A DNA stretch of 64,000 nt, taken from the NCBI GenBank assembly GCA_006247105.1, contig CM016927.1, forward strand, positions 1,054,001-1,118,000. Direction: 5' to 3'. Shown here piece after piece: positions 1 through 64,000 of the stretch. Under the pieces are notes generated by a model that did not search any database, was not told the DNA's origin, and saw nothing but the letters and a program-made list of their open reading frames with translations. The position numbers were made by a program, and so were the translations under genes. Positions within the stretch are counted from its first letter, which is position 1. Every line of letters begins with the position of its first letter. The DNA is from Giardia muris (Eukaryota; Fornicata; Diplomonadida; Hexamitidae).

Positions 1-341
1 ACCTGGGTAGCCTGAATCTCAGTCGGTCAGTGACTAGTCCCTCGCGGCCCAGCGATATAAGGTATGGGAATGGAGCCAGAGACCTGCGCGGTCATACCAT
101 CCCAACCTTCTTCTAAGCGTCGCTCTGAGCTATCTGCCTTTGGGGGAGAATGGAGATAGGGGTCTCGAAGCTATTGGACTTTTAATGGGTAAGTGGTGCC
201 ATAGCCTACCAAGTGTGCTAGAAGAGGAGAGGATACGCGTGGTCACGGACTGCGCAAGGGACTCCTGGACTCATAGCTGGCTGGGAAACCGTCAAAGTGC
301 AGGTAAACTCACTCGGTATCATCCAATCTCGTAGCTATTCA
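1..341. other. No gene recognised at the left window edge
   Basis: I see no convincing coding region, tRNA or rRNA here. A 64-codon reading frame at 140-334 has no recognisable domain and no A/T tract before its start, so I leave it out. The segment may be the 3' flank of a gene outside the window. Confidence 0.4.
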
Positions 342-677
342 ATGAAACATGAAGCCATGAGCGAGTCTCCAGCCTTTGCAGACTGCCCCTTCAACTGTCA
401 GGTGGAGGTACACATCGTCAACAACCTGATCACCCGGCGTGTGACGCTGAGTCGCTTTGAAGTCCATCACATTCTTGGGGCCTGGCTCGCCATCAAGAAG
501 CGCGGAGGAAAGGCGCCGGATTTCCAGTACATCACCCACGAGAACCAGGGCTACGTGATTATTCCGGTCCCAGCGCTCCATTACAAGCTGATCCTACCCT
601 TATGCCCACGAGGAGAGATGCGTTTCCCTATGACGGGCTATATTACGGACGAAAGGCTCCTGCCACTGGCCACTTAG
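342..677 (+). CDS. Hypothetical protein (111 aa)
   Basis: This small open reading frame has no family that I recognise. The frame opens with a GTG at 297; the first ATG is at 342 and a second in-frame ATG lies at 357. The short sequence 'gctattcaa' before 342 is mildly A/T-rich, as is usual for real starts in this window. The protein is mixed alpha/beta in character, has no signal peptide or membrane segment, and carries scattered cysteines (a CPFNC motif near the N-terminus and a later CPRGE). The opposite strand carries an 80-codon shadow that I consider non-coding. It lies alone next to the 3' end of the sirtuin gene. It could be a lineage-specific gene or a remnant of a longer one. Confidence 0.4.
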   Translation: MKHEAMSESPAFADCPFNCQVEVHIVNNLITRRVTLSRFEVHHILGAWLAIKKRGGKAPDFQYITHENQGYVIIPVPALHYKLILPLCPRGEMRFPMTGYITDERLLPLAT

Positions 678-874
678 TTCGCGTGGCTCGTTTAGATCAT
701 GGAACTATGGTCCCTCACTCGTACCGGTTTCCCAGTGTCATTGCTCTTGAAACGTTATCACCACACAGGTCAAATACGACATCTCACAGCGCGATCTAAT
801 CTGCAAGGCACGTGCATGTATGAATAAGCGGTCGACGGGGAGACACGGCAAGATGGAACTGCGCGTCGTCAATC

Positions 875-2470
875 CTACACGGTTTCAACGGAATCTACAT
901 CTATTGTGCTGGACCTGGAGGGCTGAGTATCAAGTAAACCGAGGAGCTGTCCCACCCGTTCCAGGACGTTGAGCCCACCCATTGTGATACTGAAAAGGTT
1001 TTGGGGAGGGGCCTTCCGTGACGAACGTCCCGACCGTCCATCGGTGTTGACTCTAAACATTGCGGCAGGGATGCCTGTGCGCGAACACTTTGAGAGAAGC
1101 CCTTCAAGCTCGTGTCTAACAGTCGGTATACGCAGCCCACACCCAAGCTCAAGAAGACAAACCTTGGCGTCCTTTTCCTTGAGGAGTCGCCGCCGAAACT
1201 TGGTGTACTGCTCCTCCTCAGAGCACAACTCGATGAAGAGGTCGTCGTTGAACATCAGGACACGCGGGCGTAAATAATACCCACAGTCCGGACACAAAGG
1301 GTGCGAATCGACCGTCCCACTCTTCAAAAGTCGGCGTGTTCGCTCATACACTTGTCTATATGGCTCCTCCGTCGTACGCCTTGGAGGCGGTGACGTCAAG
1401 ATCTTGGGGGGAGCCGTTGGAGCTGTCCTTTGCTTCTGCTCTCGGGGGTCCTGACGGTCTATCAAGAAGCCGGACGCCTCGTAACTATTGATGTGGCGCT
1501 CCCCAGTGCTCGTGATCGTGCGAGCCGCCTTCCGAATGAGCTCGAGATCAATCCCCTGCCTTTCAAGTGCTCCGGCTAAAGTTGGCTTGGTACTAGTGTG
1601 AGGTCGTAGATTCGGTAGTGAAGACGCGGAAGGCTGTGTTAAGGGAAGCCAGGTCCCATTACCGACATAGTGTGCGGCACGTACTTGACTCGGGAGGGCC
1701 GTACTCGAGAAGGGACGAACTCTTCCAACACTTGGGCAATGCATCGTCCTCTCATCGATGTTGAAACGATGCTCGAATGGTAGTCGGAAGATGGCACCAG
1801 CCTTACACGAGCGAGCACATTGCCAGTCCATGCAGGTCCCATGGAACTCGTAGATGAGTTCTCGGGAGACCCCGATCTTCTCAAAGTGCGAGTCGACATT
1901 ACTGGAGTAGATGAAGAACCGTTTCTCAGGGTACTTCTCAACCAGACGCCGAACGATGGTGTACCCGAGGTGGGGCTCCGTCTCCCTGTAGGCATTGTAG
2001 CAATGGCCCCAGAATCCATAGAAGACGTCCGGGTTCCGTCGAAGCCAGACGGGGTCACATAGGTCTGCGTAGTCGACCCCCATCCGCTCGTACGCGGGGA
2101 ACTTGGCGATATCGCGGTAGACAGCCAAGCCCGAGTCCGCGGAGAACCCAGCTCCGACGCCTAAGAGAATGTAGTTACTCCTCTCTATGTGATATGCCAG
2201 GTCTTCGATAAGGGTGAGAGATCGGGCGACCTTGGCCTCAATGCGCGAGACCCGGGCCTCCTGAGATAGGAGAATGGCAGTGCCGACGCTCTGTGGCCTG
2301 CTCTTGCCTTGCCGCGCGGTAGTCGCTCGACGAGAGGTGATGCTCACCGAGCGCTTGGACTTCGGTATGGCCGTTGCGAGACTAGCTGTTTCCCGCCGTG
2401 GGTTGGTGGGAGGCAAGTGGGTCGGGTTAGGGCTGGTGGTGGGCCGTGAGAGGCGTTCAAAAACCGACAT
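875..2470 (-). CDS. Sir2-family NAD-dependent protein deacetylase
   Basis: A 531-aa sirtuin. After a basic, S/T/P-rich N-terminus of about 95 residues comes the NAD-binding motif GAGFSADSGL followed by YRD (near residues 106-118). Then come SSNVDSHFEK, equivalent to the TQNVDGLH motif, and FHG with the expected catalytic histidine. Zinc ligands appear as C-x3-C (CARSC) and a much later C-x2-C (CPDCGYYLRP). The roughly 170 residues between these pairs are an unusually long insertion in the zinc module. GAGFSADSGL/VYRD is a variant of the classical GAGxSxxSGIPDFR and marks a protist/bacterial-type branch. The likely role is removal of acyl groups from histones or other proteins, consuming NAD. 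I start at the ATG at 2470; the upstream TTG codon is not credible. Only 6 bp separate it from the divergent CFAP299 start. Confidence 0.85.
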   Translation of the reverse strand: MSVFERLSRPTTSPNPTHLPPTNPRRETASLATAIPKSKRSVSITSRRATTARQGKSRPQSVGTAILLSQEARVSRIEAKVARSLTLIEDLAYHIERSNYILLGVGAGFSADSGLAVYRDIAKFPAYERMGVDYADLCDPVWLRRNPDVFYGFWGHCYNAYRETEPHLGYTIVRRLVEKYPEKRFFIYSSNVDSHFEKIGVSRELIYEFHGTCMDWQCARSCKAGAIFRLPFEHRFNIDERTMHCPSVGRVRPFSSTALPSQVRAAHYVGNGTWLPLTQPSASSLPNLRPHTSTKPTLAGALERQGIDLELIRKAARTITSTGERHINSYEASGFLIDRQDPREQKQRTAPTAPPKILTSPPPRRTTEEPYRQVYERTRRLLKSGTVDSHPLCPDCGYYLRPRVLMFNDDLFIELCSEEEQYTKFRRRLLKEKDAKVCLLELGCGLRIPTVRHELEGLLSKCSRTGIPAAMFRVNTDGRSGRSSRKAPPQNLFSITMGGLNVLERVGQLLGLLDTQPSRSSTIDVDSVETV

Positions 2471-2476
2471 CAAAAA
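2471..2476. promoter_or_regulatory. 6-bp divergent spacer between sirtuin and CFAP299
   Basis: The two start codons face away from each other across 'caaaaa'. An A-tract directly abuts the ATG of CFAP299, the usual Giardia initiator arrangement. Any core promoter for either gene must overlap the coding start of the other. Confidence 0.5.
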
Positions 2477-3178
2477 ATGTCCTTACCAGTCAGCTCGAAC
2501 CTAGCCGAGATCGTCCAGACCTTCCGCACGTACGAGGAGTATCTCGACTCCCACATTAAGGCCGACGCTCTCTTCTTCCTGGAGGACCAGGAGACCGCGC
2601 GCGCGATCGTCGAGACCTCGTCCCTAAGGGGTGAGATCTTGAAGCGTGAGGAGTTCGAGGCGGCGAAGAAGGAGCTCGCCGCGACGAAACTTCGCGGGAC
2701 ATCGTTCATGGCGAGCCAGTTGGCGTCGACGGGTCTGGACCTGACGGAATATCCATTTCTACATGCCTTGGCACAACGGGAGGAGCAGGTGAGAGATGGG
2801 CGACTGGCTTGCATCATCTTCATCCGGGACAAGAACCACTCGGGGCAGGAGATCTCGGGGTACATCGATTTGGCACATCGGCTGAAAACAGATAACTTCG
2901 TCGCATACTTCACTCGCGCAAAGAAGCTACTGCCGCGCTCGACGGATCTGAGCTTCTATAACTGGGAGACGCAGTACATCTCGTCGACCGCGTCGTCGAA
3001 CTTCGAGGTGGTTGCGGACAATGAGGAGGGGTTTCTCTTCAAGTGTAAGAAGGATCGCAAGGTCATTAACGTCAACCCTGCGGCCAGCAACGACGACAAG
3101 ACGATCCGGCACGTCATCGACACGCACGAGTACATTCATGTCGTCATCTACGACCATCTACTACGTAGGAAGCTGTAG
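2477..3178 (+). CDS. CFAP299: Cilia- and flagella-associated protein 299 (CFAP299/C4orf22 family)
   Basis: A 233-aa protein matching the single-domain CFAP299 family (DUF4464) over its full length and at the usual size of about 233 residues. Diagnostic segments in order are FRTYEEYLDSHI, FFLEDQETAR, LKREEFEA, HALAQREEQVRDGRL, IIFIRDKNHSGQEISGYIDL, AHRLKTDNF, LLPRSTDLSFYNWE and a C-terminal YIHVVIYDHLLRRK. The family is found in ciliated eukaryotes and is associated with the axoneme, though its exact activity is not settled. In Giardia, with eight flagella, a flagellar or basal-body role is the natural inference. The start follows an A-tract (AAAAAATG). Confidence 0.93.
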   Translation: MSLPVSSNLAEIVQTFRTYEEYLDSHIKADALFFLEDQETARAIVETSSLRGEILKREEFEAAKKELAATKLRGTSFMASQLASTGLDLTEYPFLHALAQREEQVRDGRLACIIFIRDKNHSGQEISGYIDLAHRLKTDNFVAYFTRAKKLLPRSTDLSFYNWETQYISSTASSNFEVVADNEEGFLFKCKKDRKVINVNPAASNDDKTIRHVIDTHEYIHVVIYDHLLRRKL

Positions 3179-3252
3179 CCTTCAGCAGTTCTCACTCATG
3201 ATACTCCTGGGGTCTCCCAAGTCCCCTGAGACTCCCTGAGATGCAGGCCCGT

Positions 3253-3822
3253 TTACATGAAGATGAACTCGGTCGTGTTATCTGTCAGCTCCTTGTAGAC
3301 GGTGGCGTAGGTCTTCACGCGGTCGGAGACGTCGCTAGCCTTCTGCTGAGGAAGACTGACTTGTACCTTGACGTCACCCCCGACGGAATAGATGGTACGC
3401 TTGCCGATGACATGAATCGGGTGGCAAAGGTCGGCAAGGAACCCGTTGTGTACGCCCCCCTTCGTCGCGGCCCTGGGGCGGCGGACGGACTCGCCGTCTC
3501 GGATCGTGTAGAGCTCCTTCTGGATCTTACGATCACCGACGATGATGAAGCGGTGATCCTGGAAGCCCTTCTCGAGCTTACGGATGATGGTCTCCGAGTC
3601 CTTCTGGAAGGCGTCGAGCATCTCCAAGGGGACGAAGACAACGGCGGCCTTTTTGTCGTCCGGGACCGGAAACTCCTTGACGGCGGTGATGTAAAGGACC
3701 TTGAGGTCGACGGCGATCTCGCGGTCGTCCTCGAGCTTGAGGAGGGCCTCGGCCACCTGCTTCTCCAGGGGCGTGAGCTTCGCCTCGGGCTTGCGGATCT
3801 TTCTCTGGGCAGGGAATACCAT
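3253..3822 (-). CDS. RPS7: 40S ribosomal protein eS7
   Basis: A 189-aa protein of normal eS7 length. The N-terminal region KLTPLEKQVAEALLKLE, the central VVFVPLEMLDAFQKDSETI, KLEKGFQDHRFIIVGDRKI and the C-terminal HPIHVIGKRTIYSVGGDVKV, then KTYATVYKELTDNTTEFIF, follow the eukaryotic eS7 pattern. It is a structural component of the small ribosomal subunit body. I use the ATG at 3822; the GTG one codon upstream is not a start. The stop is followed by TGTAAAC, close to the AGTRAAY poly(A) signal. The gene diverges from DNAI2 across 95 bp. Confidence 0.95.
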   Translation of the reverse strand: MVFPAQRKIRKPEAKLTPLEKQVAEALLKLEDDREIAVDLKVLYITAVKEFPVPDDKKAAVVFVPLEMLDAFQKDSETIIRKLEKGFQDHRFIIVGDRKIQKELYTIRDGESVRRPRAATKGGVHNGFLADLCHPIHVIGKRTIYSVGGDVKVQVSLPQQKASDVSDRVKTYATVYKELTDNTTEFIFM

Positions 3823-3917
3823 CACTCAACTTCGAACTCACCTTTTCGCCCCGAATCCACTTTAAAACGGTTCCCGCGTCGAGAATTACGTGAGGTTCTT
3901 TTTTGTGGGTCCGAGAA
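3823..3917. promoter_or_regulatory. Divergent spacer between eS7 and DNAI2
   Basis: This 95-bp spacer must hold the promoters of both genes. It contains an A/T-rich segment (cactttaaaacgg) in the middle and a T-run (ttcttttttgtg) shortly before the DNAI2 ATG. No other conserved element was recognised. Confidence 0.4.
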
Positions 3918-5771
3918 ATGGATATCTCCTACGTCTACACAAAGCCGCGCAAGGACTTCGGACGGTATGTCGCATACGAGCGGATCGAGGCGAGCGTGCT
4001 CCTCGACTACGTCCCGAACCCGGACGAGGCGAAGGACGTCTGGACCGAGGAGCAGGTCTCCGAGAAGTCCATCCAAGTTGGGCATGAATTCTCAGAGCAT
4101 ACCATCAATACCCACCGAATAACGGTTGAGGTCAAGGGTGTCGAACATAAACAAGGAGGGTGGCCTCGTGAAGTTGACCCTTCAGATGCTGAACATACGA
4201 CACGTTTCCGTAAGAAAGTCGAGCGTGACCCGGGTTACTTGACCTCGACAAAGGCCTGCGTGGACCGCCTTGATAGCGCCACGCTCCTCAACAACGCCAT
4301 GGATCTGACCCAACGCTACTTCGCTGCCGGTGATGAATCTCTCCTCTCCACCCAACCTCCCTCGGTCAAGGTCCTCTCCATCTTCCGCGACCCCGCTAGC
4401 ATCAAGCGCGCTGCACGCCGCGTCCTTTGGGCCCCTGAGTCCTCCAAATCCCCGAAGAAGTTCGTCACTTCCCTTTGCAACCTCATGTATCAGTACGATA
4501 TCGAGCTCAACAGAGCTCTCGCGCGCACCTCCTTGCTCTCCGGGACGGAACTCGTTCGCGAGGGTGACGGCGGCGTCTCCGTGACAGGTGGCGAGCCGAA
4601 CGTCCTCGAGGCCCTCAACCTACAACAGTCCTCGTCATACATCTTCGATGTCCGCAATAGTAACTCCCCGGACTTCGAACTCATCGCCCCGAGTAGCAAT
4701 GCCTCTATCACGGCCGTCCGCTACTCGGCCAAGGATGCCAATATCCTTTTCGCAGGGCTCTATAATGGCCAGGTGGGCTTCTATGACTGCCGGAGGTCCC
4801 ATCACATCGTTAGCACGTCCGAAGTCTCGATTAGTCACAGTGACCCCGTCCATGACCTCTACGTCGTCAAGAGCAAGTCGGGGACTGAGTTTGCAACGAT
4901 CTCCACGGATGGAAAGGTCCTTTGGTGGGACTCGCGTAAGCTCAGCGAGTCTCTAGATAGCTTGGATCTTTACATTCCATCGGACGATCCCGGCCAAGGG
5001 TCTCGGCCAGGGACAAAGCTTGGGCGTGGAGGTCCCGGAGATGAGGATATGATTCTCATTGGTGGGACTTGCCTCAACATTGACCCCATTGTCGGGCTCT
5101 CGAAGTTTGTCGTTGGAACAGAAGCCGGACACATTATCCACTGCAATAGGAAGAACAAACCAAATGAGCGTATCACTCAGGTCCTACTGGGGCACAATGG
5201 ACCAACACGGTCCATCATTCGCTCCCCCTTCTTCGGGAAGTACTTCCTATCCTGCGCCGACTGGTGCATAAAGCTCTGGGCTGATGACATTCGGACGCCG
5301 ATCATCACGACGACGTACTCGAGCGGTTCCATCCGGGCGTGTCACTTCAGCAACACTCGACCGGGGATCTTCGCGGCTGCACGGTCGGATGGGTACCTGG
5401 ACGTCTACGACCTCCTGTATAAGGTGGACCAGCCGACGCTCTCGTGTAGGGTGAGTAACTCAGGGCTCTGCTCCCTCGAGATCGACGCGACCGGGGAGTA
5501 CATTCTTACGGGCTCCGAGGACGGGAGCATCCACATGCTGCAGACATCGGAGAGCCTCCACGTCTCGAACAACATGCTCCTGGAGAAACAGTTCGTGCAG
5601 AGTATGTTCGAGCGCGAGTCGAAGCGCGAGAAGGCGCTTGAGCAGCGGGGGAAGGAGCTCAAACTTAAGAGCAACGATGCGGGCCCGAAGGGACCACGGG
5701 ACGTCAACATCGTCATCGATACCGAGCTTCTTCGGACCCTGGAGGAGGAGTACCTTAACTTCTGCTTCTAA
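3918..5771 (+). CDS. DNAI2: Axonemal outer-arm dynein intermediate chain, DNAI2/IC69 type
   Basis: A 617-aa WD-repeat protein. The N-terminus MDISYVYTKPRKDFG and the following region (VKGVEHKQGGWP, DAEHTTRFRKKVERD) match the conserved head of DNAI2 (Chlamydomonas IC69/ODA6), which fixes the start at 3918 rather than at an ATG five codons upstream. The centre and C-terminus carry WD40 repeats, seen in ITAVRYSAKDANILFAGLYN, VLWWDSRK, FLSCADWCIKLW and YILTGSEDGSIHM. A charged helical tail follows. The protein tethers the outer dynein arm heavy chains to the doublet in the flagellar axoneme. Its stop codon overlaps the convergent farnesyltransferase stop (CTAA). Confidence 0.93.
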   Translation: MDISYVYTKPRKDFGRYVAYERIEASVLLDYVPNPDEAKDVWTEEQVSEKSIQVGHEFSEHTINTHRITVEVKGVEHKQGGWPREVDPSDAEHTTRFRKKVERDPGYLTSTKACVDRLDSATLLNNAMDLTQRYFAAGDESLLSTQPPSVKVLSIFRDPASIKRAARRVLWAPESSKSPKKFVTSLCNLMYQYDIELNRALARTSLLSGTELVREGDGGVSVTGGEPNVLEALNLQQSSSYIFDVRNSNSPDFELIAPSSNASITAVRYSAKDANILFAGLYNGQVGFYDCRRSHHIVSTSEVSISHSDPVHDLYVVKSKSGTEFATISTDGKVLWWDSRKLSESLDSLDLYIPSDDPGQGSRPGTKLGRGGPGDEDMILIGGTCLNIDPIVGLSKFVVGTEAGHIIHCNRKNKPNERITQVLLGHNGPTRSIIRSPFFGKYFLSCADWCIKLWADDIRTPIITTTYSSGSIRACHFSNTRPGIFAAARSDGYLDVYDLLYKVDQPTLSCRVSNSGLCSLEIDATGEYILTGSEDGSIHMLQTSESLHVSNNMLLEKQFVQSMFERESKREKALEQRGKELKLKSNDAGPKGPRDVNIVIDTELLRTLEEEYLNFCF

Positions 5772-6913
5772 GCACCAAGAGACGTGAACTCTGGTTTGGT
5801 TGGCAAGGACGCGAAGTGGGCGTGCATCTCCTCTGCCAACCCATGGGGAAGGTTGAAGGCGGCGTCAACGACCTTTGAGGAACCGCTCCGATGTGTCAGT
5901 ATTAGGTATCCGGAACTCACATAGAAGGTATGATATATGTCTGGGTCAGCGGTGGGCTTATCTCGTAGCCCTAACCCATTGGGGGCACGGGCACAAGTAA
6001 GAATGTATTGGGATAGGCTCTGGAGGTTGATAAGCGCAGAGGGCTCGGCTAATAACTCCAAGGACCCCATTATCCAGAAGGTGTAGCAGCCGTCGACAAG
6101 CTTTTCAGGCCTTCCGGCAAAGCCACCCTCGGGTGTTTGACGACGAGCAAGATATGCAAGAAGCTCTTCCACCTTACGCGGTCCCAAGCGAGCACGTAAA
6201 CGCTCACTTGAACAGCCCTCGAGAAGATAGATTGCTGCTAAGGCGCAGTACGTGTAAGCCGCGTGAGACTCGTTTCCATCCGGGCGCGCGGCAAACCCCC
6301 CATCCGAGTGTTGAGCACTCAGAATAAACTGCATTAGATCCAGCCCAAACAATTCATCCCCCAATAGAGCTAAACAATAAGCGCTCGCGACGGCGGTGTA
6401 GCACGTCCGCATATCCATCTCGAGCGAGCCGGGGACCGCAGTGAAGCCCCCGCCCTCGTGCTTTATGGCTCGGAAGAACGCTCGGAAAGCTTCACGATCC
6501 AATGGCTCGTATATGTGAAGAAGAGCACAGACCATTACAACCCCGAACGTGCTCATCACGTGCGGGATCGACCCCGGCCTCAAAGAGACTCCTCCGGAAG
6601 GGCATAACCAAGTCTGCAGTCGGTTCTCGAAAAGAGTACGATAGGGTGCGAGATGCTCATTCAGACTCACATCCGAAGGCTTCATGAGAGCCAGGCACGT
6701 CACAAACCAATAGAATTGCATTGCCAAGGATGAGTCAAGGACTGGTGGGAAAGGTGAAGCGGCCTGTTCGATCAGATATGTAAGAATCCCCTCGAATGGA
6801 AGGTCTTCGCAGGTAGCATTGGCAAGTCGTGCCACTTCGCAGGTCTCGTGCACCTCCGCTTGTTCCACATCCGAGGGGGTAATGACGGTATCCTTGAGGA
6901 GAGTCGTAGGCAT
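5768..6913 (-). CDS. FNTB: Protein farnesyltransferase beta subunit
   Basis: A 381-aa prenyltransferase beta subunit made of repeated helical hairpins with GGFxxRP motifs (SDGGFAARPDG, EGGFAGRPEKLVDGCYTFW). The zinc ligands Asp and Cys lie in LVDGC (about residue 270) and His in DIYHTFY (about residue 325). The run PEKLVDGCYTFW favours farnesyltransferase over geranylgeranyltransferase I, whose equivalent region normally reads differently. With an alpha subunit encoded elsewhere it would transfer C15 farnesyl to CAAX cysteines. It is shorter than animal or yeast beta subunits (about 430 aa), mainly at the ends. The start follows an A/T-rich stretch (agttatttcag). The 3' end overlaps DNAI2 by 4 bp. 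Confidence 0.9.
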   Translation of the reverse strand: MPTTLLKDTVITPSDVEQAEVHETCEVARLANATCEDLPFEGILTYLIEQAASPFPPVLDSSLAMQFYWFVTCLALMKPSDVSLNEHLAPYRTLFENRLQTWLCPSGGVSLRPGSIPHVMSTFGVVMVCALLHIYEPLDREAFRAFFRAIKHEGGGFTAVPGSLEMDMRTCYTAVASAYCLALLGDELFGLDLMQFILSAQHSDGGFAARPDGNESHAAYTYCALAAIYLLEGCSSERLRARLGPRKVEELLAYLARRQTPEGGFAGRPEKLVDGCYTFWIMGSLELLAEPSALINLQSLSQYILTCARAPNGLGLRDKPTADPDIYHTFYVSSGYLILTHRSGSSKVVDAAFNLPHGLAEEMHAHFASLPTKPEFTSLGA

Positions 6914-7665
6914 TCTGAAATAACTTTATCAGTAGCAAGATAGAAGCTCCTCCTTACTGCCCGCTTCCAGTCTTCTCTTGGACCCTGAACCACCGAAGTA
7001 TGAGACTGGACTAGAGTGCACCTTCATTGTTTGCTTGTAGATCTTAAGGAGCTTTATACCCTCTTCATGTACTCCCCTGTCCGTTCTAGTCTTGCTTCTA
7101 TCTTTTTCAAAGGGATTATGCGCACGTCCCGTGCATTTGGTGCGTTTCCTTAGTAGACCCGGCCCACATGGTCTTTCATCCATAAAGACCGCTCTCTTAG
7201 ACACTCCCCAATAACCCCAGCACCATCTACCTCCCAATTCACACTACAACCACAGGAACAGACATATGGGAATCTACTAAGTGTCTGAAAAGAGCGCTAC
7301 CCAAGATCTGACCGAAAGTGCCTTCCTCACCCATACCCGTGGGAATGGATGGGTCGCTTGAGAATCGTTTCAACTACTAGCTACCCTACACCCCTGGGGC
7401 ATACTCTCTCGGGATAACTGGGACACATATGGAGACGTCATCACCTATCCATCGCTTCAATGGGTGTTACGCCTTTCTGACATTACAGACCGTCTATCAA
7501 TTTGGTACCCTTTGATGGCTCACCCTTTTCGGACCTAGAAATTGACGAGCTATTGGACAGCAGAAATATGTCAGAACGCTGGTAACAGGCGTACTAACCG
7601 ACTTCGCGCAGATGCCACCAGATCAAGAAGAGGTGAGTACATGAACCCCTCTCGGCTACCTTCCT
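6914..7665. other. 752-bp region without a recognised gene
   Basis: One of the longest empty stretches in the window. The longest reading frame (minus strand, 6929-7237, 102 codons) is basic and low in structure, with no family resemblance. I see no tRNA B-box and no clear box C/D pair. A sequence 'actaac' followed by 'cgcgcag' near 7600 vaguely resembles a Giardia 3' splice site but has the wrong spacing. The 5' flank of the farnesyltransferase gene occupies the left edge. An unrecognised non-coding RNA is possible. Confidence 0.5.
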
Positions 7666-10095
7666 TTAGTTCTGCGCTCCGAGTCGTATGACATTCGTTT
7701 TGAGCGCGGCAAGGAACTTCTGTAAACTCACGTCGTCCGTGGCAACGACCTCGCCAACCGCCTCCTCTCCACCGAAGACCGCCGTCGACCGGACCGTCTT
7801 GTACGTCGTACTTGGGTTGACACGTGCGAGCAGGATGCGTGCCTGAGATGAACCCTGGTCCGCACGGTCGAAACGCGGTGCTGGGAAGCGCTCCTCAAGA
7901 ACCTCGTCGACCTCGTACTGAGGAGCGTCTAACAGAGCTGCCACGTTGGCATACTCGGGCTTCAAGTGATATCCAGCCTCACGCCATGCAGCAACCGATG
8001 AGCCTGTCCAAACGAGGAGGTTGAAGAACGAATCGAACAGAAGGATACGGTCCTGGGTTGCCTCACTCGAGTCGAGGAAGACGGGGGCGGGCTCTGGTTC
8101 CGCAACCGTGTAGGCATACAGGACGGGCTGAATCATGGTCAGGGCGTTTGTGACGTGCTGACGGATAAGCTGGAAACGCTTCATTGCAGTCTCGTCTGGA
8201 GACTGTCCGAAGAGCTGAAGGAAGTCGGACCTCCTGAAGTGATAGAGGAACTGTGGGAAGAACTCGAAGACAGGGAGGAACTGGAAGCTCTCTGTCGTCC
8301 CCTGGTGTGTGCTGAAGTGCTGAGTCAGCTTAATAATGCTCCGATCGATGGTCCGGATCGCCTCTCCAACATCAAGCGTCCGCATGGTGTTGTAGCATGC
8401 AAGCTTTGCCACAACAACTGCTGCTGCCTCTTGATCAAAACCTGCCGCAACCGAGGCCCAATCGGAAAGTGGATTCGCGGCGCGGAATGCATAAGTCGTC
8501 ACGCGGAGAATGAGCGAGCCTGTCAGTGAATCTGTGTATAGCGTGCGGAACTGGATGGGGTTCGTTGAGGGGAGAGCGACTGTATTGCCACCCTTTGCCT
8601 CGGGAACCTCCAAGAAGAATGTGAGCGTCGAGTCCGAATCGAGATGTGCCGAGTACCAGCGATTTGTCCCCCCTAACCCGATCTCCGTCACTCCTCCAAA
8701 GGTGGCTGCGACACTTGCTGAGTTATTCCCCCCGAAGCCGCTTCCAGCATGCGTCGATGGGGGAAGAGCCCGTACATGCCCGATACAACCTGCAATTCGA
8801 ACCCCAGGCCCAACTGAAAGTTCTATGATTGCACTCGCACCGAAAGACATCGGAGGCACGGGCTCATCCTCCTCCTCGCCCTCTTCGGCTTCTTCTGGCT
8901 CGTCACCAGTCTCGATGAAGGCCTCAAAGAAACGTCTCCAGCTCCGTGTAAAGGCCTGATAAGTGTACGACTCAGCGATCATCATATGACCACCTGTGAC
9001 GCTGGTCAGTCCGTACATCTCGAATAATCCAACCTGCTCCACAGAGCAGCTGAAGACGTGAACGCTGATTCCGGCCTCAGTGGCGCGCTCCCCAATACCT
9101 GCATAGAAGCGTTGTGCGTCCCGGACGTGCTTAGCAGCCTCGTTCCGCTTCTCTATGTCTGGCCAGTGTCGAAGATGCATTGCAAGGTCCAGGTCTACGA
9201 CAGCTCCAGGCCCTATTGTGCAGGGTCCGTTTGTCAACAGGAGGATTCGACCAGAGGGTCCCGAAGGCCCTGGTGTTGGTCTCTTTCCGCACTGGTATGG
9301 AGATAGGCCCTGGAGGATCGAGGTTGCGAGAGAGAGTGCAACTCCGAGGCACCGATGAGGGCGGTTGTTTGGTTGGACGGTCCAGGGATCTGGGACGAGA
9401 TCCTCAACGATTGCAGTGAGCGTTGAGTGGCACTCGGCTAGGGGAAGAAGTAGCTTCTGGGCGGTCGCTTTGAGCCCGAGGTACTGCTCAGCCATTGTCG
9501 GGGAGATATCCTCCGTTCCACGAAAGACGATCTTCCGGGGGCACACGTCGAAGACAAGTTCGTGGACAGTCGCAACCATCCCAAACGTCACGAGCGCGAC
9601 ACGTGTCTGTTGGGGCAGGGCGTCGAGAGCCCATTGGAGAGACTCGCGCAGCTTCTCAAAGTTCTCAGGCCCGGACGAGCAGATATCGACAACGAACACA
9701 AATGTAGCCACGTCCTCTCGCCGCTGCTTCTGGGAGCCCCCTATATCGTATTCTATTGTCTGGTACGCAGTATGAAGCTCTGCTGGGCGCCGATCTGCAG
9801 TGATGTGAGAGTAGCTCGTAGGGAGCGGCTGAGTGAGTGAGCAGAATGGACAAGTGAAAGTGTGCGCGATGTAGTCGACGAACGTGAAGGGGGAGAGAAT
9901 GGCTGTACAACCAGCACAGCGGACGGGTCCGTAGGGCGCTCGGTAGGGCGAGGCAACCTGGCGGAGTGGGGTGTAGACCAGCGAGAGTGGAACACCAAGA
10001 CGCAACGTCTCGTGACGAAACTGTGGCCAGACGAGCCACGGTGCGCGAAGTCCCAGCTCGTCGTCCATGGTGGCGGCCAGCTCTTGTACGCTCAT
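7666..10095 (-). CDS. SEC23: COPII coat subunit Sec23 (Sar1 GTPase-activating protein)
   Basis: An 809-aa protein of normal Sec23 size. In order: the N-terminal segment with PLSLVYTPL, a four-cysteine zinc finger (CAGC and later CPFC, about residues 60-87), the trunk/vWA-like domain beginning at FVFVVDICSS and including LLLTNGPCTIGPG, a beta-sandwich, a helical region (RLGLAFxxx is replaced by KLTQHFSTHQ and YNTMRTLDVG), and a C-terminal gelsolin-like domain ending in DDVSLQKFLAALKT. With Sec24 it forms the inner COPII coat at ER exit sites and stimulates Sar1 GTP hydrolysis. The start is the ATG at 10095 (MSVQELAATMDDELG). An upstream in-frame extension overlaps the spacer and lacks family support. 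The stop is followed by an AGTAAA-like ACTAAAGG. Confidence 0.93.
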   Translation of the reverse strand: MSVQELAATMDDELGLRAPWLVWPQFRHETLRLGVPLSLVYTPLRQVASPYRAPYGPVRCAGCTAILSPFTFVDYIAHTFTCPFCSLTQPLPTSYSHITADRRPAELHTAYQTIEYDIGGSQKQRREDVATFVFVVDICSSGPENFEKLRESLQWALDALPQQTRVALVTFGMVATVHELVFDVCPRKIVFRGTEDISPTMAEQYLGLKATAQKLLLPLAECHSTLTAIVEDLVPDPWTVQPNNRPHRCLGVALSLATSILQGLSPYQCGKRPTPGPSGPSGRILLLTNGPCTIGPGAVVDLDLAMHLRHWPDIEKRNEAAKHVRDAQRFYAGIGERATEAGISVHVFSCSVEQVGLFEMYGLTSVTGGHMMIAESYTYQAFTRSWRRFFEAFIETGDEPEEAEEGEEEDEPVPPMSFGASAIIELSVGPGVRIAGCIGHVRALPPSTHAGSGFGGNNSASVAATFGGVTEIGLGGTNRWYSAHLDSDSTLTFFLEVPEAKGGNTVALPSTNPIQFRTLYTDSLTGSLILRVTTYAFRAANPLSDWASVAAGFDQEAAAVVVAKLACYNTMRTLDVGEAIRTIDRSIIKLTQHFSTHQGTTESFQFLPVFEFFPQFLYHFRRSDFLQLFGQSPDETAMKRFQLIRQHVTNALTMIQPVLYAYTVAEPEPAPVFLDSSEATQDRILLFDSFFNLLVWTGSSVAAWREAGYHLKPEYANVAALLDAPQYEVDEVLEERFPAPRFDRADQGSSQARILLARVNPSTTYKTVRSTAVFGGEEAVGEVVATDDVSLQKFLAALKTNVIRLGAQN

Positions 10096-10187
10096 TTTAC
10101 TCCTCCGGTCACTGTGCCTTCGTAGTGTCAGTAGGGCCACCAGCCCAACATGGGGGTGCTGCCGTCAGTTTCCGCGGACAACGAAAA
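10096..10187. promoter_or_regulatory. Divergent spacer between Sec23 and the ankyrin gene
   Basis: A 92-bp spacer shared by two divergent genes. 'ttttac' abuts the Sec23 ATG on its strand and 'cgaaaa' abuts the ankyrin ATG, so each start has its own short A/T tract. Confidence 0.4.
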
Positions 10188-11258
10188 ATGTCACAGCTCA
10201 TCGAGGCAGCAAAGACTGGCGATCTCAACGGTGTTCGGAAGCATCTCACCGAGGCAAAGACGAAGGGGCCGGGAGGCTGGACTGCGCTCATGCACGCAGT
10301 GAACGCCAACCATCAGAGCTGTGCAGAGCTACTTGTGCAATATGAGGCGGGGTTCCAGAATGACACCGGACAGACCGCCCTCATGCTCGCCGTTGATCAA
10401 GGGATGACCCAACTTATCCCGATGCTTATACCGAAGGAGGGGGGACTGAAGAACCGGAATGGGTGGACGGCTCTAATGTTAGCGACATCTCGCGGGAACA
10501 ACGAATATGCCAAGCTCTTGCTATGTGAGGCGGGGGTTCAGAGTAGTAAGCCCTTCAACAACACCCCGGCTCTAACAAGCGCTCTCATGATTGCCGCTCG
10601 TTGGAATAAGGTCGATCTCGTGACTCTCTTAAAGCCGTATGAGCAGGGGCTCAAGGATGGGGAGGGGCATACGGCGTCCTGGCATGCGAGGAACAAGTGG
10701 AATACAAATGTGATGCCCCTGCTGGAGAATGAAGAAGACGTTCGGAATGCTCCTCCTCCCATCCCTAGGGATCATACGGTGCAAGTGGGTACGCCAAAGG
10801 TGCCTAAAAGTGTGGCCATCACGGTGGATGCATCGAGTGTGCAACCCAAAACCGATGTACGTGAGACCCCGTCAAGAATGCCACTCCCAGGTACCGTGAA
10901 ACGCGAACAAACGATTCAGACGTCCAATCAGGCGGATTTGGCATGGCAGGTGGAGCAACTGAAGATCAAACTGGCCGAGAGGGAAATGGAGAACAAACGG
11001 CTCAATATGCAGGTTAATGTTCTTACCGAACAACTGAAGAAAGGAAAGAGAGACCATGGGGAGCCTCAACTGAAGCTCCAGGTGGAGGCCCTTCGTAGGG
11101 AGAACGACAGGCTTAAGGAGATGCTTACAGTGGATCCACAGGCGTCAAGATGGATGGAGGCACTCCAGAGCAACTTCCATCGGGCATCGATGCAGATCGT
11201 CCGTCTGCTTGAGGAGAATGAGGCGTTACGAAAGAAGACCGCGACTAAGGATGATTAG
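10188..11258 (+). CDS. Ankyrin-repeat/coiled-coil protein (Giardia 21.1 type)
   Basis: A 356-aa protein. Residues 1-190 hold ankyrin repeats with the Giardia-typical signature GWTALMHAV, GQTALMLAV, GWTALMLAT and a closing LKPYEQGLKDGEGHTASWHA. A proline-rich linker leads to a coiled coil from about residue 245 (heptads around VEQLKIKLAEREMENKRLN) to the C-terminus. The start is the ATG after 'cgaaaa' at 10188; a longer frame upstream runs into the Sec23 gene and is not credible. Proteins of this type are abundant in Giardia and thought to act as cytoskeletal or flagellar scaffolds; no enzymatic domain is present. It shares the repeat pattern with the genes at 40416, 44009 and 53284. Confidence 0.85.
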   Translation: MSQLIEAAKTGDLNGVRKHLTEAKTKGPGGWTALMHAVNANHQSCAELLVQYEAGFQNDTGQTALMLAVDQGMTQLIPMLIPKEGGLKNRNGWTALMLATSRGNNEYAKLLLCEAGVQSSKPFNNTPALTSALMIAARWNKVDLVTLLKPYEQGLKDGEGHTASWHARNKWNTNVMPLLENEEDVRNAPPPIPRDHTVQVGTPKVPKSVAITVDASSVQPKTDVRETPSRMPLPGTVKREQTIQTSNQADLAWQVEQLKIKLAEREMENKRLNMQVNVLTEQLKKGKRDHGEPQLKLQVEALRRENDRLKEMLTVDPQASRWMEALQSNFHRASMQIVRLLEENEALRKKTATKDD

Positions 11259-11803
11259 GGCTTGGAGACTGAAGGGAGGTAGGTGGGCACAGACAGCCTG
11301 GAAGTGGGTGGATAGGGTTCTTTGGGATACATGGTCCCATATCGTTGCTCAATGACCGAAGGCGTACCTCATAGGTGTCTTTTGAAGTGGAGAAGCCCAT
11401 TCTTCTCGGGGAGGGTGAAATAAACTGAGATGATCAGTCCCAGTCGTTCTTTCATGACATAGTCATGACCATAACAATAATCATAGTCTGTCTCAGATGT
11501 CATTCAAACCCCTCCGGGGGATGTGAAGTCCTGGGTCCATATTCGATAAAGTATCACTATCCTTTTCTTTTTCGATGAAGGTGAAGGGGGGTGAGAAGAG
11601 GGGAATGGATCAAGCGTCAAAGTGAATCGGTGGAACCGGAGAATTGAGAGAGTTATTATTGAAGAAAGACTACTGTAATGGTGCCAGTCCCAGGAACTTA
11701 CTAGTAGAAGGGATGAGAGATCTTGAAAGGGCCAGGAGGGGACTGAGCATAGAGACACTACTTACCTCATTCTTCAGGGCTATCGTGTAGAAAATCAGCC
11801 GAA
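11259..11803. other. 545-bp region without a recognised gene
   Basis: No plausible protein. The minus-strand frame 11504-11758 is an S/T/P/L-rich low-complexity string. Visible structure: a direct repeat of the palindromic heptamer TCATGAC at 11452-11458 and 11463-11469, and a G/C-rich hairpin (ccccTCCgggg) near 11510. An AGTGAAT poly(A)-like signal occurs near 11620. The right edge should contain the PTPA promoter (tgtagaaaatcagccgaa). Confidence 0.45.
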
Positions 11804-12730
11804 ATGGACCGGTTCCGTGTGCCACCCGAGACCTTCGTGACCCCGGAGAAGACGATCCTCAACCGACGTTTCCAGATGGACCGCTTCAGGCATAGCGTCG
11901 TCTTCTACATCATCTCCCAGTTCATCACCATGATCAGTCAATCGATCGAGGGGCTTTCCTTTGACGCGGCCCCTGAGCCGTCCCCGGCCTGCGCCAAGCT
12001 TCTGGGCATCCTGGAGAAGGTCGAGGAGATCTTCAAGGAGACTCCGCCTGTGACCCGTGATGTTCGTTATGGGAACCCATCTTTCCGTACCTTCATTGGA
12101 AAGCTTCGTGAAAGGTGCACGGACTGGCACCGTGACGCCCTCCCCGAGGCGTACCAGGAAGCGACGATCGAGATCGACGTTTACTTCCTGGACATGTTCG
12201 GCTCGGAGCAAAGGCTTGATTATGGGACTGGGCATGAACTGAACTTCGTCTGTTGGGTATTCTCCTTTGCTCGTCTACAGGTCTTGGAGTCGAAGGAGGA
12301 CATGATCAACATTGGGCTTCGTCTTGCCCCTACGTACCTAAGGATTGTACAGAACATCCAAAACATCTACACTCTTGAGCCAGCCGGGTCACATGGGGCA
12401 TGGTCTGTTGATGACTACAACATGCTACCCTTCGTCTGGGGAAGTGCTCAGCTTTTCAACAAGCGCTTCCACCCCATCGACATCTTCAACGAGGAGAAGG
12501 TGGAGCAGCACCTCGATAATCTGTACAACATGATGATTCATAACATCTTCCTGGTGAAGACAGGAGACTTGCGCGTCACCTCCCCCTTCATCAGCGAGAT
12601 CCACATGGCCGCAGACACAAACTGGCAGAAGATTCACTCCGGGATGTACAGGCACTACCAGAACGAGGTCCTATGCAAATGGCCCATCATGCAACACTTC
12701 TGGTTCGGCAGCATCATCCCCTTTGAGTAG
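11804..12730 (+). CDS. PTPA: Serine/threonine phosphatase 2A activator (PTPA)
   Basis: A 308-aa all-helical protein matching the PTPA/PPP2R4/Rrd family at its usual core length. Recognisable segments are the P-R-Y-G-N-like VRYGNPSFRTF, LDYGTGHELNFVCW, RIVQNIQNIYTLEPAGSHGAWSVDDYNMLPFVWGSAQL and the C-terminal SGMYRHYQNEVLCKWPIMQHFWFGS. PTPA is a peptidyl-prolyl isomerase-like chaperone that loads catalytic metal into PP2A. All conserved pocket segments appear present. The start at 11804 follows 'gccgaa' and a broader A-rich tract. Confidence 0.95.
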   Translation: MDRFRVPPETFVTPEKTILNRRFQMDRFRHSVVFYIISQFITMISQSIEGLSFDAAPEPSPACAKLLGILEKVEEIFKETPPVTRDVRYGNPSFRTFIGKLRERCTDWHRDALPEAYQEATIEIDVYFLDMFGSEQRLDYGTGHELNFVCWVFSFARLQVLESKEDMINIGLRLAPTYLRIVQNIQNIYTLEPAGSHGAWSVDDYNMLPFVWGSAQLFNKRFHPIDIFNEEKVEQHLDNLYNMMIHNIFLVKTGDLRVTSPFISEIHMAADTNWQKIHSGMYRHYQNEVLCKWPIMQHFWFGSIIPFE

Positions 12731-12764
12731 CCCGACGGAGTCACTGAACCATTGAACCCTTGGC

Positions 12765-13237
<473 letters not shown>

Positions 13238-15493
13238 ATGGCAGACTCGGGGTCTCGCTACCGGAGCCTGGCGAAGAACGCTCGGGCGAGCCTGGACCTT
13301 CTGGAGGAGTTCGCCCAGGAGGTGGCCGCCCCGAGCCGCCAGGGCCGAAGGGCTGGGTCGCGTTGGAATCGGAACCAAGAGGATAGCTCGAGTGTGACTG
13401 ATGACGACCTAGAATACGCGACACCGAGCCACGTAGTCCTACTCATTCGCCATATCCTCTTCGCGGTTTGCTCCGACGATTGTATTCCTACTCTCACACT
13501 GAGATTGGAGGCCCTCAAGGCTAGCATGCCGAACAGCCCGGTACTAAGCATCTCGGTAACCATTGATGGCTCTGCCATGGTGTATAGGGCCTGTGATGTG
13601 ACTGCTGGGCAACTCCTAAGGATATTGGGCAAGAACCTCTACAAGATGGTACATCTGACGACATCGCAGGGTGAGACGATCTCAATGATCCGTATACCAC
13701 TTCTAGCAGTCGTCGAGCTCCCTTTTTTGGAGTCTGCAGGATTACGTGTGATGGTTAATGGCCAACTCCCCGCCGCTGCCAAAAGTCCCGCCCCCGTACG
13801 CCTCTCCTCGTTATGTGAGATGCCGTGCTTCATGAAGCCGGGATATGAGAACGTCGTGCGCGTCCAAGGACGCTATGTCAGCCAGGGGTCATACGTTGCC
13901 CCAATAGACTCCGCAGAAGTCTTGTTCAGTACGCTGAGGACCACCCAGTACGGAATGCCTCTCTCGGGCACGCTTGGAGACACCCCGTTGAAACCACTCC
14001 AGTTTTTCGCGCAAAGCGACTTCGATACATATATCTTCTATCCGTCCTTCATCGACTTCGAGGCCTATTCGTTCTGCACCGCCTCAAGGACGCACGACTT
14101 CGTCCGCTCGTACATGCAAGGAGCGGGACTAGTCGCCAAGGTCTCCTCTTCATCCACCATCCTGGAGAACGCCCTGAAACAACAGTCGATGGCCCAGGAC
14201 GTGGGCTTGAACGTCCATGACGATCTGGAGTTCGTCAAAATGGCATATCCTCCACCGGAGAAGGTGGCCGTTGACCTCTTACTCGAGCATGATGGACAGC
14301 AATATCGTAGGCTCCTCGCTCCGGGAGACCTCAGTGTACCAGGCCAGAGGACGGCAGAAGAGAAGGAGGCACGCCACTCGGCCTCGGGACAGCTGAGACC
14401 GTCCCTTCCGCCGCCGCCAAAGGCAAGGCATGCCTCTGTGGGCTTTGTAATCTCTGGGCTGGAGGCTAGGCTTCTACCAGAGGACATAGAATCGGCTTGT
14501 TTGCGGATTTTGTTTGGAACGACCACGGTACCTCTTTCGGACGAGCCCGTCCCCGTTGCAGATGGGCATTCGATGTGGCTGGAACAGCCGTACGTCTCTC
14601 TGGATCCATACAAGCTCATCCCGTACATTGAGTTCATCGTGATCGGGTATGGTCGTGGGGGACGTGAGTGCTGGTCTACCAGCTGTGTGGTCTCCCTAGC
14701 GAATCTGTTCTATGCCGGCTCACAAAGCGGCTGGCTTGATGGGGCGGATGGGAGCGAGGTCCATTATGCGATGAACGTCCCGCACCCTGTTGACCCCATC
14801 ACCTTACAAGCGATGTGCTTCCTTTCCGAAGATGGAAAGATAGCCCCGCCGTCGGGCAGTACGACGATGGATTCCTACGAGTCCGAGGAATATACCACGC
14901 TTGTAAGCAGTGCTGCTCCCACAAATCCTCCTGAGCAGCTGACCGCAAACAACGAGAGTATTCTATCTCTCATCACCGATGCCGCTGATATCAGCATGCA
15001 CCTACGAAACCTATCCACTCTTGGACAGGCTGGAAACGCCTCAGTTGATGCTGAACCTGTTCGGCCACCATCACGAAAGGAACGTCCCGTTGATAGACTT
15101 CCGGAGTCAGCCTTGCGTTTGACGACGCAGTCGGATGGAGATTACTCATACTCATCCTACTCTCGTTCCTCCACCCCAGATGACTCATATGACTCATATC
15201 GGCCTATAAGGAAAGCCACACGTACCATGGACGCATCCGAGACGATGGCCTTGTCCGTTGACCTAGCGGCACAGCTGAGGAATGGGTATGCAGGGTTACA
15301 GGCCAAGAAGAAGCCAGTCTTCCATAAAGCACGAACCGTATCCTCTTCAAGTTCGTCATCGTCATCCTCACCCCCACCCCCACCACAGGCTCGTAAGTAT
15401 GCCCCGACGACGGCTGCGGACCGCGACGCTTGGTTACAAAGCCAGGCACGAAAGGTGTTCTCCCAAGGAGTAGATTACTCGGACTCGGACTAG
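13238..15493 (+). CDS. Hypothetical protein (751 aa)
   Basis: I do not recognise this protein. It begins MADSGSRYRSLAKNARASL; I chose this ATG over one 30 bp upstream because the upstream one overlaps the divergent spacer. Residues 60-350 and 400-530 look globular and beta-rich. A proline-rich linker lies near residue 395 (LPPPPKAR). The C-terminal 200 residues are disordered, acidic and serine-rich, with a Ser9-Pro5 tract near residue 710 and two SYSS/DDSYDSY-like clusters. No membrane segment or catalytic motif is visible. A structural or cytoskeletal role is possible, but nothing in the sequence proves it. Its stop lies 7 bp from the convergent kinase stop. Confidence 0.75.
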   Translation: MADSGSRYRSLAKNARASLDLLEEFAQEVAAPSRQGRRAGSRWNRNQEDSSSVTDDDLEYATPSHVVLLIRHILFAVCSDDCIPTLTLRLEALKASMPNSPVLSISVTIDGSAMVYRACDVTAGQLLRILGKNLYKMVHLTTSQGETISMIRIPLLAVVELPFLESAGLRVMVNGQLPAAAKSPAPVRLSSLCEMPCFMKPGYENVVRVQGRYVSQGSYVAPIDSAEVLFSTLRTTQYGMPLSGTLGDTPLKPLQFFAQSDFDTYIFYPSFIDFEAYSFCTASRTHDFVRSYMQGAGLVAKVSSSSTILENALKQQSMAQDVGLNVHDDLEFVKMAYPPPEKVAVDLLLEHDGQQYRRLLAPGDLSVPGQRTAEEKEARHSASGQLRPSLPPPPKARHASVGFVISGLEARLLPEDIESACLRILFGTTTVPLSDEPVPVADGHSMWLEQPYVSLDPYKLIPYIEFIVIGYGRGGRECWSTSCVVSLANLFYAGSQSGWLDGADGSEVHYAMNVPHPVDPITLQAMCFLSEDGKIAPPSGSTTMDSYESEEYTTLVSSAAPTNPPEQLTANNESILSLITDAADISMHLRNLSTLGQAGNASVDAEPVRPPSRKERPVDRLPESALRLTTQSDGDYSYSSYSRSSTPDDSYDSYRPIRKATRTMDASETMALSVDLAAQLRNGYAGLQAKKKPVFHKARTVSSSSSSSSSSPPPPPQARKYAPTTAADRDAWLQSQARKVFSQGVDYSDSD

Positions 15494-15498
15494 TCCCC

Positions 15499-15505
15499 CT
15501 TCACT
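15499..15505 (-). terminator. Putative poly(A) signal AGTGAAG over the kinase stop
   Basis: On the minus strand GAG-TGA-AGG contains AGTGAAG spanning the TGA stop of the STE20-family kinase. Confidence 0.5.
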
Positions 15506-16724
15506 CCTTACTGAAGACGCGGATCCTACGAATCAGCTTATCATTGGCTGCCTTGAGATCCGCGTTCTCCTTGCGAAGCCTCTGGACCTCGGCCACGAGG
15601 GCCTCGACGGATGAGATGGCGATGTTGAGAGGGTCCTCAGGTTCTGTCTGGCACGTATTCGATTGGCCGGTTCCACCCCCCTCGAGCTCCATTGCTTGCC
15701 GAGCATATTCCTGTACCTCCATTCGGGAAGTATGAAAATCCCATGTATCATCATTCTGAGGGACCTCATTCGCGCCTTGAAGGCAAGCGTTTGCCTCCGA
15801 GACGAGTCTCTCTTGCTCGGTGTCAGTGATGTTATCGGAGACGCCTCCTTGTCTCTTCTGAAAGTATTGATCAAGAAGGGTTTTGATAGCGCCCGGTTGA
15901 TGTTTAGAAGGGAACTTTATCCTCTTCAATAAGTCACTGGCAGACGCCCTGTCGCGAGGGTCTTTGACGAGGCACCGAGAAATGAGTTCCTGGAAGGGCT
16001 TTCCATACTTCGAGGGATTGTTGAGGCTGGGAGGATCGTGCTCGGCGATCATCTTGATGACCGAGACGGCGTCCATGTTCTTGTAGGGAGGAGAGCCCTC
16101 GACTAGCTCGATGAGGCAAATCCCAAGAGACCAGATGTCGACCTTTGGGGTCTGGCTCTGGTTCTTGATTATTTCTGGGGCCATATATAGAGGTGAACCG
16201 ACGAAGGTGTGGCGTTCGGCGGGGTCAACGCCATCCATGATGACTCCAGCGACGCCGAAGTCCGCCAGGACTGCCGTCCCGTCCTCCTTGATCAATATGT
16301 TTGCTGTTTTAACGTCGCGATGGATCTGATTGTTAGCCTCCAGATATGCAAGAGCCGATAGGATATCATGGGCAACACTCATGGCGATGTTCTCGTCAAC
16401 GCCATTGGGCTGAACGCGACGAATAACCCCCTGAATGTTGCTAGCCATCACAGACATCACAAGCCAAAGGGAATTCCGATGGACGAAGCTGCAATGGTAC
16501 TCTGCGATGTTGGGGTGGTGACACTGAGCAAGGGTCTTGCACTCAGCCTGGATCCCAGCGATATGGGCATTCTTCCGGTCGAGGTTCAGCTGCTTCAACG
16601 CGCAAAGACGAACTTGCCCGGTGTCCGGGTCGGTATACTCTGACTTGAAGACGACCCCCGCCGCCCCGCGGCCCAGGACTTGAGTCGTTCGGTATCTGTT
16701 CGCAATAGGCTTGAATGATGCCAT
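15501..16724 (-). CDS. STE20-family protein kinase (OSR1/STK39-like)
   Basis: A 407-aa serine/threonine kinase with all catalytic elements: glycine loop GRGAAGVVF, lysine in CALKQL (about residue 44), glutamate in QAECKTL, catalytic loop HRDVKTANIL, ADFGVAG, activation segment GSPLYMAPE and VDIWSLGICLIELVEGSPPY. The HRDVKxxNIL pattern, VDIWSLGI and KYGKPFQELISRCLVKDPRDR point to the STE20 group, closest in feel to OSR1/FRAY kinases. No PF1/CCT domain is recognisable. The C-terminus is a short coiled coil (LVAEVQRLRKENADLKAAND). An AGTGAAG poly(A)-like signal overlaps the stop. The start is preceded on its strand by AAAAAG. Confidence 0.88.
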   Translation of the reverse strand: MASFKPIANRYRTTQVLGRGAAGVVFKSEYTDPDTGQVRLCALKQLNLDRKNAHIAGIQAECKTLAQCHHPNIAEYHCSFVHRNSLWLVMSVMASNIQGVIRRVQPNGVDENIAMSVAHDILSALAYLEANNQIHRDVKTANILIKEDGTAVLADFGVAGVIMDGVDPAERHTFVGSPLYMAPEIIKNQSQTPKVDIWSLGICLIELVEGSPPYKNMDAVSVIKMIAEHDPPSLNNPSKYGKPFQELISRCLVKDPRDRASASDLLKRIKFPSKHQPGAIKTLLDQYFQKRQGGVSDNITDTEQERLVSEANACLQGANEVPQNDDTWDFHTSRMEVQEYARQAMELEGGGTGQSNTCQTEPEDPLNIAISSVEALVAEVQRLRKENADLKAANDKLIRRIRVFSKE

Positions 16725-17073
16725 CTTTTTGGGGCCGGACCCCTTATCAGTTTAAAACCCCATTGGTAACGCCCCCTTAGTGCGTGACTAGCTACTGGAA
16801 GTTTTACAAGGAGTTTGGAGGTCAATCCTATTCTCCTCAGCCCACACACTAGTATTCTAGTCATGGAAGAGGTGAGATCCTCCCCTCCCCTCTTCTTCGT
16901 ATTCGAACGTTGGGCACGGTTCTGGCGGGCCTGATAGGTCTGTCAGCTCTAACAGCCTCCTCACTGTAAAGACATTTGCTAGTCCACCCCAGGAGACTCC
17001 TTCTCCTCGTAACCAGGCTTGAGTGCGCCTACGTGGATGGGCTGGAAATGGTTCCTTGCTACACCCTAAAAAG
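16725..17073. promoter_or_regulatory. 349-bp divergent intergenic region
   Basis: Separates the STE20 kinase from the helical 841-aa gene. No coding region is supported. Both flanking genes show the same 5-A tract plus G before ATG (AAAAAGATG on each strand), at the two ends of the region. The kinase side also holds 'cagtttaaaacc', a second A/T-rich box about 25 bp upstream of its start. Confidence 0.45.
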
Positions 17074-19599
17074 ATGTCGCGCCAAGTCTCAAGCGCCGAG
17101 CTCGATTACGCCTGCAAGTACGTCGGGATCCGCCGGGACAAGGTCTCCCGCGACACGATTCACACCTTGACAGCGCTCATGCTCGAGCCCGCCATCGAGA
17201 GCCGGGCCTTCCTCGTCGTCGTCAGTGACCGCGAACTGCACGAACTTGGGCCTGACGACGCCCACCTCTTCACTGAGGCGCAGCAGAATAAGCCGATACT
17301 CGGGGCGAGCTTTGCCGCCGTAGCCGCCGCCGCGTTGATCACCCCTGAGACCGTCTCTCATTTCCATGGCTCAGACGTCATTCCAGCCCTCGTGCATGTC
17401 CTCTCGTACGGTCTGCCCTTCGGTCAATACTATGCCATTGTGGCGCTCCATGAGCTTCTTACTGTTTCCCCCCGTGCCTCGAAGGAAGATCTTGCCCGTC
17501 AGTACTTGAACCGAGGAATACTTGGAGGGCTTCTCGATTGCTGTGATAGTCTGAGCTCCAATTGGCAGCTCGATGCCGGCTCAGCATTAATCAAGGCAGT
17601 CTTCGATGTCTTGACCGGAGAGGCATGTATCTTTGCAGACTCTTGTGACCCTCTCGTCGCCTCGTTGGTTAGCGAGAGCACCGCCCTCGCCGTCCTCTCT
17701 TTCCTCACGCGTCGCCTTCATGATACGGCGTGGCTTACAGGGATTCCAAGCTTGGATCAAACCGCCTCGGGCTCGAACAACTTCGCGATCGTCTCCCGTG
17801 CCTTACTCGCGGTCTTGCGCCTTCCAGTCTTCCGCACGTGCATCGAGAAGGCCCGCACCCTTTTCACAGTGGCCTCGATCCTCTCCGCCAGCGAGGCCTC
17901 AGATATTGGGATTTCATCCCTGCATACCCTACTCATTCTTGAGATTACACTGCTATGCATGACTCCAATAACCAGCGAGTTGTCCCTGAAAAGCCAGGCG
18001 GTCCTCGACTCTGTGGATATTTCCTCTCTCCTTGTTTTCGATTTCTTCGGAGCGATCGCGAGGCTTCTCGTCCCCAGCGACCTCGCTTTAACACGGCAGG
18101 TCCTCATGTGCTTCACTCTGATCAGCCGGAATTCCCTCTTCCGTGTCAACTGCATTAACAGCCTCGCACCAGGGCAGAACACCCTCACACTCCTGACGAT
18201 CACACAGCAGGTTCTGGCCTCCGATGAGTGCTGCAAAGACCTCGAGGTGATCCAGCTCTTGCTCTCGATGCTGGCGGGCTTTTGCACCAATAAGCAGTTC
18301 CGGGCCTTCCTGTATTCCGACTCGGAGACGATCGGGCAGATCGCGAAGGTTGTCGCGGACGTCCTCGAGCAAGCGCGAGTGCTTCCTACTGAGCTAGCCG
18401 CCTCGATGTTGAAGAGTAGCACCGCGTCTGTCTTGAAGCTGACAAGCCATGACCATCTCGGGAAGACGGCGACGAGCCTCGTCCAGGCACTTGAGCAATC
18501 ACGTGACATCATGACGATCTCCCAGGGGACATTGGGTCTCACAGACACGGTCTCCGTCGTCACTGCCGGTTTACGCGCCTCACGGGTGGCCCAGGCCCTT
18601 GGTGCGAGCACAAGCTCTCTTTCAAGCTCGATGGGTGGGAGCTCGGTTAGTGCCATATATTCTCAAGTGACGAGGGCTCCGGCGCTTGCAGACTTGGGGA
18701 TCAACCCCTTCCATGACCACTTCCGGGTCTTTGCCGCCATTTCCGAGCTCCTCTCGATTGTCTGCGTTGACTATGGGACCCTCATCGACTTCCGTCAGGT
18801 CAACTTCTATAACCCTCGCGACTCGATGAATGCGGCTCTTCAGGATCATGCACACGTCCTCCTCGACACATTCCTCCCGCTTCTGCTCTCGATCGGCGAG
18901 TTCCTGCGGCGGTTTGTCGCCGAGTCGATTGACTTCCTAATGGATCCGATAGTCGAGACGGTTCTTGGTGCGACCTATGAATTGAGTCAATTGGACATCG
19001 CTCTAATCCCGTTCTTATCGGGCCAGACCGATCTAGCACTCCTTCGGAACAAGTTCCGGATCTGTACTGGGAAGCGTGTCCCAGTTCTGACTGAGCTCGA
19101 GGTGAAGGTGCTTCGTCTCCTGGTACTCTTCTCTCGTAATCCTCGCGTCGTCTCCCTGGCCGCCTTTGCGTGTGCCCTGATGCGGAAGAACGGTGTTTGC
19201 TTATCTGTCCTCGACACGGTAGAGACCGTCACTAACGTGAAGTGGGCGATCGACCAACTACGCCAGCATGTCAGTCGGATATGCGCGAGCGGGGACGTTG
19301 ACTTCTTTAAGCGAGCGTCGGCTGGCCCTGTTTGTGACATCACTGCCGAATTAGCGTCATTACTTGCCGGGATGGCTGTTGATGATCCGACACTTGTCCC
19401 AGTGGACACCGCCGTTTCTCTTTTACAACTCTGGCGAACCCTATCGAAGGCCAACCCCGAGGAGATGGAGTTCGTCTTCGGGTCTGTTAGCCAGCTTCTA
19501 AAGGCGTGGCCCGAGGCGAAGCGAGGGATGTTACGTGGGAAGATGCATGATAAGGGCTTAGAGATCCTGGCGAATAGTGTCTGGAAGCCTGACGCATGA
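17074..19599 (+). CDS. Hypothetical helical-repeat protein (841 aa)
   Basis: Unrecognised by family. The sequence is an almost continuous series of amphipathic helices rich in Leu, Ala and Ser, such as VIPALVHVLSYGLPFGQYYA and DLEVIQLLLSMLAGFC, typical of armadillo/HEAT-like solenoids. There is no signal peptide, no convincing membrane span and no zinc motif. I start at ATG 17074 (MSRQVSSAELDYACKYVG) because it follows 'ccctaaaaag'; the longer frame starting at 17023 lacks such a signal. Candidates include nuclear-transport, trafficking or axonemal solenoids, but I cannot choose. An AGTGAAG poly(A)-like signal lies 26 bp after the stop. Confidence 0.8.
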   Translation: MSRQVSSAELDYACKYVGIRRDKVSRDTIHTLTALMLEPAIESRAFLVVVSDRELHELGPDDAHLFTEAQQNKPILGASFAAVAAAALITPETVSHFHGSDVIPALVHVLSYGLPFGQYYAIVALHELLTVSPRASKEDLARQYLNRGILGGLLDCCDSLSSNWQLDAGSALIKAVFDVLTGEACIFADSCDPLVASLVSESTALAVLSFLTRRLHDTAWLTGIPSLDQTASGSNNFAIVSRALLAVLRLPVFRTCIEKARTLFTVASILSASEASDIGISSLHTLLILEITLLCMTPITSELSLKSQAVLDSVDISSLLVFDFFGAIARLLVPSDLALTRQVLMCFTLISRNSLFRVNCINSLAPGQNTLTLLTITQQVLASDECCKDLEVIQLLLSMLAGFCTNKQFRAFLYSDSETIGQIAKVVADVLEQARVLPTELAASMLKSSTASVLKLTSHDHLGKTATSLVQALEQSRDIMTISQGTLGLTDTVSVVTAGLRASRVAQALGASTSSLSSSMGGSSVSAIYSQVTRAPALADLGINPFHDHFRVFAAISELLSIVCVDYGTLIDFRQVNFYNPRDSMNAALQDHAHVLLDTFLPLLLSIGEFLRRFVAESIDFLMDPIVETVLGATYELSQLDIALIPFLSGQTDLALLRNKFRICTGKRVPVLTELEVKVLRLLVLFSRNPRVVSLAAFACALMRKNGVCLSVLDTVETVTNVKWAIDQLRQHVSRICASGDVDFFKRASAGPVCDITAELASLLAGMAVDDPTLVPVDTAVSLLQLWRTLSKANPEEMEFVFGSVSQLLKAWPEAKRGMLRGKMHDKGLEILANSVWKPDA

Positions 19600-19624
19600 C
19601 CCACGGACCCCGACTCCTGGAAGT

Positions 19625-19631
19625 AGTGAAG
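19625..19631 (+). terminator. Putative poly(A) signal AGTGAAG
   Basis: 26 bp after the stop of the helical 841-aa gene; matches AGTRAA. Confidence 0.45.
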
Positions 19632-19679
19632 CAAGCATGACAGTTTACCCCGAGTGATGTACGGAGGGGGTTACGGAAG

Positions 19680-20471
19680 TTATCCTTCAAGGCCGTAGAG
19701 CACATGAAGCAATTCCTTACGCGGAGCGCCGCGAGCCGCCCGTAGGCACTGATATACCTTCATGGTGACAAGGGCGTCGCTTCCAGCTTGATGTTGAGTC
19801 CCCAAGCGTTCAACAAGACATTCCGTGGCTAGGTTTGCTAGAGAGCTCGACCAGGAGTAGCAGACCTTGATGTCACACAACGGGCCAGGAAACATCCGAG
19901 CTAACAAGGAGTTGAATTCTAAGGGTGTCGTTGGGAGGTCTGTGCAGAGGACCGTGCTGATCAAGTAACCGAAGTCGTAGGACCCATGGAAGCACACATA
20001 TGTGAGGTCGCTGTTATATAGAAGCCCACTAGCAAGGTATTCATAGGAGAATACGACCGGGTGTATCCCTTCTCGCCGGTTGCGCTCAAAGTCTAGCCCG
20101 TGCTCCTTCAGCAGCGCTATGGAGCCCTGAATCGATATGTCTTTCTCTGTATCAAAGAGCAGGTTGAACTGCCAGGAAGCGTGAGGGGTGGGAAACTCTC
20201 CCTGGTGATTAGCCAGCGTTATTCCGAACTGGATCAGCTTCATAGAGTCCACGTTGAGTCTGAACCGCGCGTATGCCGACGAGTAGCTCGAGAGGAGGGG
20301 CCTCGCCGCAAGGAGCGCTAGCCGGTCTGTGTCATTGAAGGATCCGGGGAACTCCGTATCTATGGCCACGACGGGGTACTTCGGGAGGAGGCGGCGGATC
20401 TCCCGGAACGCCGCGCTTACGTCCCCCGCGTAGACGTCCTTGATGGCCGACTCCGATGGGGTATCGGTCAT
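19680..20471 (-). CDS. CAF1: CCR4-NOT deadenylase subunit CAF1/POP2
   Basis: A 263-aa DEDD-type 3'-5' exoribonuclease. Exonuclease motif I is VVAIDTEFPG (Asp-x-Glu near residues 38-40), motif II is YVCFHGSYDFGYLI with the third acid, and the last acid lies in QHQAGSDALVT. FRLNVDSMKLIQFGITLAN is typical of the CAF1 family. It shortens mRNA poly(A) tails as part of CCR4-NOT. The length is slightly below the human paralogues (285 aa). The start at 20471 is preceded by an A-rich stretch on its strand (taaagcaaa), which is also the 3' end of the upstream ankyrin-RING gene 6 bp away. Confidence 0.92.
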   Translation of the reverse strand: MTDTPSESAIKDVYAGDVSAAFREIRRLLPKYPVVAIDTEFPGSFNDTDRLALLAARPLLSSYSSAYARFRLNVDSMKLIQFGITLANHQGEFPTPHASWQFNLLFDTEKDISIQGSIALLKEHGLDFERNRREGIHPVVFSYEYLASGLLYNSDLTYVCFHGSYDFGYLISTVLCTDLPTTPLEFNSLLARMFPGPLCDIKVCYSWSSSLANLATECLVERLGTQHQAGSDALVTMKVYQCLRAARGAPRKELLHVLYGLEG

Positions 20472-20477
20472 TTTGCT

Positions 20478-21644
20478 TTATTCAGGTAACACCTCCATGG
20501 AGCCAGTGAAGGGCCTACGACAGAGCGGACAGACCTGGAAGAGGGTGGAGTAGCAGGCGGTGCAGGCGCAGAGGTGTGCGCATGGAAGGAGGACGCGCGT
20601 GGACGCCTCGGTGGTACACCTGTAACAGGGCGCTTCTGGATAGGGGATATCACAAAAGGCAAGGATATGGTCTGGGATGTGGACGTGATCCACCGTTATA
20701 GCTTCGTGGGGCAACAAGAGGGTATCTAGAACGTGCTCTATAAGAATATTAACAAAGGTTCCAAAGGGTGCTGCTTTCCCCGCGAAGTGTACGTCCAGCT
20801 CATAGAGGACGTCATCCGCTGTCGTCGTGCATGGCCAGATCCTTGAGTCCCCACGCTCGGAGAAGCAATAGATACAGCATAAGGCACGAAGAAGTGCACT
20901 CCTTCTCAACTTACAAATCAAGTCCATATCCTGTGGATTATTCAAGATGTTCAAATAGGTGAGCTCTCCAGAGATGGCTCTCAAGCATTCCAATTGATGA
21001 TGCTGATAGGCTTTATGTGATGCCAACTCTTCCTTGTTATCACGCGCTCCACCAAGAGAGGTACCCAATAGCCACTGTGCACCTTCGACATATCCTGTGG
21101 AGGCGGCATGCATCAAGGCCGTCTCCCCCAATAAGTTCCGTATTGAAGAAAGGATTGGGAAGAGATACTTGATGCATCTCAGGGACCTTCCACGCACCGC
21201 CCAATTGAGTGCGGTATCACCCCTCTCGTCGGAATAAAGGAGTTCAACGGTAGGGAGTGATTGCAATAGCAAGGGCATATCGTATTCTGCAGCCCACATG
21301 GCCAAAGTCTTCGCCAAGCCCGTAAAATAACACCTAGGCACCGTAGGGAGCAGAAGGAGCGCCCCTTCTTCGAAGCGATGCCGGATCGCGTGCAGAATTG
21401 GTGGGTTCTGATCATTGTCGCAAACCTCATACTCCGCCGTTAATCTCTTAACGATTTGAAGATGCTTTCCAATGATAGCATAAATGAGGGCGGTATACCC
21501 CTCAATGCTTTTCATCCCTTGCTCGACCAAAAGGACATCGGCAAGGAGTTCTTCATGTTGATTTGCATTATGCATCAGAGCTGTCATCCCATTCGAGTCT
21601 GTCATCTGTAGCTCGTTTGTCAAGTATCCAATTAGCCCTGTCAT
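20478..21644 (-). CDS. Ankyrin-repeat RING-finger protein, putative E3 ubiquitin ligase
   Basis: A 388-aa protein. Residues 1-200 carry degenerate ankyrin repeats (GMTALMHNA, GYTALIYAI, GDTALNWAV, GETALMHAA). A middle region of about 140 residues has no assignment. The last 50 residues form a C3HC4 RING: CYRC, then CAHLCACTAC, then CPLC. The domain order suggests that ankyrin repeats select a substrate while the RING recruits an E2. I keep the first ATG (21644), though the N-terminal repeat looks incomplete, so a start could have been missed. It lies immediately upstream of CAF1 on the same strand with a 6-bp gap. Confidence 0.85.
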   Translation of the reverse strand: MTGLIGYLTNELQMTDSNGMTALMHNANQHEELLADVLLVEQGMKSIEGYTALIYAIIGKHLQIVKRLTAEYEVCDNDQNPPILHAIRHRFEEGALLLLPTVPRCYFTGLAKTLAMWAAEYDMPLLLQSLPTVELLYSDERGDTALNWAVRGRSLRCIKYLFPILSSIRNLLGETALMHAASTGYVEGAQWLLGTSLGGARDNKEELASHKAYQHHQLECLRAISGELTYLNILNNPQDMDLICKLRRSALLRALCCIYCFSERGDSRIWPCTTTADDVLYELDVHFAGKAAPFGTFVNILIEHVLDTLLLPHEAITVDHVHIPDHILAFCDIPYPEAPCYRCTTEASTRVLLPCAHLCACTACYSTLFQVCPLCRRPFTGSMEVLPE

Positions 21645-21707
21645 CCTACGTTGGACGGCGCGGATGAGATTTGTCCCACTAGTGCTCGGCCGAATTTATT
21701 TTTAGCG
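21645..21707. promoter_or_regulatory. Divergent spacer, A/T-rich on the plus side
   Basis: 63 bp between the ankyrin-RING gene and a small membrane protein. 'aatttatttttagcg' immediately precedes the plus-strand ATG at 21708 and is the best promoter candidate. Confidence 0.45.
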
Positions 21708-22232
21708 ATGGGTTTTGTCAAAGGGGTTCTGCACATCTTATCCGCGTGCTACCAAGTCATATGCTTGGGCACGGTCTGTGGCCTGCTGATCCTCCTGTTC
21801 TTCATGTATGGGCGTCGACAAGCACTTAAACGAGCGCTTGATACCGCGATTCACATTACCAGATTGCCGGTCCATAACTCATCCTTCATCGTCTTCAACC
21901 CACAATTGACAAGGCCCTTTTATCTACGCGGCTTTTTGAAGACGTGGGACTTAGGTGGACGTCAATTGGAAGTGATCTCGACTCCGCATCAGCCAAGCGT
22001 GTATGCGAGCTGGTATGATGGGCACCTGTTCTCCGAATGGATCGGGACGACCGACACGAAGGCCTTGGAGATCGTCTGTGACCCCTCTTGCAACTCCCCC
22101 GAGAACTATTATCTTCTCTCCCCCTATCTGACTTCCATTCCATATCTCGAACGTAGTATCAAGCATATGAACACACTATTGCTCTCGCTAGCAACGGTCT
22201 CGTTCCTGCTTCTGCTGAGGACAAGGAGATAG
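21708..22232 (+). CDS. Hypothetical small membrane protein (174 aa)
   Basis: An unknown protein with two likely membrane segments: residues about 8-33 (a hydrophobic run including CLGTVCGLLILLFFMYG, followed by RRQALKR) and about 155-170 (LLLSLATVSFLLLL, followed by RTRR). The roughly 120-residue stretch between is soluble in character. The hairpin topology, with basic clusters after each span, suggests both termini face the same side. The start at 21708 follows a strong A/T tract; a frame beginning 57 bp earlier lacks one. The stop is followed by TGTAAAT, similar to the poly(A) signal. No family is recognised. Confidence 0.7.
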   Translation: MGFVKGVLHILSACYQVICLGTVCGLLILLFFMYGRRQALKRALDTAIHITRLPVHNSSFIVFNPQLTRPFYLRGFLKTWDLGGRQLEVISTPHQPSVYASWYDGHLFSEWIGTTDTKALEIVCDPSCNSPENYYLLSPYLTSIPYLERSIKHMNTLLLSLATVSFLLLLRTRR

Positions 22233-22282
22233 GATGATAGGGTGTAAATCCTTCCTACGTTTACATCCCTACGAGCAGCCAA

Positions 22283-23029
22283 TCAATCAAGCTTATCTGG
22301 GTCATCCTCATCGCATTCCTCCACCTGGTCCATCTTCGACACCATATCCTTCGGTAGGACGCACGAGGCGAAGGCTTTGATCAAGCTCTGCATGGCAGAA
22401 ATAATCGTCATTGGGTCCTGCTGGTCGAACTTACTCTCAGGAAGAGTCGGAATCAACATCATGCATATCGAATAGAACTTCGAGAAGACTTCGTTGATGA
22501 CGGTCCAGATCGTCTGCCACTCCTTGATCGCCGCCTCCTGCGACTTGAGTAATGCCTCGGTCTCAGCATTCATCCCACCCTTCGCGCCATTCTTCGCCAA
22601 GGAGTCGAGCATCATGGCCTGGCTCGATAGCTCCTGGCTCAAGGCCTGAAGCGCGCGCGCCTTGTTGTCGAGATGGTCTGTCTTTCGGCTAAGTTCCTCC
22701 TCCATCTTCTTCAATGTCTTTTCGCGCTCGATCAAAGAGGCCTCGGTGGCGCTCCCGCTCCCGCCGCCCAGCTTCGCCTCGATGCTCTCCAGACGGTCAA
22801 GGATATTCGAAACGACGGTCTGGTCGATCCCGGAGACGGACGAGGTACGAGTTCCGAAGAAACGCGGTCCATGAATCCTGGAGTTGCCGAGGCGGACGAT
22901 CGCGTTCTGAGGCTCCTCGCGCTCGTCCTCAGGCGGGTACATGTACGGGTATGCGGGCGGGAAGCCGTAGGGCGGGGGGTACCCATAGGGATTGAAGGGG
23001 AGCATGAAATTTATCCCGTTTACCATCAT
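22283..23029 (-). CDS. Hypothetical coiled-coil protein with Pro/Tyr-rich N-terminus (248 aa)
   Basis: Begins MMVNGINFMLPFNPYGYPP. The first 35 residues are rich in Pro, Tyr and Phe (PYGFPPAYPYMYPPE). Residues about 75-170 form a coiled coil (DRLESIEAKL, then EREKTLKKMEEELSRKTDHL), and the C-terminal part is helical with an acidic tail (EECDEDDPDKLD). The ATG at 23029 (or the adjacent one at 23026) is preferred to a longer frame. I do not recognise a family. It diverges from RNase P p30 across about 100 bp. Confidence 0.72.
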   Translation of the reverse strand: MMVNGINFMLPFNPYGYPPPYGFPPAYPYMYPPEDEREEPQNAIVRLGNSRIHGPRFFGTRTSSVSGIDQTVVSNILDRLESIEAKLGGGSGSATEASLIEREKTLKKMEEELSRKTDHLDNKARALQALSQELSSQAMMLDSLAKNGAKGGMNAETEALLKSQEAAIKEWQTIWTVINEVFSKFYSICMMLIPTLPESKFDQQDPMTIISAMQSLIKAFASCVLPKDMVSKMDQVEECDEDDPDKLD

Positions 23030-23131
23030 ATCGTCGCACGATGTTAAGGAAGAAGGAAGATGACGGGAGGCTTGGAGCTCGTTGGGGCATACCCCCCGTT
23101 CGCCTTGGGATGGAAGAAAAGAAAGAAACAG

Positions 23132-23926
23132 ATGGACCTCTGTGTCCCACATGGCCCCGAAATGATGGAAACACTCACCCGATTGTGGCGACTCGGTTAC
23201 TATTGCGTCGCCATCGAGACCGCAATCGCAGACGTGGCCACTCCCCCACCGCCCGGGAGATATACCTTCCCTTCCAACCCTCGAGCACTTCGCGCGTCGA
23301 CAAACCCGGTACTATTGGAAAGCGAGTACGAGTTGACTTGCCTCTCGCGGCTGACCCTGGTGATGAGTGGGAGCACACGCATTCACCCTATTGCACAACG
23401 ATATGATATCCTTGCCATGCGCGTCAGTACGGAGACACAATTGAAGTATGCGCTGAGCCAGCCAATCGACGTCGTGCAAGTCCCATCCACGGTCACCTTT
23501 CGACTGACACATGCGCTCATGCGTCAACTTCGAGAAAGTGGGATTACAATGGAACTTTTATACCCAGATACCCCGGACGAGGACGCCGGTAACACACGTC
23601 TCGCCTTCCACATCAACCGTTGTGGCCGTACAATAGGGGCCCTGATATCTCGGGGCAAAGGGCTTCCACCCCTTCGGTTACGAGAATACCTTTGCAGTCA
23701 CCTGAAGATGTGCAAGATGTCAGTCATCCAGCAGAACGAGGAGCGTGTCCTGAGCCGGGCGGCCGCTAGGCGCTTCCGGCTGAATCACTCTTACGCCCTT
23801 CTCGACGTCCCAAAAAATGCAGCTGACCGGACGCTTCGAAAGAGTCCCTCCGCCAGCGCATTACAAGACCGTGACGGCGGACACGCCCCCGCCGCCGATG
23901 GAGGACGTCGAGACCCTCCCACGTGA
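23132..23926 (+). CDS. RPP30: Ribonuclease P/MRP protein subunit p30 (Rpp30/Rpp1)
   Basis: A 264-aa protein of the Rpp30 family, which has a PHP-like TIM-barrel fold. It starts MDLCVPHG, where the family has its first beta strand, then WRLGYYCVAIET, LTLVMSGSTRIHPIAQRYDILAMRV, IDVVQVPSTVTFRL (the DVV block) and LREYLCSHLKMCKMSVI. It is a core protein of the tRNA 5'-processing and rRNA-processing ribonucleoproteins. The ATG at 23132 follows 'agaaaagaaagaaacag', supporting this start over the ORF opening at 23060. The domain is complete near residue 230. The remaining residues are low-complexity and read through the start region of the next gene in another frame, an overlap of 110 bp. Confidence 0.88.
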   Translation: MDLCVPHGPEMMETLTRLWRLGYYCVAIETAIADVATPPPPGRYTFPSNPRALRASTNPVLLESEYELTCLSRLTLVMSGSTRIHPIAQRYDILAMRVSTETQLKYALSQPIDVVQVPSTVTFRLTHALMRQLRESGITMELLYPDTPDEDAGNTRLAFHINRCGRTIGALISRGKGLPPLRLREYLCSHLKMCKMSVIQQNEERVLSRAAARRFRLNHSYALLDVPKNAADRTLRKSPSASALQDRDGGHAPAADGGRRDPPT

Positions 23927-24374
23927 CGACGAGGTCCTGAACGTCCTTAGGCTCTCCATTGATGACATGCGAGCTCAAGTGGGTGACCCCGAGGAACTAC
24001 GGGACTCGTTCATTGACGAGGCCGAGGCGTACCTGGTCGAGCTCTTGCTGTGCATCGACGTCCCCCTTCATACGAAACGGGCCAGCGTCGAGTTCCAGAA
24101 GCTTTCCTCAACGGCATGTCAATCCAAGCTATGCCAAAAGATCGACCTTCTTCGACGCATTCAGGGCGCGAACGAGGTCGTAAACACGTTGCGAGGAGTG
24201 ATAGAGCGGAAACGAAGGACGTCTCAACTGCTTCGGGAGCAACGAAGACGGATTCTTGAAGAATTCGATACAATAGACCGGTCTTTTGATGACTCGGAGC
24301 TACCCGAACGCCTTCCAACGGTAAGAGACGAGGGGGATAAGGGAAGCAAAGGAGATGAGGTGAAAATGCCCTAG
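23817..24374 (+). CDS. Hypothetical coiled-coil protein (185 aa)
   Basis: Starts at an ATG preceded by six A residues, which is why I accept it although it lies inside the 3' end of the p30 frame. A later in-frame ATG at 23898 is the alternative. Residues 25-110 are mixed helices (DEVLNVLRLSIDDMRAQ, SFIDEAEAYLVELLL). Residues 115-160 form a basic coiled coil (VIERKRRTSQLLREQRRRI) and the C-terminus is charged. No domain is recognised. Its TAG stop overlaps the TAG of the convergent gene (CTAG at 24371-24374). Confidence 0.65.
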   Translation: MQLTGRFERVPPPAHYKTVTADTPPPPMEDVETLPRDDEVLNVLRLSIDDMRAQVGDPEELRDSFIDEAEAYLVELLLCIDVPLHTKRASVEFQKLSSTACQSKLCQKIDLLRRIQGANEVVNTLRGVIERKRRTSQLLREQRRRILEEFDTIDRSFDDSELPERLPTVRDEGDKGSKGDEVKMP

Positions 24375-24820
24375 GAGGATTGCAATCCGCATGCCTTTGC
24401 GATTAGTGACTTGATGAGGAGGGAGTTCCGCAAGCACTCCTGTTTTCGTGGGTTATAGAAACAGAGCAAGGAGTAGCCGACTTGATAGGAGTAAGCGGCA
24501 GCCAAGTGGGAGCCTTTAGACATCAGAATGATGGAATCACAGTCGAGATGGACCGAGGTTAAGAGGATTGCGCCTCTGAAGAGGGAGGAGATGTCATCGG
24601 GGAAGGAACTGAGCGGCAATACGATTGTGAACTGGGATTGGTTTTCAACGGGCTCCTTAGAGTTTTCCTTGTGGAACTCGTCAAGCCTGCTTGCTAGGGT
24701 AAGGACGAGGTCGAGAGCGATCGGGATCCTTTGCCCCACCTCGATGACCTGTCCTTCACATATGCAAGCAGTGAAGTACATCGATGGCTCTTGCATCATT
24801 CTGGCCACAATGTCACTCAT
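24371..24820 (-). CDS. Hypothetical protein (149 aa)
   Basis: Chosen start MSDIVARMMQEPSMYFTAC at 24820. A longer frame exists, but the region before 24820 on this strand reads 'aaaaaactcctat', a typical A/T tract. The resulting ATGAGTGA overlaps the stop of the upstream helix-hairpin-helix gene by 8 bp. The protein looks like a compact alpha/beta domain (VIEVGQRIPIALDLVL, FRGAILLTSVHLDCDSIIL) with a cysteine-containing C-terminus. I see no family, no membrane span and no repeat. Confidence 0.6.
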   Translation of the reverse strand: MSDIVARMMQEPSMYFTACICEGQVIEVGQRIPIALDLVLTLASRLDEFHKENSKEPVENQSQFTIVLPLSSFPDDISSLFRGAILLTSVHLDCDSIILMSKGSHLAAAYSYQVGYSLLCFYNPRKQECLRNSLLIKSLIAKACGLQSS

Positions 24821-25376
24821 ATAGGAGTTTTTTGAGCCTTCGGATGAGGTCATGGCCAAGGAGAGGCCGTAGCTCCTCTTCCCTCTCGAAGAGAGCCCTT
24901 CGAAAGGCGAGTAACGTCCCATATTGACGTCTCAACTTTCTCCCACGCTTGGTCCCGATCCCTGGGAGAGCCTCGAAGATATCCAGACGCTTCTGCGTCC
25001 GCATAACCCTTGGCGCACTAGCATGTGACAGGTCGAAGTGCGCTGTCGCAAGGACCACGAGTAAATCGATCACATTGCTGAAACTTCTGTAACCGAACAG
25101 CCATTTGCCTTGGAGAAGAGAATTGATAGGTGGCACTTGACCTTCAGGCCAGAAAATTACATGTGAATCGGTCCCGACTCCCATCTCCATCGTGACGTCT
25201 TGAGGGAGCATCAAAATACAACGGAGAGGCGTCCTCAACGTGTTTCGGATCGGAGAGATGATAATATGAGTCCCAGAACCCTCGAAACGATAGTTCGGAA
25301 AGGCAGACCTAAGCTCTTTCAACGAGGCTAGATCTGAGACGAGACCTTCTCCAAATAGAACCAGTACTTCATTCAT
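24813..25376 (-). CDS. Helix-hairpin-helix protein (187 aa)
   Basis: The C-terminal 65 residues contain a helix-hairpin-helix motif (LDIFEALPGIGTKRGRKL) and a second basic helical pair ending RRLKKLLYE, a DNA-binding arrangement. The N-terminal 110 residues are an alpha/beta region without catalytic residues that I can name. This order, an inactive nuclease-like fold followed by HhH, is reminiscent of ERCC1/FAAP24-type partners of XPF-family nucleases, but the resemblance is weak and I do not assign it. Its ATG overlaps the adaptin stop (ATGAATGA, 8 bp), and its own stop overlaps the next gene's ATG. Confidence 0.6.
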   Translation of the reverse strand: MNEVLVLFGEGLVSDLASLKELRSAFPNYRFEGSGTHIIISPIRNTLRTPLRCILMLPQDVTMEMGVGTDSHVIFWPEGQVPPINSLLQGKWLFGYRSFSNVIDLLVVLATAHFDLSHASAPRVMRTQKRLDIFEALPGIGTKRGRKLRRQYGTLLAFRRALFEREEELRPLLGHDLIRRLKKLLYE

Positions 25377-27876
25377 CCTCTTTGTCTGTTAGAGAAAAGT
25401 CAGCGAAATCGCGTAGACCATCAGACGTCACGTATGTCACACGGAGTAGAAGGTTCAATGGCGTCGGGATGGATTCCACTTTATCATTGGAATGGACGGC
25501 AACAGTCTGGGTGATTGGCTGGTTCCCAGGCCTCGTAATCTTTGAAGTCACATCACCCACCGTCACAGTAATGACCTCCTTGTGGTCCAAGATCGCACAT
25601 TGAAGCCGGGCCTTCACGGAGCAATAAAGGGCAGTGATCCGAAAGACATACTCCCGTGTCGCCTCAGAAGAGCCTAGGACTCGGGAGTATGCGATAGCAA
25701 TGACCTCGTTCTTGAAGAGGTATTCCGTGGTGTCCTGCTGAGTGCTTGAATCAGCATAAGCCTCTACGCCTTCATCGGTTCCATCTGCAACGGTTGATGG
25801 CCGTTGGATCATTGGCTCTGGTATGCTCTCAGTAATGCTCTTCGTGACACGGATACTTGGTGGGATGATACATAATGGGGCACGAAGCTTGAGGAGGGAA
25901 TGGAGCTTTGGATTCGCCAGAATCCTTCGACATTCTGCCAATCGCTGTAACACTATTGGTGATGTAACCGAATTGAGCATTGGATCGTCCAAACCTGGAA
26001 TCGTCACACCTCCTCCCATCGTCCTTGTCGCGATGGATACTCGTGTCAAGGTGGTGACAGCCAAGACGCGAGCGCAATCGTCAGACCCACGTGTGATGAT
26101 GTGGCATGCCAAGTCATTGAACCAGATGGCATCGATGTACTCGGGTGCTACCTGGGCGACATATAACGCGACGAGCAATAAGTGCTGGCGAGGTCCATCT
26201 ATGCATGTCTCCAACCTCTCCCGGAACTCCGGCCTTTGTATGGTCGTTGCGAAATACTCCTTATTCTCCTTCTGGGATGCGTCCGGGTGGGTTAGGGCGA
26301 GAGTAAGAGCGTAAATGATGGGGTTGGCCGCGTCTTTTGAGCACCGTCCCATCTTCAGAAGGACACTGAGGGCTATATCGAAGGCCTTCCGGACTTCCGG
26401 CCTAAGAAAGACGATGAGCGTTCTGATGGCCTCTCCGACGTCGCCTCGGAACGCCGTGCTGGTGCTTTGATCCATCAACTCGAGGAGCTCATCGATCAGT
26501 CCATAGGAGGTCTCCTTATCCACAAGAAGTATCAGCAGGGTTAGAATCCGTCGGTGAAGGGTACGAGACCCTTCGGCACGGAGGATATCCAGAAGGGAGG
26601 GCTGTAACGCTTGGAGATTGGCCGTCGTACGTGTTACTCGAATGAACCAGATAAATGCACCGATAACGGATGAGAGGATGAAGCCAGTGGCCGATCGTAG
26701 AGTTTCCGAGAGCTGGTCTAATAGGGTCTGCATGATGTAGATATAGTCCTCACGCCGGATAAAGTCCGGTGGGATATAGACCAGGAGTTGTAGAAGCTCA
26801 ATTCGGAGTCCGGTGATAATGGCGGAGGAGGCCTTAGAGATGCTTAGTTCAGCGATGAGGTGTCGTAGGGTTCTTCGGACATATCCCCGTGCCTCCTCTG
26901 TGAAGAGGGAGACGTAGGCCTCAGAGTAGTTCGGAAGAGGTAATCCGGTTGGGCCAATAATCCCCTCCAAGATGTCAGTCCCTTGCTCCTGGACGACGGT
27001 GACGTTTGCAAACCGCATAAGAAGGTCGCGCCTCAGCCTCGTCCGAGACGTGAGGGTGCTTGAAGACTCATGGTCTCCACCCTTCTCGTTCGAGAGGATC
27101 GACCCGGCTATGAAGGCCGCCCGTATGAAGGAGAGGAGGCCGACCTGGAGTGCAGGGTCATTGCAGCCGGAGATCTCATATGTCTTTTCAGATGATGATG
27201 ATGATGCGTTCAGTCGAGTAAGTACTCGGAAGAGATGATATATTACGTCAGAAAGAGCACATGCGAACGCTGGATACGAGTCCAGAATGTACTTTCCTAG
27301 GATGCAGCCGGTTAGGACGAGAGAGTGTACCCGATTCCGTAAGGAGTCAAGACACACCTCCTGTGCCTTTGGGGCAAGCTTGGGTACCTCACGCACGATA
27401 CTACAAAGGGCCATCATCGCCTTCTTTCGGACGTAAATGCTCGCGTTGCTAGTAACTATGGAAATGACAGGGTCGAAAAGGGTCTCACACATGCTTGGCG
27501 CGGTTACCGAGGCCGCCGCATGAAGGACCACGGCGACCTTATATTGCGATGGGTTTGTGAGGGAGTTGAGTAAGGAGTTTGTCGTCATGACGAGTCGTTC
27601 AGGAGTATGCACTAGCAACGTGAGGGCAAGCATCGCAAGGCGTCTATCAGCATGTAACTTGGCCACCCCACAAAGCTCAACCACCCCGTGCTCCGCCCAG
27701 CTTACGTCATACCGCCAAAGGTATGCAAATAGAAGCCGTGCAAGATAGTCTGAGAGAAGGTCCGGGCACTTCATCTTCAAGCCAGCTCGGATACGCGCCA
27801 GCTCGAGCTCGACGACCTCACGCTCCTGCGATGGCGTCTTCGCAGTGCGAACCCGCCGAACAAAGTCCTCGGCCAT
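25369..27876 (-). CDS. AP-1 clathrin adaptor gamma-adaptin-like large subunit
   Basis: An 835-aa adaptin. The N-terminus FVRRVRTAKTPSQEREVVE matches the gamma-adaptin opening, followed by helical solenoid repeats (ASIYVRKKAMMALCSIVREVPKL and ISGCNDPALQVGLLSFIRAA, the latter equivalent to ISGxxDPFLQV in gamma). A hinge with polar sequence lies around residues 670-715. The last 120 residues resemble a small beta-sandwich ear. The size fits gamma (about 820) better than alpha (about 940). The role is clathrin-coated transport between the trans-Golgi/ESV system and peripheral vacuoles. The start codon at 27876 shares two bases with the divergent gene's ATG, and the stop overlaps the next gene. 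Confidence 0.85.
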   Translation of the reverse strand: MAEDFVRRVRTAKTPSQEREVVELELARIRAGLKMKCPDLLSDYLARLLFAYLWRYDVSWAEHGVVELCGVAKLHADRRLAMLALTLLVHTPERLVMTTNSLLNSLTNPSQYKVAVVLHAAASVTAPSMCETLFDPVISIVTSNASIYVRKKAMMALCSIVREVPKLAPKAQEVCLDSLRNRVHSLVLTGCILGKYILDSYPAFACALSDVIYHLFRVLTRLNASSSSSEKTYEISGCNDPALQVGLLSFIRAAFIAGSILSNEKGGDHESSSTLTSRTRLRRDLLMRFANVTVVQEQGTDILEGIIGPTGLPLPNYSEAYVSLFTEEARGYVRRTLRHLIAELSISKASSAIITGLRIELLQLLVYIPPDFIRREDYIYIMQTLLDQLSETLRSATGFILSSVIGAFIWFIRVTRTTANLQALQPSLLDILRAEGSRTLHRRILTLLILLVDKETSYGLIDELLELMDQSTSTAFRGDVGEAIRTLIVFLRPEVRKAFDIALSVLLKMGRCSKDAANPIIYALTLALTHPDASQKENKEYFATTIQRPEFRERLETCIDGPRQHLLLVALYVAQVAPEYIDAIWFNDLACHIITRGSDDCARVLAVTTLTRVSIATRTMGGGVTIPGLDDPMLNSVTSPIVLQRLAECRRILANPKLHSLLKLRAPLCIIPPSIRVTKSITESIPEPMIQRPSTVADGTDEGVEAYADSSTQQDTTEYLFKNEVIAIAYSRVLGSSEATREYVFRITALYCSVKARLQCAILDHKEVITVTVGDVTSKITRPGNQPITQTVAVHSNDKVESIPTPLNLLLRVTYVTSDGLRDFADFSLTDKEDE

Positions 27877-27877
27877 G
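27874..27877. promoter_or_regulatory. Overlapping divergent start codons (CATG)
   Basis: The ATG of gamma-adaptin (minus strand) and the ATG of the signal-peptide protein (plus strand) overlap by two bases in the tetramer CATG. If both starts are right there is no intergenic DNA at all, and each promoter lies within the other's coding sequence. The T-rich 'gggtttttcttcttctg' just inside the plus gene would be the A-rich promoter for adaptin. Confidence 0.4.
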
Positions 27878-29101
27878 CTATGGGTTTTTCTTCTTCTGAG
27901 TAGTCTTCCATTCCGACTAGGAGACGAGATCCTAGAGAATGCGCTGATCCGGCCACCCACCTGGCAACATGTGCACCGGTGCCAGCCTCAATGCCTTGCC
28001 AGAGATCTTCAATCACCACTCCCATTTCGAAGTCAAACAGGTTTTATCGTCATCCATGATGGGCATCTCCCTCCTATGGTGCAGAGTATGTTGGAGACTA
28101 GCCTGACATGTCCATACATGTATCTCTCAACCGTTGACACATACCTTCTGATTAAGGATGAAGCGTTAAGGATTCACTTGAACAGACTTCAGACTAGACA
28201 TGAGAAGCTAGTGCTTATCGACTTGCTTTGGGATGGGTCGAATAGGGAAGAAGACCAAGCAAGCGTTCGTATCTTTTCGAGCTATCCTAGTCTCAGCACG
28301 GTACCCAATAGTGAGCTATTGAAGTACCTTGAGAGCTATGCACTCGTACGTCTTGATAACGCTCCTTGCCAACAAGCATGGGGTAGATTCCCAAGGAATA
28401 CGAATGCCCTCTCAATTACTTGTGGGTCCTTGCCAAGTCTTGCCAGAATCCTAACTGCAATGGGGGTGTACTGCTCGCTTCATGACCGTCGTTCTGAACA
28501 AGGGACGCAAGTTTATGGCATATCTGACACCGGGACTCTTCTCGACCTGAAGCCGTCTATCATCTTTGCTGTTCTAGTCGTCCTTCACAATCATCTCGAT
28601 TGGGGCTCCCACTTACCTCTTCACCTAGCGTTTGGAACCCTATTGTTTTCCCTCCTATTAATCAGTCCTATTCACTTAGATCGCGGAGTAATCGTTTACG
28701 GACTTCTCACCCGTAACCATCGACGTCGGTGGAGCATAGATCTCTCCACCTTCATACCAAGAACCATATCATCTTGGCTCGAGAATCATAGGGTCCAGCT
28801 CATCCTGACGGGAACAAAGCCCTCCATCATTGGAACCATTGGTGGGGTAAGTCTTGTCTTCGTTTCTTGGTCCTCCAGCACCAAGATTCGACTCCTTGGA
28901 CTCGCACTTCTGGGTGTCTTCGAAACATGCAAAAATGTCAAAGCCACGCTTATTAAAGGGGTCGGAGAAACGAGCCTCGCAGTCCACCACCCCGCTCGCG
29001 CGGTTCCAGGAGGGGCCCAAGTCCTCGTCTCTACGGACACGGTCGTCGATGGCCATCCCGGAACCCACTCCTGCGCGACAAGAATCGACAGAACCCGATA
29101 G
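27875..29101 (+). CDS. Hypothetical signal-peptide, multi-span membrane protein (408 aa)
   Basis: The N-terminus MLWVFLLLSSLPFRLGDEI is a clear signal peptide, which supports the ATG at 27875. About 200 lumenal-type residues follow, then four hydrophobic segments: about 226-240 (SIIFAVLVVL), 248-268 (LAFGTLLFSLLLISPI), 312-331 (IIGTIGGVSLVFVSW) and 336-350 (IRLLGLALLGVF). Signal peptide, lumenal domain and four spans recall Ost3/Ost6-type oligosaccharyltransferase subunits, but I see no thioredoxin CxxC, and Giardia is thought to rely on Stt3 alone, so this is only a topological analogy. The last 55 codons overlap the next gene in another frame (28935-29101) and look unstructured. Confidence 0.65.
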   Translation: MLWVFLLLSSLPFRLGDEILENALIRPPTWQHVHRCQPQCLARDLQSPLPFRSQTGFIVIHDGHLPPMVQSMLETSLTCPYMYLSTVDTYLLIKDEALRIHLNRLQTRHEKLVLIDLLWDGSNREEDQASVRIFSSYPSLSTVPNSELLKYLESYALVRLDNAPCQQAWGRFPRNTNALSITCGSLPSLARILTAMGVYCSLHDRRSEQGTQVYGISDTGTLLDLKPSIIFAVLVVLHNHLDWGSHLPLHLAFGTLLFSLLLISPIHLDRGVIVYGLLTRNHRRRWSIDLSTFIPRTISSWLENHRVQLILTGTKPSIIGTIGGVSLVFVSWSSSTKIRLLGLALLGVFETCKNVKATLIKGVGETSLAVHHPARAVPGGAQVLVSTDTVVDGHPGTHSCATRIDRTR

Positions 29102-31640
29102 CATCTTTTCCGATAGTGACGAGCGATTCCCCTCCTACACAGAGGTCGTCGATGCGATTCAAACGCTTTGTTTAGCTGGAATTTCTAGCATTTCACAACG
29201 ACCGGGACGTAGGATGAGTACAAACGTCCCCTCGCGCGAAAGCACCGATCATCCCTTCCTCGAAAGCTTCAGTTGGAAACCAACACAGCGAATGGAAGGG
29301 GACTTTGAGAACGATCGTCAAGGCACATCCGTACGGAAACGGAAGAGACAACCCAGTCTCGCCTTTAGTCGTAACCTACTTGAGAGTGATGGGCCGCTCA
29401 ACATGCGGACGATTCGTCGTAGTCCGATGTCTGGCTTGCTTAACATCTCTTTGTCCTATGATCAGCCGAAGCTAGCATCTGCGCTCGAATATACCGCAAA
29501 AGGGGGTGATATTATTGAGGCAAGTGAAGAGTGTGGCCCAACCGATACCCCCAGCATCAATCCTTGCCTTAGCATTCTGGATGAATACCCCGCTCTGGGT
29601 CAACGCACTTCCGACATTAATACGTCTGACTCATATAGTACCTCATTGGAGAGCTTATCGGAGGTCGAGAAGCAAGCAAGAATGGTGACTATGACTGGCA
29701 CGCAGAACCTTTCCAAGGACCAGAAGCAGGGCAGTAAGTCCACACGCCGGAAGCATTCGTGCTCGAAGCACCTCAAGGCGGTCTATCGGATTCTGGACCA
29801 GATGCGTTGCGATTACTTGGACCTTAGTCAACGGTACGATGCAGAGTTGCAGAAGAAGGACGAGAAGATATCTAGCCTTGAACAACAAGTCAGCTCGCTC
29901 GTCGATAGCATCTCCCCGTCGATGCGGAAGACCGTGGTCATGCACTCGGCCGACGAGCTGGAGATGAACGATGACTCCCGTCTATGCCTTAAAAGCGCCT
30001 TTGATCTAATCGATGTATCAGAGAGGGAGCTAGAAAAGGGTGAAGACGCTACCTCGAGTACCAATATCTCGCTCCCTCATAAGGCACCACCATCATCTGC
30101 CCATGTTCCGCAACAACAACAGCAACAACAATATCCCCCCAATGGCGCCTTCGAGACCAGTGGTACCGATGATATGTTATCGTCTAGGGTGATACCCGTG
30201 CATCCAGGAGCCCCTCGTCAACTCCATGCTACCTCGACCTCCGCGATTGCATCGTCCGAGTCGAACATGTTTAATGCCTGGACAGACTTTTCCCATAGAG
30301 ATTACTCCACTCAAGGCTTCAACCCTAGACTTTACTCCTCGAACTCCCAACTCATTGAAATGCGTACACATGGGCCTGAGGAGTCCAGGGTTGAACCATC
30401 ACCAACAAGTCCTCGCTTTCTTGAAGAACCAGACCCCTCATCCATCTTCTCTCCTTTACAACCACAACGTCAGCACCGTGAACGCCATAATGAACGCTAT
30501 CCACCATCCAGTGACCTGGATGAGATCCCAAAGGTCAATGTGCGATGTGAGACTACTGCAGATCCTAATACAAAGAATTGTGCCGAATTGAAGCTGGAAG
30601 CCGTTGATGAAAAGGAAAATAAAGCGAGTGAGCAGAACCCTAGTGATGCTTCACACTCCTTGACCTCATTTGCATCAAATGGCCATCAAGCTTCTACTCG
30701 TCGTACCACTTTGAAGCCGAAATTCTTTGGACTATTAACACCACTTTTCATCACAGATAGCTTCTTGAGCGAGGCACAGATGCTTCGGGCGCATACCATC
30801 AAGGCTGCGAACGCCATCTTCGCGGTCCCCTCGTTATATCGGAATAGTGGGGCCAACTATGAGGCTATCACAAAGGACCTCTTCACAATGTTAGAAACGG
30901 AGGACAGTCCCTTTTGGAGGTTCCCTTACTATAGCGCTTTCTTCCTTCTGGCCTACTTTTGTGCGTTTGGGCACTACGCGCTCAAGAATATTCATGAGAT
31001 CCTTCCTGCCTTTGTTGATTCCTTGCGTGAACCGGACCCCGGGCTATGTGCTGATATCATTCGAAATTGTAGGGTTTTGGCGGAGCTATTGAACGCAATT
31101 TACGGAATCCAAAGTGCGCTTGATGGGAATCCTGATCCTCTTGTCACCGCCATCAAGACTTTGTTTGATCTTCTAAAAGATTGGAGTCGAGATGTTCTTC
31201 AAGTACCAGTCCCGGTTTATCTCTCGATCGCCGTTGAAACGCTCTGTCTTAATGGTGCATTACTTCGTTCCAAGGAACCGGCGCCGCCAGGAGAGAACGG
31301 GCCAATTCCTATAACGGCTGGAGACCCTCGAAACGCGGCCAAAAAGGAATTGCAACGTATCCTTACGGAGGAGTTGACGTTTCAATTGTGTCAGATCACG
31401 ACTCTTTATCTCTCTCATTTAACGACACAGGACGAGGTCCAGATCAGTAAGCCAATTCTTTGTAACCTTGGAGCCTTGATGAATGCGGCACTCAACCTCA
31501 AGGAGAACGCGCGTCTTTCCGTCCATACCCTTTCGGATCTTCATAACGCTCTTTTCACGCTGCAAAGCGTTGTCCCAGACCTGATGAGGCTACCAAACCT
31601 GGAAAAGCGCTTCAATGATTGCAAAAGCTTGATGAATTAG
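28935..31640 (+). CDS. Large disordered/coiled-coil protein with novel helical C-terminal domain, paralogue A (901 aa)
   Basis: The start follows five A residues (AAAAATG at 28935). Residues 1-270 are S/T/R-rich and probably disordered. A short coiled coil lies near residues 270-320 (YDAELQKKDEKISSLEQQV), then a long linker with a Q7 tract near residue 395. Residues about 600-900 form a helical domain with the block FWRFPYYS followed by LLAYFCAFG, and later VPVYLSIAVETLCLNGALL. The same blocks occur in the same order in the next gene (32259-35870), which has the same overall layout. I do not recognise the domain from any named family. A structural or cytoskeletal role is plausible from the coiled coil only. 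Confidence 0.8.
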   Translation: MSKPRLLKGSEKRASQSTTPLARFQEGPKSSSLRTRSSMAIPEPTPARQESTEPDSIFSDSDERFPSYTEVVDAIQTLCLAGISSISQRPGRRMSTNVPSRESTDHPFLESFSWKPTQRMEGDFENDRQGTSVRKRKRQPSLAFSRNLLESDGPLNMRTIRRSPMSGLLNISLSYDQPKLASALEYTAKGGDIIEASEECGPTDTPSINPCLSILDEYPALGQRTSDINTSDSYSTSLESLSEVEKQARMVTMTGTQNLSKDQKQGSKSTRRKHSCSKHLKAVYRILDQMRCDYLDLSQRYDAELQKKDEKISSLEQQVSSLVDSISPSMRKTVVMHSADELEMNDDSRLCLKSAFDLIDVSERELEKGEDATSSTNISLPHKAPPSSAHVPQQQQQQQYPPNGAFETSGTDDMLSSRVIPVHPGAPRQLHATSTSAIASSESNMFNAWTDFSHRDYSTQGFNPRLYSSNSQLIEMRTHGPEESRVEPSPTSPRFLEEPDPSSIFSPLQPQRQHRERHNERYPPSSDLDEIPKVNVRCETTADPNTKNCAELKLEAVDEKENKASEQNPSDASHSLTSFASNGHQASTRRTTLKPKFFGLLTPLFITDSFLSEAQMLRAHTIKAANAIFAVPSLYRNSGANYEAITKDLFTMLETEDSPFWRFPYYSAFFLLAYFCAFGHYALKNIHEILPAFVDSLREPDPGLCADIIRNCRVLAELLNAIYGIQSALDGNPDPLVTAIKTLFDLLKDWSRDVLQVPVPVYLSIAVETLCLNGALLRSKEPAPPGENGPIPITAGDPRNAAKKELQRILTEELTFQLCQITTLYLSHLTTQDEVQISKPILCNLGALMNAALNLKENARLSVHTLSDLHNALFTLQSVVPDLMRLPNLEKRFNDCKSLMN

Positions 31641-32258
31641 AAGGAGGGCTCTGGGGCTAGCGAGAACCATCTCCCCTCCTGGCTTCTGGTGCTCTTGCTT
31701 CGGAATTGCTGTTATCCTATAGCTTCATTTTCCTTGAGGGACTGTACGTCCCTCCCTCCATCGAGGTGGAGGACGTCACGGTAGAATTCGTTTAGGTATT
31801 CTTACTACTCCGCTCTTGTATTAAAGAGAGCTCCATTCGGACTTAATGCTCCTAGACAGGAGTCGAACAGCTTGTCTTTATTCCTCTTAAAAGGTAAAGC
31901 TACGCAAATATAGGAGTTGGCGTACACGTCAGTCCCGCAATAGGATATGACTGACGAGGCCGTTGCAGAGGGGATTTCAACGACTCTTTAGCCTCTCAGC
32001 ACCCCCTGACATGCACTCCTCACCCCATTATACTGCCAACTTCACCCTTTGAGGTAAGCAAGCAGGACTATGGGCTGATCTCACCTTCTCCCTTTGAAGA
32101 AGATTAATCACTTGTCCACTCATCTGGGTTTCCTACGATGACAGAGCTCAAGCCCAGCTGATCACTATACTACCACCCTCCTACCGCCATCCTCTTACCC
32201 CATTGGCCCCACTTTCACTCGTCTGGAACTAAATGTGGTCCTCCAAAAACGCAAAAAT
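31641..32258. other. 618-bp region without a recognised gene
   Basis: Lies between the two tandem paralogues. No convincing coding frame. Two adjacent hairpins occur: GGGAC/GTCCC at 31738-31742 and 31748-31752, and CCTCCA/TGGAGG at 31755-31760 and 31767-31772. An A/T-rich stretch 'ctcttaaaaggtaaagctacgcaaatatagg' follows near 31890. The right end holds 'ccaaaaacgcaaaaat' before the paralogue B start. An RNA gene or the decayed remnant of a third copy is possible, but I cannot show either. Confidence 0.45.
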
Positions 32259-35200
32259 ATGCCACCTCTCACGTCGCAGTTCGCTCGCCAGCGCGTGAAT
32301 GTGGGCCGCCTCGCCGACTATGACGCTGATCCACATGGAGGACTACGTACCCGCCAGTCCCGTATCCCCTCGCGCCAGCCGCAGCCCCGAGGGTCATCTG
32401 CTAGACGGCCGCCCCAAAACTCCGTGCGCGAGCGGGAGGCGGCCCCGACTCACACGGCGCCGTCATATTCCCGCCGGTCGACGGGCCAATGGTCGACAAA
32501 GAGAACACAGCGGGCAATTGGGCCTGTCACTCGCGAGAGACAGCCCGCTCGGCGCCCCACCATCCCCGAGGAGTCCTATAGTGAGAGCTACTATAGTGAG
32601 AGCTATTATAGCGACAGTGGCGTGTCTGACGATGCGGCCAGAGGAGTGGAGCCCTCAAAGGGAGGATACATGCTCCTCGATGATCTTCTTGGACTCCTCA
32701 AGTCTGAGTCGACAAACGTGCCCGGGAACCGCGAGCTAAGCGAGCAGAACTTCGAGAGCGTTGTTCATCAGTCTCTCTCGAGTTCCCATACCCTTGCAGA
32801 GTCCGAAGTCAACGCGCCCATCTCAATGATTGGGTCCTCTCGTGCACGGTCAGTTGAGTCGTCTGCCATCATGGCTGCTGGCCCGAACATCACGCTTCCT
32901 GGGACGACGAGGCCGCAGCCGACGACAACGAACTTTATCGAACATAACAGGCTGATGGCGTCGCATCCATACAATGCCGCGAACAATCGTCAGGTTGTGG
33001 CTGTGAAGAAGGGGTCAAACTCCCATTCAAACGTTCAGGTCTTTGTCCCTGAACCACCTCAGGCCCAGGCTGGGGTCCGAAAGAGTTCAACGCATACTCC
33101 CGACATCTCGATCATTGCGGGAGAGAAGGCTGACCAGGGAGCTGGTCCTTTGAACTCCTCCGCCATCTCCGCCTCAGGGTCTCGGCCAAACTCCGCCCAT
33201 GCTCCGGAACCCGAGAAGCCCGTCAAGAAGTTCACCCTCTTGAAGAACTCGGTTCGGTATCGCCAACTATTGGAGCAGGCAGATGGGGCCATCACGGTGA
33301 CTCAGAACGGCGGGGCCATCCGGCCATCGTCGGGTAGTTCGCGCCGTCCTACGACCATCCATATGCCTATGAATGCGCCAGGAAGCTCCAAGCGAAGCGA
33401 CACGCCCCCACAGGAGGCGATGCTCCAGAGCCTTGTGCAGTCCATCAGCTCCCCCTCGACCAATGTGACAGATATCCTCAGCACCTTCAAGGAGAGGTAT
33501 AGGGCCATGCGAGCCGAGAAGAAAGAGCTGGAGAAGCAGCTTGGGGAACTGAGGCAGACGCTTGGCATGGAACGTGTCGAGCTTCAAAGCGCCCGCCAAC
33601 AGATCGAGCATCTTGAGAGCACGAAAGCCGAGATGCGCGCCGAGTTCCGTCACATCCTCGATGAGAAGGAGAAACTGATTTGCCAGTTGAGTATCGCCCT
33701 CGAACACGCCAATAAGGCACAATCCTCCTTCACAGAATACGCGGCTTCCAGTTCCAGACTCTCCTGTGACCAGGATGCGGTCTATCGGGATGCATATGCG
33801 CGCGCTAGGACTGAGGTATTGCGCGAGCTGAAGGAAAGCGGGCTGATCCAAGCCGATACCCCGATTCAAGGGATTTCCGAGAAGAAACCCGTCCCTACGG
33901 GCTCAGAAACAACTGGGAGGAAGCCTCCTGTCACAGGTGGCGTCGATGAGAGTAGTGCCGATGAGCACCCTCGGCCCGATGTTTCAAAGGCGAACACGGA
34001 CTTGAATATGCCTGAGATGTACACGATGCATAAATCCAGGAGTTCATCAGCTCCCACTCGCGAGAGCTCGATATCTCAACAGCCTCTCCAGCCGGAGGAT
34101 CCTCTCGAGAGCGTTGATGTCACAAGATCTTCAGAGGCGAGAAGTAAGCCCTTGTCGTCCCAGGAGCCAGTTGACGCGAGCATTTCGTCAACAGATGTTC
34201 ATACCGGAGAACTGAAACAACCTCGTTCGGCGACGTTATCGGAATCACCTCATGGGAGTGGTGAGTCGCCTAAGAAGCACGTCGTGATTGTCAGCCCCAA
34301 GCGATCGGCAACTGGGCGGTCGAGTGACACAGATAACTTTGTCGACGATTGGGAGACAGAATTACCAGCAAAACGGGGTCATCAGCCTGAGAGAGGTTTG
34401 CCACCGTTTGCAAGGACAGTTGCTCCTGGAGAGACAAAGCATGAGGAAGTGTTTGCCCAGAGCAAGTCCACAACACCATCAACTGTGGAATACCCACCAG
34501 ACTTCAGCGAGGACTTGAGTGGAACTGACTCAGATAGGTCTACCGAGGGAAGAGGACAAGCTCAGATGCCTTCTATCGCACCAGCTCCCATCTTGGAGCC
34601 GGCCCCCGCTCCAGAACCGAAGTCGGTACCCATTGTGGAAAGAGACTTTATAGCACCTCCAGCAAAGAAGTCAGCGGAGGCCATTGAGACTGTAATAACG
34701 ACGGCCGAAGATGCACCGTCGAATCCGGATTCTTCTGTTCGCGAGGAGTCCGCCTTTAAGATAAAGCGACCGGTCCCAGAAATGCTACCTGCTAGTGACT
34801 CAGATCTTAGCTTCGTTCAGGCGGTCCCCGACATTTCCTGCCTGATGGCGGAGACGAGTGTCCAGAACCTCAGTATGCTCCCTACGCCTGCCAGCATGTC
34901 ACTCATGCCAACCACCGACGAACGGACCGCGTCTGAGATGCTCCGCAGTGGGCCTGCTGACCTACCGACGGAAGCCGTGGTTGATATGCTTGTCGAGGAC
35001 ACCTATTATGGGAACTTCATCCCGGTCTTCATGAATATAGCCGAGTTCCCTGAAGGTGGAGAGGCCCTTTGCCAGTTAGGAGTTAACATCGCTAACTGCA
35101 TATATGCAAACGCAAGCATCGAGCTCAACTCGATCTCACAGGCCACCGAACTTTCCGCTGAGTTGTTGGCGTTGATCAACGATCAGATGAGCGTCTTCTG

Positions 35201-35870
35201 GAGTATGCCTTACTACACCTCGAAAGTCCTCCTCGCCTACTTCTGCGCGTTTGGGACAGATACCCTCGAAATCTTGACGGCCATCGCACCAGACTTCGCC
35301 ATTGCACTCTCCGAAGTCTCTCCTGAAACGGGCGAGGGCTTTGCAAACGAGTGCCATGTATTGAGTGCCCTGCTCAACCTGATTGCAAGCCTGGGTGTTC
35401 TTTGTACAGAAGGGAACCTCCCCGCGTTTGTCCATGCGTCTCAGCACCTTTTGAGTACTCTGAAGGCAGACCCTTGTCCGGTCTATCTATACCCCGTTCC
35501 CGTGTGCCTCGTCATCTGTCTGGAGGCTCTCTTACTCAACGGGTATTTGCTCCCACTCTCCGTGGACCCCGAGGCGCCGAAGGACGAGGCCACTGTCCTT
35601 CAGGAGAACGTCACAGAGGTGATCACGACGACTCTCGCGAAGGTTTGCCGCATGTACCTCTCCCAGATCCCCGACGACTTCGTTCCCGAGCAGCACGACC
35701 TTTGCAACATCGCCTGCTTGATGCAGGGGACGGTGCTCCTCCAGCGGGAGATTCGCATGTCTCCCCCCCTCGCCGAGGAGATCCACTCCGTCTTCGAGCA
35801 AGTCGCGCGTGCGACGCCGGCCCTCGCAAGCGTCCCTGGACTCGCCCAGTATTATGAGAAGATACGGTAA
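32259..35870 (+). CDS. Large disordered/coiled-coil protein with novel helical C-terminal domain, paralogue B (1203 aa)
   Basis: Starts MPPLTSQFARQRVNVGRL after 'cgcaaaaat'. The first 400 residues are basic to S/P-rich and include a Tyr/Ser/Glu repeat near residue 110 (encoded by a 15-bp DNA repeat). A strong coiled coil spans about residues 410-500 (ERYRAMRAEKKELEKQLG, then LESTKAEMRAEFRHI). A long acidic, proline-containing linker follows. Residues about 907-1203 form the helical domain shared with the preceding gene: FWSMPYYT, LLAYFCAFG, then VPVCLVICLEALLLNGYLL. The two genes are an old tandem duplication with well-separated N-terminal sequences. An AGTGAAC poly(A)-like signal follows at 35908. 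Confidence 0.8.
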   Translation: MPPLTSQFARQRVNVGRLADYDADPHGGLRTRQSRIPSRQPQPRGSSARRPPQNSVREREAAPTHTAPSYSRRSTGQWSTKRTQRAIGPVTRERQPARRPTIPEESYSESYYSESYYSDSGVSDDAARGVEPSKGGYMLLDDLLGLLKSESTNVPGNRELSEQNFESVVHQSLSSSHTLAESEVNAPISMIGSSRARSVESSAIMAAGPNITLPGTTRPQPTTTNFIEHNRLMASHPYNAANNRQVVAVKKGSNSHSNVQVFVPEPPQAQAGVRKSSTHTPDISIIAGEKADQGAGPLNSSAISASGSRPNSAHAPEPEKPVKKFTLLKNSVRYRQLLEQADGAITVTQNGGAIRPSSGSSRRPTTIHMPMNAPGSSKRSDTPPQEAMLQSLVQSISSPSTNVTDILSTFKERYRAMRAEKKELEKQLGELRQTLGMERVELQSARQQIEHLESTKAEMRAEFRHILDEKEKLICQLSIALEHANKAQSSFTEYAASSSRLSCDQDAVYRDAYARARTEVLRELKESGLIQADTPIQGISEKKPVPTGSETTGRKPPVTGGVDESSADEHPRPDVSKANTDLNMPEMYTMHKSRSSSAPTRESSISQQPLQPEDPLESVDVTRSSEARSKPLSSQEPVDASISSTDVHTGELKQPRSATLSESPHGSGESPKKHVVIVSPKRSATGRSSDTDNFVDDWETELPAKRGHQPERGLPPFARTVAPGETKHEEVFAQSKSTTPSTVEYPPDFSEDLSGTDSDRSTEGRGQAQMPSIAPAPILEPAPAPEPKSVPIVERDFIAPPAKKSAEAIETVITTAEDAPSNPDSSVREESAFKIKRPVPEMLPASDSDLSFVQAVPDISCLMAETSVQNLSMLPTPASMSLMPTTDERTASEMLRSGPADLPTEAVVDMLVEDTYYGNFIPVFMNIAEFPEGGEALCQLGVNIANCIYANASIELNSISQATELSAELLALINDQMSVFWSMPYYTSKVLLAYFCAFGTDTLEILTAIAPDFAIALSEVSPETGEGFANECHVLSALLNLIASLGVLCTEGNLPAFVHASQHLLSTLKADPCPVYLYPVPVCLVICLEALLLNGYLLPLSVDPEAPKDEATVLQENVTEVITTTLAKVCRMYLSQIPDDFVPEQHDLCNIACLMQGTVLLQREIRMSPPLAEEIHSVFEQVARATPALASVPGLAQYYEKIR
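32577..32615 (+). repeat. 15-bp tandem repeat encoding Tyr/Ser/Glu units
   Basis: Two near-identical 15-bp units (tatagtgagagctac and tatagtgagagctat) and a partial third (tatagcgac) encode the YSESYYSESYYSDS region of paralogue B. The units differ only at synonymous or single positions, which suggests recent local expansion. Confidence 0.75.
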
Positions 35871-35907
35871 TATTTTCGAGAGAATCAGAAGAAGAGAAGA
35901 ATAGCAA

Positions 35908-35914
35908 AGTGAAC
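35908..35914 (+). terminator. Putative poly(A) signal AGTGAAC
   Basis: Matches the Giardia AGTRAAY polyadenylation signal 37 bp after the stop of paralogue B and lies in the convergent gap before Sec61 gamma. Confidence 0.5.
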
Positions 35915-35953
35915 GGGGACGTGGACGACGACGCATTTACAATGGAGATGAGC

Positions 35954-36172
35954 TCATACGGCTGCACCAGACCCGGCCAGGAGGCGGAAAATGGGGTAGC
36001 TAATGGTCTTGATGATGAATCCGGTCACACCAATCGCTAGGACCCCGATGCTCGTGGAGATCGCCAGCTTCCGGACCTCCGCACCCGTCGGCTTCTCGCA
36101 GCCGTTCCAGAAGCGCCTTCCGCTGGATACCCAGGCCGATGCACTGCGTACAAGAGATGCATGCTCGGACAT
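35954..36172 (-). CDS. SEC61G: Protein transport protein Sec61 subunit gamma
   Basis: A 72-aa tail-anchored protein of the SecE/Sec61 gamma family. The amphipathic segment KPTGAEVRKLAISTSIGVLA corresponds to KPxxxEFxKIAxxTAIG of the family. It is followed by a single membrane span (GVLAIGVTGFIIKTISYPI) and a short C-terminus. The normal length is about 68 residues. It clamps the Sec61 translocon in the ER membrane. Its ATG is directly preceded by seven A residues on its strand. It diverges from the ArfGAP across 18 bp. Confidence 0.92.
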   Translation of the reverse strand: MSEHASLVRSASAWVSSGRRFWNGCEKPTGAEVRKLAISTSIGVLAIGVTGFIIKTISYPIFRLLAGSGAAV

Positions 36173-36190
36173 TTTTTTGGGTCTACAAAA
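36173..36190. promoter_or_regulatory. 18-bp divergent spacer (Sec61 gamma / ArfGAP)
   Basis: Nearly symmetrical: a T7 tract abuts the Sec61 gamma start, and A5 abuts the ArfGAP ATG, with only 'gggtctac' between. It is the clearest example in the window of a minimal bidirectional promoter with one A-tract per start codon. Confidence 0.6.
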
Positions 36191-37378
36191 ATGACAGAGA
36201 GGGAGCTGCAGCGCATCAAGAACGCCCTAGACGCCCTCCGCCGCCAGCCCTGCAACAAGCAGTGCGCCGACTGTAGGTCCCTGAGCACCCCGTACGTCAA
36301 CCTGAGCTTCGGAACCTTCGTTTGTGCCCGCTGCGCAGGCGTCCATCGAGAATTTGGTCACAAGGTGAAGTCCATCTCCAATAGCGTCTTCAAAATGGAG
36401 GAGGTCCAGGCCATCGGAGGCAACGAAGTGGACAAGCAGACCTATCTCCCCTATTGGTCCGAACAGATCTTTCGTCTTCCCGAGGCTGGAAACGAGGATA
36501 CTCCAAGAGTACGCGAGTTCATCCGATCCAAGTACGTCGAAAAACGCTTCTGTGCGGAACAGCCCGCGGTAGGGATACCAGGAGGCTCTGCACCAGCGGA
36601 AGTCCCATCTTTCGCTTGTGCCCCTGGTATCTCCAATACTTACGTGCCTTCTCATGCGGCGGCTCCCGTATCAACGGGGGCACCACCACACTTCGGGATG
36701 GGACTTCCTCAGCCGGCCCACGGGCTTGGTTTCCCGAACTCTCAACCTCCTTTTGGAGCGACTTCGACCGCTCCTGCATTTCTCCATGCACCACCACAAT
36801 CAGCCACTATCGTTCCTGGATTTGCCCCCATGCAGATGCCTGCGCCTACGGCGACACAGCCGATGCCTGGAATGAGGCCAATGGTACCAGCTCCCGCACC
36901 CCAGCCTGTTCAACCCGCCTTTCAGACGATGGCCCCGATGCAACAAGGAATCATGCAGCCTTCTTTACCGGTGTCGAATGCGGCGCAACCGATGGGTCTT
37001 AATGCAATACCTCAGCCAGTCCCACAGGTTCAACCGGCTGTTCCCATTGCCGCACCACCACAGCCCCCACCGGTGGCTCCTGTTGCCCCGGTAGTTCCGG
37101 TGGCTCCCATGGCACCCGTCGCGCAACCCCCTCTCATGCAGCAGTTCTTCCAGCAAGCAGTTCCAGTCCAGCCCGTTCCTACTGCTTCTACTGTTCCTGC
37201 CGCGCCAGCCGTCCCACAGGTTCAGGTGGCCGCTCCACCCATGCCCATGGTGCCTCCAGCACAGACGATGCCTCCTCCAACAACAATGGCACCGTCGACT
37301 CTGATGCCCCCGAGCATTCCGCAGGCGCAAACATTGGGCCCACCGACGAACAATTTCAACGCTCTGTTGGATTTCTGA
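36191..37378 (+). CDS. ArfGAP zinc-finger protein, AGFG/Gts1-like
   Basis: A 395-aa protein with an N-terminal ArfGAP domain: CADC, 16 residues, CARC (residues about 22-45), then HKVKSISNSVFKMEEVQAIGGNE and a C-terminal helix VREFIRSKYVEKRF. The VKSIS/GNE spacing and SKYVEKRF are typical of the AGFG/Gts1 group. The arginine finger expected shortly after the second CxxC pair may be the R of GVHREFG. From residue 130 the protein is a low-complexity P/A/M/V/Q stretch with PVAPVVPVAP-like runs, ending NNFNALLDF. It would promote GTP hydrolysis on Arf and bind coat or EH-type partners. The stop is 1 bp from the Spc25 start. Confidence 0.85.
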   Translation: MTERELQRIKNALDALRRQPCNKQCADCRSLSTPYVNLSFGTFVCARCAGVHREFGHKVKSISNSVFKMEEVQAIGGNEVDKQTYLPYWSEQIFRLPEAGNEDTPRVREFIRSKYVEKRFCAEQPAVGIPGGSAPAEVPSFACAPGISNTYVPSHAAAPVSTGAPPHFGMGLPQPAHGLGFPNSQPPFGATSTAPAFLHAPPQSATIVPGFAPMQMPAPTATQPMPGMRPMVPAPAPQPVQPAFQTMAPMQQGIMQPSLPVSNAAQPMGLNAIPQPVPQVQPAVPIAAPPQPPPVAPVAPVVPVAPMAPVAQPPLMQQFFQQAVPVQPVPTASTVPAAPAVPQVQVAAPPMPMVPPAQTMPPPTTMAPSTLMPPSIPQAQTLGPPTNNFNALLDF

Positions 37379-37379
37379 A

Positions 37380-38072
37380 ATGTCTGAGGAGGCGCTCGAG
37401 ACCCGGGTAAACCAGCTTGTTCGGACGCTCGATGCGTACTCCTGTGCGCAGATGGCCGCGACGCTGAAGGCCAGCACGGACTACAACACGTTTGTCGAGG
37501 AGAAGGTCAATGGAATTAGGATCGTAGTTCAGGAGCAGCTCGAGGCCTTGAAGCACGAGCGGGACGTCGAGGCGGTCTCTGGGGAGACGAGCCGGGAGGA
37601 GCAAGCGTTAAAGAGGCAGATCGAGGAGTTACGCCAGTCTCTCAACCAATTGAACGTTAGTTATCGTTCTTTACGAGACAAGCAGGAGCGTATGAAGGAG
37701 GAGCAGGAGGCAGCGGCGGCGTTGGCGGCGAGTCAGACACCTGAGGGGAGTGCGATGGCCGAGGCGATGAAGGACGTACGCTGGCGTCTTAGGAACTACG
37801 AGCGGATGCTGCGGATGCACATCGCACACAATGGAACGCGCCTCCGGGTGACCTTCACCGGGATCCATCCCCAGGTCTCCGAGAAGGAGTATTTCGTCGA
37901 GTTCGAGCTCAGTGGAGACGTGTATGACGTAGTCGACAAGACGTGCGAACTGGATAACCTGAACCTCTTCCTCGCGGACGCGGACATGACCGGGAACTTC
38001 CCCCTGCTCCTTCGGCGGATCCGTCAGCTCTTTGTTCAGCTTGCTGAGGGTGAGGTGGACGGTGATAAATAA
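37380..38072 (+). CDS. SPC25: Kinetochore protein Spc25
   Basis: A 230-aa protein. Residues about 60-140 form a coiled coil (EEQALKRQIEELRQSLNQL, KQERMKEEQE). The C-terminal 95 residues form the RWD-like globular domain of Spc25: WRLRNYERMLRMHIAHNG, RLRVTFTGIHPQVSEKEYFV, then a loop and NFPLLLRRIRQLFVQLA. The motif of an initial helix, an FxFTxIxP strand and a final helix matches the family. It would pair with Spc24 and connect the Ndc80/Nuf2 rod to the inner kinetochore. The ATG comes one base after the ArfGAP stop, so its promoter lies in the ArfGAP coding sequence. Confidence 0.8.
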   Translation: MSEEALETRVNQLVRTLDAYSCAQMAATLKASTDYNTFVEEKVNGIRIVVQEQLEALKHERDVEAVSGETSREEQALKRQIEELRQSLNQLNVSYRSLRDKQERMKEEQEAAAALAASQTPEGSAMAEAMKDVRWRLRNYERMLRMHIAHNGTRLRVTFTGIHPQVSEKEYFVEFELSGDVYDVVDKTCELDNLNLFLADADMTGNFPLLLRRIRQLFVQLAEGEVDGDK

Positions 38073-38085
38073 ATATCTTCTGCAG

Positions 38086-40401
38086 ATGGAGCTCCCGACC
38101 TTAGCGTCTCACGCCCGTTGGGACCCGGCCGGGCACTTAGTGGAGGTGGAGGCACAGGTCGATGCCCTTCGGAACCAGCTCGATCTAATCAAGGCTGGTG
38201 CCTCAGTGACCAACAACGACCTCTTTCTGAATCTCCTGCATTTCTCCGGGCGTGCTTGCGGGATCCCCGCATACAAGAAACTCTTCGCTCCGCTTGCGGC
38301 TGACTTGTTTGCGTTCAGCGAGCAGTATTTGTTATCATTGGAACCCGATATTCGTCTTGCTCTTATTCGTGTCACCATTCTCTTCTCAAAGGCAGGGCTA
38401 GTGGTCACGACAGACCCTGCCGCCCTTCGTCTGTATACTGGACTTCTTCGCCTCCAAGACAAATCCATTCGAACACTCGCCTTATCCCACTTATCCGCGG
38501 CTCTGGAACAGGATGGCGGACGTTCCGAGCGTTCCACCTTAGCGTTTCTCGCGGGGACGATCCGCACCGCGAGCCCGGTCCTCACCCTGAAGATCATCCA
38601 GTTGGTGTGCGAGCTCTATCGTAAGGGAGTCTGGGAGGATGAGCTGGCGATGGCTTTCCTCATTGACGCGCTCTACTGGACGAAGGATAAGCGTATCTCC
38701 ATCTACATCTTCACCTTCCTCATTGGGGAGCAGGGCTCTGCAGAGGCAGATACCGACGATGAGGAGTTGGAGGTTGACGGGAAGAAGAAGACTCGAGCCG
38801 AGATGCGAGCCGAGATCCAACAGGAACTGAAGCACCTCATGTCCGTGTCTAACTTTGCGGGAAACCAGATTCGTAACAGGAAGAACATCTGCGCGTTGAA
38901 GAAGCGCCTCCGGAATCTATCCGAAGACGGGTCAGCGCGTGCCCCACCACGCATTGGAGCAGTCCACCCCTTTGATAACGTCCGTGACCCCTACACTTTC
39001 GTCGAGCGGACCATCTCGAAGTATCTTCAGAAGTCGGTCTCCTTCCGCCTTCGACTGCTATGTATGGACTGCCTCTCGAGATTCATTGGACATCACTCGT
39101 TGGAGGTTTCCCAGTTCTTCCATGGGCTTCTTCGTTATCTTCAACCCAACCAGCCCGAGGTTACGAAGGTGCTCGAGTATTTAGTGATGGCGACGCATGC
39201 CTCGTCGTCTCCGGACGACCTACTTGTCGTCGTCCAAGCCATCGCTCACGAGTTCATCCACAGCGGTTCTAACGATTACCTCATGACCGTCGGGCTCAAC
39301 ACTATTACCGAACTGTGTCGGCGCTGTCCCACATGCCTGACGTCGACCGAGAAGGGACGGGAGTTACTCGTAGAACTCATCGGCTACACCAAAGAGTCCG
39401 GGATCTCGACCTCATATACGAACCAGAGAGGCCGAACGACTAGTACCTCCCGCAAGGGCGTTAGCGCCGCCGCACGCGGCCTTTTAAACCTCTACCGCGA
39501 GGTCGCCCCCGAGGTTATACCACGGCAGTTCCACAATAGAGATAGTGCGATCCTCATGCAACAATTGAAACGTATCGACACTCTCGGTGATGAGCCGGAA
39601 GAGGATGAGAGTTCGGCCGCCTCCAATACCCTTCTACGCCTAGTCCCATCCAACCAAGCGGATAAGTTATCTGCACATGGACTTCTTAAGGACTTCTCCC
39701 GTGCAAATCTAGCCAAGATCCTTAACGAGGATACGCTTGAGGATTCCGATGGCCCTGTATCGAAGCACCAGCTCAAAAGGGCACCTCTCGAGCGGAAGAA
39801 GTATGGGAAGCTTCTCAAGATCTGCCGCCAAAAGGGTTTACGAATACCGGAGGACAAGCTCGAAAGGATGTGCGAGCTCTTCGGCCCAATGGACGAGTAC
39901 GGGAATCTTGTCTCCGCCCTCTCCTTTGATGAGGAGTCGGAGGAGTATAGCGAGCATGATGAAGAACTAGAAGAGGAAAGAGAGGAAGAGGAGGAGTCCG
40001 CAATCCCCTTACAGTCCCGTCGTCTTCTAACAGACGAAGAGCTCGTGACGGTCGCGAGTCACATCGCCCCCGCCAACATGAACGAGTTCGACCTCGAGTC
40101 TTTCGTTGCAAAACCGAAGCTCACCCGTGAGGAACGGATAGCACGAGTCATGGCCACTCGAAGTGCGCTCGCACACAAGGAGAGCCACTGGTCGGATAGC
40201 ATCTCGCGGAAGCTTGCAAGCTACCAATCTCTCACCAACGTCCAAAAGCAGAAGGTTACGAAGAATGCCTTGATGCTCCTCTATAGCCAGAAGGTCCGCA
40301 ACAAGCGGGGGCGCAGCCAGAGGGAGAAGGAGTACGTCGCGCGGATGCACGCTCGGAATAGGAGGCGCGGGATCGCTAAGAAGATTGTCTTCAAGAAGTA
40401 A
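38086..40401 (+). CDS. SDA1: SDA1 homologue, ribosome biogenesis factor
   Basis: A 771-aa protein. The N-terminal half is a helical solenoid with SDA1-like segments (LNLLHFSGRACG, EPDIRLALIRVTILFSKAGLV, LLRLQDKSIRTLALSHL). The middle is acidic (SEEYSEHDEELEEEREEEEE). The C-terminus has the conserved basic block: LTREERIARVMATR and KNALMLLYSQKVRNKRGRSQREKEY, ending RRRGIAKKIVFKK. SDA1 acts in the nucleolus/nucleus in 60S subunit maturation and export. The ATG at 38086 follows 'aaataaatatcttctgcag'; the longer frame overlaps Spc25. AGTAAAG overlaps the stop codon. Confidence 0.88.
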   Translation: MELPTLASHARWDPAGHLVEVEAQVDALRNQLDLIKAGASVTNNDLFLNLLHFSGRACGIPAYKKLFAPLAADLFAFSEQYLLSLEPDIRLALIRVTILFSKAGLVVTTDPAALRLYTGLLRLQDKSIRTLALSHLSAALEQDGGRSERSTLAFLAGTIRTASPVLTLKIIQLVCELYRKGVWEDELAMAFLIDALYWTKDKRISIYIFTFLIGEQGSAEADTDDEELEVDGKKKTRAEMRAEIQQELKHLMSVSNFAGNQIRNRKNICALKKRLRNLSEDGSARAPPRIGAVHPFDNVRDPYTFVERTISKYLQKSVSFRLRLLCMDCLSRFIGHHSLEVSQFFHGLLRYLQPNQPEVTKVLEYLVMATHASSSPDDLLVVVQAIAHEFIHSGSNDYLMTVGLNTITELCRRCPTCLTSTEKGRELLVELIGYTKESGISTSYTNQRGRTTSTSRKGVSAAARGLLNLYREVAPEVIPRQFHNRDSAILMQQLKRIDTLGDEPEEDESSAASNTLLRLVPSNQADKLSAHGLLKDFSRANLAKILNEDTLEDSDGPVSKHQLKRAPLERKKYGKLLKICRQKGLRIPEDKLERMCELFGPMDEYGNLVSALSFDEESEEYSEHDEELEEEREEEEESAIPLQSRRLLTDEELVTVASHIAPANMNEFDLESFVAKPKLTREERIARVMATRSALAHKESHWSDSISRKLASYQSLTNVQKQKVTKNALMLLYSQKVRNKRGRSQREKEYVARMHARNRRRGIAKKIVFKK

Positions 40402-40417
40402 AGCAAAAAGAGTGAAT
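40397..40417 (+). terminator. Two poly(A)-like signals in the 14-bp gap
   Basis: AGTAAAG (40397-40403) overlaps the SDA1 stop, and AGTGAAT (40411-40417) overlaps the next gene's ATG. Both match the Giardia AGTRAAY signal. End formation of SDA1 and initiation of the ankyrin-kinase gene therefore share the same bases. Confidence 0.55.
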
Positions 40418-43400
40418 GGGCGATCTACTCGAAGCCGTCCAATCGAAGGACCTCGGGATGGTGCGTAGGTCCTTACGTGACGTCGGGAAGACTGACGATT
40501 TGGGTAGAACGGCACTGATGATGGCTGTTTTGTCACACTTCCAAGATGCTATCCCCATCCTCCTCCCTTTCGAGGCACGCATGAGCGATAAGAATGGACT
40601 CACTGCTCTCATGCATGCAGCCCGTCAGGGGAATGTGCCATTTGTCAAAGAGCTTCTATGCGAAGCTGGAATGGTAACCGCAGAAGATTACGATCAGCTT
40701 CCAAAGGGAACCACGGCACTGATGATGGCCGCCAGAGGAGGCTTGAATATGATCGTCGAGCAGCTACTTCCCTACGAATGTGGACTTAAGGACTCAAAGG
40801 GCCATGACGCACTCTGGTATGCCGTGAACTGTCCCCGTCTAGAGAATGATCAATGGCTACCACGTGACTACTCTGCGGTTATTGAATTACTAGGGGGTAG
40901 CACTGGAATGGAGCCTACTTCTCGCCAAGACCCTCCTCCTGTTTCCCCTAACGTCCAGAGCATGCTAGAGGCCTTAACTCCCGCAAAAGTTGGTGATCAG
41001 CAGCAAGCATGGAACAAGGAGTCTCCATCCAAGGAGACAATCGCCACTAGAGTGCCCAACTCCACGGCCCATGAACTCTGTGGTAATCGTCAGAAACGAG
41101 GCCAGGAATATTGTATGGAGGCCAAGAATGCTTCCGAAAGGAGACCAACCCGTACTCGGCTCATGATCGCAGCGTACCATGGACGTGTCGATGACGTCGA
41201 GAAGTACCTGAAACAAGCTGGCAGGCAGGACTATCGTCACCTGACAGCTTTGATGTATGCGATAATCGCTGGACACACTGAGTGTGTCAGGCTTCTTGCT
41301 CCCCTTGAGGCACACATTCAAATGCCAGATGGCTGGACAGCTTTCGATGAAGCCAGAAGACAGAATAATGAAGAGCTCGTTAGGATTCTAGCTAAGTATG
41401 ACGTCGGAAATACCGGTCTCCTCGACACATCGGAGAGGAGTTCACATGCAACAAGTGTTTCATCTCAGCCTCCACAAGTTCAACAATCGGGTTCTCACTA
41501 TCTGCAGGATGAGGCGTCCCCCAGCCGTCCTCTGAAGGGCCCTCACGCAACTCCAGTGGATCGGGGACAAAGATATGCACGTTATAATCCCCTGACGAGC
41601 GAAGAATCTTCGGACAACAGTCTGTATCAACAGAATCCGATGGCTGTCACGACAAGCCCATATCCGAAGAAGAACGGAGATAGGATGGATATCTCTCCCA
41701 ATGGGCGGGTTAAGTGGGAAGGCAGAACTCAGGCACCTCACGCTGAAACAGATATGGGATCAGCAAACTATCATGATCGATCTGAGACACGGAAGGGACG
41801 TATGGATCAGGCTAAAGAGGATCTTTCCCCCCACATCTGTCCTGAAGGTGAGAAACAACGGAACAAAGCTCGTATTGATCAGTTTTCTGCAGGAGTTAGG
41901 CCTCATCAAGAGCTATCTTCCTCTTTCAAGAGTACGCGCACTGAAGCAGAACGGAATCATCTCCGGGCGAATCAAGAAATCAACCTCCTCAAACAGCAAC
42001 TCCAGAAGGCCAACGAAGAGACAAAGAAGTATCGGGAAATGTATGAGACCCTGAATTGGAGAGCACGGGAGGCCGAGAAGAGCCTTGCCGAGGCGAGGGA
42101 AGAGAACACTTCTCTCAAAGTCCAGCTCACTGAGATGCAGAACACAACACTCAAGCAGGACAACAAGATCTTCCACCTACGCACAGAGAACACTTCTCTT
42201 CAGGAGCAGCCATCCTCCTCCAAGAAGGCGCAAGGAGAAGCAGAGGAGCGGCTCTCCCAGATGAATCAAGAGATATCCTCTTTCAAAGCCCAGCTCACCA
42301 AGACCAACGAAGAGAACGATGTCCTCCACAAACAGTTCGAGGACAGGGAACGACAGGACAAGGCTCAGATCGATCAGCTAACTGCAGAAGTCTCCTCCCT
42401 CAAACAACAGCTCGACAATGCCATCGATGAGTCCAAGAGGCATGCGAAGATGAACGAGGACCTCCAGAAGGCCTCTGACCAGAACCGAGCCCTCATCAAC
42501 GCCCTCACCACCGAGAAGGCGGCTCTTCAGGAGCAGCTCGCCAAGACCACTGAGGACCTCAAGAGAGCACTTGCAGACCAGAAGACCCAGAACCTCGCCC
42601 TCGAGAAGGAGGTTGCCCAATTGAGGACCGAGAGCCATGACATGAAGGACCTTCGGAGACGCCTCGAGGAGGTGGAGGAGGAGAAGAAGGTCCTCCTCCA
42701 GAACCTCGCTGCTGTCGGGGGCAGGCTTCCCCCTGCACGGGAGGACAGCTCTCTCATCTCATCTGCCACTTGGGGAGACCTCAACACACTCCGAAGGCAC
42801 CTCAACCAGGCGGGACAGAAGGACTCCTCAGGCATGACGGCCCTGATGCACGCCGCCTCCCGAGGCCAGACCGAGGTCGTCCGCCTTCTCCGGCCCCTCG
42901 AGGCCCGCCTCCAGGACGGGAGGGGATGGACGGCCCTGATGCATGCAGTGGGGGGAGGACACGAGGAGTGCGTCGGCCTCCTCCTCCTGGAGAGGGACCT
43001 GAAGGACGGAGAGGGCAGGACGGCAGAGGACGTCGCCAACGGCCTTCCCGACGGGGAGAGGAGGAGGATCACGCCTCTCCTCAGAAAGAAGGTCCAGCTC
43101 CCCGACCTTCCCGATGAGCTCTCGTCCTTCCAGCTTACGGGGAAGATCGGAAGGGGGGCCTTCGGGACCATCTTCTCCGCCTGGTCCGAGGAGCACGGGA
43201 ACTGCGCCCTGAAGGTCGTCGAGTACGAGGAGATGGAGAGGACGATCGTCGACTCCCTCCGAAGGGAGATGGGGACCATCCCCTCCCTCGAGCACTCCCA
43301 CGTCCTCCGCTACCACCGGGTGCACGACGACCCGGACAACGGGACCGCCTACCTCGTGATGGACTGGTGCTCCGGGATGCTCCTCGACGAGGTCCGGGGG

Positions 43401-43898
43401 CGCGGGGAGAGGGGAGAGCCCTTCAGGGACGAGGAGGTGTGGAGATGCCTTCGGGAGATGGCGAGCGGTCTTGCCTACCTCCACGAGAAGAGACTTGTCC
43501 ACAGGGACCTGAAGCCGGGGAACATCTTCCTTGCTCCAAATGGAAGGCTCGTCCTCGCAGACTTCGGACTCGTTCGAGATGCCGCCAGGTCTCGCCGGAT
43601 GAGTACGGTCGCAGGGACGGAGCTCTACATGGCCCCTGAGCTCTATGATCCGGAGCCGCAGTACTCCTTCCCGGTCGACGTCTGGGCCCTGGGAGTGATG
43701 GGATATGAGATGTGCACTGGGAGGCTTCCCTTCTCCAATGTGTTTGCTATCTCTGAGGAAGAGCCCCCAGTCATCGAGGGAAGGGGTGAGCTTGCTCCCC
43801 TCATCTCCCGGATGCTCTCAAAGAATCCCAAAGATCGTCCGACAGCACAAGCTGTTCTAGAAGAGGCAGAGAGGCACGTGACCCAGAAGAGTGGTTGA
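40416..43898 (+). CDS. Ankyrin/coiled-coil protein with C-terminal protein kinase domain (NEK-like)
   Basis: A 1160-aa multidomain protein. Order: ankyrin repeats about 1-140 (GRTALMMAV, GLTALMHAA, GTTALMMAA), second ankyrin block 240-335, polar linker, coiled coil 500-770, third ankyrin block 775-890 (GMTALMHAASRG, GWTALMHAVGGG), kinase domain 905-1155. The kinase has every catalytic element: GRGAFGTIF, CALKVV, HRDLKPGNIFL, ADFGLVRD, GTELYMAPE and DVWALGVMGYEM. HRDLKPGNIFL is typical of NEK kinases. Giardia NEK expansions usually have an N-terminal kinase followed by ankyrins, and many are catalytically dead; here the order is reversed and the site intact. The DNA of the last third is far richer in G and C than the first two thirds. 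It begins 14 bp after SDA1. Confidence 0.88.
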   Translation: MGDLLEAVQSKDLGMVRRSLRDVGKTDDLGRTALMMAVLSHFQDAIPILLPFEARMSDKNGLTALMHAARQGNVPFVKELLCEAGMVTAEDYDQLPKGTTALMMAARGGLNMIVEQLLPYECGLKDSKGHDALWYAVNCPRLENDQWLPRDYSAVIELLGGSTGMEPTSRQDPPPVSPNVQSMLEALTPAKVGDQQQAWNKESPSKETIATRVPNSTAHELCGNRQKRGQEYCMEAKNASERRPTRTRLMIAAYHGRVDDVEKYLKQAGRQDYRHLTALMYAIIAGHTECVRLLAPLEAHIQMPDGWTAFDEARRQNNEELVRILAKYDVGNTGLLDTSERSSHATSVSSQPPQVQQSGSHYLQDEASPSRPLKGPHATPVDRGQRYARYNPLTSEESSDNSLYQQNPMAVTTSPYPKKNGDRMDISPNGRVKWEGRTQAPHAETDMGSANYHDRSETRKGRMDQAKEDLSPHICPEGEKQRNKARIDQFSAGVRPHQELSSSFKSTRTEAERNHLRANQEINLLKQQLQKANEETKKYREMYETLNWRAREAEKSLAEAREENTSLKVQLTEMQNTTLKQDNKIFHLRTENTSLQEQPSSSKKAQGEAEERLSQMNQEISSFKAQLTKTNEENDVLHKQFEDRERQDKAQIDQLTAEVSSLKQQLDNAIDESKRHAKMNEDLQKASDQNRALINALTTEKAALQEQLAKTTEDLKRALADQKTQNLALEKEVAQLRTESHDMKDLRRRLEEVEEEKKVLLQNLAAVGGRLPPAREDSSLISSATWGDLNTLRRHLNQAGQKDSSGMTALMHAASRGQTEVVRLLRPLEARLQDGRGWTALMHAVGGGHEECVGLLLLERDLKDGEGRTAEDVANGLPDGERRRITPLLRKKVQLPDLPDELSSFQLTGKIGRGAFGTIFSAWSEEHGNCALKVVEYEEMERTIVDSLRREMGTIPSLEHSHVLRYHRVHDDPDNGTAYLVMDWCSGMLLDEVRGRGERGEPFRDEEVWRCLREMASGLAYLHEKRLVHRDLKPGNIFLAPNGRLVLADFGLVRDAARSRRMSTVAGTELYMAPELYDPEPQYSFPVDVWALGVMGYEMCTGRLPFSNVFAISEEEPPVIEGRGELAPLISRMLSKNPKDRPTAQAVLEEAERHVTQKSG

Positions 43899-43973
43899 TC
43901 CGAGTCCTGGATGACGACCCAAAAGCCTCAATGGATCAGGCGGTCCTGCCCATCAGTCCGGAAGGCGAGGACA

Positions 43974-43980
43974 AGTGAAG
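43974..43980 (+). terminator. Putative poly(A) signal AGTGAAG
   Basis: Lies 75 bp after the stop of the ankyrin-kinase gene and matches AGTRAA. It also lies only 29 bp before the truncated ankyrin ORF, so that ORF has no room for a normal A/T initiator. Confidence 0.4.
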
Positions 43981-44008
43981 CTGGAGGCCTTCCTCCTTGA
44001 CTGTCTCC

Positions 44009-44809
44009 ATGAGAGGGGCGAAGGACCCTCGACATCGCACTCCTCACCCACGTCTAGATGAATATGGCTGGACTGCATTAATGCTTGCTGCCTTCAATGG
44101 CAAGACAGACTGTGCCCGACTCCTCCTCTCTGAAGCGGGGAAGCAGACAACGAAGGAATATAACGACTTTCCCCCCGGAACGACCGCACTCATGATGGCA
44201 GCTCACCGAAACCGCCCCGAAGTCGTCAAACTCCTCCTTCCCTATGAGCAGGGACTGAAGGACTCCAAAGGTCATACAGCTCAATGGCATGCGAACAATG
44301 GGGTATCGTGGGGAGGAGACTTCACCCAGGTCCGCAAGCTCCTTGAGAACGAAGGGACAACTCGCCTCCCTCCTCCATCGAACCCTGCTGAGCTGCTTAA
44401 GCTTCGAAAGAATTTCAACGAGCTCACCACTGAGAACGAATCTCTCAAGAAAGACCTCGCATCCTCCAAGAATGCACACAATAAGACGGAGAGGAAGCTG
44501 TCCCAGATGGAAAAGGACCTCGAGGAACTGAAAGCAGTCAATACGAGCTTACGGGCCGGCATCGATGAAAGAGACGAACACATTCGGATATTGGAAGAAG
44601 CCCTGGTAGAAAGCGAGCAGCTACAACAGCGGCTCGCCAGTACTGAGGAAGATCGTAGACTCGCCCGCAATGAGGCCAGCGAGGCCCGTGCACTTGCTGA
44701 GCAGCTCCAGAAGCAAGTTGAGGAAGGGAAGAATGAGCAGAAGAAGAATGCTGCTCTTATCGACAGTCCCAATACCAGCGTATCCTCTTCTGAACAGCAG
44801 CCCTCATAG
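44009..44809 (+). pseudogene. Truncated ankyrin/coiled-coil gene, probable 21.1-family remnant (266 codons)
   Basis: The first ATG (44009) opens a protein that enters the ankyrin array in mid-course: GWTALMLAAFNG, LLLSEAGKQTT, GTTALMMAAHRN, LLPYEQGLKDSKGHTAQWHA, followed by a long coiled coil (KKDLASSKNAHNKTERKLSQM onwards) and a polar tail. The related genes at 10188 and 40416 have two or more further repeats before this point. No A/T tract precedes the ATG, unlike almost every intact gene here. The likeliest reading is a 5'-truncated duplicate. The 266 codons are free of stops, so it could still be expressed; a short functional protein is the alternative. Confidence 0.55.
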
Positions 44810-45067
44810 TTCGTTGACGGTTCCAAGTCTTCTCGGGATTACGATTTCGATGCTCACGAGGCTCCATGAATGACAATTCAACGACCACAATGGTATCGAC
44901 AACAATGGGCGTGGTGAGAATCGGCATGCTTCGGACGATGAGTCTTTATTCCAAATGAGCTCATACGATAGTGGACCCCACCAGAGCAATGGTCTTCGAT
45001 AAGCCCAACCCCGCCAGCATCTAGCCGAATAGCGTTCCACGAAGGATCCTGGTACGTGGTAAGTGGA

Positions 45068-45074
45068 GTTCACT
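45068..45074 (-). terminator. Putative poly(A) signal AGTGAAC over the stop codon
   Basis: Read on the minus strand, the last codon and TGA stop of alanine aminotransferase are embedded in cAGTGAACt, a full AGTRAAY match. Confidence 0.5.
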
Positions 45075-46518
45075 GGGATTCAGGCAGAGGGTCATACTTA
45101 TCCATCCACTCGCGATGGAAGGTCTCCCACTTCTTGAGGATATCATTGACCATGTCCTCGGGGGGAAGAATCGTCATGCGAAGGTGGTAGGAGCCCTCAC
45201 GCTGTCCGAACATGCAGCCGGGCAGGGTGAGGACGCCGACGGCATTAAGAAGGTCATTGCAATACATCTGATCCGGCTCCATCCCGGCGGTGCGCGCTGC
45301 CTCGAGCGCGGCCGCAGGCATGTCAATAGACGGGAAGACATACATGGCACCGACGGGCTTTCGGCAGGAGAGACGACGCCACTTGCCCATCTCTTCTGCA
45401 ATAACGCGGGCCTTCCGCTGGAGGGACGAGTATACCGTGTCATACTCCTGCCTGAAGCGCCTGTGGGAAGGCTCCAGAGGGCGTGGAGGATTCACCATCA
45501 CGTCGAGAGCGACCATCCCGTCGGTGTTTGTTGAGCCCAGAGAGACTATGTCAAGAAGACGACCAAAGACGGCCTCGTCGACATTCTCTACCTGCCAGTA
45601 CCCGCCTCGGCGCCCACACTCCCCATGGATGGACTTCGAGGCAGAATTGACTGAGATAAGCTCGAGCCCGACGCAATCACCGGAGGCTTCGAGAGTCTTC
45701 AACACTTTGCGGCAGGAAACAAAAGGAAGGCGCTCAGGCTCGTAGACGTTGAGCTGGTAAACCTCGTCGGCGATGACCAGCATGTTGTGAGTGTAGGCGT
45801 ACCTAAGAGCGGACTCGATGTTCTTCTCTGTGAGGACGGAGCCCGTGGGGTTATTTGGATTGATGACGACCAGGCAGCGCGGGGTGAGGCCAGCCTTCGT
45901 GCAAGCCTCCAGAGCCTCATCGAGAGCGGCGTCGGTCAGAGCCCAATCCTCGCTCTCATCAAGGTAGTACCTGACCTCTGTTCCTCCGAAGTAGGTGATG
46001 CTCGCGTTATATAAGGGGAAGCCTGGAGAGGGACACAGGATGGCATCCTCCTTACCACGAATGATGGCACGTAGGATGAGCATTAATGCCTCGGTCGCAC
46101 CGTTAGACATACAGACGCTGGAGACCGAGCAGGTGTACCCGTCGCGCTCAGAGATGAACGCCGCGACATCCTCGACGACGGCGGGGTTTCCGTACGTCTC
46201 TTGATAGCTTCCAGACGACTTCCCCGGGCAACCTTTAAGGATGTGCTGAGCACGCAACTCCACATCCTTCGGGAGGACATACTTCCCGATAAGCTCGGGG
46301 CAGGCGACGGCGGCGATCATCTGCCGAAGGTAGGAGATCGAGGGCTGGCCGACGGCCTGAGGATTCCCGAGGTTGCAGCGGACGAGCTGACTGAAGGGCG
46401 CCTCCTTCTTCCGGATCCTCTCCTCGACCGCGGAGACATCGAAGTTCACCATCTGGAAGTGGACGTCAGCGAGGCAGGGGTAGCAGCGCGACAGCGTCAG
46501 GACGTGCTCGTAAGGCAT
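45070..46518 (-). CDS. Alanine aminotransferase
   Basis: A 482-aa PLP-dependent class I/II aminotransferase of the alanine aminotransferase group. Seen are LGNPQAVGQPSISYLRQM, SGSYQETYGNPAVVEDVAAFI, CMSNGATEALMLIL, CLVVINPNNPTGSVL, ADEVYQLNVY and the PLP lysine in NSASKSIHGECGRRGGYW. The ECGxRGGY block is characteristic of alanine aminotransferase. The enzyme interconverts alanine and pyruvate with 2-oxoglutarate/glutamate. In Giardia alanine is a major end product of anaerobic energy metabolism, so the gene is metabolically central. AGTGAAC overlaps the stop. An A-tract (gggaaaaacgc) precedes the start. Confidence 0.93.
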   Translation of the reverse strand: MPYEHVLTLSRCYPCLADVHFQMVNFDVSAVEERIRKKEAPFSQLVRCNLGNPQAVGQPSISYLRQMIAAVACPELIGKYVLPKDVELRAQHILKGCPGKSSGSYQETYGNPAVVEDVAAFISERDGYTCSVSSVCMSNGATEALMLILRAIIRGKEDAILCPSPGFPLYNASITYFGGTEVRYYLDESEDWALTDAALDEALEACTKAGLTPRCLVVINPNNPTGSVLTEKNIESALRYAYTHNMLVIADEVYQLNVYEPERLPFVSCRKVLKTLEASGDCVGLELISVNSASKSIHGECGRRGGYWQVENVDEAVFGRLLDIVSLGSTNTDGMVALDVMVNPPRPLEPSHRRFRQEYDTVYSSLQRKARVIAEEMGKWRRLSCRKPVGAMYVFPSIDMPAAALEAARTAGMEPDQMYCNDLLNAVGVLTLPGCMFGQREGSYHLRMTILPPEDMVNDILKKWETFHREWMDKYDPLPESQ

Positions 46519-46623
46519 GCGTTTTTCCCGTCAGTTTCAAGGTGCTAGATTGTTGATCCTTCTTGACTGCACGTCCCTAGTTTATCCATGCACAAGGCCG
46601 TGGCCTTCTTACCGGTTCCACAG

Positions 46624-48498
46624 TTATGTTGGGAGCTCGCCCTTGAAGGTTTCCATCATGTTCTTCTGCTCGGTAGGATCAAGGGAAATCCCTACAATAG
46701 CTCGAAGTGCCTCTGTTGCATATGCGGAACCTACAAGCGAGAAGGAAAGGGCAAAGGAAAGGACCTTACTGGGAGGGGCATCGGTATCCAAGCTTGATGA
46801 AATAGGAGCTTCAAGATCCTCAATTGGGACGAATGGTAGAGGGGAAAGAGGAGTGGGAGGTGGGCAGATCGCTCGAAGGTGATCATTCAAATGTTCATGC
46901 ACTATCCAAGTTCCTTGCAGGTTTCGCATCCAGGCAAAGACGAGACGGATGTCTCCAGGAGGTGTGAACTCATGCATGCTTCGTTGATTCGAGAAGAGCA
47001 TATATCGTGCCGGAGATAGGCCATGTGCTCCAAGAACCCGCAGGTAAGCTTTTTGCGCATAGTCCCATGTTCCTCCTTGTATGGGGGGTGTAGTAAGTAA
47101 GGTTCTATGCGCAGTACCTAGAAGAGGTAATGCTAAGTCATTCAGTCCATACCTTCCGGCTAGAATATCATCTTCCGAGACAAACGCATACCTACCTGCT
47201 CCCGCCAGAACCATATCTCCAGGGCGAAGATGGCGACATTCTAACGTTCTTCGGCCTGTAGTGATGTCCTCACGCAATCCCGCCGAAACTGTTTCAAGTG
47301 CAACGTTGAACAGGTGGGACTGGAAGGCGTGCACGTACATGCTTCTGACCGTGTGCGGGACGACTCGCTGGATGGTTGAGAGTGGGTCCTTCCCAATTCC
47401 ACGCAACAGACCCAAAAGTATACGGGGCTTTGAGTCTTGCGACTGCAAGGCAGTAAATGCACTCCGAATACGTGCGTCATCTTCTGATGTGATAGTCTCA
47501 GCACCAGAGGAGACCTGCTCGAGAAGAGATGCAAGCAGACGATAAGTCTCATGCTCCCTAAGGCCGTTAGTTTCACACTCTCCACAAGCGATGAGCAGAA
47601 GGGCCTTCAGGTTCTTTCCACTCAGGATTGCCGCACCAACGTCGGCAGTGTTCACCGTGGTCGTTCCAAACCTTTGGGTTCCAAAGTAATTCAGGAAAGG
47701 TTCTCGTAGCATCTCCTTCGCGTTTTTCAGAAGCAGTTCTGCATGCTTCCAGTCTATATTCCGCAGGATGACCTCAAACTGATTCCCTTGGTTACTTCCT
47801 AACCTCAATGGCTCATCCGAGTACTCGAAGTCCCCGACAATCAGGGTTTCCGTCTTCGAGACCCAAGGCTTTATTGCCTCCACAAGGGCGTTCTGCCAGA
47901 CGCCCTTTACAGATACCCTCTGGGCCGTTACTCCACGCTTATCCTTGGTTCCAGAAAACCCGAAGTCTTCTCGTGAAGCTCGATTCCATGTGGGAAGCCG
48001 TGAGGCAAGAAGACCCACCGCCCGAATAGTATCGAAGCCGACTTTCAGAAGGGTGAAGTGCAAGTATCTCTTTGGTGGCCGAGGTACATGTCTTTTCCCA
48101 TAGAAGACCTGGATCGTCTTAGGATTCAACGTTTGGGAATGTAGAGTCGGGATCCCAAGGTTTCGAAGCTCATGGTGAACAGCAGTACGCTCCTCTTTAG
48201 TTTGTGGTGCTGGGAACTCCACAGGTTCGCTCCAATCCAATGCCTGGATGAAGTCCTGAAGGGCCGTTCGGGCGTCTGCTGAAAGATAATTTAGTGGACC
48301 GTCGAAGTTAAGGGACCTTTTCAAAGGAGGCTCATCCTTGTTATCAGTCAAAAGGGAGGACAACTCGGGCTCAGCGGCGGGCTGGGTGCTATGCAGGCCC
48401 ACGGGCTTCCCCGCCGCGTCGAGCTCCCAGACCGCGAAGTCGTGGTAGTACTGCTTGAAGATGCACGGGACCGCGGCTACGGGGCGCCATAGTGCCAT
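46624..48498 (-). CDS. PUS7: tRNA pseudouridine synthase PUS7 (TruD family)
   Basis: A 624-aa protein. The diagnostic TruD motif FGFSGTKDKRGVTAQRVSV carries the catalytic aspartate (about residue 200). It is followed by SDEPLRLGSNQGNQFEVILRN, a FLNYFGTQRFGTTT block and VRSMYVHAFQSHLFN, all conserved in PUS7. The family isomerises uridine to pseudouridine in tRNA, U2 snRNA and other RNAs. The length is close to yeast Pus7 (676). The start MALWRPVAAVPCIFKQYY (48498) is preferred to a frame beginning 39 bp earlier, which overlaps the divergent neighbour's start. It diverges from the ECTFxPxI gene across 24 bp. Confidence 0.92.
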   Translation of the reverse strand: MALWRPVAAVPCIFKQYYHDFAVWELDAAGKPVGLHSTQPAAEPELSSLLTDNKDEPPLKRSLNFDGPLNYLSADARTALQDFIQALDWSEPVEFPAPQTKEERTAVHHELRNLGIPTLHSQTLNPKTIQVFYGKRHVPRPPKRYLHFTLLKVGFDTIRAVGLLASRLPTWNRASREDFGFSGTKDKRGVTAQRVSVKGVWQNALVEAIKPWVSKTETLIVGDFEYSDEPLRLGSNQGNQFEVILRNIDWKHAELLLKNAKEMLREPFLNYFGTQRFGTTTVNTADVGAAILSGKNLKALLLIACGECETNGLREHETYRLLASLLEQVSSGAETITSEDDARIRSAFTALQSQDSKPRILLGLLRGIGKDPLSTIQRVVPHTVRSMYVHAFQSHLFNVALETVSAGLREDITTGRRTLECRHLRPGDMVLAGAGRYAFVSEDDILAGRYGLNDLALPLLGTAHRTLLTTPPIQGGTWDYAQKAYLRVLGAHGLSPARYMLFSNQRSMHEFTPPGDIRLVFAWMRNLQGTWIVHEHLNDHLRAICPPPTPLSPLPFVPIEDLEAPISSSLDTDAPPSKVLSFALSFSLVGSAYATEALRAIVGISLDPTEQKNMMETFKGELPT

Positions 48499-48522
48499 TT
48501 CGAAAAAACACCGTCTGTTAAG
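48499..48522. promoter_or_regulatory. 24-bp divergent spacer (PUS7 / repeat protein)
   Basis: Contains 'ttcgaaaaaaca' near the PUS7 start and 'tgttaag' abutting the plus-strand ATG. The A6 run is the likely core element. Confidence 0.45.
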
Positions 48523-50454
48523 ATGGATTTGAGTCATGTCCTGAATATTCAGGACTTCGATCTCGACGAAGTGGAGGAATCCATCCGGAAGTGCGAGGAG
48601 TTCCTCGCAAGAGAGGAATTCACTCTCGATTCGTTCCCAACCGCGGACCTTTCCCCCATGCCCGCGCAGCAGCTCTCCTCACCGTCACACACTGCTATTA
48701 CGAAATCCGACCCACCACCCGACCCTCCACGCCAGAGAGGTACGCCCGTCGTGAAGCATGTCCCGGCTGATCCTCCAACTACTTCCAAGAATGCCACAAA
48801 GACTCGTTCACGCCCTACCACCTCCCTTCAGTCAAAACCGCCTCCGAACCCAACCCCACGCCCGGCCTCGGCTCCAATGTCGTCAGAGCCCCCGAGCCAG
48901 AAGCAAAGGCCAGCAACATCGATCACGGGAGCTCGTGGAGAGGCCTATCGCCGAGAAAAAGAAGAACGCGAGATGGCCGAGTGCACCTTTAAGCCGCGGA
49001 TCAACAAGAGCTATCGGGTTTCTACCAGCTCTGAGGCGCCCGAGATCCGCCTTCAACAGGAAGGAGAGCGTCGACGAAAGGAGCTCGAGAAGCTCCGTAT
49101 CAATAAGGAGCGCGCCGAGATCGAGGAGTGCACATTCCAGCCCAGAATCTCGGCACGCTCGGCACAGCTAGCGTCGAAGCGTTGCATTCGCCCAATGTAT
49201 GACCGTGTCCGTGAGGCGGAGCGGGAGAAGAGACGGCGTCTCCAGGAAGTCGCCACGTTGGTCGAGGCGGCCACCCAGCCAACTCTGGATCCACGTAGTC
49301 GTGCACGTCGAGATAGCCTTGCACAGAAGTCTCTCCTTCGGAGTGGACTCGACCCGCGGGCCTCTCCCGCGGAGCGTCTCTATAGTCCTGGCCCACGCCG
49401 TCCCGCGGTTAGGGCGACGGTTGACGGCGGAGAGGCCATTGAATGTTCTTTTGCCCCACGTATCAACCCTGAAAGCACTGCGATCGCATCAAGGAATACT
49501 AGCTTGAACACTAGCTTCATTGAGAGGCAAAAGTACTATGCCGAGAAAAAGACACGCCACCTCCAGGAACTCGAGCGGTCCACGGTCGAAAACCTGACGT
49601 TTCACCCACAAGTACGCTCGAATAGCGCCGGAAGACGCGCATCATCCGCAGCCCCCTCCTCGCCAAGCGAGGGCGGAGCCCCCAAGGCCGCGTACGAGCG
49701 TCTTTACGAGCAGCAGATCGTCAAGAACCGGCATCTACGGAACTTGCAACAGGAGGCAGAGGATACTGAGTGCACCTTTGTCCCGGAAATCAACGATCAT
49801 TCCCGAGCCATCGGAAGGCGATCAACGCTTGGAGAGCTTTACGCAAATAGCTCCGTGCGCCATAAGCGTGAGTTACTGACGCGTGCTCTGGAGGAAGAGC
49901 GCTATAGGGAATGCACCTTCAAGCCGCAGGTCTGCCCTGGGAGTGCGAGGGGGCATTACAACATGAAGAACCCGGCCGAGCTTATCGCTCAGATAGAACT
50001 TGAGCGGAAGGAGAAGACTCTCAAGCTGAATATGCTTCGGAAGAAGCTGGAGTACAATGAGGTCCAGACCTGCTCCTTCAAGCCCGAAGTCAACCCCACA
50101 GTCCCGCCGACCATTTACAATGGGCCCTCAGTGCCTCCAGAGGCAGGAAAGGCGGCCGGGAGCGAGATACGGGGCCTGGAGAAGTTCATGGAGAAGCAGG
50201 AGCTAATTCGCCGTCGCAAGGACGAGCAGCGTCAACGGGAAGAGAAAGTGTTCGGTTATGGGACAAGTAGCACACCTCGTCCCCCATACACCGTTCCGGA
50301 ACCATTCAACTTGTCCCATAGCTCGGTCTCGACACCCCGCCAGGAACGCACGCCTGTCCGCCCCTCAGTCGATAGTGAGTGCACCTTCCGACCACGGACA
50401 TCGGAACGGCGAGTCAAGGACCTTGTGGCTCATATTCTGAACAACGACGAGTAG
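48523..50454 (+). CDS. ECTFxPxI-repeat coiled-coil protein (643 aa)
   Basis: The protein contains about eight spaced copies of a short motif with consensus E-C-[TS]-F-x-P-x-[IV]: ECTFKPRIN, ECTFQPRIS, ECSFAPRIN, ENLTFHPQV, ECTFVPEIN, ECTFKPQVC, TCSFKPEVN and ECTFRPRTS. They are separated by 50-90 residues of basic, Glu/Arg-rich helical sequence (RREKEEREM, KRELLTRALEEERYR). The first 130 residues are proline-rich and disordered. Similar motifs occur in large, poorly characterised coiled-coil proteins of other protists. Even spacing suggests an extended filament with a cysteine at each node. A cytoskeletal or axonemal role is inference. The gene ends 3 bp from the convergent gene. Confidence 0.8.
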   Translation: MDLSHVLNIQDFDLDEVEESIRKCEEFLAREEFTLDSFPTADLSPMPAQQLSSPSHTAITKSDPPPDPPRQRGTPVVKHVPADPPTTSKNATKTRSRPTTSLQSKPPPNPTPRPASAPMSSEPPSQKQRPATSITGARGEAYRREKEEREMAECTFKPRINKSYRVSTSSEAPEIRLQQEGERRRKELEKLRINKERAEIEECTFQPRISARSAQLASKRCIRPMYDRVREAEREKRRRLQEVATLVEAATQPTLDPRSRARRDSLAQKSLLRSGLDPRASPAERLYSPGPRRPAVRATVDGGEAIECSFAPRINPESTAIASRNTSLNTSFIERQKYYAEKKTRHLQELERSTVENLTFHPQVRSNSAGRRASSAAPSSPSEGGAPKAAYERLYEQQIVKNRHLRNLQQEAEDTECTFVPEINDHSRAIGRRSTLGELYANSSVRHKRELLTRALEEERYRECTFKPQVCPGSARGHYNMKNPAELIAQIELERKEKTLKLNMLRKKLEYNEVQTCSFKPEVNPTVPPTIYNGPSVPPEAGKAAGSEIRGLEKFMEKQELIRRRKDEQRQREEKVFGYGTSSTPRPPYTVPEPFNLSHSSVSTPRQERTPVRPSVDSECTFRPRTSERRVKDLVAHILNNDE

Positions 50455-50457
50455 GCC

Positions 50458-50823
50458 TTAGCGACCCATGGAGCGATTGATGTAGTCTCCGAATAGACGG
50501 GCCTCGTTTGGAAGTGAGGGGATAGCCGACCGCGCTTGAGACATTCCAACTCCAGGAGCCCGGGCCGTCTGCCTGTACTGGCTGAGTCGGGGACTCCCAC
50601 CGCCGGGGCCCATGCTGGGGACGGCGCCGACGGGCGTCTGGGGGAGGATCGCGGCGACGGCGGCTGGAGGCGCGGAGGGTGGAATTTGGAGCAGGGTGAT
50701 TATGTTGTCGATCTGTTCGTACAGCCTCGCCTGGCTGAGGAGGTAGCGGCCGTAATCCGAGCCCGCGAGGTGCTGACGACAATTGACCGAGGCGTGCTGG
50801 ATCGTCTGAAGGTAGTTGCTCAT
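50458..50823 (-). CDS. Hypothetical protein (121 aa)
   Basis: Begins MSNYLQTIQHASVNCRQHLA at 50823 (a longer frame enters the divergent gene). The first 55 residues are helical (GRYLLSQARLYEQIDNIITLL). The remainder is a Pro/Ala/Gly-rich linker and a short C-terminal helix (LPNEARLFGDYINRSMGR). No family is recognised. The divergent arrangement with Pcc1 leaves 8 bp between start codons. Confidence 0.65.
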   Translation of the reverse strand: MSNYLQTIQHASVNCRQHLAGSDYGRYLLSQARLYEQIDNIITLLQIPPSAPPAAVAAILPQTPVGAVPSMGPGGGSPRLSQYRQTARAPGVGMSQARSAIPSLPNEARLFGDYINRSMGR

Positions 50824-50831
50824 TTTCCAAT
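50824..50831. promoter_or_regulatory. 8-bp divergent spacer (hypothetical / Pcc1)
   Basis: The sequence between the opposite start codons is 'tttccaat', all that separates the two genes. It is A/T-rich but too short for two independent promoters. Confidence 0.45.
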
Positions 50832-51107
50832 ATGAGATCTGAAACGCACCCACTTCAGTCCTGCAGCGGGTCTGCCGAGTTCCACCTGGATACGCCGAAG
50901 CACGCCCAGATTGTTGCTGAGGCGCTCCGCGGGGGCCTCTTCGCCGATGACACGAGCACCCTCTCGGTCGTGGCGAAGGACTGCACTGTCATAGCCGTCT
51001 TCACGGCCACTCGCGTGACCACGCTTCGGCGGATGCACACGTCCTGCTGCGAGGCGGTCGAGCTTGTCCTCGAGACCATCGAGGCCTTCGATGAGCCATG
51101 TCCATGA
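50832..51107 (+). CDS. PCC1: KEOPS complex subunit Pcc1
   Basis: A 91-aa protein of the Pcc1/LAGE3 family. The pattern FHLDTPKHAQIVAEALRGG (strand and helix), then VIAVFTATRVTTLRRMHTSCCEAVELVLETIEAF, matches the family, in which FxAxxxRxLRxxxxxxxxxxxLxxxTxExF is conserved. Pcc1 dimers scaffold the KEOPS complex, with Kae1/Bud32, that makes the N6-threonylcarbamoyl modification at tRNA position 37. The length is typical. The next gene is threonyl-tRNA synthetase, a chance but thematically related neighbour. Confidence 0.85.
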   Translation: MRSETHPLQSCSGSAEFHLDTPKHAQIVAEALRGGLFADDTSTLSVVAKDCTVIAVFTATRVTTLRRMHTSCCEAVELVLETIEAFDEPCP

Positions 51108-51186
51108 CTGCTACAGGGGTGAACGCCCTTGCTTGTCCACTGGCCGTTCACCCTTCACATCCCGTATGCCCGGGATGGTTGAGTAA

Positions 51187-53271
51187 ATGCAAATGTTTCT
51201 AACTGAACGGCTTGAGAAGTTCGAGGCACTCCAGCGGAAGTATGCCGCCCAGGGGGCGGATGGCGTTCCTATCGAGGTCACGCTTCCCGACGGGAAGGTC
51301 CTGAACCTCCTGTCGACGACTACGGCCCTCGAGGCGGCCAAGCAGGCGGTGCGCAACAAGAAGATCTATGGCAAGTTCTTGGTTGCCCTTCGTGATGACG
51401 AGGTAATTGATATGAGCGCCCCGCTCGAGCGCTCGTGCCAGCTCAAGTTTCTCACATTCGATGACGCCCAGGCACGAAACGTCTTCTGGCACTCGGCTGC
51501 ACACCTATTGGGCTATGCTCTTGAGCAGGAATTCTCGGCGCACCTGGGGCATGGCCCGGCAACAGACAATGGCTTCTTCTACGACGCCTTCCTCTCTGAT
51601 GGTACACGATTGGAGCCTGAAAGCCTCGAGAAGCTAAACAGCCGCGCCATGGCCATCGTTAAACAGGCAACAGCCGCCCCCGGAGACTCTCCAATTCGGA
51701 AGTTCACCCGTCTTCTCATAACCAAGGATGAGGCTCTTGACCTTTTCTCCTATTCCCCACTCAAGGTCGAGCTTATCTCTGATCACGTGGAGGATGGTGG
51801 AGTCTGTACCGTGTATCGGTGTGGTGACTTCGTTGACTTCTGTCGTGGCCCACACGTCCCTGACCTCGGCTTCCTTCAGGCCTTTAAGTGCCTCAATTGC
51901 TCTGCTGCGTACTTCAAGGGCGACCAGAAGCGTGAATCGATGCAACGTGTCTACGCTATCGCCTTTCCTACCGCAGAACTGCTCAACAAGCATCTCCAAT
52001 TACTCGAGGAGGCGAAACGACGTGACCATCGCGTTCTAGCCAAGGAGATGGACCTTTTCATCACCCATAAGTACGCCCCAGGTGCCCCTTTCTTCTTGGG
52101 CAATGGTACTTGGATCTATCGTAAGCTAGAGGAATTGATCCGGGAACTTCTTCATAAGTTCGATTATCAAGAGATCATCACCCCAACCTTCTTGAATGTT
52201 GAGCTTTGGAAGACCTCCGGGCACCTCCAACATTATCAGGAGAACATGTTCTTACTTGAGAAGGCCGCCCCAACCGATCCCCAATATGGCCTCAAACCCA
52301 TGAATTGCCCCTGTCATTGTCTCGTTTATAAGAGCCAGCGACATACCCAACAGAGTCTTCCACTCCGTCTCGCAGAGTTCGGCGTCGTCCATCGAAACGA
52401 ACTGACAGGAGCCCTATCCGGACTGACGCGGGTTGTCCGGTTCGAACAGGATGATGCTCATATCTTCTGTACTACGGAGCAGATTGAGCAGGAGATCCAT
52501 GGGCTCATCCAGTTTATCAAGTGCGTTTATGACCCCTTCGGGATCGAGTTCCACATGTCTCTCTCCCTTCGACCCGAGAAGAAGATGGGTTCCGATGAGC
52601 TTTGGGACCTTGCCGAGAACACTCTACGGAACGTCCTTCGGAAAGAGGGTATCACTTTTGAGGAGAATCCTGGAGACGGGGCCTTCTATGGCCCGAAGAT
52701 CGACGTCCATCTAATGGATACCATGGGACGCCTACACCAATGCGGTACCATTCAGTTGGACTTCAACTTGCCAAGTGAGTCCCGTTTCGATCTCAAGTAC
52801 ACGGTTCACGACCCGGAGACTGGGACGACGCGCCAGGAACATCCTGTTATGATCCACCGTGCGATTCTGGGCTCTCTTGAGCGATTCATGGCAATTCTGA
52901 TTGAGCAGACTGGAGGCCGCTTCCCATTCTGGATCAGTCCACGTCAGATAATCGTCATCCCGTGCGTCTCCGATGTCCTCGACTACGCTATGGAAGTCCG
53001 TGGGCGTTTCAACTCCCTTGGGTACACCATCAGCGTCGATGGCTCGTCGGAGCTTCTGGATAAGAAGATCGCCCTTGCATGGGCGCGAAGGTATAACTTC
53101 CTCATGGTCGTCGGAAAGAAGGAGAAGGAGAATAGAACTGTCACCCTTAGTGGACGCACCCTTAGCGCTCACTCTGGGGAAACCGAGAACAGGCAGCTGC
53201 GCCGCACAGTGGGGCTGGAGGAGGCGGAGGCCCTCTTTGCCCAGCTCGCAAGGACTCGTTCTAACGTGTAG
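51187..53271 (+). CDS. Threonyl-tRNA synthetase
   Basis: A 694-aa class II synthetase with normal domain order: TGS domain (residues 25-90, VTLPDGKVLN), editing-like N2 domain with HSAAHLLGYAL, LGHGPATDNGFFYD and YRCGDFVDFCRGPHV, then the catalytic core with motif 2 (NCPCHCLVYKSQ, RLAEFGVVHRNELTGALSGL), VRFEQDDAHIFC, motif 3 (HRAILGSLERFMAIL) and the anticodon-binding domain (VIPCVSDVLDYAMEVRGRF). It charges tRNA-Thr and can edit mis-acylated Ser-tRNA. The ATG at 51187 follows 'ttgagtaa'. AGTAAAG directly follows the stop. Confidence 0.96.
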   Translation: MQMFLTERLEKFEALQRKYAAQGADGVPIEVTLPDGKVLNLLSTTTALEAAKQAVRNKKIYGKFLVALRDDEVIDMSAPLERSCQLKFLTFDDAQARNVFWHSAAHLLGYALEQEFSAHLGHGPATDNGFFYDAFLSDGTRLEPESLEKLNSRAMAIVKQATAAPGDSPIRKFTRLLITKDEALDLFSYSPLKVELISDHVEDGGVCTVYRCGDFVDFCRGPHVPDLGFLQAFKCLNCSAAYFKGDQKRESMQRVYAIAFPTAELLNKHLQLLEEAKRRDHRVLAKEMDLFITHKYAPGAPFFLGNGTWIYRKLEELIRELLHKFDYQEIITPTFLNVELWKTSGHLQHYQENMFLLEKAAPTDPQYGLKPMNCPCHCLVYKSQRHTQQSLPLRLAEFGVVHRNELTGALSGLTRVVRFEQDDAHIFCTTEQIEQEIHGLIQFIKCVYDPFGIEFHMSLSLRPEKKMGSDELWDLAENTLRNVLRKEGITFEENPGDGAFYGPKIDVHLMDTMGRLHQCGTIQLDFNLPSESRFDLKYTVHDPETGTTRQEHPVMIHRAILGSLERFMAILIEQTGGRFPFWISPRQIIVIPCVSDVLDYAMEVRGRFNSLGYTISVDGSSELLDKKIALAWARRYNFLMVVGKKEKENRTVTLSGRTLSAHSGETENRQLRRTVGLEEAEALFAQLARTRSNV

Positions 53272-53278
53272 AGTAAAG
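53272..53278 (+). terminator. Putative poly(A) signal AGTAAAG
   Basis: Begins one base after the ThrRS TAG stop and lies 6 bp before the next ATG, which carries its own A-tract (ggaaaaATG). Termination and initiation signals are packed into 12 bp. Confidence 0.55.
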
Positions 53279-53283
53279 GAAAA

Positions 53284-55962
53284 ATGCAACCGGTGCGGAC
53301 GCAGCAGGAGTGGTTCCGCGCCGTGACGGATCGCAACTACCCGCGCGTAGCCGCCTCCATCGATCATTTCAAGCGGAGCGCCGATATAGACGGAGATACC
53401 GCCCTAGTCAAGGCCGTCAGGAATAAGGACCCCGAAATGGTTAGGCTTCTCGCCCCACATGAGGCCGGGTCCGTGAACCGTGAGGGCCGAACCGCGCTTA
53501 TAATCGCCGCGCTCCATAACTTCCCGGAGGGATGCCACATCCTAGCACCGCTCGAGAGCCGGCTAACCCTACGCGACGGGCGCACGGCCCTCATGCAGGC
53601 GGCCGCGACAGGGAACCTCGCGTGTGTGCGCGAGCTCGTCACGTTCTATACGCACGAGAAGGACGCGCAAGGGTGGACGGCGCTCGACTACGCGGTCACC
53701 CGTGGGCATTATGACTGTACCCGCTGCATCTGCGAGACGCAGCACCCGAGTATCGAGGACGTCGATCGTTGCCTCCAATACGCACTCATGGACGGGAAGC
53801 TCGTCCTGACGACCTATCTCACTAACTTGGTGGAGAACCTTCGGGAGATGCACTCATATTCTGTTTCACAGTCTCCTGCCCCGGCCTATGACTTCCCGGG
53901 AGTGGACTATCCTCCTCCTTCAACTGATCGTCACTTCCCATCACCCTCGCGAGAGATTGCTGGCGCTCACCCACACACGGCGTACGATTTGACAGCGATA
54001 GACGAACGGTACGAGAGCTGTGACCGGTATTCAGAGCCTCCGGAGCCACCTGCCCGTACTTCTCCTCATCTGGTTGAAGAACCTGGAAACCCCATCTTAC
54101 GGTCACCGGTAAGGAGGTCTATTGACGAGTCGTATGAGCCCACATATCACGAGGTGGATGCTCCCGCCGTAACACTTACCATGCACTTTCCACCCTTACC
54201 TCCGGCACAACGTCTTCAGGCTCCTAGTTCCGTTCACGAAGAAAGTCGGTCTCCACCCCTCTCGAGGCCGCGATCGGACCTGCATTCGAACGAGATCAGC
54301 CGGTATAGCGTGGAGGCGCAGACCTCGTTCCAGGTTGGCGAGCAATACGGGCACAGACAGGATGTGGCGACGGGCTATGACAGCTACACGCCACCATTCC
54401 ATTCCGAGGAGCTTTTCGATAGGCCAACCATCCATGCGAGCGGAATCGAGCCTGCAACCGCCGCTGAGATACGAGAGCTCCGCAAGACGGTTGAGCGTAC
54501 AAACGAGTACCAGCGGACGCTCGAGGAGCAGCTGCAGAAGCTTCAGGCGACGCTTGAGACGCGTCTCAACCAACCGCCCTATGTTCTACCCCCTCCTATC
54601 ATCCAATACGACCACTTTGGAAGCCCTTCCGAGACGAGTTCTGCTAGGCCTTCCATCAAGTCCCCTCTGCGCCGTGCCTCGCTTGAGGATGACCATAGCC
54701 TCCCAGAAGGACGCGAGATTAGTTTAACCCCAATTATTGACGACCATCCATTTGTCACACTTCCAGACAACGATCATCTTCATGAGCCACAGGTGGATCT
54801 TCAACCCAGTCAGCCACCTATGGATTACCGTGCTAGCCTTCCAATGGTCACCGACTCCGCAGTTAAGAACGTGAACCACACGGAACCAAACGAGCACTCG
54901 GTTCTAAAGGAGCAGGAGCTCCAATTGCCTCTCCCGGACATGTTGTTAGACTACTCGTACAAGCGGGATCCTGGCTTCAACTACCCGCATGTTTCAAGCC
55001 ATGTTTCCGATCATGCACAACATCCTGACCCGAATCTTGACTGTGATCAGGTCCTTTCGGAACTCATGGAGGAGCAAGAGATGCCCGTCGATAGGACGAA
55101 CTCTGTGGCATACACAGTTGTGCACGAGGAGATCCACCGGTCAGACGTCGAGTCTAGTCAGGTATTACCCTGTGGCGATGTTGCCAGCGCCGCCAGTACT
55201 CTTGAGCCGGATACTCCGATTCCGAAGGACATCCCTAATCCCGACCCTGATGAGAATGGCAATACCGTGCTCATGCGGGTCGCTCAGGAGGGTGATCTAG
55301 CCCTTGTCCAAAAGATGCTCCCCCTGGCAGGAAAGACCAATTATCAGGGGAAAACCGCACTGATGCTTGCCGCGGAGCGTGGCTACGTTGATATCTGTCG
55401 GCTCCTCGTCAAGGGTGAAGGTCGGATACAGGCGAAGGGCGATAACAATTACACGGCTCTCATCTACGCCGCCCAGCGAGGGTGTACTGAGGTGGTCCGT
55501 GTTCTCGCGGACTTCGAGTCCGGGCTGTACACGAAGATGGGTTACACTGCCCTGATGATCGCCGCCCAAAATGGGTATACTAACTGTGTCATGCTCCTGA
55601 AAGACCGTGAGGCGGGGCTTCAGACCCCGACTGGCCTGACAGGCCTTATTTGCGCCGCCTCAAACGGCCGGGAGGCGTGCGTCAAGGTCCTACTCGATAA
55701 GGAAGCGGGTCTTTCAACCAACAAGAGCAACATGTACGGGGAGGGTTTCACGGCCCTGATGGCGGCCGCCCGGATGGGGGCGCGTGAGTGTGTTCGTATT
55801 TTGCTCCCCTACGAGGCTCCTATCCGACAACCGAATGGGAAAAGCGCCCTGGACTATGCTAACGAGTCATGGTACTCCAACACGCCGACTCGGGATATGA
55901 TCTACGAATACAACCTCAAACACCAGGTCAACCAGACATTTACTGTTGCGCCTGCAGTATGA
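53284..55962 (+). CDS. Ankyrin-repeat protein of the Giardia 21.1 type (892 aa)
   Basis: Two ankyrin blocks flank a long non-repeat region. Block one (residues 10-165) has GDTALVKAVRN, GRTALIIAALHN, GRTALMQAAATG and GWTALDYAVTRG. The middle (about 180-650) is proline-rich and disordered with a coiled coil near residues 395-435 (AAEIRELRKTVERTNEYQR). Block two (655-860) has seven repeats with the typical GxTALMxAAxxG signature and ends PIRQPNGKSALDYANES. No kinase or RING is present. A scaffold function is the usual inference for such proteins. Its 3' end overlaps the convergent ABCA gene by 23 bp. Confidence 0.88.
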   Translation: MQPVRTQQEWFRAVTDRNYPRVAASIDHFKRSADIDGDTALVKAVRNKDPEMVRLLAPHEAGSVNREGRTALIIAALHNFPEGCHILAPLESRLTLRDGRTALMQAAATGNLACVRELVTFYTHEKDAQGWTALDYAVTRGHYDCTRCICETQHPSIEDVDRCLQYALMDGKLVLTTYLTNLVENLREMHSYSVSQSPAPAYDFPGVDYPPPSTDRHFPSPSREIAGAHPHTAYDLTAIDERYESCDRYSEPPEPPARTSPHLVEEPGNPILRSPVRRSIDESYEPTYHEVDAPAVTLTMHFPPLPPAQRLQAPSSVHEESRSPPLSRPRSDLHSNEISRYSVEAQTSFQVGEQYGHRQDVATGYDSYTPPFHSEELFDRPTIHASGIEPATAAEIRELRKTVERTNEYQRTLEEQLQKLQATLETRLNQPPYVLPPPIIQYDHFGSPSETSSARPSIKSPLRRASLEDDHSLPEGREISLTPIIDDHPFVTLPDNDHLHEPQVDLQPSQPPMDYRASLPMVTDSAVKNVNHTEPNEHSVLKEQELQLPLPDMLLDYSYKRDPGFNYPHVSSHVSDHAQHPDPNLDCDQVLSELMEEQEMPVDRTNSVAYTVVHEEIHRSDVESSQVLPCGDVASAASTLEPDTPIPKDIPNPDPDENGNTVLMRVAQEGDLALVQKMLPLAGKTNYQGKTALMLAAERGYVDICRLLVKGEGRIQAKGDNNYTALIYAAQRGCTEVVRVLADFESGLYTKMGYTALMIAAQNGYTNCVMLLKDREAGLQTPTGLTGLICAASNGREACVKVLLDKEAGLSTNKSNMYGEGFTALMAAARMGARECVRILLPYEAPIRQPNGKSALDYANESWYSNTPTRDMIYEYNLKHQVNQTFTVAPAV
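55938..55944 (-). terminator. Putative poly(A) signal AGTAAAT over the ABCA stop
   Basis: On the minus strand CAG-TAA-ATG contains AGTAAAT, a full AGTRAAY match that includes the stop codon and lies within the convergent ankyrin gene. Confidence 0.5.
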
Positions 55963-58900
55963 CGCTAAAGAACACTCTATCCATTGAGTTCTGGATGAGG
56001 TCCCAATCGGCGATAAGCCTCTGGTGCGTGAACGCAAGCTCCGCCATGCGCACGAAGATATCCGAGACGGAAAGCTCTTCTCCCACCTCATAGAGAAGGG
56101 TGTCGCCCACACACCTGATTAGGGTCACCACCGTCTGAAAAGCGGCGGTGACTAGCGCGTGGATCTTTATCTCGTAGCCATTCTTGAGTTTCACCCCATC
56201 CACTATCGCATTATCCGCGGGCATGACCCCCTGCAATACTTCCGGGCTGTTCTTTCGTACCCCAACCGAGATGTGAAGTTTCCCTCCGTATTTGTTCTGA
56301 AGGTGTACGCAAGTCCCGATACAACGAAGCCGTCCCTTGTCCATGATAGCGATGCGGTTACATAGCGCTTGGGCTTCGTCCATCGCGTGCGTAGTCAAGA
56401 GAATCGCACGTCCTGGGCGAACTTTAAGGATGACATTCCAAAGAAGCCTCTTCGACCCCGGATCAAGCCCCGTGCTCGGCTCATCAAGATAGAGGACGTA
56501 TGGAGAGCCGGTCAAGGCGATGGCGACCGAGAGACGGCGCTTCTGCCCGCCGGACAGAGACTTTACCATTACGTTCTCCTTCTCCAGAAGCCCAACCGCC
56601 CCCAGGAGGTCGTCCACATGCTGTTTCTTCTCACTCTTATCGATACTCTTTAGGTCGCAGAAGTACTCCAGGTGCTGGCGGCAAGTAAGGGTAGGGTAGA
56701 GCATATCAAACTGCGGGCAGATCCCGGTGACACTCTGAATGAATTTCTTATTGGCAGGGTCGACGAGGTTTTTCTGGTCGATGTACGCGTCTCCGCTTGT
56801 CGCCCGATGCAGGAGTGTCAGTATATTGATGGTTGTCGTTTTAGCAGCGCCGTTAGGCCCCAGCAGGCCAAGACACTCGCCCATCGCAACGGTGAACGAG
56901 ATTCCACGAACGGCGTGCTTTTCGGGCTGCTTAAAGCGTGCCGGATACGTCTTCGTCAGCCTAAGCGCCCGGATCACGATGGGCTTTCCATTGTAGCCTA
57001 CGTTATCAGTAAAGGCACGTAGACGCTCAGCCTTGACGTCGATGTCCTCCTCAGGCTCGGGCGACACCAACTCGTCAGTTCCATCTTGTGGAATCGCGCG
57101 TTGTGTATCCGTTAGTTGACCCTGAATCTGTGATGGTGCTTCATCACCCTTCTTCTGCGCTGGTGAACGCTCTGTATCCTGAAGCGCGCCAGTCCGTGGG
57201 ACAAAATTGGTCGAAGTGATGGCTTGCGGTTCTGCACGACGGCACATCAAAATGGGGTGCGTCACTGCCCATCCGACCGCGTAGCAGACTGATTTGGTCG
57301 TGAAATGCTTTGTTCGGGTGTTACGGATGCGGTCCACCTTATTGACGAGCGGAAAGAGGAAGAAGAGCCAATGGTTGGCTATCCCATTGCGCTTGGGCCA
57401 GACGAGGTCGAGGTACATTGCAAGTACGGCCATCAGGACAAGTGAGATAACAGACAGGAAGAACATCGGGAGGACCGAGGCTCCGACGTAGTACCTGCCA
57501 AGGTCTGTGCGCTTCGGGACGAAACTGAGGTCGGAGGCGTGAAGACTGAGTTCCGAGTTCTGGAGGACCGCCAGGCCTTGTAGCTGTGCCATAATCGCAC
57601 AAGGCCCGAAGAAGGGAACCAGCCCTAGCCAAGGAGAAAGGCTACGGTCGACCAGAGTGGGTGCCGCAAAGCCAATCGAGGCTATGAAGGTCCCAATCGA
57701 GATAACAAAGCTGAAGACTATGGCGACGAGAGCCGTCACACGCCCGCTCTCGGAGAACGCGGCGAAGAACGCGCTAAGAACGGGGACCGAGGCGGCCATG
57801 AGGAGCATCGTTGGTAACCAGACTAGAACGGTATTATCCTTGATGCCTTTAAGGTCTCCAGCTAAGGACAAAATGACGATGAGGGTCTCGACGCAGAGTG
57901 ACAAGAGGAAGTTGTAGGTGTAGTCTGCAAACCACTTGGAGGTATATCGCTGACCCATCATCGAATGGAGATGGACCAGCCCGGCACCCTTCTCCTCACA
58001 GGCCGTGTACACGAACAGGGGCGAGATGATATACGAGAGCAAGGGGATCAGCATGATCATAAGGAGGGGAGTGAAGGAGTCTGGGCCTTGGGCGGTCGAG
58101 GAAAGCTTCCAGAAGGCACCATAGTTCCCCATGACGTACGGTTGGTTGGTCTCGTTGAATGTGACGTCGTTCGCCCCGAGGATCGCATTGAATACCTGCT
58201 TCGTCATAGCACGAAGGAAGGATTGGAACATGACGTTCTGGAAGGAAAGAACCTTCGAATACGTCAAGTAACTGACCCGGAAGTCCTGGCCATTGCGGTG
58301 GAGGAACATGTCGTACCCAATATTAAGGGAGAGGGTCTTCTGGCCATTGACGAGAACGATAGACAACGGGTCTTCCTTGACAGTTGGGTGGAGACGCACG
58401 GCGAACGCCGGAAGGTCTGTCACAAAGTACGTCCTGACAAGCCTATTACGTAGGTCGACGACGACGCTTTCGTCACGTGGAGGGGCATCGCGGTATCTTT
58501 CCCAGGCTTTTCTGATATAAGACATAAGAAGCTTCTTCGTAGCTTCGTCACTTAAGCTGCTTGTATTGTCAATGGTTATGGTGTCTGAACTATTATAGAG
58601 CTGGTCAGCTAAGTTCTGATCAGTGAAGTCGGGGAAGGTGTAACCATTGACATACTCCACGAAGTTCTTGAAATAGGGGACTCCGACGTCGCTGTGCACG
58701 AGCGGCTCCGACTGGCTCGTCGACGGGTTCGTTTCGTACACACGCATCGTCGCTTCCGACAAGTCGGAGGATAAGGCTCGCATGGCATTCGTTGCACCAT
58801 CCGCATCCCAGAACTTGTACCCAATCCGGTTCAGGAGCGTGTCGTACGCCTTGGCGTTGGTCCCGTCGATGGTGTACGAGATGTTCGACTGCTCGATGCT

Positions 58901-59215
58901 TTGACCACCGAAGAAGTATGCGGAACGAAAGAGCCCACCCATCGTCGTGTTAGGAAGGAGCATCGCGTCCCAGGTCGTGATGGTCCCTCCCGAGCTCTCG
59001 CTTGAGTTTCCAACGTAATAAAAGTGCATCCCGATGACAGCACCAATGATTACAACGACGGTTATGAGGATGCCCAAGAAGGAGCCCCAGGAGTGAGCCA
59101 GAAGCCGCCAATTCTTAATGAATACTCCCAGGAACTGGCGACTACGCTCCGAGCGCTTCAAGGCGTAGTCCCTGTCCAGAGTAGACATGCCACGCCCCTT
59201 TTTTTCACTATTCAT
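55940..59215 (-). CDS. ABCA-subfamily ABC transporter, half-size
   Basis: A 1091-aa transporter: first membrane span about residues 45-68 (GILITVVVIIGAVIGMHFYY), a large extracytoplasmic loop of about 270 residues, five or six further spans (residues 370-610), a linker, then one nucleotide-binding domain from about residue 750. The NBD has Walker A GLLGPNGAAKTTT, signature LSGGQKRRL, Walker B VLYLDEPSTGLDP and the switch histidine in LLTTHAMDEA. In Walker A the usual glycine before the lysine is alanine. ABCA proteins typically move lipids. Only one TMD-NBD unit is present, so it should dimerise. The alternative start MSTLDRDYALK (59188) is possible. AGTAAAT overlaps the stop. Confidence 0.9.
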   Translation of the reverse strand: MNSEKKGRGMSTLDRDYALKRSERSRQFLGVFIKNWRLLAHSWGSFLGILITVVVIIGAVIGMHFYYVGNSSESSGGTITTWDAMLLPNTTMGGLFRSAYFFGGQSIEQSNISYTIDGTNAKAYDTLLNRIGYKFWDADGATNAMRALSSDLSEATMRVYETNPSTSQSEPLVHSDVGVPYFKNFVEYVNGYTFPDFTDQNLADQLYNSSDTITIDNTSSLSDEATKKLLMSYIRKAWERYRDAPPRDESVVVDLRNRLVRTYFVTDLPAFAVRLHPTVKEDPLSIVLVNGQKTLSLNIGYDMFLHRNGQDFRVSYLTYSKVLSFQNVMFQSFLRAMTKQVFNAILGANDVTFNETNQPYVMGNYGAFWKLSSTAQGPDSFTPLLMIMLIPLLSYIISPLFVYTACEEKGAGLVHLHSMMGQRYTSKWFADYTYNFLLSLCVETLIVILSLAGDLKGIKDNTVLVWLPTMLLMAASVPVLSAFFAAFSESGRVTALVAIVFSFVISIGTFIASIGFAAPTLVDRSLSPWLGLVPFFGPCAIMAQLQGLAVLQNSELSLHASDLSFVPKRTDLGRYYVGASVLPMFFLSVISLVLMAVLAMYLDLVWPKRNGIANHWLFFLFPLVNKVDRIRNTRTKHFTTKSVCYAVGWAVTHPILMCRRAEPQAITSTNFVPRTGALQDTERSPAQKKGDEAPSQIQGQLTDTQRAIPQDGTDELVSPEPEEDIDVKAERLRAFTDNVGYNGKPIVIRALRLTKTYPARFKQPEKHAVRGISFTVAMGECLGLLGPNGAAKTTTINILTLLHRATSGDAYIDQKNLVDPANKKFIQSVTGICPQFDMLYPTLTCRQHLEYFCDLKSIDKSEKKQHVDDLLGAVGLLEKENVMVKSLSGGQKRRLSVAIALTGSPYVLYLDEPSTGLDPGSKRLLWNVILKVRPGRAILLTTHAMDEAQALCNRIAIMDKGRLRCIGTCVHLQNKYGGKLHISVGVRKNSPEVLQGVMPADNAIVDGVKLKNGYEIKIHALVTAAFQTVVTLIRCVGDTLLYEVGEELSVSDIFVRMAELAFTHQRLIADWDLIQNSMDRVFFSVILQAQQ

Positions 59216-59225
59216 AAGAGAGCTA
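59216..59225. promoter_or_regulatory. 10-bp divergent spacer (ABCA / MORN)
   Basis: The spacer is 'aagagagcta' if both first ATGs are used. If ABCA starts at 59188 instead, the spacer grows to 37 bp and gains a T7 tract, which would fit the local promoter pattern better. Confidence 0.35.
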
Positions 59226-59813
59226 ATGCCACCAAAACCCCCAAAGGAGGCCCCACCTCCCGAGCGCTTGGGCGACCTTCCCCAGCAAGGGTCTCATAAG
59301 TTCATCCACCAGAACGGGACCATCTACGAGGGGGAGTACAGCACCTTTGATGGACAATTCTATCGTCACGGTCGAGGACGACTCATCGAGAACCTATGCG
59401 TCCGCGACCCTGACGCCTGTCCCGGCTTCGATCCCGTCGAGCCTCCTCCCGGTGCTTGTCGTGCACAAATCTTCGATGGGTTCTGGGACAAAGACATCTT
59501 CGTCAAGGGTCGTGTGATTTACCCAGATGGTTCCGAGTATCTTGGAGAGATCACCCCCGACGGCGACTACGTCGACGGGGGGATGTACCGCTTCTCCTGC
59601 GGGTCCAAATGGATAGGCGCCTTCAAGGGTAACGAGATGCATGGCCCCGGATACTTTGTCGACACCGCGGGGACGGTATGGAAGGGGGAGATGAAGGGCA
59701 ACCATGCAGAGTCCTTGATCCGGGTTCTGGACTTTTCTCCACAAGAGCCCGATCCCTTACTGGAAAAGAACGGTGTAGAAGAGAACTATGACGTTAATCA
59801 AGACTCTGCCTGA
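59226..59813 (+). CDS. MORN-repeat protein (195 aa)
   Basis: Starts MPPKPPKEAPPPERLG. MORN repeats follow: GTIYEGEYSTFDGQFYRHGRGRL, a degenerate unit around IFDGFWDKDIFVKGRVIY, SEYLGEITPDGDYVDGG and KWIGAFKGNEMHGPGYFVD plus VWKGEMKGN. Spacing is irregular and an insertion containing CVRDPDACPGFDPVEPPPGAC sits between the first two. MORN proteins bind membranes or act as scaffolds and are common in flagellar and disc structures. The 3' end overlaps the convergent Dus1 gene by 16 bp. The longer frame from 59187 runs into ABCA and is rejected. Confidence 0.82.
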   Translation: MPPKPPKEAPPPERLGDLPQQGSHKFIHQNGTIYEGEYSTFDGQFYRHGRGRLIENLCVRDPDACPGFDPVEPPPGACRAQIFDGFWDKDIFVKGRVIYPDGSEYLGEITPDGDYVDGGMYRFSCGSKWIGAFKGNEMHGPGYFVDTAGTVWKGEMKGNHAESLIRVLDFSPQEPDPLLEKNGVEENYDVNQDSA

Positions 59814-61075
59814 CTCTCTACCGGCTCTGGGAGACAGCACCTTCCCTGAGTGAACCTTGCGCATAATTCCACTACAACAGCTTGAGCTCTTTCGAGATAT
59901 TCCACGAACGGTGTGAGGTTCTCGGTCAGACTCGTTCTTAGATCGACGTTTGCAGCCATCAACTCACGCCCAACAAGCCGCATCGTGTGTGAGACGATAT
60001 GACTGGGCGTAATGTACCCAATATGCGCTCGTGCAAGCTCAATGTACTCAAGGGCGAGGTAAATACGTTCAAGACGCCGTTCTATTGAATCTCCAATGGT
60101 AACTGTGATCGGGTGACTAGAAGACAAAGGTGGTGTCCATCCTTTGACGACCTCAGAATAAACCGGTGCTTCAAGATCAAAGGAAAGGAAAATAGAACTG
60201 GGCTTATAAGTGCAGGGGACGAGCGAGATGGTTTTAGAGGTTTTCTCCTCGGCCAGACGTAATTGTTCCTTCAAGTCGGAACTAAGAGTGGAACCATCAA
60301 CACCAGCCAAGCCTGCTACCGAATTATATAGAGCGGCGTTCTCAAGGATCTGACTTCCTGCAAGCGTCCCATCTGCTCTAGAAATGGCAAGAAGACGTTC
60401 ATGTGATTCTCGTGACCAAACTCCACCATTTGCAAAGAGAACCAAGGATGGGAACTGTCTTCGTAATTCCCCAAAGACCTCTCCAAGCATTTCCCAATTA
60501 GGAGGGCCAACGCCATTACCCGTGCGCTGTGTACGAAGTCGACCATGAAGGGTAAGCATATCAACGCCTATGTCCGCGATTTGCGTGCACATCTTCAGCG
60601 TCTCTTCTCTGGTTGGCCAAATGCGGGTTTTGACAGCCACATGATGTCTTCCATGTGCAATGGTGACGAGACGGCCAAGAACCTTCAAATATATGTCGGG
60701 TTTATCCATAAGCCAGGCACCATAGTGTCCACGTAACGCCACGGCTTGTGGACATCCCATATTCAATTCAACGATATCGAAACAATCACCAGCCTCCTGT
60801 GCTAATGAATCATACGCCATGGCCACTATAGCTGGGTCATGACCGGCTAATTGTAAGACTAGGGGACGATCACAATCCTTTCCCGTGTGTAATTCCGAGA
60901 TCAACGTCTTCCGAAGCTTCTCATTTGTTTGGAGCTGTGGTGCGTTGTACATCGGGGTCCAAGTGAGCTGCACACCATATCTGCGTACAAGGAGACGGTA
61001 GGGTAAGTCGGAACCGTCAACCATTGGGGCTAGGCCGCGACTAGGACGCCCCATGTCATTGTACCAGTTCCTCAT
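59798..61075 (-). CDS. DUS1: tRNA-dihydrouridine synthase, Dus1 type
   Basis: A 425-aa flavoprotein. The FMN-binding TIM barrel begins GLAPMVDGSDLPYRLLVRRYG. LVLQLAGHDPAIVAMA, VELNMGCPQAVALRGHYGAWL (with the catalytic Cys) and VAVKTRIW follow, with LTLHGRLRTQ and VLFANGGVWS later. RGHYGAWLMD is characteristic of the Dus1 subgroup (tRNA U16/U17). The C-terminal 150 residues are helical and end with a short cysteine-containing tail. The start codon is separated from the divergent RRP36 ATG by only 'aaattttt'. Confidence 0.92.
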   Translation of the reverse strand: MRNWYNDMGRPSRGLAPMVDGSDLPYRLLVRRYGVQLTWTPMYNAPQLQTNEKLRKTLISELHTGKDCDRPLVLQLAGHDPAIVAMAYDSLAQEAGDCFDIVELNMGCPQAVALRGHYGAWLMDKPDIYLKVLGRLVTIAHGRHHVAVKTRIWPTREETLKMCTQIADIGVDMLTLHGRLRTQRTGNGVGPPNWEMLGEVFGELRRQFPSLVLFANGGVWSRESHERLLAISRADGTLAGSQILENAALYNSVAGLAGVDGSTLSSDLKEQLRLAEEKTSKTISLVPCTYKPSSIFLSFDLEAPVYSEVVKGWTPPLSSSHPITVTIGDSIERRLERIYLALEYIELARAHIGYITPSHIVSHTMRLVGRELMAANVDLRTSLTENLTPFVEYLERAQAVVVELCARFTQGRCCLPEPVESQAES

Positions 61076-61083
61076 AAATTTTT
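61076..61083. promoter_or_regulatory. 8-bp divergent A/T spacer (Dus1 / RRP36)
   Basis: The whole intergenic sequence is 'aaattttt': eight A/T bases between CAT and ATG, an ideal compact bidirectional initiator by Giardia rules. Confidence 0.6.
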
Positions 61084-61653
61084 ATGCCATTGACTAATCC
61101 AACCTGTATTCTAACCACAACCATAGCCATAGAGGGGAAGCCTATGGAGGGGGAGGAGAAGGGACCTCGGGAGCATGCGGCCGATAGGCCCCGCCCGGTC
61201 ATCGGGGAGGGACACCCCCCAAAGAGGAGAAAGTCCTTTGACCCACGGTTCCAACCGCTTGAGGAGAGTGATGTCAAGTACTTCAGAAAGAACTATGCCT
61301 TTATAGGGGAACTTCGGCGACAGGAGCTGCAGAAGCACATGGCGCAGCTCAAGGAGATGGAGGCCGACCAGGAGAAGAAGAACTCTGATGAATGTAGGAA
61401 ACTGAAAGCTCAAGTCCTAAAGGAAAAACAGCGAGTTGGGGAGATGGATCGGAAACGTCTCGAGGTTGACCTTCGAGACCGCTTGGCTAGGGCGGAGCTT
61501 GATGCGGTTGCTCATGGGAAGAAACCTTATTATGTGAGAGATGACGATATCAGACGCCTGACAACCGCGATCCGATATACCCGACTGGCTGGAACCAAGA
61601 AGGGCGACCGCCTCCTCAACAAGGTCAACGAACGCAGGAGTAAACCGCCATGA
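61084..61653 (+). CDS. RRP36: rRNA-processing protein RRP36
   Basis: A 189-aa basic helical protein. RRKSFDPRFQPLEESDVKYFRKNYAFIGELRRQELQ matches the DPRFxxLxGxxxxxxFxxxYxFLxxxRxxE core of RRP36. It is followed by the coiled-coil KEKQRVGEMDRKRLEVDL and the conserved GKKPYYVRDDDIRRLTTAIRY (KxPYFLKKSE in other eukaryotes), then a basic C-terminus. RRP36 is part of the SSU processome and acts in early 18S rRNA processing. The first ATG is used; a second in-frame ATG (MEGEEKG) lies 20 codons on. The stop is in the A/T-rich leader of the Hsp90 C-half gene. Confidence 0.88.
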   Translation: MPLTNPTCILTTTIAIEGKPMEGEEKGPREHAADRPRPVIGEGHPPKRRKSFDPRFQPLEESDVKYFRKNYAFIGELRRQELQKHMAQLKEMEADQEKKNSDECRKLKAQVLKEKQRVGEMDRKRLEVDLRDRLARAELDAVAHGKKPYYVRDDDIRRLTTAIRYTRLAGTKKGDRLLNKVNERRSKPP

Positions 61654-61755
61654 TTGATTGATCTCAAATGATCAATTATCAATCTACTTTCATGATGTAC
61701 GGGGAAGAGAAAAAATCAGCGGCTGACGCGCAGGACCATCTGGACTAACACGCAG
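61654..61755 (+). promoter_or_regulatory. Leader and trans-intron acceptor half of HSPC
   Basis: About 100 bp between the RRP36 stop and the Hsp90 exon. The left part is A/T-rich (ctcaaatgatcaattatcaatctacttt) and is the probable promoter. It contains an inverted repeat GATTGAT/ATCAATC (61656-61662 and 61678-61684). The right part is the downstream half of a split intron, ending in the Giardia branch/acceptor signature ACTAACACGCAG (61744-61755). A second, weaker CTGACGCGCAG lies at 61723-61733. In G. intestinalis this half pairs with the HSPN transcript; complementarity cannot be tested here because HSPN is outside the window. Confidence 0.75.
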
Positions 61756-62830
61756 CTTCATCACGGACGAGTGTACGGACATCGTGCCCGACTGGCTTAC
61801 GTTCCTCAAGGGTGTCGTCGACTGCGACGACCTCCCTCTGAACATCTCGCGCGAGATGCTCCAGAAGAACCGCATCGTCAACACGATCCGCAAGAACATC
61901 ATCAACAAGGCCCTCAAGCTCTTCAAGGACCTCGAGGAGGACAAGGAGAAGTACGAGACGTTCCTCAAGCAGTTCGGGAAGTCCATCAAGCTCGGAATCC
62001 ACGAGGACTCGGACAACCGCCAGAAGCTTGCAAAGCTCCTTCGCTACTACTCGACCAAGTCGAAGGACAAGCGCACGTCTCTCGATGACTACGTGACGCG
62101 GATGGGCGAGAGCCAGAAGTCGATCTACTACATCACAGGCGACTCTCTTGACGCACTCCGCGAGTCTCCCTTCCTCGAGCGCTTCAACAAGCGTGGGATC
62201 GAGGTCCTCCTCATGGACGAGGCGATCGACGAGTACATGACGTCCTCTCTCAAGGAGTTCGACGGGAAGCAGCTGAAGTGCATCACGAAGGATGGGATTG
62301 ACCTCGAGATGACGGAGGACGAGAAGAAGGCTCAGGAGGAGAAGAAGGAGCGTTACTCGAAGCTTTGCAAGTACATGAAGGAGGTCCTTGGCGACAAGGT
62401 CGAGGGCGTACGTGTCGGATGTGACCGTCTGGTTGACACCCCGTGCGTCCTCGTCACTGCCGAGTGGGGATGGACCGCGACGATGTCGAAGATCATGAAG
62501 CACCAGGCCCTTCGCGATGACACGCTCGGAAGCGTCATGGCGGGCAAGAAGACGTTGGAACTCAACCCTGATAGCCCGATCATCGCCAACCTGGCCACGA
62601 AGCTCGACGAGGACTCCGAGAACTTGTACGTCAAAGACATCACGACCCTCCTCTTCGAGACAGCGTTGATCCAGAGCGGGTTCGACATCGAGGATCCCAC
62701 GACCTTCGCGAGGCGCATTCACGCCATGGTCCGCGCCAGCCTCGGAGACGACGGGGCAGCTCCCGCGGCCGAAGACTTGCCTCCTCTCGACGACTGCAAC
62801 GACGAGGATGATGTTGACGAAGTTGACTGA
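61756..62830 (+). CDS. HSPC: Cytosolic Hsp90 C-terminal half exon (HSPC), joined by trans-splicing
   Basis: Codes for the last 357 residues of Hsp90 and nothing before. After one phase base the frame reads FITDECTDIVPDWLTFLKGV, equivalent to [21 protein letters not shown] in other Hsp90s. LPLNISREMLQ, KLGIHEDSDNRQKL, YYITGDSLDAL, EGVRVGCDRLVDTPCVLVT, TAEWGWTATMSKIMKHQAL and a C-terminal acidic tail ending DEVD follow. There is no ATG in frame upstream, and an in-frame TGA lies at 61724-61726, so the N-terminal ATPase and middle domain must come from another transcript. This is the arrangement known in G. intestinalis, where HSPN and HSPC RNAs are spliced in trans. The first ORF-like start (GTG 61784) is an artefact. 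A long antisense frame covers it and is not coding. Confidence 0.93.
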
Positions 62831-62893
62831 TCGCAGTTCTTTGTAAAGCCAGCCTTCTCTGTTTGGAACTTCTCTATCTCTCCGGAATCTGCC

Positions 62894-62900
62894 ATTCACT
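62894..62900 (-). terminator. Putative poly(A) signal AGTGAAT over the stop codon
   Basis: On the minus strand GAGAAGTGAATGG holds the stop TGA inside AGTGAAT, the same arrangement seen for alanine aminotransferase, the STE20 kinase and ABCA. Confidence 0.5.
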
Positions 62901-64000
62901 TCTCGATGGGTTCCCAATATGGGCGATAGTCATCTATGAGAGACGCAACGCCTTGGAGTCCACGTTGTAAGCGTGAAACGTCTGTTCGCAAGTGTCTCAC
63001 CTCTGTGACGACGGCATCTCGCTCTGCCATGATCGTATCTGCAAGACAACGTTGATGTTGGAGTTCTGCTTTCAAGGCTTGAACTTCACGATCTTTGTTT
63101 GCGTTTTCTAGCTCCAATGTTGATAATCGAGCGGTAAGAGCTATGGCCTCATCATCCTTACTTGCCAAGCGTGTCTGTACATCTACTAGTTCAGTCTGAG
63201 CCTCATCAAGTGCGGACTGAATGGTAGCTTGTTGATTCTCAGAACGTTGAGCACGTTCCTCAAGCTCCTGCGCAACGCAACGAAGTTCATCAAGCTTCTC
63301 CTCCGTCTTGACAAGGAGGAGTTGTGCCTTTTTGCTCACTAGCCGTTCGGATTCAAGCTCGTCTGTAAGGGCCTCAAGAGTCTGTCTTTGAGAGCCCGTA
63401 CGTTTTATTGCACAGGCAGAGGCCATGTCATTTAGGCGTGCGAGGGTGGCCTCTGTCGCGCATACTGTCACTGCGCTCCTAATATCTCTGATACACCACG
63501 AGCATAATCGCTGGACACAAGTGGCATTGAAGAGGTGAAGCTGCCCATTCGTCGTGAGATTCAACTCTAGGAGCTTGAGGGCGAGTCTTTCTAGGGGTAA
63601 CTCAGCATACGGGCCAATGGTGAGGTCCAAGGTTGAAGAGGAAACAGTGAAGGTGAGATACCAGGTATCGAATTCCTTTTGGAAGCGAGCGAACTTTTCT
63701 GCAACGAGCTCGGGCATGTGGATGGTTTCTGGTAACGGTTGGCCAGCAACAAGTTCCTCATCAACGTTATGGCTCAACAAACCACACATAACGGAAAAGA
63801 GGACGACAATGCAACGAGTACATAACCCAATGGCACACAGGTCAATATTCTGCCAGTTGGCACCTTGAAGCCGTAAAAGGATGGCCAAAGACTTCTCCAA
63901 AATGCTAAGAACTTCCTTCTGATTGAATATGACGACTCGAACATTCCGCAATGAGTAAATGATCAGACGGCCAAGGATTGAGAGTCCAACATAGAAGAAC
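62896..64000 (-). CDS. Hypothetical coiled-coil protein, 5' end outside window (at least 367 aa)
   Basis: The frame stays open to the window edge without an ATG, so the N-terminus is missing. The visible N-terminal 180 residues are helical, with hydrophobic stretches (FYVGLSILGRLIIYSL and CIVVLFSVMCGLL) but no clear membrane protein pattern. From about residue 195 of the visible part there is a long coiled coil (RQTLEALTDELESERLVSKK, then QATIQSALDEAQTELVDVQ). The C-terminus YWEPIEK is followed by an AGTGAAT poly(A)-like signal over the stop. No family is recognised. Confidence 0.7.
   Translation of the reverse strand, partial: FFYVGLSILGRLIIYSLRNVRVVIFNQKEVLSILEKSLAILLRLQGANWQNIDLCAIGLCTRCIVVLFSVMCGLLSHNVDEELVAGQPLPETIHMPELVAEKFARFQKEFDTWYLTFTVSSSTLDLTIGPYAELPLERLALKLLELNLTTNGQLHLFNATCVQRLCSWCIRDIRSAVTVCATEATLARLNDMASACAIKRTGSQRQTLEALTDELESERLVSKKAQLLLVKTEEKLDELRCVAQELEERAQRSENQQATIQSALDEAQTELVDVQTRLASKDDEAIALTARLSTLELENANKDREVQALKAELQHQRCLADTIMAERDAVVTEVRHLRTDVSRLQRGLQGVASLIDDYRPYWEPIEK

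Follow-up and report, generated by a model that had tools for sequence, protein, structure and literature searches.

A split Hsp90 gene in Giardia muris, with one HspC acceptor locus and two HspN donor copies

How does Giardia muris make a complete Hsp90 if an exon near the end of the stretch studied here encodes only the C-terminal half of the protein and has no start codon at its 5' end? This stretch, called the window below, is the 64-kb segment C3:1054001-1118000, where C3 is one of the 52 contigs (9,737,486 bases) of the genome that we searched. The window almost certainly contains the HspC acceptor locus of a trans-spliced, split Hsp90 gene: both halves, the splice signals, the reading frame, the half-intron pairing, the processing motif and two donor loci are all present in this genome. 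The Hsp90 split is an instance of known Giardia trans-splicing, and its conservation in G. muris was already stated in the text of Xu et al. (2020). What goes beyond this is that there are two HspN donors for a single HspC, and that donors lie in duplications with ends bounded by the processing motif.

An Hsp90 exon behind an acceptor

The features of the window considered here are given in window coordinates.

61144..61653, plus strand: RRP36-like rRNA biogenesis gene, the upstream neighbour (169 codons, ATG and TGA checked)
61654..61755, plus strand: spacer of 102 nt, in which the HspC pre-mRNA has its 3' half-intron
61710..61715, plus strand: AAAAAA run immediately 5' of the pairing helix, where the HspC pre-mRNA is proposed to start
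61717..61732, plus strand: HspC pairing segment CAGCGGCTGACGCGCA; its counterpart in the HspN half-intron is TGTGCGTCAGCCGCTG
61744..61755, plus strand: acceptor ACTAACACGCAG, with the branch point sequence merged with the 3' splice site; splice after 61755
61756..62830, plus strand: HspC exon, i.e. C (third base of the junction valine), 357 codons (61757-62827) and TGA (62828-62830)

An initial reading made from the sequence only had proposed a 357-codon exon for the C-terminal half of Hsp90 behind an acceptor, and this was borne out by a base-by-base check and by the match to Pfam PF00183 (475 bits against a cut-off of 24.4; profile positions 163-499 of 518). The exon codes for the Hsp90 middle and C-terminal domains, and solved Hsp90 structures, e.g. 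3hjc, align with it starting at its first residue. The in-frame stop that had been placed shortly upstream of the acceptor is the TGA at 61724-61726, 29 nt before the exon, and none of the 10 codons from 61727 is ATG. The accompanying statement that there is no in-frame ATG holds for the 5' end of the exon and fails inside it, where ATGs occur from codon 34 on.

The acceptor ACTAACACGCAG agrees with the G. lamblia consensus CT[AG]ACACACAG (PMC5224939), in that its branch point adjoins the 3' splice site, and has G at one position as against A in that consensus. The form CTAACACGCAG occurs once in the window, both strands counted, and all exact donor partners in the G. muris genome use acceptor sites of this form. 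Across the 9.74-Mb genome, the pattern CTRACACRCAG has nine matches versus five for a reversed control pattern, so that the acceptor motif alone is weak and the case is carried by the partner half and the pairing. Since Giardia gene starts appear to be A-rich, the A-run at 61710-61715 is a candidate initiation site; A enrichment upstream of start codons has been reported for G. muris (PMC7641422). By eye, TGATTGATC-like repeats can be seen both before HspC (61650-61685 in the window) and ahead of the C4 copy of HspN, possibly a promoter element shared by the two.

An N-terminal half directly upstream would speak against a split gene; that place is taken instead, on the same strand, by the RRP36 homologue, whose open frame 61078-61653 matches PF06102 with E 3.4e-22. 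A dihydrouridine synthase gene (PF01207) is a further neighbour, at 59798-61081 on the minus strand.

The partner half and the junction

A profile search of the genome with PF00183 gave three candidates and three matches: one HspC, on C3, and two HspN, on the plus strand of C1 and the minus strand of C4. A contiguous full-length Hsp90 gene, which would contradict the split, was not found in this genome-wide search. The sequence-only reading had predicted an N-terminal half elsewhere that ends in GT ahead of a Giardia 5' splice site, and HspN has this structure. Its exon ends CTC ATG GTC AAG AAG GT|GTATGTGTGTGCGTCAGCCGCTG, with the donor boundary AAG AAG GT|GTATGTGTGTGCG, and the 5' splice site GTATGT(T) is present in both copies as GT|GTATGTGTG. 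The exon end ...AAGAAGGT is the sequence to be joined with position 61756. After the donor comes the processing motif, TCCTTTACTCAA on C4 and TCCTTTACTTAA on C1; the C1 variant remains within the consensus given by Hudson (2012), CCTTYNHTHAA.

When HspN and HspC were joined in a script, the splice proposed at 61755/61756 completed the junction valine (GT|C) and restored KKV-FITDECTD in frame, the junction reading KLMVKKVFITDECTD. The joined Hsp90 has 699 residues, 342 including the junction valine plus 357. HspN is identical over its length to an annotated protein, 'heat shock protein 90, partial [Giardia muris]', of 342 residues, which ends at the junction valine and occurs on two contigs; the public annotation thus seems to carry both HspN copies already. 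From the junction to the first internal Met of HspC there are 33 residues, FITDECTDIVPDWLTFLKGVVDCDDLPLNISRE. For G. lamblia, a junctional sequence of 33 residues with the peptide GVVDCDDLPLNISRE has been described (PMC4006730). The equal count before the internal Met puts the split at the same place in the two species, and the suggestion of a Giardia species with a conserved split position therefore holds, the species being G. muris.

Pairing of the half-introns

It had further been suggested that the two half-introns might be complementary within 61654-61743. With the donor half-intron taken as 45 nt, up to position 9 of the processing motif, a helix forms at 61717-61732, with 16 uninterrupted pairs that include one G-U and a run of 13 Watson-Crick pairs. 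On neither strand of the 64-kb window does the donor have another Watson-Crick match as long as this 13-pair core, the next being 11; with G-U pairs allowed, a second 16-pair run appears on the minus strand at 57095. By duplex energy the HspC site ranks second among 2556 windows of 100 nt, an effect of the GU-rich donor. Over nine acceptor-like sites in the genome, HspC is the best partner for HspN, at -44.8 versus -35.8 kcal/mol for the next. Duplex energy was rejected as a sole test of pairing, because GU-rich donors score well in many places.

Proposed mechanism and alternatives

By analogy with experiments in G. lamblia, HspN (from C4 and C1) and HspC (from C3) would be transcribed separately, and the HspN RNA would be cut at the 12-nt motif downstream of its half-intron. 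The 16-bp pairing of the half-introns may then bring GT|GTATGT near the acceptor ACTAACACGCAG, where the spliceosome would join ...AAG AAG GT to C TTC ATC to give the 699-residue Hsp90.

Two other explanations deserve weighing. HspC might be translated alone from the ATG at codon 34, the halves acting as two unspliced polypeptides; such an ATG does exist, and the predicted HspC reading frame of G. lamblia should start at the equivalent Met, judging from the 33-residue junction there. We nevertheless consider separate translation very improbable, as the 33 residues preceding the internal ATG are conserved among Hsp90s and part of them has been sequenced as the junction peptide in G. lamblia (PMC4006730), and as the splice signals and the pairing would be left without purpose. 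Still less probable, in our judgement, is an assembly break or pseudogene, i.e. a contiguous Hsp90 gene split by misassembly. The donor copies share an exact repeat of 1074 bp, a type of sequence able to mislead assembly, but an intact RRP36 homologue precedes HspC, the two HspN copies differ in their flanks on both sides, the published assembly was built from PacBio reads and corrected with Illumina data (PMC7641422), and the Giardia-like proteins P0001 and P0124 show the same split. Trans-splicing of HspN to HspC remains our reading of the locus in what follows.

Other trans-introns and common donor elements

Other trans-introns of the genome can be rebuilt by the same rule as Hsp90. The first DHC-beta donor, present in two copies on C1, joins the exon at C5:562671, and the join links positions 1-262 of the dynein stalk domain MT to positions 264-340. 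At DHC-beta intron 2, the C5 donor at 565051 joins the acceptor at C1:382868 (minus strand) in frame, with 15 pairs. For DHC-gamma, the donor on C2 near 908534 and the acceptor at C3:432595 can be joined in frame only when the intron is read as AT-AC, and the product is VAM-MVPD. Over the same nine acceptor-like sites, duplex energy put the right partner first for two of the four donors (HspN and the C5 dynein donor), second for DHC-gamma and third for the first DHC-beta donor; for these last two, the partners were chosen from the reading frame and not from the pairing.

All four distinct donors have a 14-nt GU element, TGTGTGTTGTGTGT, just before the processing motif. A composite pattern built from three of them, TGTKGTGTGTN{0,12}CCTTYNHTHAA, has six matches in the genome versus none for its control; all six are donor loci, and they include the DHC-gamma donor, which had not yet been recognised at that point. 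For p68, no assignable donor was found in the genome pattern searches. An acceptor of the form CTAACACGCAG at C2:1926592 (minus strand), possibly that of p68, is preceded by TGTAAAGGA, which could pair with a processing motif.

Doubled donors

Duplication affects two of the four donors identified, and in each case it ends within the 3'-processing motif. The HspN copy on C1 (2706172-2707245) equals the C4 copy at 1074 of 1074 positions. The identical stretch begins with AAAAATGCC, 4 nt upstream of the ATG, and runs into the motif as far as TCCTTTACT. At the following base there is T in place of C, after which AA matches again; identity therefore reaches motif position 9, or position 12 if one mismatch is allowed. 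The flanks of the two copies are unrelated on both sides. The first DHC-beta donor lies within a duplication of 8764 bp (C1:1947749-1956512 and C1:2020447-2029210, 4 differences) that holds several open frames, and here identity includes all of TCCTTTACTCAA and goes no further. One left end of this dynein block lies 17 nt after a tRNA-Glu gene. Among the nine exact CTRACACRCAG sites no duplicate acceptor was seen, since by eye each is followed by a different exon.

The C1 copy of HspN keeps its reading frame, its splice site, its pairing segment and a consensus-fitting motif, behind a 5' flank unlike that of the C4 copy. Both donors may be used, and the doubling might increase the supply of HspN. 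This is the scarcer half in G. lamblia, where HspC transcripts were reported to be 15-fold more abundant than those of HspN (PMC4006730). HspN may therefore limit supply in that species, and a second copy would be of help provided that G. muris has the same scarcity. In G. lamblia the gene for RFC subunit 5 follows HspN (PMC3510501); a scan of nine neighbouring frames for an RFC domain, as a synteny mark of the older HspN copy, gave none.

How the donor copies arose

The C1 copy of HspN could be a retrocopy, i.e. a half-transcript cleaved at the motif, reverse transcribed and inserted between two genes; we regard this as possible and lean somewhat against it. Its identity with the C4 copy runs from AAAAATG, as expected of a Giardia mRNA start, to positions 9-12 of the cleavage motif, between unrelated flanks. 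Donor precursors in G. lamblia are cleaved at the processing motif (PMC3510501), and the copy limits, which agree with the ends predicted for the donor RNA, would favour an RNA route. The RNA end UUUACU would also match TTTACT at the target, where priming might have occurred. Against this, the C1 copy has no adjacent target-site duplication, only a 7-bp match 36 nt leftward; the genome has no RVT_1 matches, although telomerase or divergent forms could escape such a search; and retrotransposon sequences are described as 'overall very few' in G. muris (PMC7641422). The second duplicated donor, moreover, sits in a multi-frame block that ends at the same motif, and since this dynein block is larger than one transcript needs, such an end does not need RNA. 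Retrocopying as the single cause of both duplications was rejected because the dynein block spans 8764 bp with several open frames.

It seems to us an even call whether, instead, both duplications were DNA insertions, with right ends set by TTTACT/AGTAAA microhomology with a convergent gene end at the target. Read in reverse complement, the processing motif includes the poly(A) signal of Giardia, given as AGURAA (PMC9014877). At three of the four doubled-donor copies, the stop of a long convergent frame on the opposite strand and its AGTAAA overlap the motif.

C4:1046978-1046989: processing motif overlapped by convergent stop and AGTAAA
C1:2707237-2707248: processing motif overlapped by convergent stop and AGTAAA
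C1:2029199-2029210: processing motif overlapped by convergent stop and AGTAAA

One stretch of DNA may therefore end transcripts in both directions, and TTTACT at the end of a target gene offers microhomology. Assuming that MEPHLPP is the start of the flanking kinase, the C1 site would be left with a spacer of some 32 nt by count once the insert is taken out, compared with a reported G. muris median of 37 (PMC7641422). The gene that adjoins the C1 copy is of the kinase-ankyrin type, and NEK kinase-ankyrin genes have been linked to rearrangements in G. muris (PMC7641422). Yet microhomology leaves unexplained why the left limit of HspN falls 4 nt before the ATG, none is visible by eye at the left junctions, and at dynein block a no convergent frame ends. 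Targets of the TTTACT type are also not common, since only 3 of the 39 ORFs of the window have AGTAAA or TAAGTRAA at the stop; AGTRAA between 2 nt upstream and about 25 nt downstream of the stop occurs at 6 of 39, as against 0.8% of random 30-nt windows. A search for an empty paralogous C1 site with the right flank (455 bp) gave only the site itself.

Implications

In G. muris the Hsp90 halves are spread over large contigs of 1.3, 1.3 and 2.8 Mb that probably belong to different chromosomes; the arrangement of G. lamblia, with both halves on a single chromosome, therefore does not seem to be necessary. With its doubled donors, this genome provides a natural case of one acceptor with two donor loci, and two recent duplications that end in the processing motif bear on how Giardia genes became split.

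A broader conjecture, which we think unlikely, is that the 5' halves of G. muris split genes are copied as units bounded by their own processing motif, at least one of them via cleaved donor RNA, while acceptors stay single; extra donors on other chromosomes would offset the scarce half, and the same route could have created split genes. If so, a split gene would uncouple the copy numbers of its halves, several donors could feed one acceptor, and copying of this kind could have seeded the free-standing 5' halves from which split genes arose.

Comparison with relatives and known systems

Among 10 related proteins from two homology searches, the junction is unbroken in seven (P0002-P0005, P0122, P0123 and P0126), and the other three are split halves. 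KLMVKKVFITDECTD is contiguous and identical in P0002, P0003, P0122 and P0126 (67-73% identity), and the stretch is contiguous with substitutions in P0123, P0004 and P0005; the split thus looks derived within Giardia. The nearer unbroken relatives, at 67-73% identity, are presumably diplomonads.

The split halves are P0001 (90% identity to HspC), P0124 (80% to HspN) and P0121. P0001 reads FQLTHR before FITDE, which would be expected from CTAACACACAGG, and P0124 reads KKV-YVMFVCCMCARLLYSN, which would be expected from GTATGT...TCCTTTACTCAA. Back-translated, the half-introns of P0124 and P0001 are compatible with pairing over 20 nt, an extent reached in 26 of 2000 shuffles, which is suggestive only of an ability to pair.

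Literature searches, covering titles and the starts of abstracts, gave no report of a second HspN, of Giardia retrocopies or of doubled donors. Roy (2012) reportedly described the trans-introns of Giardia dynein heavy chain genes. According to Xu et al. (2020, PMC7641422), the G. muris homologues of all four trans-spliced G. intestinalis genes keep the splicing motifs and the cleavage motif. The terms hsp90, hsp and heat shock do not occur in the main text of that paper, and doubled donors are not mentioned in its main-text passages on duplication (12 of 14 places).

In G. lamblia (G. intestinalis), Hsp90 is made from HspN (GL50803_98054) and HspC (GL50803_13864), and the protein and the junction are the same as in G. 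muris. The two species also share the extended GTATGT donor, the CT[AG]ACAC.CAG acceptor, the half-intron pairing and TCCTTTACTCAA after the donor. In G. lamblia, 777 kb of chromosome 5 separate the halves, which have 26 nt of complementarity (PMC8494341), whereas in G. muris HspC is on C3, HspN is doubled on C4 and C1, and the uninterrupted pairing is 16 bp. Of the dynein trans-introns described in Giardia (PMC5224939), the two of DHC-beta and the one of DHC-gamma can also be read in G. muris; unlike in the known cases, the first DHC-beta donor of G. muris is duplicated, within its 8764-bp block.
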